From Pararhodobacter marinus (GTDB taxonomy: Bacteria; Pseudomonadota; Alphaproteobacteria; Rhodobacterales; Rhodobacteraceae): a stretch of DNA of 64,000 nucleotides. The translations under genes were made by a program, and so were the position numbers. Within the stretch, counting starts at the first letter, position 1. Every line of letters begins with the position of its first letter. The stretch is from contig NZ_QEYD01000001.1 of NCBI RefSeq assembly GCF_003122215.1, positions 62,001 through 126,000 on the forward strand. Direction: 5' to 3'. Shown in pieces: positions 1-64,000 of the stretch. A model generated the notes under the pieces. That model worked only from the letters and a program-made list of their open reading frames with translations. It ran no database searches and had not been told where the DNA came from.

Positions 1-1
1 C

Positions 2-409
2 GGCGTCATCGTCGCCGGGTTGTGGCACGGCACGGGGCTGGTCATGTGCCTAATGCTGGCCGGGTTGCGCGGTATTGACGAGGATGTCTGGAAAGCCTCG
101 CGCGTCGACGGGATCCCGGCCTGGAAGACCTATATCTTCATCGTCATCCCGATGATGCGCCCGGTCTTTGTCACCACTTTGGTGCTGATCACCGCCTCGA
201 TCATCAAGCTTTACGATCTGGTCATCGCCCAGACCGGCGGCGGGCCCGGCCTGTCGTCCGAGGTGCCGGCGAAATTCGTCTTCGACGCGATGTTCGTTTC
301 GCAGAACCTCGCGCAGGGCTTTGCCGCCTCGACGATGATGCTGGTCGCCGTGATCTTCGTGATCATCCCCTGGGCCTATCTCGAATTCGGAGGAAAGAAG
401 CGTGGCTGA
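2..409 (+). CDS. Sugar ABC transporter permease (5' partial, MalF-type)
   Basis: This is the C-terminal 135 or so residues of an inner-membrane permease of the binding-protein-dependent sugar transporter class; the start lies upstream of the window. The cytoplasmic EAA loop, which docks on the ATPase, is visible as ASRVDGIPAWKTYIFIVIP. Two further hydrophobic segments follow (around VTTLVLITASIIKLYDLVI and MMLVAVIFVIIPWAYL). It is the first of three genes in one operon and its stop overlaps the next start by 8 bases. The partner genes suggest carbohydrate uptake, and the second permease looks like the glucose/mannose type. The exact substrate is inferred. Confidence 0.88.
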   Translation, partial: GVIVAGLWHGTGLVMCLMLAGLRGIDEDVWKASRVDGIPAWKTYIFIVIPMMRPVFVTTLVLITASIIKLYDLVIAQTGGGPGLSSEVPAKFVFDAMFVSQNLAQGFAASTMMLVAVIFVIIPWAYLEFGGKKRG

Positions 410-1319
410 TCAGACCGCTCCCGCCCCCAGCCGGGGGATCGCCGAGGCCGTGGGCCCGCGCCCGCGCCGCGCCTTGTCGGTCCGCAACATCGTGATCTAC
501 GGCATCCTCGCCCTGCTCTCGGTCTATTACCTGCTGCCGATCTGGGTGATGATCATGACCTCACTGAAGGGCATGCCGGAAATCCAGATGGGCAACATCT
601 TTGCCCCGCCCGTCGAGCTGACCTTCGAGCCCTGGATCCGCGCCTGGTCCTCGGTCTGCACCGGTCTCACCTGCGAGGGGATTTCGACCGGTTTCCTGAA
701 CTCGGTCATCATCACCGTGCCCTCGGTCGTGCTGTCCATAGCCGTCGCCTCGGTCAACGGCTATGCGCTGTCGCTGTGGCGCTTCCGCGGGGCGAATGTC
801 TTCTTCACCATCCTGATCATCGGCGCCTTCATCCCCTATCAGGTGATGATCTATCCCATCGTGATCATCTTGCGCGAGATCGGGCTTTACGGCGATCTGG
901 CCGGGCTGGTGCTGGTGCATACGGTTTTCGGCATGCCGATCCTGACCCTGCTGTTTCGCAACGACTTCTACTCGGTGCCCGAGGAATTGTTCATGGCCGC
1001 GCGCATCGATGGCGCCGGTTTCTGGACCATCTTCCTGAAGATCATGGCGCCGATGGCCCTGCCGATGTTCGTGGTGGCGGTGATCCTGCAATCCACGGCG
1101 ATCTGGAACGACTTCTTGTTCGGCGTGATCTTCAGCACGCCGCAGAACTATCCGATGACCGTGCAGCTCAACAACATCGTCAATTCGGTGCAGGGCGTGC
1201 GGGAATACAACGTCAACATGGCCGCGACCCTGCTGTCCGGTCTGGTGCCGCTGACCATCTACCTCGTCTCCGGCAAGCTCTTCGTGCGCGGCATCGCAGC
1301 CGGCGCCGTGAAAGGTTGA
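402..1319 (+). CDS. Sugar ABC transporter permease (MalG-type, glucose/mannose-like)
   Basis: This 305-residue inner-membrane permease has about six hydrophobic segments, beginning near residue 30 (IVIYGILALLSVYYLLPIWV). A typical EAA loop, MAARIDGAGFWTIFLKIMAP, lies near residue 200. The extracytoplasmic loop with two cysteines (CTGLTCEGI) resembles glucose/mannose permeases of the GtsC type, and that is the basis for the substrate guess. The start is a GTG with a strong GGAGG 8 bases upstream, inside the end of the preceding permease gene. The ATPase gene follows after 4 bases, so the three genes are one transcription unit. Confidence 0.9.
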   Translation: MADQTAPAPSRGIAEAVGPRPRRALSVRNIVIYGILALLSVYYLLPIWVMIMTSLKGMPEIQMGNIFAPPVELTFEPWIRAWSSVCTGLTCEGISTGFLNSVIITVPSVVLSIAVASVNGYALSLWRFRGANVFFTILIIGAFIPYQVMIYPIVIILREIGLYGDLAGLVLVHTVFGMPILTLLFRNDFYSVPEELFMAARIDGAGFWTIFLKIMAPMALPMFVVAVILQSTAIWNDFLFGVIFSTPQNYPMTVQLNNIVNSVQGVREYNVNMAATLLSGLVPLTIYLVSGKLFVRGIAAGAVKG

Positions 1320-1323
1320 ACCC

Positions 1324-2403
1324 ATGCAGCCCAGCGTTTCCATCCGCAACCTGAAATTGGATTTCGGCGCCATCCAGGTGCTGAAGGACCTCAATCTCGA
1401 CATCGGCAAGGGCGAGTTCCTGGTGCTGCTCGGTTCCTCAGGCTGCGGCAAGTCCACGCTCCTGAACTGCATCGCCGGGCTTCTGGAGCCCACCGATGGC
1501 AGCATCTTCATCAACGGCGACAACGTGACCTGGGCCGAACCGTCCGAGCGCGGCATCGGCATGGTCTTCCAGTCCTACGCGCTTTATCCGCAGATGACGG
1601 TGAAGGGGAACCTCAGCTTCGGGCTGAAGAACGCCCGCGTTCCGAAGGACGAGATCGAGCGTCGGGTAGCCCGCGCCGCCGATATCCTGCAGATCGGCCC
1701 GCTTCTGGGTCGCAAGCCCGCCGCCCTGTCCGGCGGTCAGCGTCAGCGCGTGGCCATCGGCCGGGCACTGGTGCGCGATGTCGAGGTGTTCCTGTTCGAC
1801 GAGCCGCTGTCGAACCTCGACGCCAAGCTGCGCGCCGAGCTGCGCGTCGAGCTCAAGCGCCTGCACAACAACCTCGGCAACACCATGATCTATGTGACAC
1901 ATGATCAGGTCGAGGCGATGACCCTGGCCGACCGCATCGCCATCATGAAGGGCGGGCTGGTGATGCAGCTGGGCTCGCCGGCCGAGATCTACGGCCGGCC
2001 CGCGAAAAAATATGTCGCGGATTTCATCGGCTCGCCCTCGATGAACTTCCTGCCCGGCAAGCTGCGCGCCGGTCCGGTGGTGGATGTGGCGGGTCAGTCG
2101 ATCCCGCTGGATGCCTATGACTTCACCCGCAAGGGGCTGGAGGGCGACGTCTGGTTCGGCATTCGGCCCGAACATGTCGCAACCGGCGAGGCAGCCGCGG
2201 CCTGTCCGGTCTCCTATGAGTTGAAGGCCGAACTGGTCAAGCCGATGGGCGCCGAAACCCTGGTCTGGAGCAGCATCGAGGGCACGCCCTTCCGCTTCCG
2301 CATGGACGGGCATGCTCAGGTTGCGGCCGGCGATATCCTGCGCGTGGGCTTCGATCCGGTGCGAGCCTCGCTTTTCGACACGGTGGAAGAGCTGCGCGTG
2401 TAA
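1324..2403 (+). CDS. Sugar ABC transporter ATP-binding protein (UgpC/MsmK family)
   Basis: This 359-residue cytoplasmic ATPase powers the two permeases upstream. Walker A is GSSGCGKST near residue 37, the Q-loop is VFQSYALYP, the signature is LSGGQRQRVAIGRAL near residue 135, and Walker B is FLFDEPLSNLD, followed by the H-loop (YVTHDQVEAMTLADRI). After residue 240 comes the C-terminal TOBE/OB regulatory region usual for the MalK/UgpC class (GIRPEH motif). The length is normal. A strong intrinsic terminator directly after the stop closes the operon. Confidence 0.93.
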   Translation: MQPSVSIRNLKLDFGAIQVLKDLNLDIGKGEFLVLLGSSGCGKSTLLNCIAGLLEPTDGSIFINGDNVTWAEPSERGIGMVFQSYALYPQMTVKGNLSFGLKNARVPKDEIERRVARAADILQIGPLLGRKPAALSGGQRQRVAIGRALVRDVEVFLFDEPLSNLDAKLRAELRVELKRLHNNLGNTMIYVTHDQVEAMTLADRIAIMKGGLVMQLGSPAEIYGRPAKKYVADFIGSPSMNFLPGKLRAGPVVDVAGQSIPLDAYDFTRKGLEGDVWFGIRPEHVATGEAAAACPVSYELKAELVKPMGAETLVWSSIEGTPFRFRMDGHAQVAAGDILRVGFDPVRASLFDTVEELRV

Positions 2404-2428
2404 CCTCCCGACACCGCCGCTTCCCCGC

Positions 2429-2459
2429 GGGGCCGCCCAGACCGGGCGGCCCCTCTTTT
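2429..2459 (+). terminator. Rho-independent terminator of the sugar ABC operon
   Basis: A perfect 10-bp GC stem (2429-2438 pairs with 2444-2453) with a 5-nt loop is followed by TCTTTT. It sits 25 bases after the ATPase stop codon. Confidence 0.85.
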
Positions 2460-2523
2460 GTTCCGGCAAGCAAAAGGCCCGGGCGGGTGCCCAGGCCTTG
2501 CTGTCAGACCGGCGCCTGACCGG

Positions 2524-3228
2524 TCAGAGAATGCCGCGGGCGGTCAGCCAGTCGCTCACCAGTTCCGAGACCCGTTCCCGCTGCTCGAAGGGCAAGAGAT
2601 GCCCCGCCCGCGGGATCACCCGTGACTCGGCATCCGGGATGGCCTTGGCGATGCCGGCATGGACCTCGGGCGTCGACAGATGGTCGTGTTCGCCGGTGAT
2701 CAGAAGCACCGGGAAGTTGAAGGCGCCGATATAGGCGAAGGCATCGGGGCGGACCAGCAGCGCGCGGTTCTGGCGCTCGTGCACCTCGGCCGGGCAGGCC
2801 TCGACCATGGCGCGGACGCGGGCGAGCAGCGCCTCGTCGCTCCGGTTCTCGGGAGCCAGCACCTTGGGCGCCCAGTCGCGTGCATAGCGGGTCATGTCGG
2901 CATTGGCCTGATCGATGCGTGTCTGACGATGCGCGGGCTCGCCCGGCCCGGCGGGCTCGGCGCCGGTGCTGGACAGGATCATCGCCTTGATGCGCGCGGG
3001 GGCCTGCCGCCCCATCTCCAGCGCCACGCGCCCGCCCATCGAATGCGCGGCGACGATCAGCGGGCCTTCGGTCGCCGTCAGGGCGCGCGCCGCCATCTCT
3101 TCGAGCGTGGCATCGCGCGTGGTATCGGCGACATGCACCCCGGCAAGGCGCGGGTACAAAGCCTCAGCCAGAGGCGCCCAGGTCCGGGCATCCGACATGA
3201 TTCCGTGCACCGTCACGAGTATTGGCAT
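2524..3228 (-). CDS. Alpha/beta-fold hydrolase
   Basis: This 234-residue protein has the alpha/beta-hydrolase fold. HG of the oxyanion region (VTVHGIMSDARTW) is near residue 8, the nucleophile elbow AHSMGG is near residue 60, the acid is probably in TGEHDHLS near residue 190, and the catalytic His is in RAGHLLPFE near residue 212. I chose the ATG at 3226-3228 because AAGGAGAGG stands just upstream; the open frame extends further but has no such site. It is divergent from the thiolase gene. The neighbour might suggest an enol-lactonase (PcaD), but the N-terminal motifs do not match PcaD well, so the substrate is unknown. Confidence 0.85.
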   Translation of the reverse strand: MPILVTVHGIMSDARTWAPLAEALYPRLAGVHVADTTRDATLEEMAARALTATEGPLIVAAHSMGGRVALEMGRQAPARIKAMILSSTGAEPAGPGEPAHRQTRIDQANADMTRYARDWAPKVLAPENRSDEALLARVRAMVEACPAEVHERQNRALLVRPDAFAYIGAFNFPVLLITGEHDHLSTPEVHAGIAKAIPDAESRVIPRAGHLLPFEQRERVSELVSDWLTARGIL

Positions 3229-3424
3229 GGTCCTCTCCTTCAAGCGCGTGAATGCGGGCAGCATAGGAAGCCGGTCGGCGGCTGGCGACGGACAAGAGAT
3301 TGGGCCAGCCCAAACCCTCTGACCCAACCTCCAGTCAGACCGCGCGGAATGCCTTGTCAGAGGACATCGCCGCCCACGCGGGGTACCACGCAGGGAACCC
3401 GACGCAAGCAACCCGGAGGCCCCG

Positions 3425-4621
3425 ATGACCGATGTTTTCCTCTGCGACTATATCCGCACCCCCATCGGGCGCTTCGGTGGCGCGCTTTCCGCCGTGCGGG
3501 CGGACGATCTGGGCGCGGTGCCCCTGCGCGCGCTGATGGCGCGCAATCCTTCGGTCGACTGGGCAGCCATCGATGAGGTCGTCTTCGGCTGTGCCAACCA
3601 GGCGGGCGAAGACAACCGCAACGTTGCCCGCATGTCCGCCCTGCTGGCCGGTCTGCCGGTCGAGGTGCCGGGCACCACGGTCAACCGGCTTTGCGGCTCG
3701 GGCATGGATGCGGTGCTGATCGCCGCGCGGGCGATCCGGGCGGGCGAGATCGATCTGGCGATTGCCGGTGGCGTCGAAAGCATGTCCCGCGCGCCCTTCG
3801 TGCTGCCCAAGGCCGAAAGTGCCTTCTCCCGGTCCAGCGAGATCCACGACACCACAATCGGCTGGCGCTTCGTCAACCCGCTGATGAAGGCGCAATACGG
3901 CGTGGATTCCATGCCCGAAACCGCCGAGAACGTCGCCGAAGACCACAACATCAGCCGCGCCGATCAGGACGCCTTTGCCCAGCGTAGCCAGCACAAGGCC
4001 GGGGCGGCGCAGACCAATGGCCGCTTTGCCCGCGAGATTACGCCGGTCGAGATCAAGACCCGCAAGGGTGTGACCGTGGTCGATACCGACGAGCATCCGC
4101 GCGCCGCGACCACGCTGGAAGACCTGCGGCGGCTGAAGACCTTCGTGAAGGCCGATGGTACGGTGACCGCCGGCAATGCCTCGGGCGTCAACGATGGGGC
4201 GGCGGTGCTGATCCTCGCCTCGGCGGCGGCGGCAAAGAAACACGGGCTGACCCCGATTGCCCGCGTGCTGGGCGGGGCCACCGCCGGGGTGCCGCCGCGG
4301 GTCATGGGCATCGGCCCAGCGCCAGCTTCGCAGAAGCTGATGGCGCGGCTGGGCCTCACGCCCGACGATTTCGCGGTGATCGAACTGAACGAGGCCTTTG
4401 CCTCGCAGGGTCTGGCGACGCTGCGGGCTCTCGGCATCGCCGATGACGATCCCCGCGTGAACCCCAATGGCGGTGCCATCGCGCTGGGTCACCCGCTGGG
4501 CATGTCCGGCGCGCGGATCACCGGCAGCGCCATGCTCGACCTCAAACCCGGCGAGAAATCGCTGTCCTGTATGTGCATCGGCGTCGGCCAGGGCATCGCC
4601 ATCGCGCTGGAACGGCTCTGA
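3425..4621 (+). CDS. pcaF: Acetyl-CoA acyltransferase, 3-oxoadipyl-CoA thiolase type
   Basis: This 398-residue thiolase cleaves a 3-oxoacyl-CoA with CoA. The active-site residues are present: Cys90 in NRLCGSGMDAV, His356 in ALGHPLGMSGARI and Cys384 in CMCIGVGQG. The stretches CANQAGEDNRNVARM, DTTIGWRFVNP and DSMPETAENVAE are typical of the PcaF/PaaJ branch, which splits 3-oxoadipyl-CoA into succinyl-CoA and acetyl-CoA in beta-ketoadipate or phenylacetate degradation. No other pca or paa genes are adjacent, so the exact pathway is inferred from subfamily features alone. The ATG has GGAGG just upstream. Confidence 0.88.
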   Translation: MTDVFLCDYIRTPIGRFGGALSAVRADDLGAVPLRALMARNPSVDWAAIDEVVFGCANQAGEDNRNVARMSALLAGLPVEVPGTTVNRLCGSGMDAVLIAARAIRAGEIDLAIAGGVESMSRAPFVLPKAESAFSRSSEIHDTTIGWRFVNPLMKAQYGVDSMPETAENVAEDHNISRADQDAFAQRSQHKAGAAQTNGRFAREITPVEIKTRKGVTVVDTDEHPRAATTLEDLRRLKTFVKADGTVTAGNASGVNDGAAVLILASAAAAKKHGLTPIARVLGGATAGVPPRVMGIGPAPASQKLMARLGLTPDDFAVIELNEAFASQGLATLRALGIADDDPRVNPNGGAIALGHPLGMSGARITGSAMLDLKPGEKSLSCMCIGVGQGIAIALERL

Positions 4622-4651
4622 GCCGAGCCGCCCGCGACGCGAGCGGCGCCC

Positions 4652-6016
4652 TCAGCCGATGAACTCGCTGGGCAACAGCGCCTGATGCAGGAACATCAGG
4701 TTGTCTCGCAGGTCCTCACGGCTGATCCTGCCCCCCAGCGACACGCGCAGTTTCTCCTCGGCCGGGCCGTCGACCGTGAAGGCATCCGAGGGAATGAGGC
4801 CCAGCGGCCGCCCGGCCATCTTGACCACCACATCCGCCCGGCCGACGCCCGGGGGCAAGGTCAGCCAGACATTGAAGGCATTCTCCGAGGCCTCGAAGGC
4901 GAAGCCCGTCAGCGCCTCGCGCGCGATCTCCTGCCGGGCGGCGCTTTCGGCGCGGATGAAGCGGCGGATGCCGTCGGCGGTGCCGTCCTCGATCCATTGC
5001 GTGGTCAGTGCGGCGGCGAGGGGTGAGGGCATCACCGACAACGCGCGGATCGCCTGCGACAGCCGGATCGCGCAGCGCGGCGAGGGGGCAATGGTGAAGG
5101 CCAGCCGCAGCCCCGCGCCGATGCATTTCGCCAGCCCGCCGATATGCCAGGTCAGATCGGGCGCCGCCAGCGCGATGGGCGTCGGCGCCTTGGCGGGGAT
5201 GAAGCCATAGGCGTCATCCTCGATCAGCGTGAGCCCGGTCGCGTTCAGCACCTCGGCCAGCGCCAGCCGCCTTTCGACCGGGATGGTCAGGGTTGTCGGG
5301 TTCTGCAGCGTCGGATTCAGGTAGAGCGCCTTGGGCTTGTGTAGGGCAATCGCCGCGCGCAGGGCCTCGGGCGTCACGCCCTGCGCGTCCATCTCCACCC
5401 CGATCAGCGTCACGCCGAAGCGCGCGGCGATGTTGCGGATGCCGGGATAGGAGACGCGCTCGCAGAGGATGCGGTCGCCGGGGCGGGTGATGATCGACAG
5501 GATCGCCGCCATTGTGGCATGGGCACCGGGGGTCACGGCGATGCGCTCCATCGACGGGGCCATGCCGCGCAGGCTGAGCCAGCTCGAGGCGGCGACCCGG
5601 TCGCGTTCGGCTCCCACCGGGGATTGGTAGCGCAAAAGGTCGACTAGATTGGCCGAGACATAGCCGAGCCCGGCCTGCATCCGCGCCACGAGATCGGGAT
5701 CCGCCGGTTCGGGCGGCATGTTCATCGACAGATCGCCGGCGCGCTTGCGTTCGGGATCCGCTGTCGCGGTCGGACGCGCGGTGACGAAGGTGCCGCGGCC
5801 GACATGGCTGGTCACCAGACCGCGCGTCTGGGCCTCGGCATAGGCGCGCGAGACGGTGGTGAAGTCGAGGCCGAGGCTTGCCGCGAGGCGGCGCTGCGGC
5901 GGCAGCCGGTCGCCACCGCCCAGCCGTCCCTGCTGGATATCCTGCGCAATGGCATCGGCAATCGCCAGATAGCGCGGCTTTCCGGTTTCAGCCAGCTGGG
6001 GAACCCAATCAATCAT
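4652..6016 (-). CDS. MocR-type regulator (GntR HTH plus aminotransferase-like domain)
   Basis: This 454-residue protein has an N-terminal GntR winged helix (residues 15-80, with DRLPPQRRLAASLGLDFTTV) joined to a fold-type I PLP domain. The PLP region includes EDDAYGFIP and the likely Schiff-base lysine in GGLAKCIGAGLRLAF. MocR proteins are PLP-sensing transcription factors that usually act on a divergent gene. The start at 6016 is chosen for an AGGAG 8 bases upstream; the open frame extends about 250 bases further without support. It faces the chimeric gene at 6280 across 263 bases containing a repeated TTGTATGCA. Its original target may have been lost. Confidence 0.88.
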   Translation of the reverse strand: MIDWVPQLAETGKPRYLAIADAIAQDIQQGRLGGGDRLPPQRRLAASLGLDFTTVSRAYAEAQTRGLVTSHVGRGTFVTARPTATADPERKRAGDLSMNMPPEPADPDLVARMQAGLGYVSANLVDLLRYQSPVGAERDRVAASSWLSLRGMAPSMERIAVTPGAHATMAAILSIITRPGDRILCERVSYPGIRNIAARFGVTLIGVEMDAQGVTPEALRAAIALHKPKALYLNPTLQNPTTLTIPVERRLALAEVLNATGLTLIEDDAYGFIPAKAPTPIALAAPDLTWHIGGLAKCIGAGLRLAFTIAPSPRCAIRLSQAIRALSVMPSPLAAALTTQWIEDGTADGIRRFIRAESAARQEIAREALTGFAFEASENAFNVWLTLPPGVGRADVVVKMAGRPLGLIPSDAFTVDGPAEEKLRVSLGGRISREDLRDNLMFLHQALLPSEFIG

Positions 6017-6279
6017 CGAGACATCTCCTGTTCGCCCGAAGCTAGCCGTTTGATTCGGAGAGTTGAAGGCGTGTTGTATGCATCGCCGCAATGGCGCTCC
6101 CGGATCCCGCGACCCCATTCGTACCGCGCCCGGTCTCAACGTAGCAAAGATGAATTTCGCCCACATCTTGATCAGATCGCATAGCAAATGCTGGTTATAT
6201 TGTATGCACATTAGGACGAATATTGACTGGATATTTAATGCAGCGCCACCCTTGGATCGTACCAATCAAGGGGGGCGGG
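6017..6279. promoter_or_regulatory. Divergent intergenic region with two TTGTATGCA repeats
   Basis: This AT-richer gap separates the MocR gene from the gene at 6280. The 9-mer TTGTATGCA occurs at 6074-6082 and again at 6200-6208, the second overlapping a TATATT that could be a -10 box. Direct repeats between a MocR gene and its divergent partner are a common arrangement for MocR binding, so these are operator candidates. No binding data are available. Confidence 0.45.
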
Positions 6280-7116
6280 ATGCCACAGGTCACCAAGGAA
6301 GCGCACAAGGACGGGGATTTCTTCGTCAATTACGAAGAGAAGGTTTTCGAGGATGTGAAGGCCGAGGCGGGCGAGAAGACGCTGGTGACCTTCCATACCG
6401 TGGCTTTCGAGGGCTCGATCGGCCTTGTGAACATCCTCAACGCCATCCGCCTGAACCGGAAGGGCTATGAGACGTCGACCCAGCCCTTGCTGGCCGCACG
6501 TGTTACAATCCGGTCACGGCTTCATGCGGTCGGCCCGAATGCCCTCGGGTCCGAACAGCAGATCCTCGGCCCGGACGGCCTGCTGGGATGTCTGCGGATG
6601 ATCTCGTGCTTCCTCCGCCACGACGAGACCGGCTCCAATCGGCGGCTCCTGCGCGGCAATCTTCCGGGGATGGCACCCCTGCCCCCGGCCACCGTAGAGT
6701 TGGACCGACTGCAGGCCACGGCGCGATGCATCGCCCGCAATGCACGATTGGGCGGTTCGATGGGACCGGCGATCCTGCGCTACACGCCCGTCGCCGCGCT
6801 CGATTTCAACGCGGCCGGGTTGCTCTATTTCCCGACCTTCTCCAAGATCGCGGAGATGGCCTGTCCCGGGGCCGCACCGCTGCTCCGCCGCCAGATCACC
6901 TATCTCGGCAATCTGGACCCGGGCGAGGACATATTGGTCGAGCCGCTGCGCGATGACGAAACGGCGACGTGGCTTCGCTTGTGGGCGAAGGGCCGGGTCC
7001 TGGCAGAGATATCGACGCAGCGGTGTCAGGGAAGCGGCGATCCGCCTACCCTCAAGGTCACGGGCGGACATTCCGGCGCGTCCGGGTCTGTCGGGGAGAG
7101 GAATCTATCAATCTAG
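6280..7116 (+). pseudogene. Chimeric gene: MSMEG_0572/Sll0783-type N-terminus joined to hot-dog-like C-terminus
   Basis: This open frame of 278 codons seems to be made of two unrelated gene ends. Residues 1 to about 68 (from [20 protein letters not shown] to [10 protein letters not shown]) match the start of the MSMEG_0572/Sll0783 nitrogen-starvation protein family, whose members are about 170 residues long. From about residue 72 ([14 protein letters not shown]) onward it resembles the LnmK/Pnap_2097 acyl-enzyme group, including [11 protein letters not shown] and [11 protein letters not shown], but lacks that family's N-terminus. The junction is near 6485. An in-frame deletion would explain it. 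The second assignment is from memory and moderate. The start is chosen for AAGGGGGG upstream. Confidence 0.55.
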
Positions 7117-7213
7117 CCACAATGTTTCACAATGATCGCATGATTGACTGTTTAATTTCTGGCGCGCCGCACGTATATCTCGGTCATCCATTTTGACCGA
7201 GAGTGAGTCCATC

Positions 7214-7615
7214 ATGTGCGCCACCGAGCCCCGGGACACCAAACTGGCCGTTCGTCGCGGCCTCCTGCTGCGCTGCCCCGCCTGTGGCGTCGGCAAGCTG
7301 TTCGGAGGGTATCTGAAGGTCAACGCCACCTGCCCGGCCTGCGGCGAGGAACTGCACCACCACAGGGCGGATGACGGCCCGGCCTATCTGACGATCCTCG
7401 TGGTCCTGCATGTCGTCGGCATCGCGTTGCACCAGATGGTCGGGCGGTATCAGGACAACCCCCTGCAACTCGCCCTAGTCCTGTCCACCGCGGCCCTGGT
7501 CCTGTCGCTCCTTCTGTTGCCGCGGATGAAGGGGTTGATGATCGGCATCCAATGGGCGAAGGAAATGCACGGCTTCGGCCGTCAACACCGCGATTCCCCG
7601 AACGACGCGCCGTAG
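7214..7615 (+). CDS. DUF983 family membrane protein
   Basis: This protein of about 133 residues has two CxxC pairs in its N-terminal half (RCPACGVGKLFGGYL and TCPACGEELHHHRADDGP), which probably bind zinc. Two hydrophobic segments follow (YLTILVVLHVVGIALHQMV and LALVLSTAALVLSLLLLP). This is the layout of DUF983 proteins, often found near alphaproteobacterial heme-copper oxidase or general metabolism genes; the function is unknown. I use the ATG at 7214; an upstream in-frame TTG at 7193 is possible. The gap before it is AT-rich and contains CACAATG twice (CACAATGTTTCACAATG). Confidence 0.8.
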   Translation: MCATEPRDTKLAVRRGLLLRCPACGVGKLFGGYLKVNATCPACGEELHHHRADDGPAYLTILVVLHVVGIALHQMVGRYQDNPLQLALVLSTAALVLSLLLLPRMKGLMIGIQWAKEMHGFGRQHRDSPNDAP

Positions 7616-7822
7616 AGGCGGACGGGAGATTCGGACGGTGTTGGCAGCCCCGTGATGCCGTCGCCGAACGGCACCGCGGCCGCTTTCGTCCGGGATCGCC
7701 CGGGCAGCGGAGGGCGCCGGGTTTCCATCCTCCCCTCTCGCGCCTTTCTCAGGCGTGCGGGCGGAGGCCCCGAGCACGCCTGACCGCCCCCCTCCATTTC
7801 GATCCGCAGCCCCGGACGCTCC

Positions 7823-8485
7823 ATGACCTCCCCTTCCCTGACCCTCGACTATCTCTTCGATCCGCTCTGCGGCTGGTGCTACGCCAGTTCGGCGATGCTG
7901 GCCGGGATCGCCAGCCATTACCCTGACCGGTTGACCCTGCGCCCCTCCGGCCTGTTCGATGCGCCGCGCCCGGTATCGGCCATCGCGGGCCATGCCTGGA
8001 GCAATGACCAGAGGATCGCCGCCATCGCCGGCCTGCCCCTGAGCACCGCCTATCGGGACGAGGTGCTGATGGCGCCCGGCGGGGTCTTCACCTCACGATT
8101 CCTGACGCGGGCGCTGGTCGCGCTGGGTCAGATCGACCGGGGGCTGGAGCCTCGGTTCCTGCACCGGGCGCAACACGCGCGCTATGTTCTGGCGCAGGAC
8201 ACGTCCCGCCCCGAGAACGTGACCGCCCTTGCGGAGACCGAGATGGCCGAGGCGGATCTGCCCTTCGATGCCGGGGACTTCGCCCGCCGCCTCACCGGCG
8301 ATGCCGATCTGGCGGCCCGCGCCGAGGCCCGAATCGCCGAGACCAACCGCCTGCAACAGAGCCTCACCGCCGGCGTGCCCAAGCTGGTGATCGGGCGCGA
8401 CGGCGAAAACCTGATTCTCGAGGGCGAGGCGATCTATCGCGGCGCCGGCCCGGTGCTAGCGGTGATCGCCGAGATGGTGGCCTGA
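7823..8485 (+). CDS. DsbA-family protein-disulfide oxidoreductase
   Basis: This 220-residue thioredoxin-fold protein has the active site C16-G-W-C19 (DPLCGWCYASS) very near the N-terminus. The helical insertion of DsbA/FrnE-like proteins runs from about 50 to 160, and a cis-proline loop (AGVPKLVIG) lies near residue 185. There is no signal peptide, so a cytoplasmic location is likely, as in the FrnE/HCCA-isomerase-like branch. The substrate is unknown. The 207 bases upstream hold no other recognisable gene. Downstream it faces a decayed LysR fragment. Confidence 0.8.
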   Translation: MTSPSLTLDYLFDPLCGWCYASSAMLAGIASHYPDRLTLRPSGLFDAPRPVSAIAGHAWSNDQRIAAIAGLPLSTAYRDEVLMAPGGVFTSRFLTRALVALGQIDRGLEPRFLHRAQHARYVLAQDTSRPENVTALAETEMAEADLPFDAGDFARRLTGDADLAARAEARIAETNRLQQSLTAGVPKLVIGRDGENLILEGEAIYRGAGPVLAVIAEMVA

Positions 8486-8815
8486 TCCGGCGGCGGGGCC
8501 GGGCGCAGACAGGCGCTCACCCGGTCGCGAAACCAGCGCAGGCCGGGGTCCGCCTCGGCCCGCTTGTTTCACAGCATCGTCACGGGCGAACCCGCCGAGC
8601 CCAGCGGCACCGTCAGCACCCGCGCCCTGCCCGCCCGCGCCAGCATCTCGCCATAGCCGCCGGGCGCGATGGCGAGGAACCGCCCGCTGCCCAGCCGTTC
8701 GGGCAGGGCGGCGAATTCCCGCAGATAGAGGGCGACATTCGCGCTGAACCCGGTGCGGGTCAGGATCGCGGTGATCTCGGACGCATAGGTCGCGGCCGGG
8801 GCGGCGACCAACCGC
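8486..8815 (-). pseudogene. LysR-type regulator, C-terminal remnant
   Basis: Read on the minus strand, the segment from 8815 encodes text like the last half of a LysR effector-binding domain (LVAAPAATYASEITAILTR, then LARAGRARVLTVPLGSAGSP). It meets an in-frame TGA at 8569-8571. Beyond the stop the frame continues with NKRAEADPGLRWFRDRVSAC, the usual LysR ending, so the stop is a nonsense change rather than the true end. The DNA-binding half is missing, cut off exactly where the ParB-like fragment begins on the other strand. Not functional. Confidence 0.5.
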
Positions 8816-9034
8816 GTGCCCAAGCCCCGGATCCTCGAGGCTGTGCGCGAGGCGAAGGGGGAGGGGACTGCGCAACGGCTCGACCATCTGAAGAAGGGAG
8901 AGATGGCAACGGAGGCCGAGCGGCTTCTCAAGGGCAGCGGTTGGTTGCCCGAGGTCCTTCGCCGCGCTGATCTGGCGGTGGACGACGGCGAAGGACCGGC
9001 TCAAGGCCGATGGCTTCTTCTCGGAGATCAATAG
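8816..9034 (+). pseudogene. ParB/Spo0J-family protein, C-terminal fragment
   Basis: The 72-codon frame starts with PKPRILEAVREAKGEG and continues AQRLDHLKKGEMATEAERLL and GSGWLPEVLR. This is the typical C-terminal end of the large ParB-like nuclease/partition protein found in Rhodobacterales plasmids and integrative elements, directly upstream of a Toprim gene. About 90% of the usual protein is absent. After GWLPEVLR the frame loses similarity, and a different frame (about 8970-9143) becomes protein-like. It is a relic of a mobile element joined to the LysR remnant. Confidence 0.55.
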
Positions 9035-9146
9035 CTGGAAGCTGCGCCTCTTCTGCCCGACAGATGCGAGCGGGGTCAAAGTGCTAGATCGCTTGCTTGC
9101 ACGTTGTCCTGTGACGGGACTACATGCACGAGGAGGGTGCTGAGCC

Positions 9147-10424
9147 ATGTATTCCGGGACCGAAGATCTGATCCGCGCACTGGCGGAGAGTGCCGAGAGC
9201 GTGTGTCGCCATTACCTTCCCGCCCGGCGGCGGGAAGGATCCTACTGGATAGTGGGCGATCTGCAGAACAACCGCGGCCGATCACTCTTCGTGCGCCTGA
9301 CCGGGCCTGCTTCCGGGCCAGGCGCGGCCGGCAAGTTCACGGACGGCGCCACGGGCGAGCATGACGATCTTCTCGACATCATCCGCGAGCGGACCGGGAT
9401 CTTCCGCTTTCCCGATCTTTTGGCCGAGGCCCGGGCGCATCTGGGTCGTCCGCAGTCGGTCGTCCCGGATGCGCCAGTGCCAAGGAAGTCCAAGGCCCCC
9501 GGTGGTACACCGGCGGCGGCGGCGCGTCTGTTTGCAGCCTCGGTGCCGGTTGCATGCACGCTTGCCGATACCTACCTCCGCTCCCGCGGCCTGACCCATG
9601 GCGGCGAGATGAGCGCCCTGCGCTTCCACGCGAAGTGCTGGCATCGGGATGAGGGCCAGACCCGGAGCCTCCCCAGACCGGCGCTGATCGCAGCGGTCAC
9701 CGATGGAGCGGGCCTGTGCCAAGGCGTGCATCGCACTTGGCTCGCGCCTGACGGTCAGGGGAAGGCACGGGTCGAGACGCAGCGGCGTGCCATGAGTCAC
9801 CTCCTCGACAGGCTGAACCCGCATGACGACATCCTAGTGGTCGGCGAGGGCATCGAGACCATGCTGTCCCTTGTCGAGGCAGTGGCTGGCCTTCCCGTCT
9901 GGGCGGCGCTCTCATCGGGTCACCTCGGGGCAGTCCTGCTGCCGGAGGGGCTCCAGCGCCTCTACATCGCCATCGACCGCGATCCGGCGGGGCGCGCAGC
10001 GGCAGAGAGGTTGAGCGCCAGAGCCCGTGCTGCCGGGATTGCCGTCCGGGTGCTGGAACCGCGGCTCGGGGATTTCAACGATGATCTCCGGGCGAACGGC
10101 AAAGAGACGCTGCGCCAGCATCTTGCAAGTCAGATTGGGCCAGTGGATCGGCATCGCCTGTCAGGCTCAGCTGCATCGCGCAGGGGGCGGTCAGGGAACA
10201 GCGGGGCAGGGGGCATGGACTCCTGTCGCGGGTGTAGATCATCACCTTCGCCTCATCCCGGGCAATCTCATCCACCCGACCCCCGAGCGGCCTTCAAGAG
10301 ATGGGCAGGCGGCCGTCAAAGGGGCCGCCCCTTCAAGGACGGGGGGCAACTGACTTCCGCCGGCGGCAGAGCCGCCTTTGCATCGCGAAGCCTATCGTGC
10401 CAGCAACGCAGGAGAGGCGCATGA
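9147..10424 (+). CDS. Toprim-domain protein of a mobile element (DUF7146-like)
   Basis: This 425-residue protein resembles primase-like Toprim proteins carried next to ParB genes on alphaproteobacterial plasmids and ICEs. The N-terminal part (to about residue 85) has GKFTDGATGEHDDLLDIIRE. The Toprim core has the catalytic Glu in VVGEGIETMLSL near residue 234 and the acidic motif AIDRDPAG near residue 276. The last 80 or so residues (after LRQHLASQIG) are low-complexity and Arg/Ser-rich and may be read-through after the original end. The start has AGGAGG upstream. Its stop overlaps the next gene's ATG. The usual downstream strawberry-notch-like helicase is absent, so this is an isolated relic even though the frame is open. 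Confidence 0.7.
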   Translation: MYSGTEDLIRALAESAESVCRHYLPARRREGSYWIVGDLQNNRGRSLFVRLTGPASGPGAAGKFTDGATGEHDDLLDIIRERTGIFRFPDLLAEARAHLGRPQSVVPDAPVPRKSKAPGGTPAAAARLFAASVPVACTLADTYLRSRGLTHGGEMSALRFHAKCWHRDEGQTRSLPRPALIAAVTDGAGLCQGVHRTWLAPDGQGKARVETQRRAMSHLLDRLNPHDDILVVGEGIETMLSLVEAVAGLPVWAALSSGHLGAVLLPEGLQRLYIAIDRDPAGRAAAERLSARARAAGIAVRVLEPRLGDFNDDLRANGKETLRQHLASQIGPVDRHRLSGSAASRRGRSGNSGAGGMDSCRGCRSSPSPHPGQSHPPDPRAAFKRWAGGRQRGRPFKDGGQLTSAGGRAAFASRSLSCQQRRRGA

Positions 10425-12022
10425 GGCCCGAAGGCCGGGACGAGCACGACTCGCTCTATTTCACCTATCCCCATTTCGACGCCCCGGGGCCGGACGCCCC
10501 GCGCGGCATGGAGGTGCCCGTTGCCATCGTCGGTGCCGGTCCCGTCGGCATGGTCGCCGCGCTGGAACTGGCGCGTCACGGCCAGCGCTGTCTGCTGATC
10601 GACGCCAAGAGCAGCTTCAACGACGGCAGCCGGGCGATCTGCATCGCGCGGGCCAGCTACCACATTCTCGACCGGATCGGCGCGCTGGACCCGTTCCTGT
10701 CGAAATCGCTGCCCTGGACCACCGGACGCAGTTTCTTCCGGGGCCGCCAGATCCTTGAATTCGAGATGCCCGACGGCCCTGACGACCGCTTTCGCCCGAT
10801 GTACAACCTGCAGCAACAATACATCGAGCAGTATCTCTGGGATGCCGTCGCGCGGACCCCGCTGATCGAAACCCGCTGGCAGACACGGCTGGACGGGATC
10901 GACACACGGGCCGGGGGTCCCACGCTCGGCCTGACGGACCCGCACGGGACCTACGCCCAGCCGGCGCGCTGGGTTCTGGCGGCAGACGGCGCGCGCTCGG
11001 CGATCCGGCGCATGCTGGGCCTGCGGCTGAAGGGCGAGAATTACGAAGGCCGCTACGTCATCGCCGATATCCGCATGACGCATGATTACCCGACGATCCG
11101 CCGGGCGCTGTTCGATCCCGCCTGCCGTCCCGGCGGCACGGTTCTGATCCACCGCCAGCCCGACAATATCTGGCGCATCGATTATCAGCTCGCGCCCGGG
11201 GAATCGGCCGAGGAAGCCACGCGCGAAGACAATGTCCGTGCCTCGGTTGCCGGCGTGCTGGACGAGATCGGCGAGACCGGCGCCTGGGAGCTGGAATGGT
11301 GGTCGGTCTATTCCGCCAACACGCTGGCCCTGGACGATTACCGCGCGGGGCCCGTGTTCTTCATCGGCGACAGCGCGCATATCGTGCCGATCTTCGGCGT
11401 GCGGGGGCTGAATAACGGGCTGGCCGACGCGCAGAATATCGGCTGGAAGCTGGCGCTGGTCCTGCGGGGCGAGGCCGGCGAGGGGCTTCTGGACAGCTAC
11501 ACGCCCGAGCGGCGCGGCGCGACACTGGACGTGTTCGCCAATGCCTCGAAAAGCGCGCGCTTCATGACGCCGCCCAGCTTCGGCTGGAGCCTGATGCGCG
11601 ACGCCGCCCTCTCGCTTGCCTTGCGCCATCCCTGGGCCGGGGAGTTGGCCAATCCCCGGCAGATGGCACCCTATCGCTACGCGGACAGCCCGCTGACGGC
11701 GCCCCCGGTGACGGATGGTGACGGGCGCGCCGGGCCCCTGCCCGGCCCCCTGCCCGGCGCCATGATCCCGGACGCGCGGCTGGATGACGGCTTCCTGTCC
11801 CAGCGCATGGGGCCGGTCTTCACGCTGCTGAGCTTCGGCCCCGCGCCCGACATTTCCCATCCGTTGCTGACATGCCTGTCCCTCCCGCCGCATTCGGCAT
11901 GGGACGCGCCCGAGGGCAGCACCTATCTGATCCGCCCGGATCTGCATGTCGCCGCGCACTGGACGCGGCCCGATCCCCGCGCCATCCTTGACCACATGAC
12001 CCGGATACTGGACCATTCATGA
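10421..12022 (+). CDS. FAD-dependent aromatic-ring monooxygenase (PheA/TfdB/MhpA class)
   Basis: This 533-residue flavoprotein hydroxylase has the Rossmann motif GAGPVG at residues 38-43. A second FAD-contact motif, FFIGDSAHIVPIFGVRGLNN, lies near residue 315. The C-terminal extension (about 420-533) is of the thioredoxin-like kind seen in PheA/TfdB hydroxylases. The expected reaction is NAD(P)H-dependent hydroxylation of an aromatic compound. The ATG at 10421 has AGGAGAG just upstream. A DUF2783 gene overlaps its stop, a pairing common for this monooxygenase type. The M20 hydrolase that follows suggests an amide-containing aromatic substrate, which is inference. Confidence 0.85.
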   Translation: MRPEGRDEHDSLYFTYPHFDAPGPDAPRGMEVPVAIVGAGPVGMVAALELARHGQRCLLIDAKSSFNDGSRAICIARASYHILDRIGALDPFLSKSLPWTTGRSFFRGRQILEFEMPDGPDDRFRPMYNLQQQYIEQYLWDAVARTPLIETRWQTRLDGIDTRAGGPTLGLTDPHGTYAQPARWVLAADGARSAIRRMLGLRLKGENYEGRYVIADIRMTHDYPTIRRALFDPACRPGGTVLIHRQPDNIWRIDYQLAPGESAEEATREDNVRASVAGVLDEIGETGAWELEWWSVYSANTLALDDYRAGPVFFIGDSAHIVPIFGVRGLNNGLADAQNIGWKLALVLRGEAGEGLLDSYTPERRGATLDVFANASKSARFMTPPSFGWSLMRDAALSLALRHPWAGELANPRQMAPYRYADSPLTAPPVTDGDGRAGPLPGPLPGAMIPDARLDDGFLSQRMGPVFTLLSFGPAPDISHPLLTCLSLPPHSAWDAPEGSTYLIRPDLHVAAHWTRPDPRAILDHMTRILDHS

Positions 12023-12201
12023 GCCGCGCCGAACCCCTCTACGACGCCCTGGCGACCACGCTCGACACCGTCGGCGCCGAAACTGCGCCCCTGTACCTTG
12101 CCAAGCTTGCGCTGGCGCTTGCCCATGAACTGGATGACGAAGACCGGGCGCTTCATCTTATTCGCGAATGCTCGAAAGATCTGGACCGCGCGGAATGCTG
12201 A
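12019..12201 (+). CDS. DUF2783 small protein
   Basis: This 60-residue, Leu/Ala-rich, probably helical protein begins MSRAEPLYDALATTLDTVGA. It overlaps the monooxygenase stop by 4 bases (ATGA), and its own stop overlaps the start of the M20 gene. Small DUF2783 proteins are regularly found directly after FAD monooxygenases of this class and may act as a partner, but no function is established. Confidence 0.75.
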   Translation: MSRAEPLYDALATTLDTVGAETAPLYLAKLALALAHELDDEDRALHLIRECSKDLDRAEC

Positions 12202-13334
12202 CCAATGCCGATATCGTCGACCTGACCGGGTTCCGCCACGCGCTGCACCGGCAGCCCGAAGTGTCTGGCAGGGAACGGGAAACCGCCGCCCGTGTCGCAT
12301 CCTTCCTGCCCGCGCCCGATGCCGTGGTCACCGGGGTGGGGGGGCACGGCGTCGCGGCGCTCTACGACAGCGGACAGCCCGGCCCCACGGTGATGATCCG
12401 GTCGGAGCTGGACGCGTTGCCGATCCTGGAGCTGGGCCAAATTCCCCATGCCAGCGAAACCCCGGGCGTCGCGCATCTCTGCGGGCATGACGGGCATTCG
12501 ACGATCCTGCTGGGGCTGGCCCGGCTGCTGGCGCGGAACCCGCCCGCGCACGGGCGCGTCGTCCTGCTGTTCCAGCCGGCCGAGGAAGACGGGTCCGGCG
12601 CCAGGGCGGTGATGAACGACCCGAAATTCACCGCGCTCACCCCCGACTGGTCGCTGAGCCTGCACAACATGCCCGGCATCGCGCTGGGCCATGCCTGGCT
12701 TGCGCCGGGTCCGATGAACTGCGCGTCGGCGGGGCTGACGATCCGGCTGTCGGGCGCGACCGCCCATGCCTCGATGCCCGAAGACGGCAGGGCCCCGACG
12801 GGGGCGCTGCCCCGCTTGATCGACGGGCTGCGCACCATGGGACCGGGCGGCGCGATGGGGCCCGGTTTCCGCCTGACGACGATCACCCATCTGCGCATGG
12901 GCGAGCCCGCTTTCGGCATCGCCCCCGGCGAGGCCGAGCTGTGGGTGACATTGCGCGGTCTGGGCGACGAGGATCTGGAAACCCTGCTGGAGCAGGCGAA
13001 GACCCTTGCGCGGGACGAGGCCGCTGCGGCGGGGCTGGGCGTGGATTTCGAGATCCATGACCATTTCGGCGCCTGCCGCAACGATCCCGACGCCACCGCG
13101 GTGCTGGCCCGCGCGCTGGACGCGAACGGCATCGCGCACGAACCCGGCGACCTGCCGATGCGCGCGTCCGAGGATTTCGGCCGGTTCGGCGCGGTGTCGA
13201 AATCCGCGATGCTGCTACTGGGCGCGGGGCGCGACCATCCCGCCTTGCATACGCAGACCTACGATTTCCCCGATACCCTGATCGCGCAGGGCGTCGCGAT
13301 CTTTCACAGCGCGATCCGCGAATTGCTGGGCTGA
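12195..13334 (+). CDS. M20-family metallo-amidohydrolase
   Basis: This 379-residue zinc hydrolase of the M20/aminoacylase-hippurate hydrolase group has metal-binding motifs LCGHDGHSTILLGLA near residue 94 and QPAEEDGSGARAVM near residue 128, with LHNMPGI near 155 and the last metal ligand in LGAGRDHPALHTQTYDFPD near residue 340. It probably removes an acyl or amide group from a small molecule. Translational coupling to the monooxygenase and DUF2783 genes suggests one catabolic step series. The ATG at 12195 is inside the previous gene; an upstream in-frame start at 12168 is less likely. Confidence 0.85.
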   Translation: MLTNADIVDLTGFRHALHRQPEVSGRERETAARVASFLPAPDAVVTGVGGHGVAALYDSGQPGPTVMIRSELDALPILELGQIPHASETPGVAHLCGHDGHSTILLGLARLLARNPPAHGRVVLLFQPAEEDGSGARAVMNDPKFTALTPDWSLSLHNMPGIALGHAWLAPGPMNCASAGLTIRLSGATAHASMPEDGRAPTGALPRLIDGLRTMGPGGAMGPGFRLTTITHLRMGEPAFGIAPGEAELWVTLRGLGDEDLETLLEQAKTLARDEAAAAGLGVDFEIHDHFGACRNDPDATAVLARALDANGIAHEPGDLPMRASEDFGRFGAVSKSAMLLLGAGRDHPALHTQTYDFPDTLIAQGVAIFHSAIRELLG

Positions 13335-13355
13335 GCCCGATCCGACCCGCCCGCT

Positions 13356-13718
13356 TCAAGCTTCCGGTGCCAGCACCAGCGCCCGCCCCTCGCAGATCAG
13401 CGTCCCATCCGGCAGTTGACAGGTGGTGGCCAGATCGACGAGCCGCTTCTCGGGGCGGATGCGCGTGACCTCGACCCGGGCGGAAAGCCATGTATCGAGC
13501 GGCGCCTGCGCGTGGAAATGCAGGCTTTGCTTGAGGTAATTCGTCCCCGACCCAGGCAGCTCGACGCCCAGCAGGTAGGAAAACAGGGCGCCGATCAGCG
13601 GCTCGGGCACGCTGTCACCCGGTTGGGTGGCCCCCTCGCCATCCGTCAGTGCGGCGAAAGCCGCCAGATCCGCGCGCGTGAACAGGCGCCGGGTTTCGGC
13701 GTGTTCGCCCGGCTTCAT
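13356..13718 (-). CDS. MaoC/hot-dog-like protein (acyl dehydratase type)
   Basis: This 120-residue protein has a single hot-dog fold in the style of MaoC-like (R)-hydratases. It has FTRADLAAFAALTDGEGATQ near residue 13 in place of the usual SGDxNPxH signature, so the catalytic His is not evident, then a central helix ending in SYLLGVELPG. It is the last gene of a minus-strand operon (TetR, CoA ligase, MaoC, this gene) and overlaps the preceding MaoC stop by 4 bases. The two proteins may form a heterodimer in which only one partner carries the catalytic pair. This is inferred from pairing and motif loss. Confidence 0.75.
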   Translation of the reverse strand: MKPGEHAETRRLFTRADLAAFAALTDGEGATQPGDSVPEPLIGALFSYLLGVELPGSGTNYLKQSLHFHAQAPLDTWLSARVEVTRIRPEKRLVDLATTCQLPDGTLICEGRALVLAPEA

Positions 13719-14056
13719 TCCAGCACCGCCCGGCCCTGCAGGCAGACCGCCCCATCCGCCTTGCGCGCCGCCCTGACGCTGATCGCGCCGCCCTCGTCCC
13801 GGATCTCGAGCACCAGCGCCTCGTCCGCATAGGCAGGGTTGGGAAACATCATCTCCTGCATCCTGTGACGCGCGCCGGGCCGCGCGCGGGCCAGCATGTG
13901 CCAGAGCCGGGCATAGATCAGCATCCCGTGGCTGACCGGACGCGCGAAGGGCGTCTCGCGGCAAAAGTCCGGGTCGACATGGATCGGGTTCGTATCGCCC
14001 GAGACCCGGGCGAAGGCGTCGAACTGGGCCTGCGTCGGTGTCCATTCTTCGCGCAT
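13715..14056 (-). CDS. MaoC-family dehydratase
   Basis: This 113-residue hot-dog protein has the hydratase-2 signature FARVSGDTNPIHVDPDFCRE near residue 15, including the Asp/His catalytic pair, and the following VSHGMLIYARLWHML helix. The expected activity is hydration or dehydration of an enoyl-CoA. The start is the ATG whose A overlaps the stop of the CoA ligase gene (ATGA). The family member next door lacks the catalytic motif. Together with the ligase this suggests beta-oxidation-like handling of an acyl chain. Confidence 0.82.
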   Translation of the reverse strand: MREEWTPTQAQFDAFARVSGDTNPIHVDPDFCRETPFARPVSHGMLIYARLWHMLARARPGARHRMQEMMFPNPAYADEALVLEIRDEGGAISVRAARKADGAVCLQGRAVLE

Positions 14057-15507
14057 CACGCCAGCAGCTTTCGCAATTCCGTTTTGCGGATCTTGCCGGC
14101 GGCGGTGCGCGGGAAATCGTCCACCGCGTGGAAAGCGCGGGGCAGTTTGTAGCCCGCAAGCCGCTGGCGCAGCCAGTCCGACAGATCCTGTGGCCCCGGC
14201 AGAGACCCGTTCCGCGCGATGAGAAACGCCACGCCGGTCTCGCCCCATCGGGTATCGGGAACACCGATCACCGCCGCGTCCAGAATGTCGGGATGGGTGA
14301 TCAGCACCTTTTCGACCTCGGCGGGATACACGTTCTCGCCGCCCGAGATGTACATGTCCTTGATACGGTCGACGATGCGGTAAAATCCCTCGTCATCGCG
14401 CGTGGCGACATCCCCGGATCTGAGCCAGCCATCGGCGGTGAAGGCCGCGCGCGTGGCCTCGGGGTTATCCAGGTAGCCGGGCGTCACCGTCGGCCCGCGA
14501 AGCTGGATCTCGCCGGTGCCGGGCTCACCGTCGGGGACGCCATCGAGCCGTGCCTCGGTCATGAATTGCGGCTTGCCGACCGATCCGATCTTTCGCAGCA
14601 CGGCATCGCGGTCCAGAAGAAAGCCCGTGGGCCCCGTTTCGGTCATGCCGAAGCCGTTGCAGATCAGCGCGCCGCGCTCGGCGAAATGCTGGATTGTCGC
14701 TTCGGGCAGCGCCGCGCCGCCGCAGGCCCAGCCCCGGAGCAATCCCAGATCCACACCCGACAGGTCCATCGCCATCAGCGCCTGGTAGATCGCCGGCACG
14801 CCGAAAAACTGCGTCACCGCCCCTTGTCCGATCAACGCGACCAGATCGGGCGCGTCGAATTTGCGCAACACGGTCGTGCAACCACCCCACAGGAAAAGTG
14901 GCATGGTAAACAGGTTGATCCCGCCGGTATGGAAAAGCGGCAGGTAATTGAGCGTCCGATCCTCTGACGTCAGGCGCATGCATTGCGCGATGTTCATGGC
15001 ATTCGCCACCACCATGCGGGCGGTCTGGATCACGGCCTTCGGATTGCCCGTCGTCCCCGAGGTGAACAGCACGTACCACGGCGCGGTTTCGTCGATCTCG
15101 GCCGGGGCCAGCGCGGGTCCGTCCCCGGGGATGTCGAGCGGCAGACAGGGCAGGCCCAGCGCATGGGCGGTCGGCGCGAAATCGTCGTCATGCAGGATCA
15201 GCGTGCAATCGATACTGGCCACGACCGGCCCCAGTTCGGCCACAGGCTGACGCCAGTTCAACGGCGCAAGGATCAGGCCGGCTTTCTGACAGGCGAAAAG
15301 GGCGATGAACACCTCGGGCCGGTTGAGGCTGAGCAGACCCACCCGCGCGCCCGCTGCAACCTTGTTCAGCAACGCAGCCCCCAGCCGCGCGGCGGCTTGA
15401 TCGACTTGCGCGAAGGTCCAGTGCCTGCCGGTCTCGTGGTCGATGAACGCCGTCGCTTCGGGCGCAAGCTGCGCGCGGCGCGCGGCAAGGTCGGGAAGAC
15501 GGCCCAT
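14056..15507 (-). CDS. AMP-forming acyl-CoA ligase
   Basis: This 483-residue adenylate-forming enzyme has the P-loop FTSGTTGNPKAVI near residue 148, the A5 motif NGFGMTETGPTG near residue 272, the hinge SGDVATRDDEGFYRIVDRIK near residue 370, and the catalytic lysine in TAAGKIRKTELRK close to the C-terminus. It activates a carboxylic acid to its CoA thioester. It heads the two MaoC genes, with a TetR-family gene 50 bases upstream on the same strand. The substrate could be a fatty or aromatic acid; the sequence alone does not decide. Confidence 0.88.
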   Translation of the reverse strand: MGRLPDLAARRAQLAPEATAFIDHETGRHWTFAQVDQAAARLGAALLNKVAAGARVGLLSLNRPEVFIALFACQKAGLILAPLNWRQPVAELGPVVASIDCTLILHDDDFAPTAHALGLPCLPLDIPGDGPALAPAEIDETAPWYVLFTSGTTGNPKAVIQTARMVVANAMNIAQCMRLTSEDRTLNYLPLFHTGGINLFTMPLFLWGGCTTVLRKFDAPDLVALIGQGAVTQFFGVPAIYQALMAMDLSGVDLGLLRGWACGGAALPEATIQHFAERGALICNGFGMTETGPTGFLLDRDAVLRKIGSVGKPQFMTEARLDGVPDGEPGTGEIQLRGPTVTPGYLDNPEATRAAFTADGWLRSGDVATRDDEGFYRIVDRIKDMYISGGENVYPAEVEKVLITHPDILDAAVIGVPDTRWGETGVAFLIARNGSLPGPQDLSDWLRQRLAGYKLPRAFHAVDDFPRTAAGKIRKTELRKLLA

Positions 15508-15557
15508 TCAGCTGCCCCCGAAGACCGGGCGAAAGCGGCTAGCCGCGACGGCGCCTG

Positions 15558-16169
15558 TCATGGTTTCAGCCCGCGTTCCAGCATGTCGAACACATCCTCG
15601 ACCACTTGATCCAGATCCTTCGTCTTGTCCCAGATGGCGAATCGTTCGCCCAGCGTAATCGCCATTCCCATCAGCGCCCAAGCCCGCGTTTCGACATCGC
15701 CCGCGCGGATCTCGGCTTCCTGCATCGCGGCGGCGAGGTTCTGCGCATAGCCACGCGCGAAGGTCTGGTAATAGTCGCGATAGGCGTCAGGTGCGACGAA
15801 CCGGGCCTCCATGACGATGTTGTACAGCGCGGGCCGCTCGGCCACGAAGGCCAGGAAGGCGCGAAGCCCCCGGCGTTCCGCGGTCAGGCGGTCAGGGGCG
15901 TCGGCCACGGCCTCGGTCAGGAAGGCGCGCGTCAGGCGGCCCATCTCGACCACCAGCTCGCGGAATACTTCGTCCTTCGACTGGAAATAGATGTAGAAGG
16001 TGCCCTGCGCGATTCCGGCGGCGCGGGTGATATCGGCGATCGAGGCGGCGGCAAAGCCGACCTCGCCGATCACCGTTTCTGCGGCGCGCAGGATCGCCGC
16101 GCGAGTATCCTGCCCCCGCCGGGTCCGGGGCTTGGGCGATGACAGGCGGCGGGGGGCGGGATCCGGCAT
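15558..16169 (-). CDS. TetR-family transcriptional regulator
   Basis: This 203-residue regulator has the TetR helix-turn-helix at residues 25-70 (IADITRAAGIAQGTFYIYFQ) and an all-helical ligand domain after it. CAGGAG precedes the ATG. It lies directly upstream of the CoA ligase operon on the same strand and probably controls it. An inverted repeat ATGAA-N6-TTCAT at 16185-16200, just before the start, is a candidate self-operator. The ligand may be an acyl-CoA, which is inferred from the neighbours. Confidence 0.88.
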   Translation of the reverse strand: MPDPAPRRLSSPKPRTRRGQDTRAAILRAAETVIGEVGFAAASIADITRAAGIAQGTFYIYFQSKDEVFRELVVEMGRLTRAFLTEAVADAPDRLTAERRGLRAFLAFVAERPALYNIVMEARFVAPDAYRDYYQTFARGYAQNLAAAMQEAEIRAGDVETRAWALMGMAITLGERFAIWDKTKDLDQVVEDVFDMLERGLKP

Positions 16170-16184
16170 CGGCGCTCCTGAAAC

Positions 16185-16200
16185 ATGAATCGCCTTTCAT
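16185..16200. promoter_or_regulatory. Inverted repeat ATGAA-N6-TTCAT, candidate TetR operator
   Basis: The arms 16185-16189 and 16196-16200 are perfect complements, 15 bases before the TetR start codon. The short symmetric shape and position fit an autoregulatory site. It is also in the gap shared with the divergent gene at 16367. Confidence 0.35.
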
Positions 16201-16366
16201 CTTGCGACTGCGACCCGGCGAGTCAACCCGCATGACCGCTGCGGTCCGACGGGCCTATGCCCGGATACGAGAGCCCGTACACGAAACCCCGAAAAACGAG
16301 GGATAAAAAAACAGACCATCCGGTATGTTTCCGTGTTACCCTTGCGGCAAGCGAGCGGAGGAATCG

Positions 16367-17503
16367 ATGGCTGAAAGCGTCACGGTACTGATCGGCACAA
16401 GCAAGGGTCTGTTTCTTCTGGACAGCGACGGCGCGCGGCGGGACTGGACGCTGAGCGGCCCGTTCTGCGACGGCTGGCCCGTCAACCACGCCACCGGCGA
16501 CCCGGCGACGGGCCGGATCTGGGCGGCGGCGGGCGGCGAATGGCAGGGGGTCGGCGTGTTCCGCTCGGATGACCATGGCGCGAACTGGACGAAGAGCCAG
16601 CTGTCCAACGGCAAGCTGGACGAGTACCTCGCCGCGGACGAGAACTTTCGCAAGATGCTGGGCCGGGGCCCCGATCCCGACGCGCCTTTCAAGGGCCAGC
16701 TCGACGCGCTGTGGGTGATCACCAGGCTGGGCGACACGCTCTATGCCGGGGCCCGCCCCGCCGCGCTATACGCCAGCCATGATGAGGGCGACACATGGGA
16801 GCGGGTCGACGGTCTGTCGAACCACCCCTCGGCCGAAGGATGGGAGCCGGGTGGCGCGGGGCTGGTGCTGCACACGATCCTGGGCGACGGCGACAAGCTG
16901 ATGGTGGCGATTTCGGCCGCCGGAGTCTTCGCCAGCGAGGATCGCGGCAAGACATGGGAACGGCGCAACCGGCGGACCAACCAGGCCACGACGCCCGACC
17001 CGGTGACGGGGGAATGCGGACAAGAGATCGGGTTTTGCGTCCACAACATCGCGCGCGGCGCGGGGGGCGGGACGCTGTTCATGCAGAACCATCAGGGCGT
17101 CTTCCGCTCGCGCGATGAAGGCCGGTCGTGGGACGACATATCCGAGGGCCTGCCCTCGACCTTCGGCTTCCCGGTCGCCGCCCACCCCACTGATCCCGAC
17201 ACGCTGTATGTCCTGCCGCTTTCGGAATGGGGCGGGCGCACCCCGCTTGAGGGCAAGGCGACGGTCTGGCGCTCGACCAATGCGGGCGAAGCCTGGCAGC
17301 CCCTGCGCGACGGCCTGCCCGACAACGCGTTCTTCACGGTTCTCCGGCAGGCGATGGCCACCGACCGGGCGCCGAAGGCCGGGATCTATTTCGGCACCAA
17401 TTCAGGCAGTGTCTTTGCCTCGACCGATGACGGCGAAAGCTGGACCGAGATCGCGCGTCACCTGCCCACCATTCTGGGCGTCGAGGTCATGCACCGGCCC
17501 TAA
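16367..17503 (+). CDS. BNR/Asp-box beta-propeller protein (sialidase-like fold)
   Basis: This 378-residue protein has repeated Asp-box motifs S-x-D-x-G-x-x-W: SDDHGANW, SHDEGDTW, SEDRGKTW, SRDEGRSW, STNAGEAW and STDDGESW. These indicate a six- or seven-bladed propeller. There is no signal peptide, so it appears cytoplasmic. Proteins of this type are often annotated as glycosyl hydrolases or exo-alpha-sialidases, but no sialidase Arg triad is evident, so enzymatic activity is doubtful. The ATG at 16367 has GCGGAGG upstream. It diverges from the TetR gene and overlaps the convergent DMT transporter by 4 bases. Confidence 0.8.
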   Translation: MAESVTVLIGTSKGLFLLDSDGARRDWTLSGPFCDGWPVNHATGDPATGRIWAAAGGEWQGVGVFRSDDHGANWTKSQLSNGKLDEYLAADENFRKMLGRGPDPDAPFKGQLDALWVITRLGDTLYAGARPAALYASHDEGDTWERVDGLSNHPSAEGWEPGGAGLVLHTILGDGDKLMVAISAAGVFASEDRGKTWERRNRRTNQATTPDPVTGECGQEIGFCVHNIARGAGGGTLFMQNHQGVFRSRDEGRSWDDISEGLPSTFGFPVAAHPTDPDTLYVLPLSEWGGRTPLEGKATVWRSTNAGEAWQPLRDGLPDNAFFTVLRQAMATDRAPKAGIYFGTNSGSVFASTDDGESWTEIARHLPTILGVEVMHRP

Positions 17504-18432
17504 CCGCCGGGCGCTGCGTCCTGGCGGTCGGCCGCGATCGAGCGCGGCTGGCGAGCCGGCGTCAGCAGGATCGCCCCCAGAACCATCGCGCAGGCGACGA
17601 TCTGCACCGGGCGCAGCCCCTCGCCGAAAGCCAACCAGCCGATGGCGAACATGACCGGCAATTCGATACTGCCGGCGATGGCCGTCCGGGCCGTGCCGAT
17701 AATCGGCGAGCACACGGTATAAAGCAGTTGCGGCACCAGGGCCGTGGCCAGCCCCACGCCCACCACCATCATCCAGCCCGCGCTGTCGACCGGCATCAGC
17801 GCCGTCGCGGGCGTGCTGAGCAGAAGCGGCATCAGCCCCAGCATCGACCCGGCCGAGACGATGCCGATCCGCGCCAGCGCCGGGATCGGCGTCATCCGGT
17901 GGACCAGCACCGAGATACCGAACCCGAACCCGGCGGGCGCGGCCAGCGATAACAACAGCGCCGGAACATGCTCGACCGCGACCGCGCCGGGCGTCGTCAC
18001 CAGCACCGCGGCCAAGAGGATCACGCCCGCCCCGATCACCGCCCGCCAGGACGGCCGCTCGCCGAACAGCGCCCAGGCAAAGACCAGCGTGAAGGCGGGA
18101 TAGGTCATGTAAAGGACGCCCACGGTCGATACCGGCGCGACCTCGACCGCGCGCACATAGGCAACCCAGCCCAGCCCGATCGCGGCCCCGACCATCAGTC
18201 CCCAGACCATTACCCGCGCATGGTGCCGCCAGCGCCAGACCACGGGCGCCAGCACGACGCTGGCCAGAAGATACCGGTACATGGCCACGGCATGCGGGGC
18301 CATGCCCGCTTCGGTCAGGCTGCGGGCAAAGAGCGGCACGATCCCGAATCCGACCGAGGCCAGGATCACGCCAAGCGTGGCAATTCCGGTCGATGGGCCG
18401 GCTGCATGAGGGGCCAGAGGGTTTGCGGACAT
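17500..18432 (-). CDS. EamA/DMT-family transporter
   Basis: This 310-residue inner-membrane protein has about ten hydrophobic segments in two EamA repeats, the first starting near residue 15 and the second near residue 165. This is the drug/metabolite exporter layout. It lies just upstream of, and converges in direction with, the nitrile hydratase genes on the same strand (48-base gap), so it may belong to the same transcription unit. The substrate is unknown. Confidence 0.82.
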   Translation of the reverse strand: MSANPLAPHAAGPSTGIATLGVILASVGFGIVPLFARSLTEAGMAPHAVAMYRYLLASVVLAPVVWRWRHHARVMVWGLMVGAAIGLGWVAYVRAVEVAPVSTVGVLYMTYPAFTLVFAWALFGERPSWRAVIGAGVILLAAVLVTTPGAVAVEHVPALLLSLAAPAGFGFGISVLVHRMTPIPALARIGIVSAGSMLGLMPLLLSTPATALMPVDSAGWMMVVGVGLATALVPQLLYTVCSPIIGTARTAIAGSIELPVMFAIGWLAFGEGLRPVQIVACAMVLGAILLTPARQPRSIAADRQDAAPGG

Positions 18433-18480
18433 GATCGGCCCTTAACACGGAAACGGGATTCTGAACAGGACAGCGGATCG

Positions 18481-18810
18481 TCAGCGGGCCGCGTTTTCCA
18501 GCCGGATCGGCTGCCCGTGCGGCGTGGCGTGCGCGGCGTCCTGCCAGCGGGCGGCCAGAAGGGCAATGTCACCGGGAAGCGCAATGCCCCGCTCGGACAG
18601 GAGGGATTCGAACGCGCGCAACCAGGCCTGCCAATACGGCGTTCCCTGCGCAATCTCTGCCCCCAGCGCGCGGGTCCAGTCGGGCCAGCCGAACAGCCCC
18701 GCTTCGGAAAGCGCAACCGTCAGCCCGAAAAGCTGCGCCTGCCACGGCGCATCGAACGGAGCGTCAAACGAGGCATCCGCACGGAAATCGACAGGATCAG
18801 ACGCGCTCAA
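18481..18810 (-). CDS. Nitrile hydratase accessory/activator protein
   Basis: This 109-residue protein resembles the beta-subunit N-terminal domain (FGLTVALSEAGLFGWPDWTR, then YWQAWLRAFESLLSERGI). That is the pattern of the small chaperone that delivers cobalt by subunit exchange with the alpha subunit. The start is a TTG at 18810 with a GGAGAG ahead of it, overlapping the end of the beta-subunit gene by 14 bases. It is the third gene of an alpha-beta-activator operon. Confidence 0.85.
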   Translation of the reverse strand: MSASDPVDFRADASFDAPFDAPWQAQLFGLTVALSEAGLFGWPDWTRALGAEIAQGTPYWQAWLRAFESLLSERGIALPGDIALLAARWQDAAHATPHGQPIRLENAAR

Positions 18811-19453
18811 GATAACTCTCCCACAGATCGGCGCTCACCGTGCTGCCGGGTTCGGCATCCTCGCCCCACAGGTCGCGGCCCTCGAAAACCACCGTGTACA
18901 ATCGCTGCGGCTGCTCACCCCCGCCATGGGCGTTGGTGTCGGGAAAGACATGTCCGCCATGATCGGCCTCGATCACGCCGGGACGTCCGGCGAGGTAGCT
19001 GGGCAAACGGGTATGGCCCGCCCGCGCCTGCAAACGGGTGCGCACCCGCTCGCCCGGGGCGAAGCGCGGCGCGGATGACAGGGGGCGGTCGGTCGGCCCG
19101 CCCTTGGCCAGAACCGCCGGAACGCGCGCGGGATCCAGCCGCCGGGGATGCGGCGTGCGGGCCTGCGCCTCGCCTTTTGCCAGCTCCTCGGCGCTCAGCA
19201 GATCATGCCGCGTCAACAGCTCTTCCAAGGCCCGGATCCATATTTCGTAATAGCTCGAATTATAGTAAATTGCCGGCGGCAGGCTTTCACGGGCGTGGCG
19301 GCTTTCATCCAGCGTCCAGTGCCCCAACGCCCCCGCCGCCAACGTGATTCCCAGCGCGCGGGCCTCCCAACCGGCATGGAAAAGCGGCTCGTCCGGCTCA
19401 GGCCGGACCGCACCGAACCCGTCGCGTCCGCCCAGATCCTGCGGCCCGTTCAT
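18797..19453 (-). CDS. nthB: Nitrile hydratase beta subunit
   Basis: This 218-residue subunit partners the alpha chain in converting nitriles to amides. The N-terminal helical part begins [16 protein letters not shown], as is usual for this family, and includes [18 protein letters not shown] near residue 65. The C-terminal SH3-like part begins near [20 protein letters not shown]. The ATG overlaps the alpha-subunit stop by 4 bases. The order alpha-beta-activator is the usual one for cobalt-type enzymes. Confidence 0.92.
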
Positions 19454-20049
19454 GCCGGGACCTTCGGCAGGCCGGTGCCGATCATGCTTTCGCGCGTCAC
19501 CAGCGCCGCCAGAGCCTCGGGCGCCAGGCCCTCGCTGCCCTCGGGCCGCATCGGCACGACCAGGTAGCGAAGCTCGGCCGTCGAATCCCAGACGCGGATG
19601 CGCGTGGTTTCGGGCAGGATCGTGCCGAACTCGGCCAGCACCGCGCGCGGATGCGAGACCATGCGCGCCCGGTAGGCGGGCGATTTGTACCAGACCGGCG
19701 GCAGGCCCAGCAACGTCCACGGGTAGCACGAGCACAAGGTGCAGACGACGGCATTGTGCTGATGGGGCGTGTTGAACACGGCCTGCAAATGCTCGCCCTG
19801 GCGGCCCGCGAAGCCCATCGACGCCACCGCCGCCGTCGCATCGCGCGCCAGCCACTCGGCAAACTCTGCGTCGCTCCAGGCCCGCGCAACGACCGCGGCG
19901 CCGTTCTGCGGCCCGACCTGGCTGGCATAGGTCTCGACGATGGCGTCGACCGCTTCGGGGTCGATCAGGCCTTTTTGCGTCAGGATCGTTTCAAGCGCCC
20001 GAACGCGGGCTTCCATCGGATCGAGATGATTGTCATGATCATGCGGCAT
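19450..20049 (-). CDS. nthA: Nitrile hydratase alpha subunit, cobalt type
   Basis: This 199-residue catalytic subunit carries the metal-claw motif C103-T-L-C106-S-C108. Threonine at the second place marks the cobalt form; iron enzymes have serine. Family knowledge says two of these cysteines are oxidised to sulfinic and sulfenic acid. It hydrates nitriles to amides in the cytoplasm. It is the first gene of the operon. A LuxR-type gene diverges from it, with a perfect 16-bp palindrome in between. No amidase gene adjoins, although the M20 hydrolase at 12195 might use amides. Confidence 0.93.
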
Positions 20050-20080
20050 CGGAATCTCCCTGCGGATAACCAAACACCAG

Positions 20081-20096
20081 TGCGGCGCGCGCCGCA
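20081..20096. promoter_or_regulatory. Perfect 16-bp palindrome between nthA and the LuxR gene
   Basis: The sequence TGCGGCGCGCGCCGCA is its own reverse complement. It lies 31 bases upstream of nthA and about 75 bases upstream of the LuxR-type gene. LuxR proteins bind palindromes of about this size, so it is a candidate lux-box-like site. High GC makes chance palindromes more likely. Confidence 0.4.
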
Positions 20097-20169
20097 ATGC
20101 CCGTGAACCCGGCGCCTCCGCCCCCGGATCGCCGCCGTTTTTTTGTCAGTGTCAGGAGCCTCAGCCCCC

Positions 20170-20892
20170 GTGCCGGACCTCTTCCAGTTCCCCGAAAGAC
20201 TGGCCAGGGCCCCCAGCGTCGCCGCTGCCTGCGGTGAGCTTGTCTCGCATATGGAGCCCCTTGGTTTCACCGTCTACGCGATCGGCGCCCTGCCCCATCC
20301 GGATGCGCCCTATCCCGCGGATTTCCTTGTGACGAACTGGCCGCAGACCTGGCAGAAGACCTATTTCGACCGTCAATTCGGCGAACGCGACCCGACATTG
20401 CGCGCCATCGCCGGCGCCGGTCGCCCGTTCACCATCACCGATCTGCGGATGGGCCGCATGGGGTTTCAGCCCTCGCCCGAAGAGCTGGAAGTGCTGGATT
20501 TTGCCGCCGGGCTGGGACTGCCCCATGCCCTGATCGTGCCGATCTACCGGGCGCAGGGCTATAAGGGCATCGCCTGCCTTGTCGGCGCCGGTCCCGATCC
20601 CGACCCGGAAACCCGCGCGCGATTGCACTTCATGGCCGAGCACGCGCATGACCGGCTGCGCGAATTGTCCGCCGCCGCGCGGATCGACCCGGAAATCCGC
20701 CTCAGCAAGCGCGAAACCGAGATACTCATCCTCGCGCGGCAGGGCCTGACCGATGCCGGGATCGCCGAGGCTACCGATATCAGCATCCGCACCGTCCGCT
20801 TCCATTTCGAAAACGCGCGGAAGAAGCTTGCCGCCCGGTCCCGCGCCGAGGCCATCGCCATCGCCGTCGGGCGCCACCTTCTTCCGGCCTGA
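20170..20892 (+). CDS. LuxR-type transcriptional regulator (autoinducer-binding, solo)
   Basis: This 240-residue regulator has an N-terminal autoinducer-binding-like domain and a C-terminal LuxR helix-turn-helix (LSKRETEILILARQGLTDAG, then FHFENARKKLAARSR). Conserved pocket residues are partly present: W and Y in the TWQKTYFD stretch and D-P in GERDPTLR. The later tryptophan position seems to be Phe (RPFTITD), which hints at a changed ligand. No luxI-type synthase is nearby. I chose the GTG at 20170 with AGGAG 11 bases upstream; starts at 20143 and 20149 are possible. Its divergence from nthAB suggests it controls the nitrile hydratase operon. Confidence 0.82.
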   Translation: MPDLFQFPERLARAPSVAAACGELVSHMEPLGFTVYAIGALPHPDAPYPADFLVTNWPQTWQKTYFDRQFGERDPTLRAIAGAGRPFTITDLRMGRMGFQPSPEELEVLDFAAGLGLPHALIVPIYRAQGYKGIACLVGAGPDPDPETRARLHFMAEHAHDRLRELSAAARIDPEIRLSKRETEILILARQGLTDAGIAEATDISIRTVRFHFENARKKLAARSRAEAIAIAVGRHLLPA

Positions 20893-21025
20893 CCTGTCAC
20901 TTGTCACAGTTGTCTGGCCCCCGCGCGGCGCTAGGCTGGCGGCATTCAATGATTTCTGTCTTGATCTTGCGGGGCGGCACCTGGTGTCGCCCCATATTCC
21001 TGCGCTTCCCGCTCAGGCCGCGACC

Positions 21026-22243
21026 TCAGGCCGCGACCAGCTTTTCGGGCCGCTTCGGACCGCTGCGCAGCAGGATCGTCACCATGATCGCGATGTTCAG
21101 CAGGTTCCAGGCAATGCCGTTGAGAAACGCCATCCGGTACGACCCGCTCACGTCATAGATCCAGCCCGACAACCAGCCGCCCAGCGCCATGCCCAGAATG
21201 GTCGCCATGATCACGAACCCGACCCGGGCGCCCGCCTCGCGCGCAGGCATGTATTCGCGCACGATGATCGCATAGGCGGGCACGATGCCGCCCTGGCTGA
21301 GCCCGAAGATCAGGCTGACGACGTAAAGCGAGGCCAGCCCGTCGAACGGCAGGTACAGGATCAGCCCGATCATCTGCCCAAGCGAACCGATCAGCAGCGT
21401 CGGGATGCCGCCCAGCCGGTCGGTGATGAACCCCGAAACCAGCCGCGAGACGGTGCCGCCCAGCAACACGACGCTCAGCATCTCGGCGCCCACGGCGGGC
21501 CCGTAGCCCAGATCGACGCAGAAGGCGACGATATGCACCTGCGGCATCGACATCGCCACGCAGCAGCCGATCCCCGCCACGCCCAGGATCCACATCAGCG
21601 CGCGCGGCGACCACGGCACCCGGCGCGGGACCAGCCCCGTCGCCTGCGCGGCCGGGGTCAGGCTGTCGGCGGGCACCGCGCGGCGCAACCATTGCGCGGC
21701 GGGGATCACCGCCACCGGCACCAGCGCCGCCAGCACCAGGCACACGCCGCGCCAGCCCTGCTCTTGCAGCACGCCGCTCAGTGCCCAGGGCCAGATCGCG
21801 CCGGCCAGGTAATTGCCGCTCGCGGCGATCGCCACGGCGATCCCGCGCCGCCGCCGGAACCAGAGCGACACATCGGCCAGAAGCGGACCGAAGAACACCG
21901 CCGTACCCAGTCCGATCAGCAATTGCGCCGCCGACAAAAGCACGATCGACGGGCTGAGCGCGGCCAGCACATAGCCAAGCGCCGAGAGCAGCGCCGCGCC
22001 CGACAGCGCCCGGCTCACCCCGAACCGATCGAGCGCCCGCCCCCAGACAAGATTGCCCGCCGCGAACCCCGCCATCGTCATCGCGTAGGGGATCGACGCG
22101 GCGCCGCGCCCGCCGCCGAACTCGGCCTGAACCGACGGCAGAAGCGCGATGATCGACCACATGCCGACATTGCCGACCGTGGCGATGGCCAGCGTCAGGG
22201 CAAGGCGGGTCCATGAATAGCGGGAATCGAGGATCTCGGTCAT
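21026..22243 (-). CDS. MFS transporter
   Basis: This 405-residue inner-membrane protein has about twelve hydrophobic segments. The loop 2-3 motif GRALDRFGVSRALSG is near residue 70, and a related GFITDRLGGIPTLL is near residue 285. This is the usual major-facilitator layout. The overall look is of the oxalate/formate or monocarboxylate-like group, which would fit uptake of an organic acid for the catabolic genes around it; that is inference. The dehalogenase gene follows it upstream on the same strand. Confidence 0.85.
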   Translation of the reverse strand: MTEILDSRYSWTRLALTLAIATVGNVGMWSIIALLPSVQAEFGGGRGAASIPYAMTMAGFAAGNLVWGRALDRFGVSRALSGAALLSALGYVLAALSPSIVLLSAAQLLIGLGTAVFFGPLLADVSLWFRRRRGIAVAIAASGNYLAGAIWPWALSGVLQEQGWRGVCLVLAALVPVAVIPAAQWLRRAVPADSLTPAAQATGLVPRRVPWSPRALMWILGVAGIGCCVAMSMPQVHIVAFCVDLGYGPAVGAEMLSVVLLGGTVSRLVSGFITDRLGGIPTLLIGSLGQMIGLILYLPFDGLASLYVVSLIFGLSQGGIVPAYAIIVREYMPAREAGARVGFVIMATILGMALGGWLSGWIYDVSGSYRMAFLNGIAWNLLNIAIMVTILLRSGPKRPEKLVAA

Positions 22244-22294
22244 CCGCGCAGCCTAGTCGGCGCGAAGCGGCGCGACCACTCCCAATTTCACGCG

Positions 22295-22984
22295 TTAAGC
22301 ACCGTCGACAAGCGCGGGCAACCCGCCCAGATCGCCCAGCACATGGCCGGGCGAGCCGAACAGCCGGTCCATCGGCGCGCCATCGCGGTTCACCCAGACG
22401 GTGCGGAACCCGTAGGCCGCCGCCGCGCAGGCATCCCAGCCATTCGAACTGACGAACAGCACCTGTCCGGGCGCCAGCCCCAGCGCCTCGCCCACCAGGT
22501 CGTAGACCCGCGCATGCGGCTTGAAGACGCCGGCGCTCTCGACCGAGAGCAGGCATTCGAACACGCCCCGCAGTCCGGCGGAATCGACCGCGCCCCGCAG
22601 CATCCCGGGCGAACCGTTCGACAGGATCCCCAGCCGCATGCCGCGCACGCGCAGCGCCTGCAGCATCCCGGGCACTTCGGGAAAGGCGGCAAGCTCCCAA
22701 TACAGCGCCAGAAGCCGCGCGCGCAGGGCCGGATCGGCCAGCCCTGCCGCCTCAAGCGCCCAGTCCAGCCCGTCCTGCGTCACCTGCCAGAAATCGCAAT
22801 GATGCCCCGCCACCGCGCGCAGCCAGCTGTATTCCAGCTGCTTGCGCCGCCAGTCCGCGGCGATCTGCGGCCAGGTTGCCGCCCAGCCTTCCGCCCCGGG
22901 CTCGCCCGCCGCGATCCGCGCCGCCGCGCCCACGTCGAAGAGCGTGCCATAGGCATCGAAGATGCAAGCCTCGATCCGCGCCAT
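22295..22984 (-). CDS. Haloacid dehalogenase, type II (HAD superfamily)
   Basis: This 229-residue hydrolase has the nucleophile Asp in ACIFDAYGTLFDVGA near residue 10, motif II LSNGSPGMLRG near 120, the lysine in KPHARVYDLVGEALG near 155, and motif III VSSNGWDACAAAAYGF near 178. This pattern is that of L-2-haloacid dehalogenase, which turns 2-haloacids into 2-hydroxyacids. The ATG at 22984 fits family starts, but the Shine-Dalgarno spacing is poor; an ATG 12 bases upstream is the alternative. It lies next to a dispersed repeat and 51 bases from the MFS gene. Confidence 0.85.
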   Translation of the reverse strand: MARIEACIFDAYGTLFDVGAAARIAAGEPGAEGWAATWPQIAADWRRKQLEYSWLRAVAGHHCDFWQVTQDGLDWALEAAGLADPALRARLLALYWELAAFPEVPGMLQALRVRGMRLGILSNGSPGMLRGAVDSAGLRGVFECLLSVESAGVFKPHARVYDLVGEALGLAPGQVLFVSSNGWDACAAAAYGFRTVWVNRDGAPMDRLFGSPGHVLGDLGGLPALVDGA

Positions 22985-22992
22985 TCCCCTTC

Positions 22993-23070
22993 CCATCTTT
23001 ACGCCGCAAATATCCTCGGGGGGTGAATTTGCCGCCAGGCAAAGAGGGGGGCAGACAGCCCCCCTCCCCC
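22993..23070 (-). repeat. Dispersed intergenic repeat, copy A (single arm)
   Basis: Read on the minus strand, this segment runs CTGTCTGCCCCCC, CTCTTTGCCTGGCGGCAAAT, TCACCCCCCGAGGATATTTG, GGCGTAAAGATG. Nearly the same text is found on the plus strand at 43558-43622 and, less exactly, at 53933-53995. It also contains a hairpin of G and C runs at the gene-proximal end. It lies between the dehalogenase start and the HIT gene end. Confidence 0.7.
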
Positions 23071-23076
23071 GTTTCG

Positions 23077-23460
23077 TCAATCCGCCGGTTGGACCATGCG
23101 GCCCAGCATCCGGCCTGCCAGGATATGCACATGCAGATGCGGCACCTCCTGCACGCCGTCCTCGCCGGCATTCGAAATCGTCCGGTAGCCCGCGCCGCCC
23201 TCGCCCGGCTGGACTTCCAGTTCGGCGCAGACCTTGCCGATCAGCGTGACGAAATCCGCCTTCTCGGCATCCGACGCTTCCAGACCGAAATGATCGAAGG
23301 TGACATAGGGCCCCTTCGGGATCACCAGCACATGCTGCGGCGCCTGCGGGCGGATATCCTGGAAGGCCAGCGAATGCTCGGTTTCCATCACCTTGTTGCA
23401 GGGAATCTCGCCGCGCAGGATCTTGGCGAAGATGTTTTCGGGATCATAGGCATAAGCCAC
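23077..23460 (-). CDS. HIT-family nucleotide-binding protein
   Basis: This 127-residue protein has the histidine triad HLHVHILAGR near residue 107 and the HIT N-terminal pattern IFAKILRGEIPCNKV near residue 10. Family members hydrolyse AMP-linked phosphoramidates, as Hint does. The start is a GTG with GGAG eight bases upstream. It is on the same strand as the periplasmic protein and aldehyde dehydrogenase genes, which it follows by 16 bases. Confidence 0.9.
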   Translation of the reverse strand: MAYAYDPENIFAKILRGEIPCNKVMETEHSLAFQDIRPQAPQHVLVIPKGPYVTFDHFGLEASDAEKADFVTLIGKVCAELEVQPGEGGAGYRTISNAGEDGVQEVPHLHVHILAGRMLGRMVQPAD

Positions 23461-23476
23461 GGCGGTTACTCCGGTC

Positions 23477-23935
23477 TCATTTCATCGGCGGGGACCCGGG
23501 GCAGAAATCCCCGGGCAGGACAGGCGCCCAGATCGGGCAGAAGACGGGGTCGGCGTACCAGGCATCGGTGGCGCCGATGGCATGCTCGACCGCCACCCAT
23601 TGGCGGCCCGAGCGTCGGTAGAGAACCTGCAGGGTCGAGCCGTCCATGAATTGCGGATCGATCTCGCCCCGGCGGTAGCCCGGGGTCGCCAGCATGTCGA
23701 TGGGGGCCCCTCCCGGGCGCTGGGCGACCAGCGCGGCGAAGGCCACGTCGCCCTCGACCCGCAGGTCGTGCACCACGAATTCGATCGGCGCCCCCAGCAC
23801 CCGTTCGGCCAGCGGCCGGGCCGCATCCATCAGATCGGCCCTGAGCGCCGAGCCGCGCGGCGGCTCGGTCCAGGCGAAAGCCGCCGGGGCGGCAAGCGCC
23901 AGTGCCGCCGCCAGCGCAAGGATGCGCTTACGCAT
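23477..23935 (-). CDS. Predicted exported protein, unknown function
   Basis: This 152-residue protein has a clear signal peptide (MRKRILALAAALALAAPAAF, cleavage likely after AFA). The mature part includes LGAPIEFVVHDLRVEGDVAF and two C-terminal cysteines (VFCPIWAP and DFCPGSPP) that may form a disulfide. I do not recognise the family. The gene overlaps the aldehyde dehydrogenase stop by 8 bases and is probably cotranscribed with it. Confidence 0.75.
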   Translation of the reverse strand: MRKRILALAAALALAAPAAFAWTEPPRGSALRADLMDAARPLAERVLGAPIEFVVHDLRVEGDVAFAALVAQRPGGAPIDMLATPGYRRGEIDPQFMDGSTLQVLYRRSGRQWVAVEHAIGATDAWYADPVFCPIWAPVLPGDFCPGSPPMK

Positions 23936-25373
23936 CGTCAGGCGACCAGCCCGAGACCGCCTTGACCTCGAGAAAGTCCTCGATCCCCCAGACGCCGCCT
24001 TCGCGCCCGCGCCCCGAGGCTTTCATGCCGCCGAAAGGCGAGCCGCGCCCGCGCGACTTGCCGTTCATCTCGACCATGCCCGAGCGCAGGCGGCGCGCGA
24101 CGCGGTTGCGCTTGGCGCCGTCCTGCGACTGGACGTAGTTGGTCAGGCCATAGGGCGTGTCATTGGCGATCCGCAGCGCGTCGGCCTCGTCCTCGAAGGG
24201 GATGATCGACAGCACCGGGCCGAAGATTTCCTCGCGCGCGATGGTCATGTCGTTGTTGACGTCGGCAAAGACCGTGGGGCGCACGAAATAGCCGCGATTG
24301 ACGCCTTCGGGACGGCCCGGGCCGCCCGCGACCAGCCGCGCGCCTTCGTCGATGCCTTTCTGGATCAGGTCCTGGATCTTGTCGAACTGCACCTGGCTCA
24401 CCGCCGGGCCGATATGGTTGCCCGGCTCATGCGCCGAGCCGACCCTGGTCTTTTCGGCGGTCGCAGCCGCGATCTCGACCGCCTGATCGTAGATCGAACG
24501 CTCGACCAGCATCCGGGTGGGCGCGTTGCACGACTGGCCGGTATTGTTGAAGCAATGCCGCGCGCCGCGCACCACGGCCTTTTCGTCGGCATCGGCGAAG
24601 ATGATGTTGGCGCCCTTGCCCCCCAGTTCCAGATGGATGTGCTTGAGCGTCTCGGCCGCGTTCTTCGAGATGGCGATGCCCGCGCGGGTCGAGCCGGTGA
24701 AGCTGACCATGTCTACATCGGGATGCCCCGACAGGTCGGTGCCCACGCCCGGCCCGTCGCCGTTCACCAGGTTGAACACCCCCGGCGGCACGCCCGCTTC
24801 ATCGAGGATCTCGGCAAACAGAAGCGACGAAAGCGGCGCGATTTCCGAGGGTTTCAGCACCATGGTGCAGCCCGCCAGAAGCGCCGGGATCACCTTCAGC
24901 GTGACCTGGTTCATCGGCCAGTTCCACGGCGTGATCAGCGCGCAGACGCCGACCGCTTCCTTGATGATCCGGTCTTCGGGCGCCTTTTCGCTGAGCGGGG
25001 CCTCGAATTCGATCTGGTCGAAGGCGCGCAGGAAGTTCTGGATATGCCAGGTCCCGCTGCCCGACTGGCTGGTCTTGGCCATATCGATGGGCGCGCCCAT
25101 CTCAAGGCTGATCGCTTCGCCCATCTCGTCGTTGCGGCGGGTGTAGACCTCGAGGATCTTCTCGACCAGCGCCTTGCGCTCGGCCGGCGGGGTTTCCATG
25201 AAGCCCGGCAGCGCGGCGCGCGCGGCGGCGACCGCGGCGTCGCTGTCGGCCTTGCCCCCCAGCGAGATCACCGCGCAGGCTTCCTCGGTCGACGGGTCGA
25301 TGACGTCAAGATCGCGGCCATCGATCGGATCGACCCATTGTCCGTTGATGTAGAATTTGCGTTTGTCGAGCAT
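23928..25373 (-). CDS. NAD(P)+-dependent aldehyde dehydrogenase
   Basis: This 481-residue enzyme oxidises an aldehyde to the acid. Motifs: cofactor region TPWNWPMNQVTLKVIPAL near residue 140, SFTGSTRAG near 220, catalytic Glu in LELGGKGANI near 245, and catalytic Cys in NNTGQSCNAPTRML near 280. EEIFGPVLSIIPF follows near 380. The length is normal. GGGAGAAG precedes the ATG. The substrate is not clear from sequence; it heads a small operon with an exported protein and a HIT protein. Confidence 0.9.
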   Translation of the reverse strand: MLDKRKFYINGQWVDPIDGRDLDVIDPSTEEACAVISLGGKADSDAAVAAARAALPGFMETPPAERKALVEKILEVYTRRNDEMGEAISLEMGAPIDMAKTSQSGSGTWHIQNFLRAFDQIEFEAPLSEKAPEDRIIKEAVGVCALITPWNWPMNQVTLKVIPALLAGCTMVLKPSEIAPLSSLLFAEILDEAGVPPGVFNLVNGDGPGVGTDLSGHPDVDMVSFTGSTRAGIAISKNAAETLKHIHLELGGKGANIIFADADEKAVVRGARHCFNNTGQSCNAPTRMLVERSIYDQAVEIAAATAEKTRVGSAHEPGNHIGPAVSQVQFDKIQDLIQKGIDEGARLVAGGPGRPEGVNRGYFVRPTVFADVNNDMTIAREEIFGPVLSIIPFEDEADALRIANDTPYGLTNYVQSQDGAKRNRVARRLRSGMVEMNGKSRGRGSPFGGMKASGRGREGGVWGIEDFLEVKAVSGWSPDDA

Positions 25374-25458
25374 TGCTGCTTCTCCCGGAATTTTGCCGGT
25401 AAAGTGTCATCCGCTCCGGGCAAGAGCAAGAGCGCTGCGTGTCGCGCGCCGCCTGCGC

Positions 25459-26121
25459 TCAGAAATCGCTCCACAGGCCGATGCGCAGCGCCTCGACCTC
25501 GCCGCCCGGAGGAACAACCGCCTCGGCCACCAGGGTCAGGGTGCCGAAGGTCACGCCAAGAGCCGGGCGCAACCGCGTCAACCCGCCCCAGCGGTTGCGG
25601 TAAAGCGTGATCCCCGCGATCCCCATGAACCGCCCCGACCGCCAGCCGGTCTGCAGGGTCAGATCGGTGTCGAGTTCGGTGCCGTAAAAGCCCGTGCCCG
25701 ACAGCAGCCGAACCCCGCCGCGTATCCAGGCATTGCCGCCGTACAGATCCCAGCCGCGCCCGATATCCAGCCCCAGAACCGCACGGGTTGTGATGTAGTA
25801 ATTCGGCGTGTACCGCAGCCCGCCGGTCAGGCCCCACGCCATCCCCCAGGGCAGGTCCCGCGGGTGCCAGCGAACGAACAGGTCAAGCCGTTCCAGCCGC
25901 GAGGACAGTTCGAACCCGCCCGCGAGCGTCAGACGAGGCCGCAGGCCGTATTCGACATATTGCTCGGTTCGCACCGGATGCAGCCCGAAATCCGGCACCA
26001 GGGTGGCGGTCGTCGACAAGAACCATCCGCCGCGCGGTTGCGGCCATGGTCCGGCCAGAAGCGCCCGGGACGAGGCCAGCAGCAACAGCACACAGAGGAC
26101 GGGCACGAGACAACGCGACAT
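25459..26121 (-). CDS. Predicted outer-membrane beta-barrel-like protein
   Basis: This 220-residue protein begins with a signal peptide (MSRCLVPVLCVLLLLASSRA, cleavage near LLAG). Alternating hydrophobic and polar strands typical of a small barrel follow (for example WFLSTTATLVPDFGL, FMGIAGITLYRNRWGG), ending in a terminal aromatic, RIGLWSDF, which is a usual outer-membrane insertion signal. The function is unknown. I use the ATG that gives the best signal peptide; an in-frame ATG 18 bases upstream (MARSGG) is possible. Confidence 0.65.
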   Translation of the reverse strand: MSRCLVPVLCVLLLLASSRALLAGPWPQPRGGWFLSTTATLVPDFGLHPVRTEQYVEYGLRPRLTLAGGFELSSRLERLDLFVRWHPRDLPWGMAWGLTGGLRYTPNYYITTRAVLGLDIGRGWDLYGGNAWIRGGVRLLSGTGFYGTELDTDLTLQTGWRSGRFMGIAGITLYRNRWGGLTRLRPALGVTFGTLTLVAEAVVPPGGEVEALRIGLWSDF

Positions 26122-26315
26122 CCCACCACTTCGCGCCATCCGCGTTAATGAATGGTAAACGGTCGCCCCACGCGGGCAGAGACGACTTTTCCGTTGACCC
26201 GGCGCCGTTGCCGCGCAACGGACTATAGCGGGGCAAAGAAAAGCCACCGAGGGCCTTTCTTTACCCGGATACGGGCCTTATCTGCCCCTTGAGCATTCTG
26301 AAACGGGAAGAGACC

Positions 26316-26969
26316 ATGAGCCTTCGCATCAACGATATCGCCCCCGACTTCACGGCTGAAACCACGCAGGGCACGCTGAACTGGCACGATTATATCGGCG
26401 ACAGCTACACGATCCTGTTCAGCCACCCCAAGGATTTCACCCCCGTCTGCACCACCGAATTCTCGGCCGCCGCCAATCTGGCCGGTGAGTTCGCCAAGCG
26501 GAACGCCAAGCTTGCCGGCATCTCGATCGACGGGGTCGAGGACCACAAGAAATGGATGGATGACGTGAAGACCTATGGCGGTGCCGCGCCGGACTTCCCG
26601 ATCATCGCCGATGGCGACCTGAAGATCGCCAAGCTTTACGACATGCTGCCCGCCGAGGCTTACCTGCCCGACGGTCGCACGCCCAACGACACCGCCACCG
26701 TGCGCACCACCTTCATCATCGGCCCGGACAAGAAGATCCGCCTGATGCTGATCTATCCGATGTCGGTGGGCCGCAACTTCGACGAGATCCTGCGCGCGCT
26801 CGACGCCATCCGTCAGACCGACGCCCAGCCCTTCGCGACCCCCGCGAACTGGAAACCGGGCGATGACGTGATCGTCGCGCTGTCGGTGTCGACCGACGAT
26901 GCGAAGGCGAAATTCGGTCAGCTCGACATTCCGCTGCCCTATATCCGCAAGACCAAGGCGCCCTCGTAA
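26316..26969 (+). CDS. Peroxiredoxin, 1-Cys (Prx6) type
   Basis: This 217-residue thiol peroxidase has the peroxidatic Cys45 in SHPKDFTPVCTTEFS. The long C-terminal region (about 150-217, with FATPANWKPGDDVIVALSVS) is typical of Prx6/AhpC-like 1-Cys enzymes, and no resolving cysteine is seen. It reduces hydrogen or alkyl peroxides in the cytoplasm. The ATG at 26316 is preceded by GGGAAGAG. A clean terminator follows, so it is monocistronic. Confidence 0.93.
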   Translation: MSLRINDIAPDFTAETTQGTLNWHDYIGDSYTILFSHPKDFTPVCTTEFSAAANLAGEFAKRNAKLAGISIDGVEDHKKWMDDVKTYGGAAPDFPIIADGDLKIAKLYDMLPAEAYLPDGRTPNDTATVRTTFIIGPDKKIRLMLIYPMSVGRNFDEILRALDAIRQTDAQPFATPANWKPGDDVIVALSVSTDDAKAKFGQLDIPLPYIRKTKAPS

Positions 26970-26990
26970 ACCCAAGGTCTGGCAGTGTGA

Positions 26991-27020
26991 AAGGCCCGCG
27001 CTCTCCGGCGCGGGCCTTTT
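26991..27020 (+). terminator. Rho-independent terminator after the peroxiredoxin gene
   Basis: A 10-bp stem (AAGGCCCGCG at 26991-27000 with CGCGGGCCTT at 27009-27018) has an 8-nt loop and runs into TTTT. Confidence 0.85.
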
Positions 27021-27135
27021 GCGTTGCGCCTTCTGCCGGCGCGCCCGCGAATGTTGCGACCGTGTCGCGCGCTTGTGTAGCGCCGTGAGGAATTTGGGTG
27101 CTGGAGAACGCCGCACAAGAGGTTATCTAGAGCGC

Positions 27136-27765
27136 ATGAAACGCCGCACTCTTCTTGCTTCCATGGGCGCTGCCGCCCTCGCCGCGCTGCCTCCGACGCT
27201 TGGGGTGGCGCAGAACGCGCCGATCTCGCTGGACGAGATTTCGCGCTATTTCAACAGCTTCCGCACCGCGCAGGCCGATTTCACGCAGGTGAACCCGGAC
27301 GGGTCGATCTCGACCGGGCGGCTGATGATCCACCGGCCCGGCCGCGTGCGCTTCGAATACGACGCGCCCGACCGCTCGCTGGTGCTGGCTGCCGGGGGCT
27401 CGGTGAACATCTTCGACGCCCGTTCGAATACCGAGCCGTCCAGCTATCCGCTCAGCCGGACGCCGCTGAACCTGATCCTTGACGATACGGTCAACCTGTC
27501 GCGCGAACGCATGGTGGTCGAGCATTACGCCGACGGTCCGACAACGGTGGTTGTCGCGCAGGACCCCCAGCATCCGGAATACGGCTCGATCCGGCTGGTG
27601 TTCAGCGCCGACCCGACCGAGCTGCGGCAATGGGTGGTCACGGACGATACCGGGCGCGAAACCACGGTCATCCTGGGCACGCTGCGGACCGGCGTGTCGC
27701 TGGGCGCCATGCTGTTCAGCATCGACCTGGAAATGCAGCGCCGGGGCCTGCGCAGCAACCGCTGA
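27136..27765 (+). CDS. LolA-like outer-membrane lipoprotein carrier
   Basis: This 209-residue periplasmic protein has a twin-Arg-less signal peptide (MKRRTLLASMGAAALAALPP, cleavage near GVAQ). A LolA fold follows: FRTAQADFTQVNPDGSISTG, then PGRVRFEYDAPDRSLVLAAG. This is the pattern of the chaperone that moves lipoproteins from the LolCDE complex to LolB. The size is normal. It converges with the lytic transglycosylase gene 20 bases downstream. Confidence 0.87.
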   Translation: MKRRTLLASMGAAALAALPPTLGVAQNAPISLDEISRYFNSFRTAQADFTQVNPDGSISTGRLMIHRPGRVRFEYDAPDRSLVLAAGGSVNIFDARSNTEPSSYPLSRTPLNLILDDTVNLSRERMVVEHYADGPTTVVVAQDPQHPEYGSIRLVFSADPTELRQWVVTDDTGRETTVILGTLRTGVSLGAMLFSIDLEMQRRGLRSNR

Positions 27766-27785
27766 CGGCCCCGGAACCGTGAGAT

Positions 27786-28379
27786 TCAGCGCCGGCCGCA
27801 GGCCATCAGCTGGATATCATACATGATCGCGCGTTCGCCGACCCGGTTGGCAACGCCGATCAGCCAGTCCTGATTGCGATAGCTGCCCCGCCGGAAGCCG
27901 GCATTGCCTTCGTGATAGGCCAGGTAAAGGTTGCGCGCATCGGTCGGCTGGATCCCGTTCTGCGCCAGCGCGGTCGAGGCATACCAGCCGATGAAATCGG
28001 TCGCGTCGCGAATATCGTCGCGCTCGCCGCGATGGTTGCGGGTAACCTGCTGGTATTCCTCCCATGTGCCGTCCAGCGCCTGACTGTAGCCATAGGCCGA
28101 ACTCTGCCGGCCCAGCGGGATGACGCCCAGCGCATAGCGATGCGGAGTGCGGGCGTCGCCGCGAAAGCGGCTTTCGGCGTGGATGATCGCCATCTGCACG
28201 GGAACGGGGACGTTCCATTCCCGCTCGGTCGCGCGCATCGCCCTCAGATAGGCCGGACGTTCGGCGGCCAGGGCACAGGCATCGTCGAGATTCCGGGGGG
28301 GGTCGTAACTGCGCCCGCCGCAGGACGCGAGTGCGGCCAACAGGGCGGCCGCCGCCAGAAGGCGGGGAAGTCTGCTCAT
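27786..28379 (-). CDS. Lipoprotein lytic transglycosylase (SLT-like)
   Basis: This 197-residue protein has a lipobox (LLAALASC, lipidated at Cys20). A lysozyme-like domain follows, with the probable catalytic Glu in MAIIHAESRFRGDART near residue 68 and SSAYGYSQALDGTWEEYQ near residue 95. It would cleave peptidoglycan at the outer membrane's inner face. It converges with lolA. The region upstream to the HspQ gene is 276 bases, AT-richer near the start, and has no other gene that I can see. Confidence 0.85.
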   Translation of the reverse strand: MSRLPRLLAAAALLAALASCGGRSYDPPRNLDDACALAAERPAYLRAMRATEREWNVPVPVQMAIIHAESRFRGDARTPHRYALGVIPLGRQSSAYGYSQALDGTWEEYQQVTRNHRGERDDIRDATDFIGWYASTALAQNGIQPTDARNLYLAYHEGNAGFRRGSYRNQDWLIGVANRVGERAIMYDIQLMACGRR

Positions 28380-28655
28380 GATCTGCCTCGGTCGGTTTTC
28401 TTGTGTTTTTTTCCGTTTTAGCCGATTTCTCGCAGATTTGAAATCACTTCCCGGTCAGGATCCGAGCCGGATTCGTCCCGGGACGCGCGTCGACAGGGGG
28501 CCAGGATGCAGCGGCGCCGACCGGATTGCCGCAATTTTGCCACAAACGGGCCTTTGTCGGGCCATGATTCACAATCTGTTTCTGCGCCCCCTTGGTCGCC
28601 CCCATGGACGCCGGGCCGCGACTCGGGCTAGAAACAGCGTGAAGGGACCACGCTT

Positions 28656-28982
28656 ATGCTGAAATCACACGCCAAATTCGGACTGGGTCAGATCGTCAGG
28701 CACCGGAAACATCCGTTCCGGGGCGTCGTGTTCGATGTGGATGCGATGTTCGCCAATACCGAGGAATGGTATGACGCGATTCCCGAAGACAGCCGTCCCA
28801 GCAAGGACCAGCCGTTCTACCACCTGCTGGCCGAGAACGAGAACAGCTATTACGTCGCCTACGTGTCCGAGCAGAACCTCGAACCCGACGATACCGGCGA
28901 ACCCGTCGATCATCCCGACCTGCCCGAGCTGTTCGGCGATTTCGAGAACGGCTATTATCCGCTTCAGGCTCAGCTGAACTGA
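28656..28982 (+). CDS. hspQ: Heat shock protein HspQ
   Basis: This 108-residue protein starts with HAKFGLGQIVRHRKHPFRGV and continues VVFDVDAMFANTEEWYD. Next come DQPFYHLLAENENSYYVAYV and the C-terminal DPDLPELFGDFENG-like ending, all as in HspQ. HspQ is a small hemimethylated-DNA-binding-like protein known as a Lon protease specificity factor. GAAGGGA precedes the ATG. It is monocistronic as far as seen. I found no clear heat-shock promoter. Confidence 0.9.
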   Translation: MLKSHAKFGLGQIVRHRKHPFRGVVFDVDAMFANTEEWYDAIPEDSRPSKDQPFYHLLAENENSYYVAYVSEQNLEPDDTGEPVDHPDLPELFGDFENGYYPLQAQLN

Positions 28983-29003
28983 CGGCCCGGCCGGGTCGCG
29001 CGA

Positions 29004-29525
29004 TCAGCCGAGCGGCACTTCGAGCGTCAGCAGGTTCCAGTCACCGCGGCGGCGATAATGCAGCCCGACCGCAAGGCTGCGGATGATATGCCAGCCAAAT
29101 CCCCCTTCGGGCACGTTGTCGGGCGGCGAGACAGGCGGCAGATCGGCTTTGGGCATCGCGCCGCCGGGAAAGGGTTGGCCCTGGTCGGCGATGTTGCAGA
29201 CCAGCCCGTCGGTCTTGGCGCTGAGCCAAAGCTCGATCAGGCCGGCGCGTCCCGCATAGGCGTGTTCGACCACGTTGTTCAGGATTTCGGCCAGGATCAG
29301 CTCGGCATTGGCGATGGCCTTGGGCGGGACATCCGCCTGGCCCAGACAGGCAATCAGATCCTGCAGCACATGCCGCGTGGTTTCATCGCGGGCGACGAAG
29401 CGCCGGTGAAACAGCGTCGCGCCGGAGAACGCCGTGTCGAAGGGATGGACCGGTTGCCGCCGGGTCGGGCGTACAGGCCCCCCGGACCCGCCCCAACCCC
29501 CAGACCCGGCCACCCGTCCCGCCAT
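29004..29525 (-). CDS. ATP-binding anti-sigma factor (RsbW-like HATPase)
   Basis: This 173-residue protein has a GHKL ATPase domain: N-box ELILAEILNNVVEHAYA near residue 75, G1-like CNIADQGQPFPGG near 112, and G2-like PEGGFGWHIIRSLAVGL near 140. This fits serine-kinase anti-sigma factors. The first 30 residues are Gly/Arg-rich, so a later start is possible. It begins 1 base after the STAS gene, giving an antagonist/anti-sigma pair. No sigma factor gene or PP2C phosphatase lies nearby. Confidence 0.85.
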   Translation of the reverse strand: MAGRVAGSGGWGGSGGPVRPTRRQPVHPFDTAFSGATLFHRRFVARDETTRHVLQDLIACLGQADVPPKAIANAELILAEILNNVVEHAYAGRAGLIELWLSAKTDGLVCNIADQGQPFPGGAMPKADLPPVSPPDNVPEGGFGWHIIRSLAVGLHYRRRGDWNLLTLEVPLG

Positions 29526-29526
29526 A

Positions 29527-29862
29527 TCACGCGGTCGCCTGCAGATCGCCCGGCGGCTGCGGATGGATGGTAAAGACGCTGTCCATGCGGGTCAGGCGAA
29601 AGACCTTGTCGACCGGAGGAGTCAGCGCGGCCAGTTCCAGCTTTCGGTCCGGGGCCAGGAGTTTCATCACGGCGACCACCGCGCCCAGCCCACTGCTGTC
29701 GATAAAGCGCACCCGGCCCAGATCGAGGATGACGGGATTGCCCGCGGCATCCGCCGCGCGGCGCACCGCTTCCTTGAAGGCGATGGCGACAGAGGCGTCG
29801 ATCCGGGTGTCGTTCACCCGGACGACAAGACTGTCTCCGGCGCGTGACGTGGCGATGTCCAA
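29527..29862 (-). CDS. STAS-domain anti-sigma factor antagonist (RsbV-like)
   Basis: This protein of about 111 residues has the STAS signature VRFIDSSGLGAVVAVMKLL, with the Ser that partner kinases phosphorylate. I prefer the TTG at 29862, which has a run of G residues as ribosome site, to the GTG at 29907, which has none; the longer form would be 126 residues. It is immediately upstream of the RsbW-like gene, so the two should act as a partner-switching pair that controls a sigma factor elsewhere. Confidence 0.83.
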   Translation of the reverse strand: MDIATSRAGDSLVVRVNDTRIDASVAIAFKEAVRRAADAAGNPVILDLGRVRFIDSSGLGAVVAVMKLLAPDRKLELAALTPPVDKVFRLTRMDSVFTIHPQPPGDLQATA

Positions 29863-29955
29863 CTTGCCCCCCGCATCTGGCCCGCATTTGGCTTGTCCGA
29901 GCCCCACGCTAGGGCTTAAGTCTTGCCAAAGGGTTCACGCGAAAGGGGGCAGGCC

Positions 29956-31134
29956 ATGAGCGACGTCATCATCACGGGTGCCGCACGCACGCCGATGGGC
30001 GGTTTCCAGGGCGTTTTCAGCGGGGTCACGGCATCCGAACTGGGTGGTGCGGCGATCGCGGCGGCGCTGGAAAGCGCGGGCACCCCGCCCGAAGCGGTCG
30101 AGGAATTGCTGATGGGCTGCGTTCTGCCCGCCGGTCAGGGCCAGGCCCCCGCGCGGCAGGCGGGGTTCCATGCCGGGCTGGGCCAGAACGTGCCCGCGAC
30201 CACGCTGAACAAGATGTGCGGCTCGGGGATGAAGGCCGCGATGATGGCGCATGACCAGATCGCGCTCGGCCATACAGGGGTGATGATCGCGGGCGGCATG
30301 GAAAGCATGACCGAAGCGCCTTACCTCTTGCCCAAGATGCGCGGCGGCGCGCGGATCGGCCATGCGCAGGTGATCGATCACATGTTCCTCGACGGGCTCG
30401 AAGACGCCTATGACAGGGGGCGCCTGATGGGCACCTTCGCCGAGGATTGCGCCGCGCATTACCGCTTCACCCGCGAGGCGCAGGACGATTACGCGCTGAC
30501 GTCGCTTACCAACGCGCTGGACGCTCAGGCCAACGGCGCCTTCGACGGCGAGATCACCGCGGTCACGGTCCACGGCCGGAAGGGCGAGCAGACGATCAGC
30601 GCCGACGAGCAGCCCGGCAATGCGCGTCCTGAAAAGATCCCGACACTGAAGCCTGCCTTCCGCGCCGAGGGCACGGTCACGGCGGCCAATTCCTCGTCCA
30701 TCTCGGACGGCGCGGCGGCGCTGGTGCTGTCGTCCCGGCGCGCGGCGGAAGAGCGCGGCGCCCCGGTCCGCGCGATCATTCGCGGCCATGCCAGCCACGC
30801 GCAGGCCCCCGGCTGGTTCACCACGGCGCCGGTTCCGGCCGCGCAGAAGCTTCTCGACCGGCTGGGCTGGAACGTGTCGGATGTGGACCTGTGGGAAGTG
30901 AACGAGGCCTTCGCGGTCGTTCCCATGGCCTTCATGCGCGAAATGGGCCTGCCGCGCGACGTGGTGAACGTCAATGGCGGTGCCTGCGCGCTGGGGCACC
31001 CGATCGGCGCCTCGGGGGCGCGGATCATCGTCACGCTGCTGCACGCGCTGGAAAATCGCGGGCTCAAGCGCGGGATCGCGGCGATCTGCATCGGCGGCGG
31101 CGAGGGCACGGCGATCGCCATCGAGCGGCCCTGA
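29956..31134 (+). CDS. Acetyl-CoA C-acetyltransferase (thiolase)
   Basis: This 392-residue thiolase has the nucleophile Cys88 in NKMCGSGMKAAMMAHD, the His in ALGHPIGASGARI and a C-terminal Cys in AICIGGGEGTAIAIE. The length and motifs match the biosynthetic/degradative acetoacetyl-CoA thiolases. It differs from the PcaF-like copy at 3425. The ATG at 29956 has GGGGGC upstream. It diverges from the STAS gene and converges with the GH13 gene. Confidence 0.88.
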   Translation: MSDVIITGAARTPMGGFQGVFSGVTASELGGAAIAAALESAGTPPEAVEELLMGCVLPAGQGQAPARQAGFHAGLGQNVPATTLNKMCGSGMKAAMMAHDQIALGHTGVMIAGGMESMTEAPYLLPKMRGGARIGHAQVIDHMFLDGLEDAYDRGRLMGTFAEDCAAHYRFTREAQDDYALTSLTNALDAQANGAFDGEITAVTVHGRKGEQTISADEQPGNARPEKIPTLKPAFRAEGTVTAANSSSISDGAAALVLSSRRAAEERGAPVRAIIRGHASHAQAPGWFTTAPVPAAQKLLDRLGWNVSDVDLWEVNEAFAVVPMAFMREMGLPRDVVNVNGGACALGHPIGASGARIIVTLLHALENRGLKRGIAAICIGGGEGTAIAIERP

Positions 31135-31191
31135 CGCCCGTTCACGACACAGGCAGTCTGCCGTGCCTTGCCGGCGCGGCAGCTTCCTCCG

Positions 31192-32841
31192 TCAGACCGA
31201 TTGCTGCGCGAAGACCGCGCTGAACGGCGCGATCGGCTGGCTGAGATCGGCCTTGTAGGGCGCCTCGGGATCGGGGACCCAATCGCCTTCGGGCAGGGTA
31301 AAATCGCGCGGCTCGGCGCTCATGTTGAAAGCGCAGAGCAGCCGTTCGTCGCCCTGAACCCGCAGGAAGGCCAGAACCCCGTCCGAATCGCGCACCACGG
31401 TCAGCGATCCGCGTTCCAGAGCCGGCCGCGCGTGGCGGAAAGCCACCATGCGCCGGTAGAAGGCCAGCAGGCTCTCGTCGTCGTTCTCCTGCACCGCGAC
31501 GGCTTTCGACAGATGCTCGGCGGCCATCGGCAGCCACGGCTTTTCATGCGACGAGAACCCGCCATGGGGATAGTCGCTGGTCCACGGCATCGGCGTTCGG
31601 CACCCGTCGCGGCCCTTGAACTTGGGCCAGAAGCGGATGCCGTAGGGATCCTGCAGATCCTCGAAGGCGACATAGGCTTCAGTCAGGCCCAGCTCTTCGC
31701 CCTGGTACAGGCAGACGCTGCCCTGAAGCGACAACAGGATCGACGCGAATAGCGCGCGCTGCTCCTCGCCCAGCGCCCAACGCGAGGCGTGGCGCGTCAC
31801 ATCGTGGTTCGAAAACGCCCAGCAGGCCCAGCCATCGCCGATCTCGCGCTCATGGGTGCGCAGCACCTGGCCGAAGAACTCGGCCGATGGCTCGTTCCCT
31901 GACAACAGGTCGAATGCGTAGCACATATGCACCTTGTCATCGCCCTCGGTATAGGCGGCCTGAAGCTGCATGCCGTATTGCCCGTCGCCGATCTCGCCCA
32001 CCAGCGTGGTGGCGCCGTATTCGTCCATCAGCGACCGCAGGCGCTTCAGGAAGGCCAGGTTCTCGGGCTGGTTCTTCGAATAGAGGTGGTCCTGCCAGTT
32101 ATACGGATTGACCTCGGGCGCGATGGTCGCGTTGCGCCGCGCGGGGTCCAGCGCCGGGTTGTCGCGAAGCTGGCTGTCGTGGAAATAGAAGTTGACGGTA
32201 TCCAGCCGGAACCCGTCGACCCCGCGTTCCAGCCAGAAGCGCACGATGCCCAGAAGCGCGTCCTGCACCTCGGGATTGTGCAGGTTCAGGTCGGGCTGTT
32301 CCTTGAGGAAATTGTGCAGGAAATACTGCATCCGGTCGCCCGACCATTCCCAGGCCGAGCCGCCGAAGATCGACAGCCAGTTGTTGGGCGGCGTGCCGTC
32401 GGGCTTTGGATCGGCCCAGACATACCAGTCGCTCTTGTGATTATCGCGCGAGTTCTGGCTTTCCTGGAACCACGGATGCTGGTTCGAGGTGTGGCTGAGA
32501 ACGAGGTCGATCAGCACCCGGATCCCCAGATCATGCGCGCGCGAGATCAGGGCGTCGAAATCGCCGAGACTGCCGAAGATTGGTTCGACATCGCAGTAAT
32601 TCGAGATGTCATAGCCGAAATCCAGCATCGGCGAGCGGAAGAAAGGCGAGATCCAGATCGCATCGACGCCCAGCTGCTTGATATGCTCGAGCCGGTGGAT
32701 GATCCCTGCCAGATCGCCGATGCCGTCGCCGTTCGAATCCTGAAAGCTGCGCGGATAAATCTGGTAGATCACCGCGCCGCGCCACCAGTCCTTGTCGTCC
32801 GGAAGCTCGGCACCGGGCCGGAAATCTTGCATCAGGTTCAT
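31192..32841 (-). CDS. GH13 alpha-glucosidase (oligo-1,6-/trehalose-type)
   Basis: This 549-residue cytoplasmic glycosidase has the catalytic triad of GH13: nucleophile D214 in DGFRLDTVNFYF, acid/base E283 in LVGEIGDG, and D347 in FSNHDVTRH. The N-terminal IYQIYPRSFQDSNGDGIGDL is typical of the alpha-glucosidase subfamily. It hydrolyses alpha-glucosides such as maltose or isomaltose. The sugar ABC operon at 1-2403 is far away, so no direct link can be claimed. A small gap of 230 bases separates it from msrB and contains msrB's terminator. Confidence 0.92.
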   Translation of the reverse strand: MNLMQDFRPGAELPDDKDWWRGAVIYQIYPRSFQDSNGDGIGDLAGIIHRLEHIKQLGVDAIWISPFFRSPMLDFGYDISNYCDVEPIFGSLGDFDALISRAHDLGIRVLIDLVLSHTSNQHPWFQESQNSRDNHKSDWYVWADPKPDGTPPNNWLSIFGGSAWEWSGDRMQYFLHNFLKEQPDLNLHNPEVQDALLGIVRFWLERGVDGFRLDTVNFYFHDSQLRDNPALDPARRNATIAPEVNPYNWQDHLYSKNQPENLAFLKRLRSLMDEYGATTLVGEIGDGQYGMQLQAAYTEGDDKVHMCYAFDLLSGNEPSAEFFGQVLRTHEREIGDGWACWAFSNHDVTRHASRWALGEEQRALFASILLSLQGSVCLYQGEELGLTEAYVAFEDLQDPYGIRFWPKFKGRDGCRTPMPWTSDYPHGGFSSHEKPWLPMAAEHLSKAVAVQENDDESLLAFYRRMVAFRHARPALERGSLTVVRDSDGVLAFLRVQGDERLLCAFNMSAEPRDFTLPEGDWVPDPEAPYKADLSQPIAPFSAVFAQQSV

Positions 32842-32943
32842 GGGTCCGTCCGTTCTGTCACCGTCGCCGCCTGCGCGGCGCCGGTCAGACGGCGCGCGCC
32901 ATGCGGCATTCCCAAGCCCCTAACTGAGCATCCCCTGCCGCGG

Positions 32944-32972
32944 GAAAAAACCCCTTCCCGGACCGGAAGGGG
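32944..32972 (-). terminator. Rho-independent terminator after msrB
   Basis: On the minus strand an 8-bp stem (32965-32972 with 32951-32958) with a 6-nt loop is followed by six T residues. It is 100 bases downstream of the msrB stop and upstream of the GH13 gene. Confidence 0.75.
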
Positions 32973-33071
32973 CGGGAAAAGCCGGTGATCAGGGGAAATT
33001 GACCGATCCGCGCCGTCAGGCGCCCGGCGGCAGAGTGCCGGTCGGGGCGCCCTCGGGGCACCCCGGGGCCG

Positions 33072-33512
33072 TCAGCCGTCGACTTGCGGCAGGTAATCGC
33101 CGTAGCCTTCGGCCTCCATCTCGTCCTTGGGGATGAACCGCAGCGAGGCCGAGTTGATGCAATAGCGCAGGCCCCCCTGGTCGCGCGGACCGTCGGGGAA
33201 AACATGCCCCAGATGGCTGTCGCCATGGGTCGAGCGGACCTCGGTCCGGATCATGCCATGCGTGGTATCGCGCAGCTCGACCACGTTCTGCGGCTCCACG
33301 GGCTTGGTGAAAGCCGGCCAGCCGCAGCCCGAATTGTACTTGGCCGACGACGCGAAAAGCGGCTCGCCCGAGACGATATCGACATAAAGCCCGGGCTCGA
33401 AATGCTCATCGAACTCGTTGGAATAGGGCCGCTCCGTCCCGTTCTGCTGGGTGACCCGGTATTGTTCCGGGGTCAGGCGGGCAAGGGCTTCTGGGGTCTT
33501 CGAATAGCTCAT
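33072..33512 (-). CDS. msrB: Peptide-methionine (R)-S-oxide reductase
   Basis: This 146-residue MsrB repairs R-methionine sulfoxide in proteins. The catalytic Cys118 is in [14 protein letters not shown], with [11 protein letters not shown] near residue 62 and the [14 protein letters not shown] region near 97. The usual zinc-binding CxxC pairs are absent, so this is a zinc-free form. I chose the ATG at 33512 because GGAGG is six bases away; an ATG six bases further upstream would overlap the ribosome site. Confidence 0.93.
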
Positions 33513-33616
33513 CGTCATCCTCCGGTGCGGTATCCTGTGGATATGGGCCCGCTCTGGCCCGATTCCATCCCCGGGCCGTCACGTCAGCTTGTTCGGGGCC
33601 TGCTCAAAGCTCGACA

Positions 33617-34375
33617 TCAGGCAAAGCTCAGCGTCGAGGCAAATTCCCTCAGCGCGGCCACCGTCGCGCCCTGCGCCTCGGCCAGTGCCGGGTCGGTGCC
33701 GATCAGCGTGACCACCGCCTGCGCTTCGCCCTGCCAGTCGAGAACCGGCGCGGCGATGGCGACAAGGCCCGGGATGAACCGGCCGTCCACCCAGGCGAAG
33801 CCCGCCTTGCGCATCGGCGCGACCAGCGCCGCGACGCCAGCGGCGTCGCACGGCAGATCGCCCGTCGCGCGTCCCATTTCGGCCTGCAGCACGCTTTGCA
33901 GCGGAGCCTGCGGCGCCCAGGCCAGAAAGGCCCGTCCGGTCGCGGAGTTGAGCAACGGCATGACCGTGCCCAGCCCCATCGAGGTCACGGTCGGCACCGC
34001 CGCGCGTTCCCAGCGCACGACCGTCGCGCCCTGCGTGCCCCAGACCGACAACAGCGCGGTCAGCCCCGTCCGTTCGACCAGATCGGGCAGAGCATCGGCG
34101 GTCCGGTTGACGAAATCGTGCCGGGCCAGCGCCGACAGGCCCAGCCGGATCGCGCCGGGGCCAAGGTCGTATTTCCCCGACCGCCCGGCCTGCACGACCA
34201 GCCCGGCATGCAGGAAACTGGCCAGGTAGCGATGCACTTTCGAGGGCGGCATGGCGCAATCGCGCGCCAGTTCGCTCAGCGAAACGGCCTCGCGCCGCCC
34301 GGCCATCTCGGCCAGCAGCCTGAGGGCGGCATCGAGCGACTGGATGCCGCCGCTGGAATCGTCTTCACCCTTCAT
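33617..34375 (-). CDS. IclR-family transcriptional regulator
   Basis: This 252-residue regulator has the winged helix at 10-70 (SLSELARDCAMPPSKVHRYL) and an IclR effector domain with RTGLTALLSVWGTQGATVV near 100 and the SATGRAFLAW motif near 145. Its start overlaps the end of the thioesterase gene. The ATG at 34375 is used, but a TTG at 34384 has the better-placed AAGGA. It is cotranscribed with the thioesterase and divergent from the fusion gene, so it most likely controls both. Confidence 0.87.
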   Translation of the reverse strand: MKGEDDSSGGIQSLDAALRLLAEMAGRREAVSLSELARDCAMPPSKVHRYLASFLHAGLVVQAGRSGKYDLGPGAIRLGLSALARHDFVNRTADALPDLVERTGLTALLSVWGTQGATVVRWERAAVPTVTSMGLGTVMPLLNSATGRAFLAWAPQAPLQSVLQAEMGRATGDLPCDAAGVAALVAPMRKAGFAWVDGRFIPGLVAIAAPVLDWQGEAQAVVTLIGTDPALAEAQGATVAALREFASTLSFA

Positions 34376-34778
34376 GGCGCGCAATCGCGTCCTTCAGCTC
34401 GCTCATGTTTCCCGCGACGATACCGTTTTCGGCCGGCTTGAACAGCCCGCGGATCTCGGTCCCCGTGGCGGTGACGGTGTCGCCCAGACGGATCTCGTAA
34501 TCCAGCGTCAGCGACTTCCGGCCCCAGTCGCGGATCGTCATCGCCACGCGGATCGTGTCATTGGGGCGCATCGGGCGGCGGAAATCGGCCGTCGCGGACA
34601 TCAGCCCCGCGCCCATCGCGCCGACCTCCGCGCAGATCGCCGCATGACCGCCGAACCGGGCCAGCCAGTCGTGGAAGCAGCGATCGAACCAGCCATAGAT
34701 GTTGGGATAGAACACGATCCCCGCCGGATCGCAGTCGCCGAAGGTGACGGTATAGCTCAGCTCGTGGGTAGAGGACAC
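34365..34778 (-). CDS. YbgC/4-hydroxybenzoyl-CoA-type thioesterase
   Basis: This 137-residue hot-dog thioesterase has the active-site region FGDCDPAGIVFYPNIYGWFD near residue 13, where the Asp is the catalytic residue of the 4-hydroxybenzoyl-CoA thioesterase type. DFRRPMRPNDTIRVAM and DYEIRLGD follow. I chose a GTG at 34778 with GGAG eight bases upstream. It is divergent from the fusion gene across an 87-base gap. The likely job is release of a hydroxylated aromatic acid from its CoA thioester made by that fusion enzyme. Confidence 0.85.
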   Translation of the reverse strand: MSSTHELSYTVTFGDCDPAGIVFYPNIYGWFDRCFHDWLARFGGHAAICAEVGAMGAGLMSATADFRRPMRPNDTIRVAMTIRDWGRKSLTLDYEIRLGDTVTATGTEIRGLFKPAENGIVAGNMSELKDAIARHEG

Positions 34779-34865
34779 GTTTTCCGCTCCATAAAAATTA
34801 TTGCGTATATCGGAAAACAATGTACCTTGCCCGCAAATCGGTGTCGAGGTCGGAGGGAGGAGCCC
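34779..34865. promoter_or_regulatory. Divergent promoter region with inverted repeat GTTTTCCG...CGGAAAAC
   Basis: The two perfect 8-bp arms lie at 34779-34786 and 34811-34818 with an AT-rich 24-base spacer (ATAAAAATTATTGCGTATAT within it). This is the only AT-rich gap between the thioesterase and the fusion gene. The symmetry makes it a candidate operator for the IclR regulator. The fusion gene's ribosome site, GGAGGGAGGAG, follows at about 34852-34862. Confidence 0.45.
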
Positions 34866-37562
34866 ATGCCACTTTCAAGCGTTGATATTCTCGGCGGCGG
34901 GCCTGCGGGTCTGTACACGGCAATCCTGCTGCGCAAGGCGATGCCGCATCTGCGACTGCGGGTGTATGAACAGAACCCGCGCGGCGCGACTTTCGGCTTC
35001 GGCGTGGTGTTCTCGGATCAGGCGCTGGACTTCCTGAAAGCCGACGACCCCGAGATCCACGCCACCATCACCCCGGACATGGAACGCTGGCGCAACATGA
35101 CGCTGAACCTGCCCGAGGGGCAGGTCACGTTGGACGGCGTGGGCTTTTCGGCGGTCGGGCGGAAGGAATTCAACGAGATGCTCGCCGCCCGCGCGCTGGA
35201 CCTCGGCGTCGAGATCCTGTTCGACACGCCGATCACCGCGCTTGACCAGCTGGACGGCGATCTGATCGTCGGCGCGGATGGCCTCAACTCGCTCGTGCGG
35301 CGCTCGAACGAGGCGGGCTTTGCCCCGCAATGGGACACTTTCACCAATCATTTCGCGTGGTTCGGCGCGGACCGGCCCTTCGACACGCTGACCCAGAGCT
35401 TCATCCGGACGGATCGCGGGGCGTTCAACGCGCATCACTACCGGTTCACCCCGGACCGCAGCACCTTCATCGTCGAATGCGACGACGCGACCTTTGCGGA
35501 ATACGGCTTTGCCGGGATGGATCAGGACCAGACGGCGGCGATCTGCGAAGAGGTTTTCTCCCCGATCCTGCAGGGGGCCAGGCTGATCCAGAACAACTCG
35601 ATCTGGCGGCAATTCCCCAAACTTTGGTGCGAACGCTGGGCGGTCGGCAACACCGTCATCCTGGGCGACGCCGCGCATACCGCGCATTTCTCCATCGGTT
35701 CGGGCACACGGCTGGCCATGGAAGACGCCATCGCGCTGGTGAAGGCGCTGTCCTCCCATGACGACCTGACCGAGGCGCTGGAAAGCTATCAGCACGAGCG
35801 GATGCCGATCGCGAAGAAGATCGTCACCGCGGCCAATACCTCGGCCCAGTGGTACGAGGATTTCGCCACCAAGATGGACATGGCCCCCGTCGATTTCGCC
35901 TTCGATTACCTGACACGCTCGGGCCGGGTCGATCTGGACCGGCTGCGCGCCATGGCGCCCGAGTTCATGGCGCGCTGGGATGCCGAGCATAACGCCGCCG
36001 CCCCCGCCGACCCCGTGGGCGACGACACGCCGGGCGCCCGGGCCATCGGCTTCGACAAGGCCGCGCATGCCAATTGCTCGGCGATCCTGTGGGACAACCT
36101 GCAGCGCAACCCCGACAAGCCCGCCGTCACCGGCCCCGCCGGCACGCTGACCTACCGCGACCTGATCGCCGAGGCCGCGCGCTGGGGCAATGCGTTCAAG
36201 GCGGCGGGGCTGAAGAAAGGGGACCGCGTTCCCTTCTTCCTCGATGACACGCCGGCCTATCCCGCGGCCTTCTTCGGCGCGGTGCGCGCGGGTTTCGTGC
36301 CGGTGCTGCTGAACACTCAGACGACGCCCGACCTGCTGAATTTCTTCCTGAAAGATACCGGCGCGCGGATCGCGCTGGTCGAAGAGACGCTGGGCGACAT
36401 CGTGACCGAGACCGTTCTGGCCGGGACCAGCGTCGAGCGCGTGGTGCGGGTCAATGGCGGGGACGATTTCACCGCCGGTCATTCCGACACGCTGGAGGCC
36501 GCCGATACCGGCCCCGATGACATGGCGTTCTGGATGTATTCCTCGGGCTCGACCGGGCGGCCCAAGGGCATCGTCCACCTGCATCACGACATGGCCTATT
36601 CGCAGCAGAGCTTCGGCGCAAAGGTACTGAAGCTGCGGCCCGACGACATCTGCTTCTCGGTGCCGAAGATCTTCTTCGCCTATGGCTTCGGCAACGCGAT
36701 CACCTTCCCCTTCTCTGTCGGCGCAACGACCCTGCTGCTGCCCGGACAGCCGCGCGCCGACGCCGTGCTCGATTGCATCGAGACCTACAGGCCCACGGTC
36801 TTCTTCGGCCTGCCCACGCTCTACACCGCGCTAGCGCGCACGCCGGGGATCGAAGGCCGCGACCTGTCGAGCATCCGGCAAAGCATGTCGGCGGCCGAGA
36901 TCCTGTCGGCGGATATCTACGACGCGTGGAAAGCGCTGGTGGGGCATGGCCCGACCGAAGGCCTGGGCTCGACCGAGATGTTGCATGTCTACCTGTCGAA
37001 CGCGCTCGACGATCACCGGCTCGGTGCGGCGGGTGCGGCGGTGCCGGGCTACGAGATCAAGCTGGTGACGCCCGACGGGGCCATCGCGCGGCCCGGCGAG
37101 GAAGGCGTGATGCATGTGCGCGGCCATTCCAGCGCGCCCTGCTACTGGAACCGGCCCGACAAGACGCGCGAGACGATGCGCGAGGACTGGATCTATACCG
37201 GCGACCGCTTCATCGAAAAGGACGGCTACTACTACTTTCAGGGCCGCGCGGATGAACTGATCAAGGTCTCGGGTCAGTGGGTCTGGCCGCTCGAGGTCGA
37301 GCGCTGCCTCAACGACCATCCCGATGTGCATGAATGCGCCGTGCTGGCGCACGAGCTGGGCGACAAGCGCATGACGCTGCGCGCCGTGGTGGTGATGCGC
37401 GACGGGCGCGCGGGCGATGTTGCGGCGCTGCAGGGCTACGTGAAGGGGCAGTTGCAGCCCTACAAGTACCCCCGGATCGTCGAATTCGTCCCGGCACTGC
37501 CGAAGACCGGCACCGGCAAGATCGACCGTCAGGCGCTCAAACGGATGCAGCCCGCAGGCTGA
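34866..37562 (+). CDS. Fusion: salicylyl-CoA 5-hydroxylase-like flavoprotein with benzoate-CoA-ligase-like domain
   Basis: This 898-residue protein joins two enzymes that are normally separate. Residues 1 to about 385 are an FAD hydroxylase with G10-GGPAG and GDAAHTAHFSIGSGTRLAME from residue 267, like salicylyl-CoA 5-hydroxylase and the monooxygenase part of anthraniloyl-CoA monooxygenase. After a linker rich in Ala, Pro and Asp, residues 400-898 are an AMP-forming ligase with YSSGSTGRPKG (558-568), GSTEMLHVYLSN near 700 and catalytic K885 in GTGKIDRQAL, like benzoate-CoA ligase. Expected activity: activate an aromatic acid such as salicylate or anthranilate to CoA, then hydroxylate the ring. 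The ribosome site is strong. Confidence 0.87.
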   Translation: MPLSSVDILGGGPAGLYTAILLRKAMPHLRLRVYEQNPRGATFGFGVVFSDQALDFLKADDPEIHATITPDMERWRNMTLNLPEGQVTLDGVGFSAVGRKEFNEMLAARALDLGVEILFDTPITALDQLDGDLIVGADGLNSLVRRSNEAGFAPQWDTFTNHFAWFGADRPFDTLTQSFIRTDRGAFNAHHYRFTPDRSTFIVECDDATFAEYGFAGMDQDQTAAICEEVFSPILQGARLIQNNSIWRQFPKLWCERWAVGNTVILGDAAHTAHFSIGSGTRLAMEDAIALVKALSSHDDLTEALESYQHERMPIAKKIVTAANTSAQWYEDFATKMDMAPVDFAFDYLTRSGRVDLDRLRAMAPEFMARWDAEHNAAAPADPVGDDTPGARAIGFDKAAHANCSAILWDNLQRNPDKPAVTGPAGTLTYRDLIAEAARWGNAFKAAGLKKGDRVPFFLDDTPAYPAAFFGAVRAGFVPVLLNTQTTPDLLNFFLKDTGARIALVEETLGDIVTETVLAGTSVERVVRVNGGDDFTAGHSDTLEAADTGPDDMAFWMYSSGSTGRPKGIVHLHHDMAYSQQSFGAKVLKLRPDDICFSVPKIFFAYGFGNAITFPFSVGATTLLLPGQPRADAVLDCIETYRPTVFFGLPTLYTALARTPGIEGRDLSSIRQSMSAAEILSADIYDAWKALVGHGPTEGLGSTEMLHVYLSNALDDHRLGAAGAAVPGYEIKLVTPDGAIARPGEEGVMHVRGHSSAPCYWNRPDKTRETMREDWIYTGDRFIEKDGYYYFQGRADELIKVSGQWVWPLEVERCLNDHPDVHECAVLAHELGDKRMTLRAVVVMRDGRAGDVAALQGYVKGQLQPYKYPRIVEFVPALPKTGTGKIDRQALKRMQPAG

Positions 37563-37570
37563 GGCTGTAG

Positions 37571-37591
37571 GGTGCGTGCTCTGCACGCACC
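37571..37591. terminator. Palindrome between convergent genes, possible bidirectional terminator
   Basis: The perfect 8-bp arms GGTGCGTG and CACGCACC flank a 5-nt loop, 8 bases after the fusion gene stop and 20 bases before the end of the convergent cobC gene. There is no U tract, so it may act as a weak terminator or be a repeat element. Short GTGCGTGC palindromes recur in related genomes by my recollection. Confidence 0.45.
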
Positions 37592-37611
37592 GCTTGCCGC
37601 GAGTCCGCCTT

Positions 37612-38586
37612 TCAGACCGGGCGCCATTCCGAGAGCGCCTGCTCGACCCGCGCCCATTCCCCGCCATGGGGCAGGCCCAGCCGCAGCCAGGTCTTCGAAT
37701 AGGGGAATCGCCGCGACCAGATCGCGCGCCGGGCCAGATGGTCCTGCGCGCGCTCGGCATCCGGCGTGGCATAGGTGCGAAACAGCGCGGTTCCGCCGAC
37801 CAGCGGCCACCCGGCGCGCGCGGCGCAGGCATCGAGCCGCTCGGCATCCGCGTGCAGCCGCGCGGTCGTGGCGCTCTTCCAGCCGGTGTCGCGCAGCGCC
37901 TTGGCGCCCAGTTCCATCGCCGGGCCGCTCACGCTCCACGGTCCCGCCAGCTGCCGCAGCGCCCCGATCACCGACGGCGCGGCCAGCACGAAACCCAGCC
38001 GCGCGCCGGCAAGGCCGTAGAACTTGCCGAAAGACCGCAGGATCAGCATCTTGTCGTTCAGGCAGGCGACGGCCGAGCGTTCGGGGTGGGGATCGGCAAA
38101 GCTTTCATCCACGACCAGAAAGCCCACGCGCTTCGCCACGCCTTCCAGCGATTCCGCCGTCCAGCTCCGGCCATCGGGATTGTTGGGATTGACCACCACC
38201 GCCAGATCGGCCCCGGCCAGCGCACGGATGCCATCGGCATTCTGCAACGACCAGCCATGCGCCACCAGGCTTGCGGCGTGTTCGTTATAGGTGGGCGCGA
38301 TCACCCGCGCATCCCCGGCAGGCCGCAGGCGCGGGTAAAGCTGGATCGCCGCCTGTGCCCCGGCCACCGGCAGAACCTGATCGGCAGAGACCCCATAGGC
38401 ATCGGCCGCGGCGGCGACCAGTTCGGACAAGGCTTGTGCCCCCGGCAGCCGCGTCCAGGCCTCGGGCGCGAAGGCCGGCACCGGATAGGGGCTGCGATTG
38501 ATCCCGGTCGACAGGTCGATCCATGCCTCGCCGCCATACTGCGCGCGGGCCTCGTCCAGATTGCCGCCGTGGTCCCGTTCTACCAT
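37612..38586 (-). CDS. cobC: Threonine-phosphate decarboxylase for cobalamin (CobC/CobD)
   Basis: This 324-residue fold-type I PLP enzyme begins ERDHGGNLDEARAQYGGEAW, typical of the family. It has VVVNPNNPDGRSW near residue 140, DESFADPHPE near 168, and the PLP lysine in LRSFGKFYGLAGARLGF near 200. It forms (R)-1-aminopropan-2-ol phosphate from L-threonine O-3-phosphate for the lower ligand arm of cobalamin. It is the third gene of an overlapping bluE-cbiB-cobC operon. In Salmonella naming this enzyme is CobD. Confidence 0.9.
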   Translation of the reverse strand: MVERDHGGNLDEARAQYGGEAWIDLSTGINRSPYPVPAFAPEAWTRLPGAQALSELVAAAADAYGVSADQVLPVAGAQAAIQLYPRLRPAGDARVIAPTYNEHAASLVAHGWSLQNADGIRALAGADLAVVVNPNNPDGRSWTAESLEGVAKRVGFLVVDESFADPHPERSAVACLNDKMLILRSFGKFYGLAGARLGFVLAAPSVIGALRQLAGPWSVSGPAMELGAKALRDTGWKSATTARLHADAERLDACAARAGWPLVGGTALFRTYATPDAERAQDHLARRAIWSRRFPYSKTWLRLGLPHGGEWARVEQALSEWRPV

Positions 38587-39515
38587 CCCGTCACCGCCAA
38601 GATTGCCACCATCCCCGCCAGCACCGCCATCGCGTGGCGATAGAGCCGAAGCGCCCGGACAAGATCGGCGGGCGTCGGATCGGGCGCCGCCGCGTTCACC
38701 CAGGGCTCGTTCGAGACGCCCCGCTCGTAAACGCGCGGCCCCGACAAACGGATCCATAGCGCGCCCGCCATCGCCGCTTCGGGCCAGCCCGCATTGGGCG
38801 AACGGTGATGGCGCGCATCCGCCAACACCACCCTGAGCGCCCGGCGGGCCTGGCCGCTGACCAGCGCGAACAGCCCGCCCGTCAGCCGCGCCGGGATCAG
38901 GTTGACCAGATCGTCGATCCGCGCCGAAGCCCAGCCGAAGTGTTCGTACCGCTCGGTCCGGTGGCCGATCATCGAATCCAGCGTGTTGATCGCCTTGTAG
39001 GCGACGATGCCGGGCAGCCCCGCGACCACGCCCCAGAAGATCGGCGCGACGATCCCGTCCGAGCTGTTCTCGGCCAGGCTTTCCACTGCCGCGCGGGCGA
39101 CCCCGGCCTCGTCCAGCCGGTTCGGGTCGCGCCCGACGATCATCGACACCGCGTGACGCGCGGCGGGCAGATCGCCCCTTGCCAGCGGGTCCGCCACGGC
39201 GACAACATGCTGGTGCATCGACCGCAAGGCCACCAGCGGCCAGGCCAGGATCCCGGCGATCACCGTTCCGACCCAGCCCCCGGGCAACAGCGCCACGACA
39301 GCCAGCGACAGGGCGACCGGCACCACGACCGCGATCAGCGCAGCGACCACGCCCTTCATCCGCCGCGCCCCACCCTGGTTGAGGTGGCGTTCCAGCGCCC
39401 CGATCAGCGCACCGATCCATGTCACCGGATGGCCGATGCGGCGATACAGCGCGTCGGGCCAGCCCATGACGGCGTCGATGGCCATGGCGATCAGGATCGC
39501 GGCGGCCGCGCTCAT
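38580..39515 (-). CDS. cbiB: Adenosylcobinamide-phosphate synthase (CbiB/CobD)
   Basis: This 311-residue inner-membrane protein attaches aminopropanol phosphate to adenosylcobyric acid. It has the family features GHPVTWIGALIGALERHLNQ near residue 28, RDPNRLDEAGVARAAVESLA near 130, NSSDGIVAPIFWGVVAGLPG near 150, and YKAINTLDSMIGHRTERY near 173. Four or five hydrophobic segments are seen. It overlaps both neighbouring genes by a few bases, so it is translated with them. It is called CobD in Pseudomonas nomenclature. Confidence 0.92.
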   Translation of the reverse strand: MSAAAAILIAMAIDAVMGWPDALYRRIGHPVTWIGALIGALERHLNQGGARRMKGVVAALIAVVVPVALSLAVVALLPGGWVGTVIAGILAWPLVALRSMHQHVVAVADPLARGDLPAARHAVSMIVGRDPNRLDEAGVARAAVESLAENSSDGIVAPIFWGVVAGLPGIVAYKAINTLDSMIGHRTERYEHFGWASARIDDLVNLIPARLTGGLFALVSGQARRALRVVLADARHHRSPNAGWPEAAMAGALWIRLSGPRVYERGVSNEPWVNAAAPDPTPADLVRALRLYRHAMAVLAGMVAILAVTGW

Positions 39516-40333
39516 GCGCCGCCCCCGGCGAAATGCAGGACCCCGGTAAAGCCCGCCTGTTCCAGCAATGCGGCGGCGCCCGCGGGCACGCGCCCCGGCG
39601 CAAAGATCAGGCCGCGCGCGCTGCCGGTATGGGCGATCATCCAGCCTGTCGCACCCAGCCTGTCGGCTAGTGACGCGGTCGGGTCCCCCTCAGGCCCGCG
39701 CAGCGCCAGCGTGCGCCTGGCGCTTTCGCCGGTCAGCGCGCAGAGACCCGGCAGATCCACCCCGCCGCGCCAGTGCGCCACCAGATCGGCGATGTCCGGG
39801 AAGGCCTCGTCCTCGGCCCGGGTGCGCTGCACGGGTCCGAGGAAGCCGCCCAGCACCTCGAAGCGCGGCAGCGCGGGAAGCCTTTCGACCACCTCGCCCC
39901 GGCGCGAGGCGAAAAGGCAGGTTTCGGGCCGGGGCAACATCAGCGGATCGCTCGCCCCCTCGGCCTCGACACAGGCGCGGGCAAGCGTTTCGGGCGCCCC
40001 GTCGAAGCCCAGCCAGCGCGCCAGCGCCACCAGCGCGGCGGTGGACGAACCGCCGCCGCCGCCGGGCGGCATCGTCGCCTGCATGGGCGGCAGCGTGTCG
40101 GGTTCCGGCAGCGACAGCGCCCGGCACAGCGCCCGGACCCGGCGGGGACCCAGAAGGCTGCGATCGCCCGTGCCCAGTTCGACCCAGAGCGCCGGGCAGG
40201 GCAGCGAGACCAGCACCAGAGGCCCCTCCGCGCCCAGCTTTCCCTGCAACAGCTCGCCGAAATGCCCGCGCACGCGCAGGCCGGCGCCGGAATGCAGCGG
40301 CTTCTGCGGGGCTCTGGCGGGGGCGTTCGTCAT
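39512..40333 (-). CDS. bluE: L-threonine kinase-like GHMP kinase (PduX/BluE)
   Basis: This 273-residue GHMP-family kinase has the N-terminal GHFGELLQG of the PduX/BluE group and the ATP-binding loop MPPGGGGGSSTAALVALAR near residue 88. It would phosphorylate L-threonine to L-threonine O-3-phosphate, the substrate of the CobC-type decarboxylase encoded two genes downstream. The operon order strongly supports the role. The ATG start is at 40333. The 131 bases upstream show no sign of a cobalamin riboswitch. Confidence 0.82.
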   Translation of the reverse strand: MTNAPARAPQKPLHSGAGLRVRGHFGELLQGKLGAEGPLVLVSLPCPALWVELGTGDRSLLGPRRVRALCRALSLPEPDTLPPMQATMPPGGGGGSSTAALVALARWLGFDGAPETLARACVEAEGASDPLMLPRPETCLFASRRGEVVERLPALPRFEVLGGFLGPVQRTRAEDEAFPDIADLVAHWRGGVDLPGLCALTGESARRTLALRGPEGDPTASLADRLGATGWMIAHTGSARGLIFAPGRVPAGAAALLEQAGFTGVLHFAGGGA

Positions 40334-40420
40334 GCGCAGGGTTCCGGTTTTCGTGCCTGTTTGCGGGCTTTCCCGCGCCGGGGCAAGAGCGCGCCTGTGC
40401 CGCCGTCGCGCTTATGCGAA

Positions 40421-40444
40421 CGGCCCGCCCTTTCGGACGGGCCG
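40421..40444. terminator. GC hairpin between bluE and the export lipoprotein gene
   Basis: Arms CGGCCCG (40421-40427) and CGGGCCG (40438-40444) lie 20 bases past the stop of the minus-strand export gene. The T tract is poor, so the call is weak. It probably marks the end of the polysaccharide export gene. Confidence 0.4.
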
Positions 40445-40464
40445 CGCAAAACCGGATGCCGGGA

Positions 40465-41574
40465 TCAGTTGCTGAAGCCGCGCACCGTCTGACCCGCGTT
40501 CCGCATGACGCCCATCACCTGCGCGATCAGCGGCAGCGCGGATTCCGTGGCCAGGATCACGTCGCCCGAATGGACGTTGAAGCGGTCCGCCGCGAACAAC
40601 CCGTCCGCCGATGTCAGGTCAAAGGTGAACACCACCTCTTCCTCACGCGGATAGGGACCGTCGGGACGCACGACACTGGCCGGATATTCCCGCAGCACCA
40701 GCACCCCCTGAAGGTTGGCGCGCGCCTGCGCCAGGCCGCCATTGTTGGAAATCGCGTCCAGGACGGTGACATGCTCGCGCTCGAAATACACCACGTCCTG
40801 AACCCCCGAAGCGCCCAGCATGATGTAGCTGCGCTGATCCTCTTCCACGAGGATCCGGTCGCCGCCCCGCATCTGGATATCATAGGCGGGGTTCGCGAAA
40901 AGCTCCTGCGCGGGGACGGTATAGGCCACCCCCGCCCGGTTCAGACGCACCAGCGGGTTGCGCAACGTGGGCGAAATCCCGCCGGCCTCGGCGATCACGC
41001 TCAGGACCGTCGGGCTGATTTCAGGCAGTTGCAGCCGGCCCGGGCGCGCCACGCCGGTGACGACGTCGATCGTGTTCCCCGCGCCGGGCGTCACGCTCAG
41101 CTGAACCTGACCGTCGGGCACGATCGACAGCATTTCCTGCTGGATCGTCCGGCGCGCCATCTCGGTGGACATGCCCGCCACGCGAAGCTCGCCCACATAG
41201 GGCACGAAGACCCGACCCGAGGCCGAAACCGGCACTTCGTTCATCGTCACCATGCGCTGCTCGGCCGTGGTCAGCAGGGAATCGGGCTGGCTGTCCCAGA
41301 TCGAGATCGACATCAGGTCGCCCGCACGGATGATCCGCGCGGTGGGCGCGGCGCTGGCGGTCGTCCAGTTGTTGCGCTGCTCGGCATCGCCAAGCGGCCA
41401 GTCCCGCAGGATATCGATCGAAGCGCGCGTCACCTCGAACACCTGCACGCCCAGCGCGGGATCATCGGCGCCCCGCAGCACTTCCTGTTGCAGCGCGGCC
41501 CCGCGCGGCATCGAGCAACCGGCCACCATGGCGGGGATCACCAGCAGGGTCGCCAGTCGCCGCAGGTTCAGCAT
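40465..41574 (-). CDS. Polysaccharide export outer-membrane lipoprotein (Wza-like)
   Basis: This protein of about 369 residues has a signal peptide with lipobox (LLVIPAMVAGC, Cys20 from the chosen start). A PES domain follows with IIRAGDLMSISIWDSQPDSL near 90 and FVPYVGELRVAGMSTEMARR near 135. SLBB-type domains follow (VTGVARPGRLQLPEIS near 185; IMLGASGVQDVVYFE near 265). It would form the outer-membrane channel for capsule or exopolysaccharide export. The frame is open to 41703; the in-frame ATG at 41667 is an alternative start. No other polysaccharide genes adjoin. Confidence 0.85.
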   Translation of the reverse strand: MLNLRRLATLLVIPAMVAGCSMPRGAALQQEVLRGADDPALGVQVFEVTRASIDILRDWPLGDAEQRNNWTTASAAPTARIIRAGDLMSISIWDSQPDSLLTTAEQRMVTMNEVPVSASGRVFVPYVGELRVAGMSTEMARRTIQQEMLSIVPDGQVQLSVTPGAGNTIDVVTGVARPGRLQLPEISPTVLSVIAEAGGISPTLRNPLVRLNRAGVAYTVPAQELFANPAYDIQMRGGDRILVEEDQRSYIMLGASGVQDVVYFEREHVTVLDAISNNGGLAQARANLQGVLVLREYPASVVRPDGPYPREEEVVFTFDLTSADGLFAADRFNVHSGDVILATESALPLIAQVMGVMRNAGQTVRGFSN

Positions 41575-41886
41575 CCCGCGGAAAGCCCCCGCGAAAGACG
41601 GCATCTCGCGCCCCATGGCCGGCATCGTTTCAGTCTTGTCCACTGTCGTCCGCTCTTTCTTTGTCATCGACACGCGGCTCGTTCGAGACCGGCTTTCCGG
41701 CATTGCGGACCGTGTCGCTTGTTGCGCGTGACGCTACTGATCTTCCCGTGATGCGGCAAGCCGTTGGCGACGATTGTTCCCTGACCGAAGCGCGAGGGCA
41801 ACACCGTTTCCCGGCCCGGCCCGGCGCTCGGCAAGCGATTGCCCGAAACGGCCGGGCCTGCCATCGTGGGGACGGGAGGATGCACC
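41575..41886. other. Intergenic region, divergent starts
   Basis: These 312 bases separate the export lipoprotein from the divergent FAD dehydrogenase. If the lipoprotein starts at 41667 the gap is 219 bases. GGGAGG lies just before 41887. I see no other gene, RNA or clear operator. Confidence 0.5.
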
Positions 41887-43557
41887 ATGCAAAGACGCCT
41901 CGAGGCCGATACCATCGTCGTCGGCGCCGGCCTTGCCGGTCTGACAGCCGCCTGCGAGCTTGCCGACCGGGGAAAGCGGGTGCTGGTACTGGACCAGGAA
42001 GGCCCGCAAAACCTGGGCGGGCAGGCTTTCTGGTCGCTGGGCGGGCTGTTCATGGTCGACACGCCCGAACAGCGCCGCCTGCGGATCCGCGACAGCGCCG
42101 ATCTGGCCTTGTCCGACTGGATGGGAGCGGCGCAGTTCGACCGCCCCGAGGATCACTGGCCGCGCCGTACCGCCGAGGCCTATCTCGCCTTCGCCGCCGG
42201 GCCGATGCGCGCCTGGCTCGCCGCGATGGGGATGCGCTGGTTCCCGGTGGTGGGCTGGGCCGAACGCGGCGGCGCGCTGGCCACGGGGCATGGCAATTCG
42301 GTTCCGCGCTTTCACATCACCTGGGGCACGGGGCCCGGCGTCCTGGCACCCTTCCTGGCGCGCGCCTCGGACCATGTCGCGGCGGATCGGCTGGTTTTCG
42401 CCCATCGCCACCGGGTCCGCGAGATCACCCGCGATGCCGGCCGCATTTCCGGCGTCGCGGGCGAGATCCTGGCCGAAACCGGGGTCGCCCGCGGCGCGAC
42501 GTCGGGCCGCGAGGTGACAGGCAGCTTCGAGGCCCGCGCGGCTTCGGTCGTGGTGACATCGGGCGGGATCGGCGGCGATCTCGCCCGGGTGCGCCGCGCC
42601 TGGCCCGTGGACCGGCTGGGGCCGCCGCCCGCGCGGATGATCTGCGGCGTTCCCGCCCATGTCGACGGGGCGATGATCGACACCGCCGCGGCGGCGGGCG
42701 CCGCGCTGATCAATACCGACCGGATGTGGCACTACACCGAGGGCCTGCGCAACTGGGACCCGATCTGGCCGGATCACGGCATCCGGGTTCTGCCGGGCCC
42801 GTCCTCGGTCTGGTTCGATGCGCTGGGAACCCGGATGGAGCCCCCGTTCCTGCCAGGCTTCGACACGCTGGGTACGCTGAAACGGATCCTCGGCACCGGC
42901 CACGCGCATTCTTGGTTCGTGCTGACACAATCCATCATCAAGAAGGAATTCGCGCTCTCGGGCAGCGAACAGAACCCGGACCTGACCTCGGGGCGCTGGC
43001 GCGAGGTGCTGGCCTCGCGGCTGGGATCGGGCGGGCGCGCGACCGGGCCGGTCGAGGCGTTCAAGGAACACGGCGCCGATTTCGCGGTCGCCGACACGCT
43101 GGAGACGCTGGTCGAAAGGATGAACGCCATCGCCGATGCGATGGGCGATCCCCGGCTCGACCCCGCCCGGCTGCGCACACAGATCGAAGCGCGAGACGCA
43201 CAGGTGGCGAACCCGTTCTCGAAGGACGCGCAGATCACCGCCATCCGCGGCGCGCGCGCCTATCTCGGCGACCGGCTGATCCGCACCGCGAAGCTGCACC
43301 AGATCCTGGACCCGGCCCAGGGCCCGCTGATCGGCGTGCGGTTGTCGGTGCTGACCCGCAAGACGCTGGGCGGTATCCACACCGATACCGACGGCGCCGT
43401 GCTGGATGCGCAGGGCGCGCGGATCGACGGATTGTTCGCCGCGGGCGAATGCGCGGGATTCGGCGGCGGCGGCTATCACGGCTACAACGCGCTGGAAGGG
43501 ACCTTCCTGGGCGGGTGCCTGTTCTCGGGGCGCAACGCGGGACGGGCGGCGGGGTAA
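41887..43557 (+). CDS. FAD-binding dehydrogenase (fumarate reductase/KstD-like)
   Basis: This 556-residue flavoprotein has the FAD motif VVGAGLAGLTAACELADRGK near residue 12, LGGQAFWSLGGLFMVDTPEQ near 45, VVTSGGIGGD near 220, and a C-terminal flavin motif LFAAGECAGFGGGGYHGYNA near 515 with LEGTFLGGCLFSGRNAG after it. It belongs to the group annotated as FAD-binding dehydrogenase, related to 3-ketosteroid dehydrogenases and fumarate reductases. The substrate is unknown. A copy of the dispersed repeat starts right at its stop codon. Confidence 0.87.
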   Translation: MQRRLEADTIVVGAGLAGLTAACELADRGKRVLVLDQEGPQNLGGQAFWSLGGLFMVDTPEQRRLRIRDSADLALSDWMGAAQFDRPEDHWPRRTAEAYLAFAAGPMRAWLAAMGMRWFPVVGWAERGGALATGHGNSVPRFHITWGTGPGVLAPFLARASDHVAADRLVFAHRHRVREITRDAGRISGVAGEILAETGVARGATSGREVTGSFEARAASVVVTSGGIGGDLARVRRAWPVDRLGPPPARMICGVPAHVDGAMIDTAAAAGAALINTDRMWHYTEGLRNWDPIWPDHGIRVLPGPSSVWFDALGTRMEPPFLPGFDTLGTLKRILGTGHAHSWFVLTQSIIKKEFALSGSEQNPDLTSGRWREVLASRLGSGGRATGPVEAFKEHGADFAVADTLETLVERMNAIADAMGDPRLDPARLRTQIEARDAQVANPFSKDAQITAIRGARAYLGDRLIRTAKLHQILDPAQGPLIGVRLSVLTRKTLGGIHTDTDGAVLDAQGARIDGLFAAGECAGFGGGGYHGYNALEGTFLGGCLFSGRNAGRAAG

Positions 43558-43712
43558 GGGGGCTGTCTGCCCCCTCTTTGCCTGCGGCAAATTCACCCCC
43601 GAGGATATTTCCGGAACAAAGATCAACAATTAGACTAAAATTGTCTGCATCTTTGTTCCCCAAATATCCCGGGGGAGTCGCGGCTTGCCGCGGCGGGGGC
43701 AGAGCCCCCAGA
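43558..43712 (+). repeat. Dispersed intergenic repeat, copy B (two inverted arms)
   Basis: The left part (43558-43622) repeats copy A closely and contains CACCCCCGAGGATATTTCCG and GGAACAAAGAT. The right part (about 43648-43712) is an inverted, partly diverged counterpart: CATCTTTGTTCCCCAAATAT, CCCGGGGG, and a G-run/C-run hairpin near 43694-43709. Both ends carry short G-run/C-run hairpins. It fills the gap between the convergent FAD dehydrogenase and ilvE genes, where it may act as a bidirectional terminator. Confidence 0.7.
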
Positions 43713-43718
43713 CTGCTC

Positions 43719-44588
43719 TCAGCGGCGCACCAGCGCTTCGTAGCTGTCCGAGACTTTCTTCGTCAGCTCGCCCACCTGGAAGTGGAAGTCGCCGATCTGG
43801 CCCACCGGCGTGACCTCGGCGGCGGTGCCGGTCAGCCAGCATTCGGAAAAGCCCGAGAGCTCTTCGGGCATGATGTGCCGTTCGACCACCTCGATCCCCA
43901 TATCGCCCAGCATCGCGATCACCGTCTGCCGGGTGATGCCGTTCAAGAACGCGTCGGCCTTGGGCGTGTGCACCACGCCGTCTTTGACGAAAAACACGTT
44001 GGCGCCCGTCGCCTCGGCCACGTAGCCGCGGTAATCCATGAACAGCGCGTCCGAGCAGCCCTTGGCTTCGGCGGCATGTTTGGACATCGTGCAGATCATG
44101 TAGAGACCGGCGGCCTTGGCCGCCGTCGGGATGGTTTCGGGCGACGGGCGTTTCCACTTGGCGATGTCGAGCTTGGCGCCCTGCCATTTCGCGTCGCCGT
44201 AATAGGCGCCCCATTCCCAGCCCGCGACGGCCAGGCAGACCGGGTTGCGCGCCGCAGAGACGCCCATATCCGGCCCCGCCCCGCGCCAGGCCACCGCGCG
44301 GACATAGGCGTCGGTCCAGCCATTGGCTTCGAGCATCGCGTATTTCGCCGCCTCGATCTCGTCGACCGAATAGGGAAGCTGCATGTCCAGAAGCCGCGCC
44401 GATTCGATCAGTCGCGCGGAATGTTCCCGGGATTTGAAGATCTTGCCGGAATAGCAGCGCTCGCCTTCGAAAACCGACGAGGCGTAATGCATGGCATGGG
44501 TCAGCACATGGACCTTGGCATCGCGCCACGGGACCAGCGTCCCGTTCATCCAGATATAGCCGTCCCTGTCGTCATAGGCCCCGGTCAT
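43719..44588 (-). CDS. ilvE: Branched-chain amino acid aminotransferase
   Basis: This 289-residue fold-type IV PLP enzyme transfers the amino group between Leu/Ile/Val and 2-oxoglutarate. The motifs are LTHAMHYASSVFEGERCYSG near residue 32 (the region ahead of the substrate pocket), ARLIESARLLDMQLPYS near 60, the PLP-lysine region LDIAKWKRPSPETIPTAAK near 148, and MDYRGYVAEATGANVFFVKD near 195. The start is the ATG at 44588 with GGGGAGATCGCG upstream. It diverges from the petP-like gene. Confidence 0.9.
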   Translation of the reverse strand: MTGAYDDRDGYIWMNGTLVPWRDAKVHVLTHAMHYASSVFEGERCYSGKIFKSREHSARLIESARLLDMQLPYSVDEIEAAKYAMLEANGWTDAYVRAVAWRGAGPDMGVSAARNPVCLAVAGWEWGAYYGDAKWQGAKLDIAKWKRPSPETIPTAAKAAGLYMICTMSKHAAEAKGCSDALFMDYRGYVAEATGANVFFVKDGVVHTPKADAFLNGITRQTVIAMLGDMGIEVVERHIMPEELSGFSECWLTGTAAEVTPVGQIGDFHFQVGELTKKVSDSYEALVRR

Positions 44589-44787
44589 CGCGATCTCCCC
44601 CTGGCACCATCCGCGCAAATTTTTCAATTGTTGCGCGAGATCGCAATGACTTGACATAATCTTGCGCCAACAGGCGGATCTGGTAGCAATTGATTCTTGG
44701 AAAGTCAATAACGCTGACATAAAAGGGCCCCAAGGCACGGGACCGGCGACCGCCGGTCCGGCAGGGCACGACAGACGGAGGTGCAGC
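44589..44787. promoter_or_regulatory. Divergent ilvE/petP promoter region
   Basis: This 199-base gap contains an inverted repeat TTGCG-N6-CGCAA (44631-44646) near the ilvE side, a TTGACA (44652-44657) on the plus strand, and a small inverted repeat GTCA-N7-TGAC (44704-44718) nearer the petP side. These are candidate regulator and -35 sites. Their use is not proven. Confidence 0.35.
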
Positions 44788-45288
44788 ATGGCGGATGGTA
44801 CGACAGGCGGCGAAAACCTTCTGTTCCTCACCGATGAGCAGCTTCGCAAGGGGATCGAGGCGATGTTCTTCGCCTATCGCGGTTTCACGGCCGATCCCGA
44901 CCGGATCCTGGGCGAGCTGTCCTATGGCCGGGCGCATCACCGGGCGCTGCATTTCATCAACCGGTCCAGCGGGACCACGGTGAACAACCTGTTGTCGGTG
45001 CTGGGCGTGACCAAGCAGTCGCTCAACCGCGTTCTGCGCACGCTGATCGAGGACGGGCTGGTCGAATCCCGGGTCGGGCGCGAAGACCGGCGCGAGCGGC
45101 ATCTCTACCTCACCCGGGAGGGCGCCGATCTGGAACGCAAGCTGTCCGAGGCGCAGCGGGCGCGGATGCGGGCCGCCTATCGCGCGGCGGGACCGCAGGC
45201 GGTGGCGGGTTTCCGGCAGGTGCTCGAAGCGATGATGGACGAGTCGATCCGCGCGCAGTATCTGGCTTTGAAGGATGCCAAGACGTGA
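44788..45288 (+). CDS. petP: MarR-family regulator, PetP-like
   Basis: This 166-residue winged-helix protein has the MarR core NNLLSVLGVTKQSLNRVLRT near residue 70 and the wing region SRVGREDRRERHLYLT near 98. It sits 12 bases ahead of an OmpR-type regulator. This gene pair is known as petP-petR in Rhodobacter capsulatus, where it lies upstream of the bc1 genes. Here no petABC follows. The ATG at 44788 has ACGGAGG upstream. Confidence 0.82.
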   Translation: MADGTTGGENLLFLTDEQLRKGIEAMFFAYRGFTADPDRILGELSYGRAHHRALHFINRSSGTTVNNLLSVLGVTKQSLNRVLRTLIEDGLVESRVGREDRRERHLYLTREGADLERKLSEAQRARMRAAYRAAGPQAVAGFRQVLEAMMDESIRAQYLALKDAKT

Positions 45289-45300
45289 GGAGGATGGCTC

Positions 45301-46011
45301 GTGACTGATGCAGCCCATCTGCTGATCGTCGACGATGACGCGCGGATCCGCGATCTGCTCAAGCGCTATCTGGTCAAGCAGGGTTTCCTGGTCACCGCCG
45401 CGCGCGATGCCGCGCAGGCGCGTCGGTTGCTGAGCGGGCTGGCCTTCGATCTGATCGTGCTCGACGTGATGATGCCCGGAGAGGACGGCGTGGCGCTGAC
45501 GCACTGGCTGCGCGGCGAGATGGGAACGCCCGTGATCCTGCTGACCGCCCGTGGCGAGGCCCGGGACCGGATCGCCGGGTTCGAGGCCGGCGCCGACGAT
45601 TACATTCCCAAGCCCTTCGAGCCGCGCGAACTGGTCCTGCGCATCAATGCCATCCTGCGCCGGTCGCCCAAGCCCGACACCAAGGCCGTCACGCAGCATG
45701 TGCTGATCCTGGGTCATCTGCGCTACGAGATGGAGACGGGCGAGTTGCGCGACGGCACCGACCCTGTCCGCCTGACGCAGACCGAAACCGCGCTGATGCG
45801 GATCCTGGCCGAGCGCCAGGGCCAGGTCGTCAGCCGCGAGGCGCTGGTGGAACAGCTGGGCCGCGACCGCGGGCTGGGCGCCGATCCCGCGCAGGAGCGC
45901 GCCATCGACGTGCAGATCACCCGTCTGCGCCGCAAGATCGAGGCCGATCCGCGCCGCCCGCGCTATCTGCAGACCGTGCGGGGCGAGGGATACATGCTGA
46001 CGGCGGGCTGA
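45301..46011 (+). CDS. petR: OmpR-family response regulator, PetR-like
   Basis: This 236-residue regulator has a receiver domain with phospho-acceptor D55 in DLIVLDVMMPGEDG and the lysine in DDYIPKPFEPRELV. A winged-helix output domain follows (EAL...QLGRDRG and DVQITRLRRKIEADPRRPRY). The start is GTG with GGAGGATGGCTC upstream. No partner histidine kinase is adjacent. In R. capsulatus petR is essential for growth and lies next to petABC; here it is followed by tRNA-Lys. Confidence 0.87.
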   Translation: MTDAAHLLIVDDDARIRDLLKRYLVKQGFLVTAARDAAQARRLLSGLAFDLIVLDVMMPGEDGVALTHWLRGEMGTPVILLTARGEARDRIAGFEAGADDYIPKPFEPRELVLRINAILRRSPKPDTKAVTQHVLILGHLRYEMETGELRDGTDPVRLTQTETALMRILAERQGQVVSREALVEQLGRDRGLGADPAQERAIDVQITRLRRKIEADPRRPRYLQTVRGEGYMLTAG

Positions 46012-46132
46012 CGGCGGGCTGACCGCAGGCCGATCCCCGGCGCCCGAAATGGCTTCCTGCAACCTCATGCAAAAAAATGGCATCTTTCGCCTTGACCCCG
46101 GTCGCAGTTCTTTCTAGTTAGCCTCGCATCGT

Positions 46133-46207
46133 GGGCCGGTAGCTCAGCGGTAGAGCAACTGACTTTTAATCAGTTGGTCATAGGTTCGATCCCTATCCGG
46201 CTCACCA
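46133..46207 (+). tRNA. tRNA-Lys(UUU)
   Basis: The cloverleaf is complete. The acceptor arm GGGCCGG pairs with CCGGCTC (one G:U), and the D-arm is AGCTCAGCGGTAGAGCA. The anticodon stem ACTGA/TCAGT has the loop CTTTTAA, giving anticodon TTT. The T-arm contains GGTTCGATCC. The CCA end is encoded. Confidence 0.95.
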
Positions 46208-46593
46208 TTTCCTCCAGCGCCCAGGCAGCAATGCCTGGGCGCTTGGCGTTCAGGGGTTCGGTTCTGGCCGGACAGGCCGGACGCTCAATCCGGGCGCAGT
46301 CTTGAGCCGATTCGCAACGAAGCCACGGCAGGGCACGGCGACAAAGCGCTTGACGCCAAGCGTCGCCGCGGACATTCCTGCCTGCATGTTCGGGAAACAG
46401 ATCCTTTGCAATCGACGCCGTCGCCGCCTTCAAGCGGTGGCTCTTCGGGCTGCGCGTCGTTCAGGGGCTTCCGGCATGGTATCCGGCCTTTCATAGATAC
46501 CGCCGTCCGCGCCCCTCCGATCCGCGTTTCCGGACCCCCGCAGCCCCTGGCTTCGGGGGCTTTCTTTTTCCCGAACACTGGAAGGATTTTCTT
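46208..46593 (+). other. 386-base leader between tRNA-Lys and argC
   Basis: I see no convincing gene here. A short frame ending at 46496 (from an ATG near 46385) has five consecutive Arg codons and more Arg codons after it. At 46542-46561 a hairpin (AGCCCC/GGGGCT with a TGGCTTC-type loop) is followed by TTCTTTTTC, just 32 bases before argC. This looks like a terminator or attenuator. An Arg-rich leader before an arginine biosynthesis gene is suggestive, but Arg codons are common by chance at this GC content. Confidence 0.4.
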
Positions 46594-47571
46594 ATGAGCA
46601 TTCGTGTCGGCATCGTCGGCATCAGCGGTTTCGGGGGCGGCGAAGCGCTGCGCCTGATCGCGGGCCATCCCGCTTTCGACCTCGTCTACGCCGCAGGCGA
46701 TAGCAGCGCGGGCCGTCCGCTGATCGACCGCTTCCCCGGAGTACCCCACAAGCTGGCCGGGCTGGTGATCGCGAAATGGGATCCAGAGGCCCTGCCCGAT
46801 CTCGATATCCTGTTCGCCTCGCTGCCCACGGGCACCTCTGCCGAGGCTCTGGCACGGGTTCCCGACAGCGTGAAGATCGTCGATATCGGCGGCGATCACC
46901 GCCATGTCGACGGCTGGACCTATGGGCTGGCCGACATCTGGCCCGAGCGGATCAGGGGCCGCACCCGCATCGCCAATCCCGGCTGCTTTCCGGTCGCGAC
47001 CCTGACCGCGCTGGCGCCGCTGCTGACGGCCGGGCTGATCGGGCCGGGGAATATCGTGATCGACGCCAAGACCGGGATTTCCGGCGCCGGGCGTGGCGGG
47101 GGCGACGGCCGCTTCGGCTATGCCGAGACGAACGAGAATCTTCAGCCCTATGGCCTGCTCGAACACGTCCACATGCCCGAGATGGAAACGACCATCGCGC
47201 AGCTGAGCGGCGGCAGCGCCGCAGGGCTGGTCTTCACGCCGCATCTGGTGCCGATGACCCGGGGGCTGCTTGTCACCGTCTATTGCCGGGGCAACGCCAC
47301 AACCACACAATGCCTCGATGCAGCGCGCGGCTTCTATGCGGGTCGCCCCTTCGTCCGCGTGACCGACCGGCCGCCGCAGACCAAATGGGCGAGCGGGTCG
47401 AACCTGTCGTTTGTCAGCTACGCTGCCGACCCGGACCGCAATCTGGTGATCGCGATGGGGGTTGTGGACAATCTCGGCAAGGGCGCGGCGGGCCACGCGG
47501 TGCAGAATGCGAACCTGATCTGTGACCTGCCCGAAACCTTTGGGCTGGAAGGCGCGCCGATCTGGCCGTGA
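46594..47571 (+). CDS. argC: N-acetyl-gamma-glutamyl-phosphate reductase
   Basis: This 325-residue reductase acts in arginine synthesis. It has the NADP site VGIVGISGFGGGEALRL at the N-terminus, the catalytic Cys in RIANPGCFPVATLTAL near residue 130, and KTGISGAGRGG near 157. The HRH motif of many ArgC proteins is here HVHMPEME, so one position is changed. The length is near the family norm. GGAAGGA precedes the ATG. A hairpin follows the stop at 47610-47638. Confidence 0.88.
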   Translation: MSIRVGIVGISGFGGGEALRLIAGHPAFDLVYAAGDSSAGRPLIDRFPGVPHKLAGLVIAKWDPEALPDLDILFASLPTGTSAEALARVPDSVKIVDIGGDHRHVDGWTYGLADIWPERIRGRTRIANPGCFPVATLTALAPLLTAGLIGPGNIVIDAKTGISGAGRGGGDGRFGYAETNENLQPYGLLEHVHMPEMETTIAQLSGGSAAGLVFTPHLVPMTRGLLVTVYCRGNATTTQCLDAARGFYAGRPFVRVTDRPPQTKWASGSNLSFVSYAADPDRNLVIAMGVVDNLGKGAAGHAVQNANLICDLPETFGLEGAPIWP

Positions 47572-47609
47572 ACCGTCACGCGGCACCGAGGGGCGGTCAT
47601 AGCGCAAGC

Positions 47610-47638
47610 CGCAGCGGGACGCTTTTCGCCCCGCTGCG
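47610..47638 (+). terminator. Hairpin after argC, possible terminator
   Basis: Perfect 9-bp arms CGCAGCGGG (47610-47618) and CCCGCTGCG (47630-47638) surround an 11-nt loop, about 40 bases after the argC stop. There is no U-run, so it may be a weak terminator. Confidence 0.45.
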
Positions 47639-47722
47639 TTGCAGAAACGCCATCAAACCGTCACGCAACCGTAGCGACTGCCCGGCAGGTTGCCCGCGAC
47701 GACCGCGAGACGCAGGTTCCCG

Positions 47723-48520
47723 ATGAAAGACACCGCCCGCCCCTCCCCGCGCGATTGCCGCACGCTTTTCCTGTCCGACCTGCATCTGGGAGCGCTTGGC
47801 GCGCAATCCGAGCGGGTGCTCGAGTTCCTGCAGGGCTACCGCGCCGAAACCTACGTGCTGGTGGGCGACGTGCTGGATCTCTGGCAGCCGCTTCTGCCGC
47901 ACTGGACGCCCGAGGATCAGGCGGTCATCGACCATCTCAACCAGCGCAAGGCCGAGGGCGCGCGGCTGATCTATCTGCGCGGCAACCACGATCCCCATCC
48001 CGAGCGCGCACCAAGCCGCGCCCGCCCCGATGCCGTGGCGCAGGATCGTTGCATCCACCACGCCGCCGATGGCCGGCGTTATCTGGTGCTCCACGGCGAT
48101 TGCGTCGATTCCCGGCTGTTCCGGGCGCATGTCTTCACCCGGCTGGGCAGCCGGATCGATCACGCTTTGCGCAGCCTCGACCGGGGTTTGCAGCGGCTCT
48201 GGCGGCAATCCCCCGGCGAGGCGCGTAGCACGATCGAAACGCTTCTGGTCTGGCTGAGCACGCTGAGCCATCTGAGCCGCACGCACGAAAAACGGCTGGT
48301 CGATCTGGCGCGGGCCGAGGGGCTGGACGGGGTGATCTGCGGGCATTTCCACCTTGCCGCGCTGCATGACGAACACGGTCTGGCCTATGTGAATTGCGGC
48401 GACTGGGTCGACAGTGTGAGCGGCGTGGTCGAAAGCTTTGACGGGGTGCTGCACCTGCTGACCGCACCGCAGCCCGAACCCGCCGTCCTTGCGACCGGCG
48501 GCGACATGGTGGAGGCCTGA
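47723..48520 (+). CDS. UDP-2,3-diacylglucosamine-diphosphatase-like metallophosphoesterase
   Basis: This 265-residue LpxH-like enzyme has all the metallophosphoesterase motifs: FLSDLHLGA near residue 15, GDVLDLWQ near 48, RGNHDPHP near 84, LHGDCVD near 118 and CGHFHLA near 205. It could hydrolyse UDP-2,3-diacylglucosamine for lipid A, but cytosolic LpxH paralogues with other jobs exist. It leads a tight operon with a glycosyltransferase, a DedA-like protein and a second glycosyltransferase, so a glycolipid role is likely. Confidence 0.83.
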   Translation: MKDTARPSPRDCRTLFLSDLHLGALGAQSERVLEFLQGYRAETYVLVGDVLDLWQPLLPHWTPEDQAVIDHLNQRKAEGARLIYLRGNHDPHPERAPSRARPDAVAQDRCIHHAADGRRYLVLHGDCVDSRLFRAHVFTRLGSRIDHALRSLDRGLQRLWRQSPGEARSTIETLLVWLSTLSHLSRTHEKRLVDLARAEGLDGVICGHFHLAALHDEHGLAYVNCGDWVDSVSGVVESFDGVLHLLTAPQPEPAVLATGGDMVEA

Positions 48521-48521
48521 A

Positions 48522-49652
48522 ATGGCGCTGATGCTGGCGCTTCTCGCCGCCCTGTTCCTGGCCGTGCATCTGGCCAGCGTGGCGCTGACCCTGCACCGGC
48601 TGCAGCGCCCGCGCGGCCCCGGAACCGAGATCGGCACGCCCCCGGTCACATTGCTGCGCCCGGTCTGCGGCATCGACCCGTTCGATGCCGAAACGCTGGA
48701 AAGCAGCTTCGCGCAGGATTACCCCGATTACGAGGTCGTCTTCTGCGCCCAGACACCCGGCGATCCCGCCATCGACCTTGTCCGCGCCCTGATCGCGCGC
48801 CATCCGGGCATTCCGGCGCGCCTGCTGATCGGCAGCGACCCGGTCACCGCCAATCCGAAGCTGAACAACCTGTGGAAGGGCTGGCAGGCCGCGGGGTCGG
48901 ACTGGATCTGCATGACCGATGCCAACCTGTTGCTGCCGCGCTCGTATCTGCGCAGCGTGGTGGAAAGCTGGGACGCGGGCACCGGGCTTGTATCCTCCCC
49001 GCCCGTGGGCATCCGCCCGCAGGGCTGGGGTGGGCATCTGGAAGCCGCCATCCTCAACGGCAATCAGGCGCGCCTGCAACTGGCGGCCGACAGCCTCAGG
49101 CAGGGATTCACGCAGGGCAAGACGATGTTCACCCATCGCCGCCTGATCGACAAGGCGGGCGGATTCGCCGCGCTGGGACGCCACATGGCCGAGGACGCGA
49201 CGGCCACCAAGATGGTGCGCGGGCTGGGGCTGAGCGTGCGCCTGACGCCCGTGCCTTTCGCCCAGCCCATCGGTCGCCGACGCCTGCGTCAGGTCTGGGA
49301 CCGGCAACTGCGCTGGAGCCGCGTGCGGCGTGATGCCTTTCCCCGTCTCTTCGCGCTGGAAATCTTCAACGGCGTCGCCCTGCCCGCGCTCATGACGCTG
49401 GGCGCCGCCGGTCCGCTGACCGCGCTGGGATACCTTGTCGCGTGGTACGGCGCCGAAATCGTCCTGATGCGGCGCGCGGGCTGGCCGGCGGGCTGGCGCG
49501 ACATCGCCGCTCTGCCCCTGCGCGACGCCATGCTCCCCGCGCTGTGGCTCGCCACCTTCGCCCGGCGGGGTTTTGATTGGCGCGGCACCGCCATGGGCTC
49601 TAACGTCACGGCCGAAGCCACACACGAACCGGCGCTGTCGCCCGCGGAATGA
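48522..49652 (+). CDS. Membrane glycosyltransferase, ceramide glucosyltransferase/HpnI-like
   Basis: This 376-residue GT2/GT21-like protein has an N-terminal membrane segment (ALMLALLAALFLAVHLASVA). Catalytic motifs follow: SSFAQDYPDYEVVFCAQTPG near 62, the DxD-like DWICMTDANLLLPRSY near 123, EDATATKMVRGLGL near 220 and RQVWDRQLRWSRVRRDAFPR near 255 (Q/RxxRW). C-terminal membrane helices follow. This is the pattern of enzymes that glycosylate ceramide or a hopanoid. It follows the LpxH-like gene by 1 base and overlaps the next start. Confidence 0.87.
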   Translation: MALMLALLAALFLAVHLASVALTLHRLQRPRGPGTEIGTPPVTLLRPVCGIDPFDAETLESSFAQDYPDYEVVFCAQTPGDPAIDLVRALIARHPGIPARLLIGSDPVTANPKLNNLWKGWQAAGSDWICMTDANLLLPRSYLRSVVESWDAGTGLVSSPPVGIRPQGWGGHLEAAILNGNQARLQLAADSLRQGFTQGKTMFTHRRLIDKAGGFAALGRHMAEDATATKMVRGLGLSVRLTPVPFAQPIGRRRLRQVWDRQLRWSRVRRDAFPRLFALEIFNGVALPALMTLGAAGPLTALGYLVAWYGAEIVLMRRAGWPAGWRDIAALPLRDAMLPALWLATFARRGFDWRGTAMGSNVTAEATHEPALSPAE

Positions 49653-50227
49653 TGACCAGTCCCGAGATCCTGACCCTTGTCCAAGACCACGGCCTGCTGT
49701 TGCTGGCCCCGCTGGCGGTGATCGAGGGGCCGATCATGTCGATCCTCGGCGGATCGCTGAGCGGCGCGGACCTGTTCAATGTCTGGGCGGTGCTGGCCAT
49801 CGTCATCGCCGCCGATCTGTTCGGCGATATGGGTCTTTACTGGATCGGGATGCGCGGCGAGGCGCTGCTGCCCGAACGGCTGCGCGCGCGCGTTCTGAAC
49901 CCCGATTCCGCGCTGCAGCGCCGCCTGCGATACGAATTGACCGATCACGGCGTCAGGCTGCTGGTTCTGGGCAAGCTGACCCATGGCGCCGGTTTCGCGG
50001 TGCTGATGGCGGCGGGCGCGATGCGCTACCCGTTCGCGAAATTCGTGCTGGTCAATCTGGGCGCCACCGCCGTCAAGAGCGGCGCGCTGGTCGCGCTGGG
50101 CTGGTGGCTGGGCGATAGCTGGCAACGGGCGGAGGTCTGGCTTGACCGGGCGGTGGTGTTCGTGCTGCTCGCTGCCGTTCTCGGGCTGGTCGTGTGGCTG
50201 CATCACAAACGGGCCGCGCGCGCATGA
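49649..50227 (+). CDS. DedA-family membrane protein
   Basis: This 192-residue protein has four or so hydrophobic segments and the DedA features IEGPIMSILGGSLSGADLFN near residue 25, ADLFGDMGLYWIGMRGE near 55 and LVLGKLTHGAGFAVLMAAGA near 108. DedA proteins are proposed lipid-carrier scramblases. The first ATG overlaps the glycosyltransferase stop (ATGATGA), and its own stop overlaps the next start. The gene is probably cotranslated with the glycolipid genes around it. Confidence 0.82.
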   Translation: MMTSPEILTLVQDHGLLLLAPLAVIEGPIMSILGGSLSGADLFNVWAVLAIVIAADLFGDMGLYWIGMRGEALLPERLRARVLNPDSALQRRLRYELTDHGVRLLVLGKLTHGAGFAVLMAAGAMRYPFAKFVLVNLGATAVKSGALVALGWWLGDSWQRAEVWLDRAVVFVLLAAVLGLVVWLHHKRAARA

Positions 50228-51000
50228 CACGGCTGACCTGCCTTATCCCGGCCTGGAACGAGGCCGAGCGCCTGCCTGCGGTTCTGAACGCGGCGCTCGG
50301 TCACCCGATGCTGGACCGGCTTCTCGTCGTCGATGACGGGTCGACCGACGGGACCGCCGCCATCGCCCGCGCCCTGGGGGCCGAGGTGCTGGCCCTGCCC
50401 GCCAATGCCGGCAAGACCGCCGCGCTGGCCGCGGGGATTGCCGCGCTGGACGGTGAATACGCGATGCTGCTCGACGCCGATCTGGTGGGACTGAGCGCGC
50501 AGGACATCACCCGTCTTGCCGCGCCGGTGCTGGTGGGGCAGGCGCAGGCCAGCCTGTCGCTGCGCGGCAACGCGCCGGGGCTCTGGCAGGTGCTGGGCGT
50601 CGATTACATCTCGGGCGAGCGGGTTCTGCCCGTGGCGTTGCTGAAAGAGGTCGCGCCGCTTCTGTCCGATCTGCCCGCGTTCGGCTTCGAGGTGTTTCTC
50701 AACAACGCGCTGAAAACCCGCGATGCCGCCGTCGCCGTGGTCGGCTGGCGCAATGTCTCAAGCCCGTGGAAAACGCAGAAACAGGGGCTCTGGCGCGGCC
50801 TGATCTCGGATGCGGGGATGATCCGCGACATCCTGCGCTGCCAGCCGCCCGGCGAGCTTGTCTCGCAGATCCGCTGGCTGCGGGCTCAGATCGAGCGCCA
50901 GAACCGCGCATGCAGGGCGACGGCGGCACAGGTCAGCCCGGCCACCAGGCCCAGCCAGACGCCTGTGCCCTCCCAGCCGAGGATGAAACCCAGCGCATAG
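50224..51000 (+). CDS. Glycosyltransferase family 2 protein
   Basis: This 258-residue GT-A enzyme has the nucleotide-binding start CLIPAWNEAERLPAVL, then LLVVDDGSTDGTAAIARAL near 38, and the DxD motif in YAMLLDADLVGLS near 80. There is no membrane domain. The last 35 or so residues (ACRATAAQVSPATRPSQTPV onward) are low-complexity and lie antisense to the end of the MATE gene, which suggests that an earlier stop was lost. It is the last of four overlapping genes for glycolipid handling. Confidence 0.83.
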   Translation: MTRLTCLIPAWNEAERLPAVLNAALGHPMLDRLLVVDDGSTDGTAAIARALGAEVLALPANAGKTAALAAGIAALDGEYAMLLDADLVGLSAQDITRLAAPVLVGQAQASLSLRGNAPGLWQVLGVDYISGERVLPVALLKEVAPLLSDLPAFGFEVFLNNALKTRDAAVAVVGWRNVSSPWKTQKQGLWRGLISDAGMIRDILRCQPPGELVSQIRWLRAQIERQNRACRATAAQVSPATRPSQTPVPSQPRMKPSA

Positions 51001-52301
51001 CCGGCGGGCAACCCGATCAGCCAGTAAGACACCGCCGCGATCACCATCGGCTGGCGGGTATCCTGCATCCCGCGCAGAAGCCCCATGGCCATGACCTGTC
51101 CGCCATCGGCCAACTGGAACAGCGCCGCCACCATCAGCAGCGAAGCCCCCATCGGCACGATAACGGCGCGGGCGGGATCGTCGGGCTTCAGGAACAGCCC
51201 GACCATCGGCTCGGCAAAAATCAGGTAGACCCCCATCGTCGCCACGGCAAAGGCCAGCGAGATGACCACCGACGCTTTCGCCGCCGCGCGCAGCGCCTCG
51301 GGATTGCGCTGACCGCGCGCGCGGCCCACCAGAACGGTCGCCGCGTTCGACAGGCCCAGATGGACCATGAAGAACATCGCCGTGATTTCCAGCGCGATGG
51401 AATGCGCGGCCAGCATTTCCTTGCCCAGCCAGCCCATCATCACCGCCGACGCGGCAAAGAGCCCCGTTTCGGCCAGAAGCGCCAGCCCGATCGGCAGGCC
51501 CAGAGCATTGACCTGACGCAGCGCCGCCCAGTCGGGCCGCCAGAACCGCACCAGAAGCTGGTAATGCCGCAGCGCCGGCAACCACAGCGCATAGGCCAGA
51601 AGCGCCCCGAGCGTCACCAGCTGCACCAGAACCGAGGCCGTCGCGGCACCGCGCGCGCCCAGTTCGGGGAAGCCCAGATTGCCGAAGATCAGCAGCCAGT
51701 TGACGCCGATATTCACTGCCACGCCCAGAAGCGTCGCCCACAGCACCACCTGCGTGCGCTCCAGCGCGGCAAGGTAGCTTTTCAGCACCATCGCCAGCAA
51801 AGCGGGCGCCAGCCCCCAGCCCACGATGGCCAGATACGCGCCGCCCAGCCGCGCGACCTCGGGATCCTGGCCCAGAAGGTTCAGGATCGGCGCCGAGAAC
51901 AGGAAGACCGGCAGCACGATGACGAAATAGATCAGCGACAGCCACATGCCCATCCGGGTCACGCGCCGCACCTCGGTATCCTCGCCCGAAGCGGCCGAGG
52001 TCGCCACCATCGGCATCACCGCCTGCGAGAACCCGATCCCCATCGTGAACAGCACGAAGAACACCGTGGCCCCCAGCGCCCCCGCCGCAAGGTCGGTGAC
52101 GCCGTACCAGCCCAGCATGATCGTGTCGGTCACGTGCAGCGCGAATTGCGCGACATGGCTGCCGATCAGCGGCAGGCCCAGAACCAGCACCGCGCGCGCA
52201 TTGGCGCTGAAGCTGCGGCGCACCGGCGTCGGGGGAAGGCTGGCACCACCGGGCGGCGGCGCCATCGGAGCGGTCTCCGGCAATTCAGGAGGGGCAGACA
52301 T
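50886..52301 (-). CDS. MATE-family efflux transporter
   Basis: This 471-residue inner-membrane protein has twelve hydrophobic segments in two MatE repeats (starting near residue 35 and 255). Motifs are VTDTIMLGWYGVTDLAAGAL near residue 57 and FMGIGFSQAVMPMVA-like text near 90. It exports cationic drugs or metabolites in exchange for Na+ or H+. The last 115 bases overlap the 3' end of the convergent glycosyltransferase gene. Confidence 0.9.
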   Translation of the reverse strand: MSAPPELPETAPMAPPPGGASLPPTPVRRSFSANARAVLVLGLPLIGSHVAQFALHVTDTIMLGWYGVTDLAAGALGATVFFVLFTMGIGFSQAVMPMVATSAASGEDTEVRRVTRMGMWLSLIYFVIVLPVFLFSAPILNLLGQDPEVARLGGAYLAIVGWGLAPALLAMVLKSYLAALERTQVVLWATLLGVAVNIGVNWLLIFGNLGFPELGARGAATASVLVQLVTLGALLAYALWLPALRHYQLLVRFWRPDWAALRQVNALGLPIGLALLAETGLFAASAVMMGWLGKEMLAAHSIALEITAMFFMVHLGLSNAATVLVGRARGQRNPEALRAAAKASVVISLAFAVATMGVYLIFAEPMVGLFLKPDDPARAVIVPMGASLLMVAALFQLADGGQVMAMGLLRGMQDTRQPMVIAAVSYWLIGLPAGYALGFILGWEGTGVWLGLVAGLTCAAVALHARFWRSI

Positions 52302-52312
52302 CGGATCACCAA

Positions 52313-52343
52313 TGAAAACGGCCCGGCGTTTGGGCCGGGCCGT
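52313..52343 (-). terminator. Rho-independent terminator after the saccharopine-dehydrogenase-like gene
   Basis: On the minus strand the 10-bp stem (52334-52343 with 52318-52327) with a 6-nt loop is followed by TTTTCA. It lies 48 bases after the gene's stop and just upstream of the MATE gene. Confidence 0.75.
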
Positions 52344-52390
52344 TCTCTATGCCTGCAAAGCGCAGATTCGAAAACCCCTCGGACGGGCTT

Positions 52391-53431
52391 TTAACCTGTG
52401 AAACGGTCGAATTCCGCCTTCGCGCGCGCCCAGACGCCGGTCTCGGGCGCGTTCAGCGTCATAAGGTGCGGCAACAACTGTGACGCGAAATCCTCCGAGG
52501 CCTCGACCGGCAAGAGCGACGGCAGGTTGTCGATCGCCATCACGTCGAGCCGCGGCTCGGCATGCACGCGGATCACCGGCGCGGCCCAGTCGGTCGCCCG
52601 GTCATAGACCGGCACCGGGTTGTAGGCACTGCCCGGATCGCAGGCGATATCGCCGATGGCGGTCAGTTTGCGCGGACCGGCAAGGGCCGCTTGCGGCACG
52701 AAGACCGGACATCCCGGCCGCGCCAGAATGCAGTTGAAGAACAGCTCATGCGAAAGGATCTCGGGGAAGGGCCCGCCCGATTCCGTCTCGGCCATGTCCC
52801 AGCGCGTAACCGGCAGGCCCAGCGCCTCCAGCAGATCCCCCGCGCCGCGACCGACCCGGCCCAGCGCGCCGATGATCAGCGCGCCCGGCTTGCGCCCGGC
52901 CAGATCCCGCGTCAACTCGGCCACCATGGCCTGTTGATCGGCAAAGCGCGCGACCGGCGGGCAGATCCCGCCCGCCTGCTGCGCCGCCCAGGCCTTCACG
53001 GTGACGCCCGCCCCCGCGAACCCCGCCCAATAGCCGAAGGCAGCGACGCGGCGCCCGGTCTCGTCGACCAGCGATTCCAGATCGTACAGCGCCCCGCCCC
53101 CGGCTTTGAACCGCGCCAGCAAAGCGGGGCCATCGGGCTGACCCTTGTAGGCATGGCCGAACAGGATGTGCCGGTGCGTGAGCGGCGTGCCGTCGGCGGG
53201 CAATTCCTTCAGCCCGAAGATGATCGCATCGGCCGGCGCCTGCGGCCAGCTGGCGAAGGGAGCCCGCTCGCAACCGGCTTCCAGATAGGGCTGCAACGGC
53301 ACCGCGCGCGCCGGGCTTTCCTCGATCGTGACGCGGAACCCCTGCGCGATCAGCGCGGCGGCGCCCTCGGGCATCAGGCCCACGCGCTCCTCGTTGGGCC
53401 GCTGTTCGGCCCGGACCCACAGATGAACCAT
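52391..53431 (-). CDS. Saccharopine dehydrogenase (L-lysine-forming)-like protein
   Basis: This 346-residue protein has the alanine-dehydrogenase/PNT-like N-terminus of the LYS1 group (WVRAEQRPNEERVGLMPEGA), GHAYKGQPDGPALL near 92, and the NAD-binding GALGRVGRGAGDLLEAL near 188. LYS1 enzymes split saccharopine to lysine and 2-oxoglutarate with NAD+. A lysine-catabolic or related role is expected, though the substrate is not certain. It starts 1 base after the fRMsr stop and shares that transcript. Confidence 0.85.
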   Translation of the reverse strand: MVHLWVRAEQRPNEERVGLMPEGAAALIAQGFRVTIEESPARAVPLQPYLEAGCERAPFASWPQAPADAIIFGLKELPADGTPLTHRHILFGHAYKGQPDGPALLARFKAGGGALYDLESLVDETGRRVAAFGYWAGFAGAGVTVKAWAAQQAGGICPPVARFADQQAMVAELTRDLAGRKPGALIIGALGRVGRGAGDLLEALGLPVTRWDMAETESGGPFPEILSHELFFNCILARPGCPVFVPQAALAGPRKLTAIGDIACDPGSAYNPVPVYDRATDWAAPVIRVHAEPRLDVMAIDNLPSLLPVEASEDFASQLLPHLMTLNAPETGVWARAKAEFDRFTG

Positions 53432-53432
53432 G

Positions 53433-53885
53433 TCAGACTCCCGAGAAGGTTTCCTTCAGGATCGCCGCCAATTCGCGCGCGTCCTCAGGGGTGAAGGCAT
53501 CGGGCCGGTCGCTGTCGAGGTCGAACACCCCGATCACCGTCCCCGAGGCGTTGAAAACCGGCAGGACCAGCTCGGACCGGGTCGAGGACGCGCAGGCGAT
53601 ATGGCCGGGAAAGGCATCCACATCGGGCACCAGCTGCACCTCGCCCGTGCGCGCCGCCGCGCCGCAGACCCCCCTGTCGAACGGGATCACCAGGCAGCCA
53701 TGCCCGCCCTGATAAGGGCCGATCTTCAGCAATCCCGGCTCGGTCACGCGGTAAAAGCCGGTCCAGTCGAAGCGATCATCCGAGTGATGCACTTCGCAGG
53801 CCAAAGTCGCCATCAGCGCGACGGTATCGGTCTCGCCCTGCGTCAGGGCGCGGATCGTGGCGGCAAGGGCTGGATAATCGGGCAT
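53433..53885 (-). CDS. Free methionine-(R)-sulfoxide reductase (GAF domain)
   Basis: This 150-residue single-GAF enzyme has the fRMsr cysteines in GPYQGGHGCLVIPFDRGVCG near residue 57 and PGHIACASSTRSELVLPV near 93. It reduces the R-sulfoxide of free methionine in the cytoplasm. AAAGGAGG precedes the ATG at 53885. It is cotranscribed with the saccharopine-dehydrogenase-like gene. A dispersed repeat follows upstream of it. Confidence 0.9.
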   Translation of the reverse strand: MPDYPALAATIRALTQGETDTVALMATLACEVHHSDDRFDWTGFYRVTEPGLLKIGPYQGGHGCLVIPFDRGVCGAAARTGEVQLVPDVDAFPGHIACASSTRSELVLPVFNASGTVIGVFDLDSDRPDAFTPEDARELAAILKETFSGV

Positions 53886-53932
53886 CGGCGCCTCCTTTCG
53901 CGATGATGTGCCATGCCGGGACGGCGGAAGGA

Positions 53933-54063
53933 AGGGGGCTTTGCCCCCTCTGGGCTGCGCCCATTCACCCCCAGGATATTTTCGGAACAAAGATGCCCGA
54001 AGCCCGAATCCGCGCCTCTTTGTTCGATAAATATCCCGGGGGACCGGGGGCTGGCCCCCGGGG
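53933..54063 (+). repeat. Dispersed intergenic repeat, copy C (two inverted arms)
   Basis: The left half contains CACCCCCAGGATATTTTCGG and AACAAAGATG. The right half contains CTCTTTGTTCGATAAATATC and CCGGGGG, and the ends carry G-run/C-run hairpins (GGGGGCTTTGCCCCC; GGGGGCTGGCCCCC). The layout equals copy B at 43558, with weaker identity at the ends. It fills the gap between the fRMsr gene and lrgB. Confidence 0.7.
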
Positions 54064-54076
54064 CCTTCCGTCCGCG

Positions 54077-54793
54077 CTACAGGAACAGCCGCAGCACGAC
54101 GGGCGCCAGAAGCGCGGTCAGGATCGCGTTCAGCCCCATGCCGATCCCGGCGAAGGCGCCGGCCGTCGGGTGCACCTGAAAGGCGCGCGCCGTGCCGATG
54201 CCATGCGCGGCGGTGCCGACCGCAAGACCGCGCGCGCGCCAGTCACGCAGGCCCAGCGCGTTCAGCAGCGGCGTGGCGATCAGCGCGCCGGTGATGCCGG
54301 TCAGGATCACCAGCACCGCCGCCAGCGTGGGCGAGCCGCCCAGCGACTGGGCGATGCCGATGGCGACCGGCGCCGTGGTGCTTTTGGGGGCCAGCGCGGC
54401 GAGGGTCGGCGGGTCGACGCCCAGCACCCGCGCAATCGCCAGCGCCGAGGTGACCGCGACCAGCGATCCCACCCCCACGCCCGCAAGCACCGGCAACACC
54501 GCGCGCCTGAGCCGCGCACCCTGCGCAAAGAGCGGGATCGCCAGCGAGACGGTCGCCGGGCCCAGCAGGAAATGCACGAATTGCGCGCCTTCGAAATAGG
54601 TGGCGTAGGGCATCCCGGTCCCCCACAGCATCAGCCCCAGCAGGATCACCGAGATCAGCACCGTGTTGGCCAGCGGGTGGCGACCCGCCGCCTGCGAAAT
54701 CGTCTCGGCCAGCGCATAGGCCACCAGTGTCAGCGTCAGCCACAGAAGCGGACCTTCGGCGAGGTAGGACCAGATATCGCCCACGTCACGCAT
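54077..54793 (-). CDS. lrgB: LrgB-family membrane protein
   Basis: This 238-residue inner-membrane protein has eight or so hydrophobic segments. The conserved LrgB stretch APKSTTAPVAIGIAQSLGGS lies near residue 150 and VGTAAHGIGTARAFQVHPTA near 195. LrgAB was first described in control of murein hydrolases; plant and Bacillus relatives carry glycolate or pyruvate. It is the last gene of the MarR-lrgA-lrgB operon and overlaps lrgA by 8 bases. Confidence 0.87.
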   Translation of the reverse strand: MRDVGDIWSYLAEGPLLWLTLTLVAYALAETISQAAGRHPLANTVLISVILLGLMLWGTGMPYATYFEGAQFVHFLLGPATVSLAIPLFAQGARLRRAVLPVLAGVGVGSLVAVTSALAIARVLGVDPPTLAALAPKSTTAPVAIGIAQSLGGSPTLAAVLVILTGITGALIATPLLNALGLRDWRARGLAVGTAAHGIGTARAFQVHPTAGAFAGIGMGLNAILTALLAPVVLRLFL

Positions 54794-55145
54794 CCTCGCC
54801 CGCGCCTCCGGTCCAGCGCGCCACCAGCGTGAAGGCCAGCGCCCCCGCCGCGATGGCCAGCGCGGTCGAGACGAATATCGCCACGCCCAGCCCCAGCGCC
54901 TGCGTGCCCAGCGTGCCCAGATGGCCGACGACACCGACCCCGGCCGGCACGAAAAGCAGCGACAGATGGGCAAGGATGCCCTCGCCCACCGGCGTCACCT
55001 GCCGCGCGAGCCTTTCAGAAGCCTTCATCAGCCCCAGCAGCAGCACCATGCCCAGAACCGGGCCGGGCACCGGCAATGCAAGCCCGCGCGCGGTGATTTC
55101 ACCGGCAAGCTGGCACAGCAGGATCAGCGCCAGCGCGCGGATCAT
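54786..55145 (-). CDS. lrgA: LrgA/CidA-family membrane protein
   Basis: This 119-residue protein has four hydrophobic segments and the CidA/LrgA signature LALPVPGPVLGMVLLLGLMK near residue 23, with HLSLLFVPAGVGVVGHLGTL near 60. It is small and holin-like, and pairs with LrgB. Its start overlaps the MarR stop (ATGA), which ties it to that regulator. Confidence 0.87.
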   Translation of the reverse strand: MIRALALILLCQLAGEITARGLALPVPGPVLGMVLLLGLMKASERLARQVTPVGEGILAHLSLLFVPAGVGVVGHLGTLGTQALGLGVAIFVSTALAIAAGALAFTLVARWTGGAGEDA

Positions 55146-55592
55146 GCGTTGTCCGACAGAAGCGCCGAGAGCCCCGCTTCCAGACCTTCGGCCAGCGGGC
55201 CAAGGCGGGCGCGCATCTCGTCCTGGTATTCCATCGCGACCGGCAGCAGGCGGGCGACCAGCGCCTCGCCCTTGTCGGTGAGCCTGAGGACCAGGAGACG
55301 GCGGTCGGTATCGTTCACGCCCTTGGTGATGTAGCCCGCCGTTTCCAGCCGCGAGGCGGCGCGGCTGACCTTGGATTTCTCCATGTCCACCCGCGCCTCG
55401 ATATCGCGCACGGACACGTCGCCCGCGTGATGCAGATGCACCAGCACCCGCCATTCGGGGATCGAGATGCCGAATTCCTCGCGGTAGCGTTCGGAAAAGG
55501 CGCGACTGATCCGGCTGGCAGCGGCGTTCAGGCGGTAGGGGAGGAACTCGTTCAGGTCGAATCTGTCGGCGTCGGTCATCGGGTCCGGCATG
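55142..55592 (-). CDS. MarR-family transcriptional regulator
   Basis: This protein of about 149 residues has a winged helix at 45-110 ([20 protein letters not shown], then [19 protein letters not shown]). It is cotranscribed with lrgA and lrgB and divergent from hmgA. That makes it a likely regulator of homogentisate degradation, lrgAB, or both. A TTGCA-TG-TGCAA site lies in the divergent gap. I use the ATG at 55592; an in-frame ATG at 55580 is equally possible because neither has a clear ribosome site. Confidence 0.85.
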
Positions 55593-55716
55593 GCGGGGAA
55601 AGGGTGCGTCAACGGATCACACTCGCCTGATGAAATCAATGCAGGGCAGGCGCCGCGACGATCAAGCCCGGACAATCCGGCACGGCGGCAACACGCGCGC
55701 CCGGCCGATCCGGGGC

Positions 55717-55740
55717 TTGACTTTGTTGCATGTGCAATAA
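55717..55740 (+). promoter_or_regulatory. Candidate hmgA promoter with inverted repeat TTGCA-TG-TGCAA
   Basis: A TTGACT (-35-like) at 55717-55722 is followed by the inverted repeat at 55726-55737 and an AATAAA-like stretch. The repeat would sit within the core promoter, the usual place for a MarR repressor site. It is about 75 bases before the hmgA start. Confidence 0.45.
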
Positions 55741-55811
55741 ATGTTTGCGCGAGACCCGCGAGAGCCTGTATCCGAAAGACAGAGGCCGAACGCCGCCAAG
55801 AGGAGTCAGCC

Positions 55812-57179
55812 ATGACCGACCAGAGCCTGCCGAAAGGCATGATCCGTGCCACGACCCATAACGGTCCGCATGAAGGCTACATGCCGGGCTTCGGCAACGA
55901 TTTCGAGACCGAGGCGCTGCCCGATGCGCTGCCGCAGGGGCAGAACAGCCCGCAGAAATGCAATTACGGCCTTTATGCCGAGCAGCTTTCCGGCACCGCC
56001 TTCACCGCGCCGCGCGGCCAGAACGAGCGGACCTGGTGCTACCGGATCCGCCCCTCGGTCAAGCACACCGCGCGCTTCAGGAAGATCGAGGTCACGGGCT
56101 GGAAGACCGCGCCGCATGTGCTGCCCGATGTCATCAGCCTGGGCCAGTATCGCTGGGATCCGGTGCCGATGCCGGGCGCGGGCGAAAGCTACACCTGGAT
56201 CACCGGGATGCGCACCGTCACCACGGCGGGCGACGTGAACACGCAGGTCGGCATGGCAAGCCATGTCTACCTCGTGACCGCCTCGATGGTGGACGAATAC
56301 TTCTATTCCGCCGACAGCGAGCTGCTGGTCGTGCCGCAGGAAGGCCGTCTGCGGTTTTGCACCGAGATGGGGATCATCGACCTTGAACCCAAGGAAATCG
56401 CCATCCTGCCGCGCGGGCTGGTGTACCGGGTCGAGGTGCTGGAAGGCCCCTGCCGCGGCTTCGTGTGCGAGAACTACGGCCAGAAGTTCGATCTGCCCAA
56501 CCGCGGGCCGATCGGCGCGAATTGCCTGGCAAACCCGCGCGACTTCAAGACCCCGGTCGCCGCGTTCGAGGATCGCGAGGTCGAAAGCCGCGTGGTCATC
56601 AAGTGGTGCGGCCAGTTCCACGAGACCTTCATCGGCCATTCGCCCCTGGACGTGGTGGCGTGGCACGGCAATTACTGCCCGGTAAAATACGACCTGCGCA
56701 CTTATTCGCCGGTGGGCGCGCTTCTGTTCGACCACCCGGACCCGTCGATCTTCACCGTGTTGACCGCGCCCTCGGGGCAGGAAGGCACGGCGAATATCGA
56801 TTTCGTGCTGTTCCGCGAGCGCTGGATGGTGGCCGAGAACACTTTCCGCCCGCCGTGGTACCACAAGAACATCATGTCCGAGCTAATGGGCAACATCTAT
56901 GGCCAGTACGACGCCAAGCCGCAGGGCTTCCAGCCGGGGGGCCTGAGCCTGCACAATTGCATGTTGCCGCACGGGCCGGACCGCGACGCCTTCGAGGGCG
57001 CGTCGAATGCCGACCTGAAGCCGCACCTGCTGGACAACACCATGTCCTTCATGTTCGAGACCCGCTTCCCGCAGCACCTGACCGAATGGGCCGCGACCGA
57101 GGCGCCGCTGCAGGACGAATATCTGGAATGCTGGACCACGCTCGAGAAGAAATTCGACGGCAAACCCGGCATCAAGTGA
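55812..57179 (+). CDS. hmgA: Homogentisate 1,2-dioxygenase
   Basis: This 455-residue non-heme iron enzyme opens homogentisate to maleylacetoacetate in tyrosine and phenylalanine degradation. Recognisable stretches are [20 protein letters not shown] near residue 22, [20 protein letters not shown] near 57, [20 protein letters not shown] near 275 (with iron-ligand region) and [20 protein letters not shown] near 340. The start has AAGAGGAG upstream. Two hairpins separate it from fahA. Maleylacetoacetate isomerase is not in the window. Confidence 0.95.
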
Positions 57180-57183
57180 CCGC

Positions 57184-57265
57184 TCCGGATGCTCTTTGGC
57201 GGGCATCCGGACCCCGCGCTCTGGCGAATGCCCGGTTCAGGCCCTATCTGACCCGGGCATTCGCC
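57184..57265 (+). promoter_or_regulatory. Two tandem hairpins between hmgA and fahA
   Basis: Hairpin 1 has 9-bp arms TCCGGATGC (57184-57192) and GCATCCGGA (57203-57211). Hairpin 2 has perfect 13-bp arms GGCGAATGCCCGG (57223-57235) and CCGGGCATTCGCC (57253-57265) with a 17-nt loop. They fill most of the 115-base gap between the two genes. No U tract follows. They may stabilise or attenuate the mRNA between the two genes. Confidence 0.65.
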
Positions 57266-57294
57266 CGAAAGACACATGACCGACAGGACGTTAC

Positions 57295-58551
57295 ATGACC
57301 CTCATGCGTAGCTGGATCGACAGCGCCAACACCCCCGACTGCCCCTTTCCGCTGAACAACCTGCCCTATGGCGTGTTCTCGACGCCCGGTGCGCAGCCGC
57401 GTTGCGGGGTCGCGATCGGCGATCAGGTGCTGGACGTGGCCGGGATGGAAAAGGCCGGCCTGCTGCGGATCTCGGACACCGCGCTGTTGCAAAGCGGCGT
57501 CTGGAACCCGCTGATGGAGGCCGGTCCGGCGATGTGGGAAAAGCTGCGCTCGGCGCTGCTGGGGCATCTGTCGGATGCGTCCTCGACGCAGGATCAGGTC
57601 GCGCAATACCTGCATCCGCTGTCCGGCGTGACCATGCACATGCCGTTCCGGGTGTCGGAATATACCGACTTCTACGCCGGCAAGAACCACGCCTTCAACG
57701 TGGGCACGATGTTCCGCGGCCCCGAGAACGCGCTGCCGCCCAACTGGCTGCATATCCCGATCGGCTATAACGGCCGCGCCTCGTCGGTCGTGGTGTCGGG
57801 CACCGGCGTGCGCCGTCCCTGGGGTCAGCTGAAAGGCCCGCAGGACGACGCGCCGCGCTTCGCTCCCTGCGCGCGTTTCGACCTGGAACTGGAAATGGGC
57901 GCCATCGTCGGCAAGCCGTCGAGCGGCCCGGTGACCGTGGCCGAAGCCGACGACATGATCTTCGGCTATGTGCTGCTCAACGACTGGTCGGCGCGTGATA
58001 TCCAGGCCTGGGAATACCAGCCGCTGGGCCCGTTCCAGGCCAAGGCCACGGCCACCACGATCAGCCCGTGGATCGTCACCAAGCCCGCGCTGGCGCCGTT
58101 CCGGGCGTCCACCCCGCCGCGCGAAAAGCCGCTGCTGCCGTATCTCGAAGAGCCCCGGCCTATGCTCTACGACATCGACCTGTCCGTCGAGCTGACGCCC
58201 GAAGGCGGCCAGGCGACCGAGATCGCGCGCACGAACTACAAGGAAATGTACTATTCCTCGGCCCAGCAACTGGCGCATCACACCACCTCGGGCTGCCCGA
58301 TGCGGGTGGGCGATCTTCTGGGTTCGGGCACCATTTCCGGCGAGACCAAGGAAAGCCGTGGCTCGCTTCTGGAACTCAGCTGGGGCGGCAAGGAGCCGGT
58401 GGCGCTGGAAGGCGGCGCAACGCGCAATTTCCTTGAGGACGGCGACACGCTGACCCTGAAGGGCGCCTGCCACGGCGACGGCTACACGATCGGCTTCGGC
58501 GATTGCACCGGCATGGTGCTGCCCGCGCTGTCCGACCCCTTCGCACGCTGA
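57295..58551 (+). CDS. fahA: Fumarylacetoacetase
   Basis: This 418-residue enzyme hydrolyses fumarylacetoacetate to fumarate and acetoacetate, the last step after HmgA. It has DFYAGKNHAFNVGTMFRGPE near residue 118, including the catalytic His, metal ligands in FDLELEMGAIVGKP near 195, and VLLNDWSARDIQAWEYQPLG near 225. The C-terminal GTISGETKESRGSLLELSWG is also typical. It is downstream of hmgA and probably cotranscribed. Confidence 0.95.
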   Translation: MTLMRSWIDSANTPDCPFPLNNLPYGVFSTPGAQPRCGVAIGDQVLDVAGMEKAGLLRISDTALLQSGVWNPLMEAGPAMWEKLRSALLGHLSDASSTQDQVAQYLHPLSGVTMHMPFRVSEYTDFYAGKNHAFNVGTMFRGPENALPPNWLHIPIGYNGRASSVVVSGTGVRRPWGQLKGPQDDAPRFAPCARFDLELEMGAIVGKPSSGPVTVAEADDMIFGYVLLNDWSARDIQAWEYQPLGPFQAKATATTISPWIVTKPALAPFRASTPPREKPLLPYLEEPRPMLYDIDLSVELTPEGGQATEIARTNYKEMYYSSAQQLAHHTTSGCPMRVGDLLGSGTISGETKESRGSLLELSWGGKEPVALEGGATRNFLEDGDTLTLKGACHGDGYTIGFGDCTGMVLPALSDPFAR

Positions 58552-58612
58552 GCCCGCGATACGACCCTTCCGGTGCGGCCCCTGTGGTCGCGCCGGAATC
58601 CAGCAGACGCCC

Positions 58613-59821
58613 CTATGCACCCGCCTTGTCGAATCCCGCGATCCGGCGGTAATTCGCGGCGACCTCTTCCAGCTCTTCCTTGGTGATCAGATCCTCGATC
58701 CGGTCGTCGGGCCCCCTCACCCGCGCGGCGGCGATGTCGAGCACCTGCTCGGGCCCGCCCAGCCTGTTCGCGCGGACCACGTTCGTGGCAACCGGAAGGC
58801 GCGCGGCCTCATAGGTTTTCAGTCCCCCCGGCCCCGGATCCTCTGCCAAAGCCGCGGCAAGCGCGCTTGCATCCAGAATGGCCTGGCTCGCGCCGTTGGC
58901 ACCGATGGGATACATCGGATGCGCGGCATCCCCCAGCAGGGTGACCCGGCCATCGGTCCAGAAGGGCAGCGGATCGCGGTCGATCATCGGGAATTCGGTC
59001 ACGTTATCCGTGGCCTCGAGGATCGCGGCGATATCCATGTCGGGCATCCGGAAATCCCGGAACGGGGTGACGTAATCCATTGTCGCCCCGCGCCGCCAGT
59101 CGGCATCGTCGATATGACGCGGCGCGGAATGCCGGAGTTCGGCCACCCAGTTGGTCAGCGCGCGGCCTTTCCGGCGCGCCTGTTCGCTGATCGGATAGGT
59201 GACGAACTTGCAATCGTGGTCGCCGGCGATGACCATCGTGCGCCCGTCGCCGATCACCGGCATGTCCAGAGCGCCCCGGAACATCATCGTGCCTTCGTAA
59301 TTCAGCGGCCCGTCATCGGGATGCATCTGCGCGCGCAGGGGCGAGCGCAAACCCTCGGCGCCGATAACCAGATCGCCGCGTTCGACCCGGCCATCCGCGA
59401 AGACCAGACCGGCCCCGTCCGCGTCCTGCCGGTAGCCGCTGACCGGCCGCCCGGTTTCGACCACGTCACCCGCGCGTTCGCGCAGGGCGGCGAGCAGCAG
59501 GAACTGCAATTCCCCGCGATGGACCGAGTATTGCGGCGCGGGAAATCCCGCCTCCATGCTGCGCGGATCGGACTGGATCAGATGGCCGAAACGCGTGCGA
59601 TACTCGATGCAGCGGGTCCGGATCGCGGTCTGGTCCAGCGCGTCGGCAAGGCCCAGATCCCGCAGGATCAGCGCGGCCGAGGACATCACGTTGATGCCCA
59701 CCCCCAGCGGCCGGATCTGCGCAACCGATTCGAACACCGTCACCGCGAAGCCCGCCTCGTGCAGGCAGAGCGCCGCAGACAACCCGCCGATTCCCGCTCC
59801 GGCGATCAGGATTCTGGGCAT
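58613..59821 (-). CDS. FAD-dependent monooxygenase (PhzS/UbiH-like)
   Basis: This 402-residue flavoprotein has G-x-G-x-x-G in ILIAGAGIGGLSAALCLHEA at the N-terminus, the DG-like GDLVIGAEGLRSPLRAQM near 155, and the second FAD motif VTLLGDAAHPMYPIGANGAS near 283. It is probably an aromatic hydroxylase; the sequence resembles 5-methylphenazine-carboxylate or salicylate-type hydroxylases. The ATG at 59821 has GGGGAGAG upstream. It converges with fahA, which it could serve by making a hydroxylated aromatic, but this is speculative. Confidence 0.85.
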   Translation of the reverse strand: MPRILIAGAGIGGLSAALCLHEAGFAVTVFESVAQIRPLGVGINVMSSAALILRDLGLADALDQTAIRTRCIEYRTRFGHLIQSDPRSMEAGFPAPQYSVHRGELQFLLLAALRERAGDVVETGRPVSGYRQDADGAGLVFADGRVERGDLVIGAEGLRSPLRAQMHPDDGPLNYEGTMMFRGALDMPVIGDGRTMVIAGDHDCKFVTYPISEQARRKGRALTNWVAELRHSAPRHIDDADWRRGATMDYVTPFRDFRMPDMDIAAILEATDNVTEFPMIDRDPLPFWTDGRVTLLGDAAHPMYPIGANGASQAILDASALAAALAEDPGPGGLKTYEAARLPVATNVVRANRLGGPEQVLDIAAARVRGPDDRIEDLITKEELEEVAANYRRIAGFDKAGA

Positions 59822-59863
59822 GTCGATCTCTCCCCGGTTAGGCGGCACGTTCCGTATCCGGGC

Positions 59864-61009
59864 CTAGCCCAGACGCCGCAGCAGATCCTGCGAGGGCGTG
59901 CCCGTGACCGGCATGCCCTGGCTCGCCTGGAACTCCCGGATCGCGGTTTCCGTATTGTCCCCGATCACCCCGTCCGCACCCTGCGTGTCGAAACCGCGCG
60001 CGGTCAGACGCTCTTGCAGCCGGATCCGGTCGGCGCGGGTCAGACCGTATTCGTCGGGCGGGAAGGTGCCGCGCAACGGGCCGGCCCCGCCGATCCGGTC
60101 GGCCAGATGCCCCACGCCCAGTGCATAGGCGTCCGACGGGTTATAGCGCTTGATCACCCGGAAATTGCTGGTCGTGGAAAAGCGCGGCCCGCCGTCCTGC
60201 GGCTGGATGATCGTGCCTTCGGGCTCGCCATACCCGACTTCACCGCCCCAGCGCAGCCCGCGCGTCCAGCCGTGCCGGCGCAGATAGGCCGCCGTGGTCG
60301 CCAGCGCGTCGGACGGGTCGGCCGACCAGATGTCGCGCCGTCCGTCGCCGGTGAAATCAACCGCGTATTCCTGGAACACCGTGGGCATGCACTGGGTATG
60401 GCCCATCGCCCCCGCCCAGCTGCCGGTCATCTGGCGCGCCGGGATATCGCCGTTCTGCACGATCCGCAGCGCGGCGATCAGCTCGCGTTCGAAATAGCGC
60501 CCGCGACGGCCCTCATAGGCCAGCGTCGAGGTGGCCGAGATGACCGGGATCAGGCCCTGCCGCTCGCCGTAATAGCTTTCCAGCCCCCAGATCGCCGTGA
60601 CGATCTCCTTGTCGACGCCGCTCTCGGCCTCGATCGCTTCGAGCGTGGCGCGATGGCGGGCCAGCGCCTGGCGCCCCTTCTCGACCCGCTCGTCCGAGGC
60701 GGCGATGGACAGGTAATCCTCCAGCGAGCGCCGGAACTCGGTCTGGTTGCGGTCGCGCGTCACGACGCCGGGCAGGAAGCCCGCCCCGCGAAACGCCGTG
60801 TTCAGCGTCGATTCGGAAATCCCCTGCGACGTCGCCCGTGCCCGGAACGCTGCGACCCACGCGTCGTAATCGGCGTTCGCTGCGGGCAGCAGGTCGGGCG
60901 GAAGCGTGTCGGGCGCGTCGGTGCTCAGGCGGCTCGCGACGGAGCGCGAACAGGCGGAGAGGGCAAGGGCGGAAATCCCCAGCCCGAAAAGGCGACGGTT
61001 CATCTGCAT
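59864..61009 (-). CDS. Lytic murein transglycosylase (MltB-like) with peptidoglycan-binding domain
   Basis: This 381-residue protein has a lipobox (LGISALALSAC). An SLT_2-type catalytic domain follows with the acid Glu in ATAIWGLESYYGERQG near residue 130 and GSWAGAMGHTQCMPTVFQEY near 185. A C-terminal peptidoglycan-binding domain follows (LQERLTARGFDTQGADGVIG, near 315-381). It cleaves the glycan strand and anchors in the outer membrane. I chose the ATG at 61009 with AGGTGAG upstream; 61003 is possible. Confidence 0.9.
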   Translation of the reverse strand: MQMNRRLFGLGISALALSACSRSVASRLSTDAPDTLPPDLLPAANADYDAWVAAFRARATSQGISESTLNTAFRGAGFLPGVVTRDRNQTEFRRSLEDYLSIAASDERVEKGRQALARHRATLEAIEAESGVDKEIVTAIWGLESYYGERQGLIPVISATSTLAYEGRRGRYFERELIAALRIVQNGDIPARQMTGSWAGAMGHTQCMPTVFQEYAVDFTGDGRRDIWSADPSDALATTAAYLRRHGWTRGLRWGGEVGYGEPEGTIIQPQDGGPRFSTTSNFRVIKRYNPSDAYALGVGHLADRIGGAGPLRGTFPPDEYGLTRADRIRLQERLTARGFDTQGADGVIGDNTETAIREFQASQGMPVTGTPSQDLLRRLG

Positions 61010-61513
61010 CGTTCTGCTCACCTTTCGATGCGTTTTGCCCCATCGTGCCCAGAACGGCGCCGCCGTGCAATGATCCATTTCCGGCGCGGGTGGATCCCCG
61101 CGCAGCTCGCGCCAAGGGGTGGATGTATACATTGAACGCCGGCAAGACCGCGAACCGAAGCGGCCGGGAAAGCGTGCGCACAGCCCCTTTCCGCCCTGTC
61201 GGATCACCCGATCCGGGACGGATTTCTTTCGCACATGCACTTGCTTTCAGGCCATTCTCGCCGCCGGGTGCGAAGTTTATTCGCCGGGGGGCAAAAACTG
61301 GATCACAGGCACTTGAAAAGAATCCGCCTTCGTCCAGAATGAATACTCAGCGTGCTTCGGGAGGGAGGCACCGGATCTTTGCACGACGACCGCGACGGAC
61401 TGCCGCAAGGGCCCGGTCCGTCATGCCGGACCCAAACGGGCCGGCGCGTCCGGCAAGGAACAAAGAACGGGGCCGGTGTGACAACCGGCATCGGCATAAC
61501 AGGGAGAGAGACC
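61010..61513. other. 504-base divergent intergenic region
   Basis: This gap separates the lytic transglycosylase from the divergent ABC substrate-binding protein gene. It is AT-richer around 61260-61340 and must contain both promoters. TTGAAA near 61312 is a -35 candidate without a convincing -10. GGGAGAGAG precedes the ABC gene. I find no convincing gene or RNA. Confidence 0.5.
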
Positions 61514-62722
61514 ATGATTCGCAGAACGATCCTGACGGGTGCGGCCGCCGCCGCCCTGTTCGCAGGCAGCCTTGGCGCGGCCTCGGCGCAGGACACGCTC
61601 CTTCTGGGCGCCGCCGCGCCGCAGACCGGACCGCTTGCCGGGGGGGCTACGGTGACGCACTGGCCCGCCGTGCGGCTCTGGGTGCAGCAGACGAACGCGG
61701 CCGGGGGCCTTCAGGTCGGCGACCAGCAGATGACCATCGAGCTGGTCGAATACGACGACCAGACCAACCCGCAGCAGGCGATTCAGGCCGCCCAGCGCAT
61801 GGCCACGCAGGACGAGGTCGACTTCATGGTCGCCCCCTATTCCACCGGCCTGAACCTTGCCGCCGCGCCGATCTTCGCGCAGCTGGGCTATCCGATGATC
61901 ACCGGCACCGCCGTGACCGACCAGCAGCCTGCCTTGGCCGCGCAATTCCCCAACATGTTCTTCGTGCTGGGCCGCACCAGCGTGATGGCGCAGGATACCG
62001 CGCAGCTTCTGGTCGACATGCGCGAGCGGGGCGAGCTGGGCGACCGCGTGGCGCTGGTCAACGTGGCCGACGCCTTCGGCATCGAGATGGCCGGTATCTC
62101 GAAGGCGATCCTGGAAGAGAACGGGTTCGAGATCGTCTACGAGACCTCGTATCCGCTGGGCACGCAGGATCTGGCGCCCGTCATCGACGGCGCCCGCGCC
62201 GCCGAGGCCGATGCCTTCATCGCGTGGTCCTATCCCGGCGACACCTTCGCGCTGACCGATCAGGCCATCGTGCAGAACTTCGCACCGCAGGTGTTCTTCA
62301 CCGCCGTCGCCACCGCCTTCCCGGCCTATCAGGAGCGGTTCGGCGATCAGATCGAGGGTGTGCTGGGCATGGGCGGCGTGAATGCCGACGACCCCGCCTT
62401 CCAGGAATTCGCGCAGGCGCATATGGAAATGGCTGGCCAGGCGCCGGATTACTGGGCCTCGGCCGCGACCTATGCCGCGCTGGAAATCCTGGGTCAGGCG
62501 ATCGAGGGGGCCGGCACGACCGACCGCGCCGAAGTGCTGGCCTATCTGCAGGACCGTTCCCACGAATATGAAACGATCCTCGGGCCGGTGAATTTCAACG
62601 AGAACAATGACAACGAGCGCTACTGGACCGTGGGCCAGTGGCAAGACGGCGTGTTCCGGGGCGTGGCTTCGCAAGGGCGCGACGGCGTCGCCGAAGTCGA
62701 AGCCTTCGACGGCTGGAACTGA
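61514..62722 (+). CDS. Branched-chain amino acid-type ABC transporter substrate-binding protein
   Basis: This 402-residue periplasmic protein has a signal peptide (MIRRTILTGAAAAALFAGSL, cleavage at ASA-QD). A Leu/Ile/Val-binding-protein fold follows: LLGAAAPQTGPLAGGATVTH, then VEYDDQTNPQQAIQAAQRMA near 75. This group also carries amides, urea and aromatic acids, so the substrate is open. The permease genes follow after 88 bases containing a hairpin. Confidence 0.9.
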   Translation: MIRRTILTGAAAAALFAGSLGAASAQDTLLLGAAAPQTGPLAGGATVTHWPAVRLWVQQTNAAGGLQVGDQQMTIELVEYDDQTNPQQAIQAAQRMATQDEVDFMVAPYSTGLNLAAAPIFAQLGYPMITGTAVTDQQPALAAQFPNMFFVLGRTSVMAQDTAQLLVDMRERGELGDRVALVNVADAFGIEMAGISKAILEENGFEIVYETSYPLGTQDLAPVIDGARAAEADAFIAWSYPGDTFALTDQAIVQNFAPQVFFTAVATAFPAYQERFGDQIEGVLGMGGVNADDPAFQEFAQAHMEMAGQAPDYWASAATYAALEILGQAIEGAGTTDRAEVLAYLQDRSHEYETILGPVNFNENNDNERYWTVGQWQDGVFRGVASQGRDGVAEVEAFDGWN

Positions 62723-62730
62723 CCGGATCG

Positions 62731-62754
62731 GGGCGGCGCCGCGCGGTGCCGCCC
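62731..62754 (+). terminator. Hairpin between the substrate-binding-protein gene and livH
   Basis: Arms 62731-62740 and 62745-62754 pair with one G:U, around a GCGC loop, 9 bases past the stop. It is followed by only three T. It may reduce downstream expression, which is usual for binding-protein genes. Confidence 0.5.
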
Positions 62755-62810
62755 TTTCCCGACCCGGTCCTTCCTGACCCGCCCTTTCCTGAGCTGATCG
62801 GACGCAGTCG

Positions 62811-63677
62811 ATGTTCATCCTGATAACCGGCCTTTTGCTGGGCGGCACCTATGCCTTGATCGCGCTGGGGCTGAACCTGCAATACGGCGTCGCGCGGATC
62901 ATGAATCTGGCCAATGGCGAGATGCTGGTCGCGGGCGGTTTCGCGGCCTTCTGGTTCTACACCGCCGGGCAAATCAACCCGGTCGTGGGCCTGATCGTTA
63001 TCGCCCCCGTCGCCTTCGCGGTGAACTGGCTGTTGTACCGGATCATGCTGCAGCCGCTGGTCAACCGCGCAAAAAGCCGTGGCGCGCTCGAGGTCGACAG
63101 CATCCTTGCGACCTTCGGCATGTCCTTTGCCTTTGTCGGCATCATGACCTGGGCCTTCGGCGGCGGGTACTTCAACTACGCCTTCCTTGCCCAGCCGGTC
63201 GAGCTGTTCTCAAGCTCCTACGCGCAGAACCGCGTCGTGGCCTTCGCGCTGGCGGTGGTGATCGGCGGCGCGCTGTGGCTGTGGCTGACCTATACCCGGA
63301 CCGGGCTGAAACTGCGCGCGGTCTCGGTCAACCCGGCCTCGGCACCGCTGGTCGGGGTCGATGTGCGCGCGATCTCGGCGCTGGCCTTTGCGCTGGGGGG
63401 CGCGGTCACGGCAACGGGCGGCGCGCTGGTGTCGATGTTCTTCACGCTCGATGCCTCGGTCGGCGTTCTGTTCACCATGAAGGCGCTGATCATCATCATT
63501 ATGGGCGGCGTCGGCGACATTCGCGGCACCATCGTCGCGGCGGTGATCCTGGGCATCGCGGAAACCGCCGTGGCGCGGCTCGTTGATCCCGGCCTGACGC
63601 TGGCGGCCGCCTACCTGCTGTTCCTGCTGGTGCTGTTGTTCCGCCCGCAGGGCCTGTTCGGAAAGGCCCGGGGATGA
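62811..63677 (+). CDS. Branched-chain amino acid-type ABC permease, LivH
   Basis: This 288-residue inner-membrane permease has about eight hydrophobic segments. It shows the LivH features LGLNLQYGVARIMNLANGEM near residue 21, RAVSVNPASAPLVGVDVRAI near 170 and MKALIIIIMGGVGDIRGTIV near 223. It works with LivM and two ATPases, not present here. The start of livM overlaps its end by 4 bases. Confidence 0.92.
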   Translation: MFILITGLLLGGTYALIALGLNLQYGVARIMNLANGEMLVAGGFAAFWFYTAGQINPVVGLIVIAPVAFAVNWLLYRIMLQPLVNRAKSRGALEVDSILATFGMSFAFVGIMTWAFGGGYFNYAFLAQPVELFSSSYAQNRVVAFALAVVIGGALWLWLTYTRTGLKLRAVSVNPASAPLVGVDVRAISALAFALGGAVTATGGALVSMFFTLDASVGVLFTMKALIIIIMGGVGDIRGTIVAAVILGIAETAVARLVDPGLTLAAAYLLFLLVLLFRPQGLFGKARG

Positions 63678-64000
63678 CCGCGCGCGAGATCCGCAATTTC
63701 CTGATCGCCGCCGGGCTTCTGGCGCTCTGCGCGCTGCTGCCGGTCTATGGCAGTCCCTACTGGCTGACGATGGGCACGACGATGGCGATGTTCGCCGTGC
63801 TGGCCACCAGTTGGGCGCTGTTTTCCGGCCCCACGCATTACATCTCGCTGGCGACGGCGGCGTTTTTCGGGGTCGGCACCTTTGTCACCGGGCTGGGCTT
63901 TCAGGCGCTGCCCTTCTGGGCCCTGCCGCTGATCGCCGCCGGGATCGGCGCGGTGCTGGCGGCCCTGGTGGGGCTGGTCACGCTGCGGCTGTCGGGGGTC
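63674..64000 (+). CDS. Branched-chain amino acid-type ABC permease, LivM (3' partial)
   Basis: The first 109 residues are present and the frame runs off the window. It begins MTAREIRNFLIAAGLLALCA. Hydrophobic segments follow, and the motif SGPTHYISLATAAFFGVGTF near residue 51 is typical of LivM proteins. The start overlaps the livH stop (ATGA), so the two are translated together. Confidence 0.9.
   Translation, partial: MTAREIRNFLIAAGLLALCALLPVYGSPYWLTMGTTMAMFAVLATSWALFSGPTHYISLATAAFFGVGTFVTGLGFQALPFWALPLIAAGIGAVLAALVGLVTLRLSGV

Follow-up and report, generated by a model that had tools for sequence, protein, structure and literature searches.

In Streptomyces, the salicylyl-CoA ligase SdgA and the salicylyl-CoA 5-hydroxylase SdgC are separate, actinobacterial proteins. 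Salicylate itself is a plant defence signal. A CoA route for salicylate has also been described in Rhizobium sp. X9, with the enzymes CehG, CehH and CehI (Zhou et al. 2021, Mol Microbiol 116:783, as cited in a passage of PMC11335346), and SdgC is named in a passage of PMC13215587. The chemistry is already known from separate enzymes; in the locus described here, both predicted activities are placed in one polypeptide. Among the titles, abstract beginnings and passages covered, which leave out most subscription papers, no such fusion was found to be named.

The window (the whole 64,000-nucleotide stretch of a Pararhodobacter marinus contig that was analysed) contains the fusion gene and its divergent neighbors as follows.

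34866..37562, plus strand: hydroxylase-ligase fusion gene (P0001), a single gene of 898 aa (Pfam, AlphaFold2, fused homologues)
34866..35999, plus strand: N-terminal single-component FAD aromatic hydroxylase, CehH-like, aa 1-378 (FAD_binding_3; hydroxylase half of NF006101; VioD structure)
35982..36059, plus strand: linker, aa 373-398, with the old ligase N-terminus retained (xDPVxxxxPGAxxIGF; pLDDT; dN/dS 0.10-0.18)
36060..37559, plus strand: C-terminal aryl-CoA ligase, CehG-like, aa 399-898, with P-loop 558-568 and K885 (TIGR02262; benzoate-CoA ligase structures)
34365..34778, minus strand: divergent hotdog thioesterase, probable gentisyl-CoA thioesterase, CehI-like (4HBT Pfam matches; alignment with CehI)
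33617..34375, minus strand: IclR-family regulator (IclR_C and HTH_IclR)
34780..34817, no strand: candidate operator TTTTCC ... ATTGC ... GGAAAA in the divergent intergenic region

The translation of the fusion gene contains no stop within its 898 aa. The frame is open upstream to 34251, and the ATG at 34866, preceded by GGAGGGAGGAG, aligns with the starts of the relatives. Pfam assigns FAD_binding_3 to residues 7-322, AMP-binding to 409-761 and AMP-binding_C to 810-885. The original prediction, namely one uninterrupted 898-codon frame with two sets of catalytic motifs that joins an aromatic-CoA ligase to a salicylyl-CoA-5-hydroxylase-like enzyme, is borne out by the translation, the motif positions and the domain families. 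The AlphaFold2 model has a mean pLDDT of 89.4, while its pTM of 0.64 fixes no arrangement of the domains.

The same prediction had proposed a search for this domain order in other genomes, and the order is indeed present elsewhere: near-full-length matches at one place occur in 7 of 100 genomes (the host's own among them), and the fusion was found in 15 of 394 sampled genomes of the host's family. Two fused proteins from other assemblies, 93% and 87% identical to P0001, are in frame; the latter has 893 open codons, and its sole TGA is the terminal stop. Compared with these two relatives, dN/dS amounts to 0.08 and 0.15 in the hydroxylase half, 0.15 in the ligase half and, for the 26-codon linker, 0.10 and 0.18, a rough estimate given the high dS there (1.4-1.6). 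A frameshift, an assembly artefact or a decaying gene would be the alternative, and one Rhizobium beringeri relative (L132) is in fact annotated as two overlapping frames, so decay does occur within the fusion's family. However, many separate assemblies carry in-frame fusions, and dN/dS stays at 0.08-0.18 over both domains and the linker. Together with the confident fold, the in-frame relatives and the dN/dS values exclude the sequencing error or hidden stop that had been named as a possible refutation; the alternative is already refuted at the sequence level and is hardly conceivable. A chance open reading frame was likewise rejected, given the open frame, the homologues across genomes and the dN/dS values. 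The codon-position gene finder chose no antisense frame overlapping the gene, and a single scan with patterns from the one window sequence found nothing to indicate viral carriage.

In the N-terminal half, GGGPAG (10-15), GADGLNS (136-142) and GDAAHTAHFSIGSGT (267-281) provide the GxGxxG, DG and GD motifs, all in the P0001 chain, which places it among the single-component (group A) flavin hydroxylases. VioD is the nearest solved structure to this domain (TMt 0.83-0.89). Against NF006101, presumably the 2-aminobenzoyl-CoA monooxygenase/reductase type, P0001 scores 370.9 bits (cut-off 1078) and covers positions 3-386 of the 768 of the profile, i.e. the hydroxylase half only. A paralogue in the same genome, on contig C26 and with a ligase gene nearby, passes this cut-off at 1276.2 bits and has an OYE-type reductase as its C-terminal half. 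The 'bifunctional salicylyl-CoA 5-hydroxylase/oxidoreductase' by NCBI's name is therefore the C26 protein and not the fusion. P0001 as a bifunctional enzyme of the hydroxylase/reductase type was rejected, its second half being a ligase according to Pfam and its score lying under the NF006101 cut-off.

The ligase half scores 463.6 bits against TIGR02262 over residues 410-893 (cut-off 375.25), which assigns it to this subfamily. Its motifs are YSSGSTGRPKG (558-568) and KTGTGK (880-885); the latter confirms the position of K885, earlier proposed as the ligase lysine, whose catalytic role we assume from this ligase class. The nearest structures are benzoate-CoA ligases.

The thioesterase gene probably starts at a GTG behind GGAG (the list of open reading frames has a TTG at 34820). 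Its product retains two Asp 15 residues apart, CDPAGIVFYPNIYGWFD, their equivalence to those of BH1999 and 4HBT being based on spacing and not on a shared alignment; two Asp at this distance are described for both enzymes in a passage of PMC516016. From its sequence, the hotdog protein is a probable gentisyl-CoA thioesterase. The IclR gene is co-oriented and overlaps with it (ATG at 34375; TTG at 34384 in the list), and its product is 56% identical to the IclR protein of the Agrobacterium ceh locus. Neither the thioesterase, needed for gentisate release, nor the regulator was part of the original prediction. Of 28 fused loci, 20 contain a looser form of the operator pattern, which was picked after inspection of the sequences (shuffle mean 0.78); the pattern also occurs at 3 of the 12 gapped loci and at 1 of the 43 overlapping ones.

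The gene order around the fusion, IclR and thioesterase (divergent), hydroxylase, ligase, equals that of the annotated cehI-cehH-cehG locus of Agrobacterium pAt1. The fusion lies beside an IclR gene and a CehI-type thioesterase gene (33617-34778), as expected of a CehG/CehH-type locus. The Agrobacterium locus runs on into genes for FAH, MaiA, a cupin and maleylpyruvate isomerase, and Nitratireductor and Sinorhizobium sojae have the whole gene set at their fused loci. As the flanks end early, the following counts are lower bounds, and they leave aside L132, loci of up to 9 kb and the G009 locus (L031/L054). The 16 fused loci above 9 kb contain at least 15 IclR, 11 thioesterase, 7 GDO-like cupin, 6 FAH and 4 MaiA genes; for the five gapped split loci the numbers are at least 5, 5, 4, 5 and 5, respectively. 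No ring-cleavage gene was found near the fusion at the window locus or at those of its two closest relatives. In the host's genome a MaiA/FAH/GDO-like operon is located 106 kb away (C11:205454-207818). The genome's GDO-like cupins score 282.9 (the C11 gene, beside FAH and MaiA) and 310.8 bits against TIGR02272, both under the cut-off of 442.1.

This gene context (the thioesterase, the IclR protein and the gentisate-type ring-cleavage genes in some relatives) makes the conversion of salicylate to gentisate the best reading. P0001 would then be a bifunctional enzyme for the step from salicylate to gentisyl-CoA, with CehH and CehG in one chain, to which we assign a probability of about 0.7. The lack of ring-cleavage genes near the window locus and those of its two closest relatives, the cupin scores below the cut-off and the NF006101 result speak against this reading, and the last of these weighs slightly on the estimate. 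For this route we infer substrate, regiochemistry, cofactor and regulation as follows. The C-terminal domain would adenylate salicylate with ATP and transfer it to CoA, yielding salicylyl-CoA. Subsequently, the N-terminal FAD domain would use NAD(P)H and O2 to hydroxylate salicylyl-CoA at C5, generating gentisyl-CoA, from which the divergent thioesterase would free gentisate. The dioxygenase/isomerase/hydrolase set elsewhere in the genome may complete the route, and the IclR protein would regulate the divergent promoter.

The gene context alone fits equally well with a 4-hydroxybenzoate route of the PhgABC type, where 4-hydroxybenzoyl-CoA is hydroxylated with a 1,2-shift of the CoA-carbonyl to gentisyl-CoA and a thioesterase frees gentisate: the same three kinds of enzyme lead to the same product (passages of PMC7862547, on Zhao et al. 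2018). However, the closest annotated relatives carry the names of salicylyl-CoA enzymes and, a weaker point, two PobA proteins over the cut-off take 4-hydroxybenzoate otherwise in this genome, which leaves this route unlikely. The ligase family is broad, and its best-scoring models include those of benzoate and 3-hydroxybenzoate ligases; the physiological substrate could accordingly be a different aromatic acid, namely benzoate, 3-hydroxybenzoate, a hydroxynaphthoate or a substituted salicylate. The linkage to the thioesterase and the gentisate-type ring-cleavage genes in part of the relatives speak against it, and its chances appear slim. About as slim are those of anthranilate or an amino-salicylate, converted to 5-hydroxyanthraniloyl-CoA and cleaved by a cupin like 5-aminosalicylate dioxygenase. 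The ligase also resembles the anthranilate-CoA ligase 4wv3, and NF049978 is matched by the linked G009 cupin (210 bits) and by the genome's own two cupins (204 and 291 bits). Yet the same three cupins score higher on TIGR02272 (256, 283 and 310 bits), and the separate C26 paralogue with its neighboring ligase gene stands against this substrate as well.

For the salicylate reading, the fusion would most likely be of use mainly by fixing expression at 1:1 and by keeping the two enzymes close together; a channelling of the CoA thioester from ligase to hydroxylase is possible, but neither the domain model nor the close relatives with separate enzymes support it. As originally noted, the ligase is C-terminal although it must act first, and the tree and the ancestral gene order account for this. 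The linker (pLDDT of 66 for aa 371-380 and 80 for aa 381-390) retains the old ligase N-terminus and so marks the ancestral stop/start junction. The tree indicates that the fusion arose from an overlapping (ATGA) hydroxylase-ligase gene pair; the position of the ligase would follow from the ancestral order, hydroxylase then ligase with a 4-nt overlap.

Close relatives also exist with hydroxylase and ligase as separate proteins. Before tree building, L001-L028, L031, L035 and L038-L044 were dropped (numbered twice, without a full pair, or from other loci), as were ten companion loci of the same places, seven duplicates and the frameshifted L132. The joint tree omits 14 of 77 rows (12 Bradyrhizobium, L169 and L171); the free hydroxylase of L131 is left out there and kept in the hydroxylase tree. 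In the joint tree the fusion groups with the ceh-annotated pair, as expected for orthologues, and the gapped ceh-type pairs nest within the fused clade (100/97 for the 37-row clade). Being nested, the separate CehH/CehG-type pairs look like a secondary split, which suggests that they descend from a fused protein. A clade of fused proteins alone was rejected by AU tests on 45 rows (without L131, L166, L169, L171 and 28 of the 38 overlapping rows), with p values that are descriptive, the groups having been named after inspection of the tree. A more far-reaching proposal, which we regard as doubtful, is that the fused protein was the ancestral working form of the salicylate route in an alphaproteobacterial clade and passed salicylyl-CoA from ligase to hydroxylase without release, with the CehG/CehH-type pair re-split and one Sulfitobacter lineage re-joined. 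If so, nature would have run the fusion experiment both ways. The clade offers a natural series that includes an overlapping pair, its fusion and what look like a secondary split and a re-joining. Since the motif segments are mostly alike in fused and CehG/CehH-type rows, the benefit of enzyme fusion would be directly testable here. In root-nodule and marine bacteria, several fused copies are plasmid-borne. Fused relatives are annotated as 'benzoate-CoA ligase family protein', a name that hides the hydroxylase half, so that the route can be missed in annotation.

Compared with known systems, the locus is closest to CehG/CehH/CehI, with which it shares the enzyme families, the inferred reactions and the arrangement of the genes beside those for IclR and the thioesterase. 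P0001 is 66.6% identical to the pair of Agrobacterium pAt1 that carries the ceh names in NCBI annotation. There CehG and CehH are two genes, 116 nt apart as annotated, whereas P0001 is one polypeptide; with its single 898-aa frame it is a CehG/CehH variant and not a plain member. SdgA and SdgC, compared by description only, take salicylate through two CoA-dependent steps to gentisyl-CoA, as proposed for P0001, but as separate proteins. NF006101 proteins share a homologous N-terminal FAD domain and differ in the C-terminal half, an OYE-type reductase instead of a ligase. Within the benzoate-CoA ligase family (TIGR02262; 4eat, 4zjz, 2v7b), the P0001 ligase is 38% identical to the R. palustris enzyme, reads SVPK before FFAYG instead of the SAAK of that chain, and is fused to a hydroxylase. 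PhgABC, as described in passages of PMC7862547, also combines a ligase, a CoA-thioester hydroxylase and a thioesterase to yield gentisate, but from another substrate, with a 1,2-shift and from three genes.

The window positions 34866-37562 on the forward strand translate as a single open frame, and the original prediction of one uninterrupted 898-codon gene thus holds. Pfam places FAD_binding_3 at residues 7-322 and a complete ligase (AMP-binding and AMP-binding_C) at residues 409-885. The motifs named earlier were all located, at residues 10-15 (GGGPAG), 267-281 (GDAAHTAHFSIGSGT), 558-568 (YSSGSTGRPKG) and K885. In the AlphaFold2 model (46 aligned sequences, mean pLDDT 89.4, pTM 0.64) both domains are predicted to be well folded, while their relative placement is not fixed by the model. 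The lowest 10-residue blocks are 561-570 (pLDDT 64, P-loop) and 371-380 (66, linker). Foldseek ranks the benzoate-CoA ligases 6m2o and 4zjz at the top (TMt 0.84, 38% identity); the hydroxylase half matches VioD among the 50 matches listed (TMt 0.83-0.89, 28-29% identity).

Conservation argues against a sequencing error between the two domains. The same domain order, for which a search in other genomes had been proposed, was found at a single place of near-full length in 7 of 100 genomes, the own genome included. The closest relatives, from other assemblies, encode proteins that are 93% and 87% identical. The one stop tallied in the fused matches of three sampled genomes (G015, G188 and G154) is the terminal stop, and the frames are open to the ligase end. 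Pairwise dN/dS (NG86) with each of the two closest relatives comes to 0.075 and 0.147 in the hydroxylase. In the ligase (residues 399-893) the values are 0.146 and 0.151, and in the 26-codon linker 0.098 and 0.179; the linker figures are rough because dS there is 1.4-1.6.

In the family sample (E <= 1e-130), 27 of 394 genomes match, 15 with a fused gene and 12 with a separate ligase. The class sample gives 14 matches in 385 genomes, with the fusion only in the window's own genome, and the phylum sample (E <= 1e-150) 14 in 398, 2 of them fused, own included. Within the genus, where several assemblies are incomplete, the genes are fused in 6 of 18 genomes and separate in 2. Among 192 matching plasmid records, 58 have a single stretch that spans 80% or more of the query, fused genes and closely spaced pairs being pooled.

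The origin of the fusion can be approached from 77 distinct hydroxylase-ligase pairs: 28 fused, 38 split with overlapping ends and 11 split by a gap. The overlap is 4 nt in 37 pairs (34 ATGA, 3 GTGA) and 1 nt in one. The careful tree, built from 63 rows, unites all 28 fused rows with 8 gapped pairs and the overlapping pair L149 in one clade of 37 rows (support 100/97). The rows outside it, the nearest outgroups too, are overlapping pairs, except for the distant gapped L166; in the 77-row tree two further distant rows, L169 and L171, are likewise gapped. The fused linker retains the former N-terminus of the ligase: split ligases start with M..DPV...PGA.EIGF, and fused chains continue through ..DPV....PGA..IGF. 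The genes were presumably joined by a small indel that shifted the frame where the stop and start codons overlap. Joining a hydroxylase-then-ligase gene pair puts the first-acting enzyme at the C-terminus, and the domain order remarked upon in the original prediction would be explained in this way. The pair L095, from a record titled Mesoflavibacter sp. ih5, is nested among alphaproteobacterial rows, possibly because the assembly is mislabelled or mixed, or because of transfer.

Within the fused clade, the gapped pairs, including the ceh-annotated one, cluster with L131 (99/99). Both single-domain trees (quick method, SH-aLRT support only) likewise group the gapped pairs with a fused Thalassovita row within the fused clade; L047 is unplaced in the hydroxylase tree. 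We read the gapped pairs of the 37-row clade as a secondary split. AU tests were run on 45 rows, with L131 omitted and the groups defined after the tree was seen. A sole clade of all fused rows costs 232 log-likelihood units (p-AU 2.5e-44), fused rows plus L149 without the gapped pairs 125 units (p 0.00017), and L149 outside the clade 46 units (p 0.03). L149, inside the fused clade, and L183, absent from the tree rows, come from two genomes of one genus and are both overlapping ATGA pairs; they may represent either a reversal or evidence for two fusions. At L131 (Sulfitobacter sp. CB2047 pSpoCB-3, 4740-8736), a free hydroxylase gene is directly followed by a fused gene. Because its ligase clusters with the gapped pairs and its divergent hydroxylase half forms a long unplaced branch, this fused gene may be a re-joining or a recombination.

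The own genome comprises 4.49 Mb in 30 contigs, and the window is C11:62001-126000. The fusion has these neighbours:

33617-34375, reverse strand: IclR regulator, next after the thioesterase gene and overlapping it
34365-34778, reverse strand: hotdog thioesterase, divergent from the fusion, 87 nt apart
38580-39515, reverse strand: CobD/CbiB gene, downstream of the fusion on the opposite strand

The thioesterase retains two Asp spaced 15 residues, as PMC516016 describes for gentisyl-CoA and 4-hydroxybenzoyl-CoA thioesterases. A TTTTCC ... ATTGC ... GGAAAA element, a possible IclR operator, lies in the divergent promoter region (34780-34817) and at the same place in relatives. A looser form of the pattern occurs in 20 of 28 fused, 3 of 12 gapped and 1 of 43 overlapping loci.

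Context genes were counted by tblastn (E <= 1e-12, within 9.5 kb); the counts are lower bounds, as many stretches stop about 6 kb from the match. Of the 16 fused loci, at least 15 have an IclR gene, 11 a thioesterase, 7 a gentisate-dioxygenase-like cupin, 6 FAH and 4 MaiA. The corresponding minima are 5, 5, 4, 5 and 5 for 5 gapped loci and 9, 4, 19, 3 and 14 for 25 overlapping loci. The linked cupins fall into two kinds by identity to the Agrobacterium cupin. One kind comprises 6 of the 7 next to fusions (77-83%) and those next to gapped pairs (78-85%); the other, at 33-36%, comprises the seventh fusion-linked cupin (L050) and those next to overlapping pairs. Nitratireductor sp. OM-1 carries TRAP transporter, FAH, maiA, cupin and isomerase genes behind its fusion; the fused locus of Sinorhizobium sojae has the same set, and two sampled genomes (G009 and G016) have FAH and a gentisate-dioxygenase-like cupin after the fusion. 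Fused genes are also carried by plasmids of the Rhizobium leguminosarum group (nodule bacteria), where several copies give two or more separate matches or have a fragmented annotation. No ring-cleavage genes lie near the fused genes L046 and L132, the two such loci read, and the L132 gene is interrupted by a frameshift.

The window's own locus and its two closest relatives have only IclR and thioesterase among the context genes sought. A MaiA/FAH/cupin operon lies about 106 kb from the fusion (C11:205454-207818). Because its cupin scores 283 bits against a TIGR02272 cut-off of 442, it is a probable rather than a proven gentisate 1,2-dioxygenase; a second cupin on contig C22 scores 311 bits, and the G009 operon cupin is also below the cut-off (255.8 bits). 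At locus L042 (contig C26, 30525-37215) a hydroxylase-reductase paralogue passes NF006101 with 1276 bits, and a benzoate-CoA-ligase-type gene lies about 4 kb further on. We take the NF006101 type to be an aminobenzoyl-CoA enzyme, in which case salicylate would fall to the fusion; however, the name of NF006101, 'bifunctional salicylyl-CoA 5-hydroxylase/oxidoreductase', points the opposite way.

In the best reading, the ligase domain would form salicylyl-CoA, the flavoenzyme domain would convert it to gentisyl-CoA, and the thioesterase would release gentisate. Salicylate is suggested by the NCBI ceh names and by Zhou et al. 2021, as cited in PMC11335346. The strongest rival is a 4-hydroxybenzoate route, which employs the same kinds of enzymes according to PMC7862547; two PobA proteins above cut-off in the own genome are a weak point against it. 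The segments likely to line the substrate pocket (ligase: SVPK..FAYGFGN, GLPTLYTAL and GLGSTE.LH.YLSN; hydroxylase: AHHYR and AHFSIGSGTR) are mostly alike in 28 fused and 8 gapped CehG/CehH-type rows, with group differences such as SVPKayF versus SVPK.fF and LHiYLSN versus LHvYLSN.

The chemistry and the separate enzymes are already known. A literature search found no description of the hydroxylase-ligase fusion, which says little, subscription papers being mostly outside its coverage. The fused architecture recurs and its history is instructive, whereas its functional gain is putative. On plasmid pAt1 of Agrobacterium tumefaciens the gene order is as in the window, and NCBI names the genes cehI (gentisyl-CoA thioesterase), cehH (salicylyl-CoA hydroxylase) and cehG (salicylyl-CoA ligase), followed by FAH, maiA, cupin and maleylpyruvate isomerase genes. 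The fusion is 66.6% identical to the cehH/cehG pair across 99% of its length; however, what are two separate genes on pAt1 form a single fused gene in the window.
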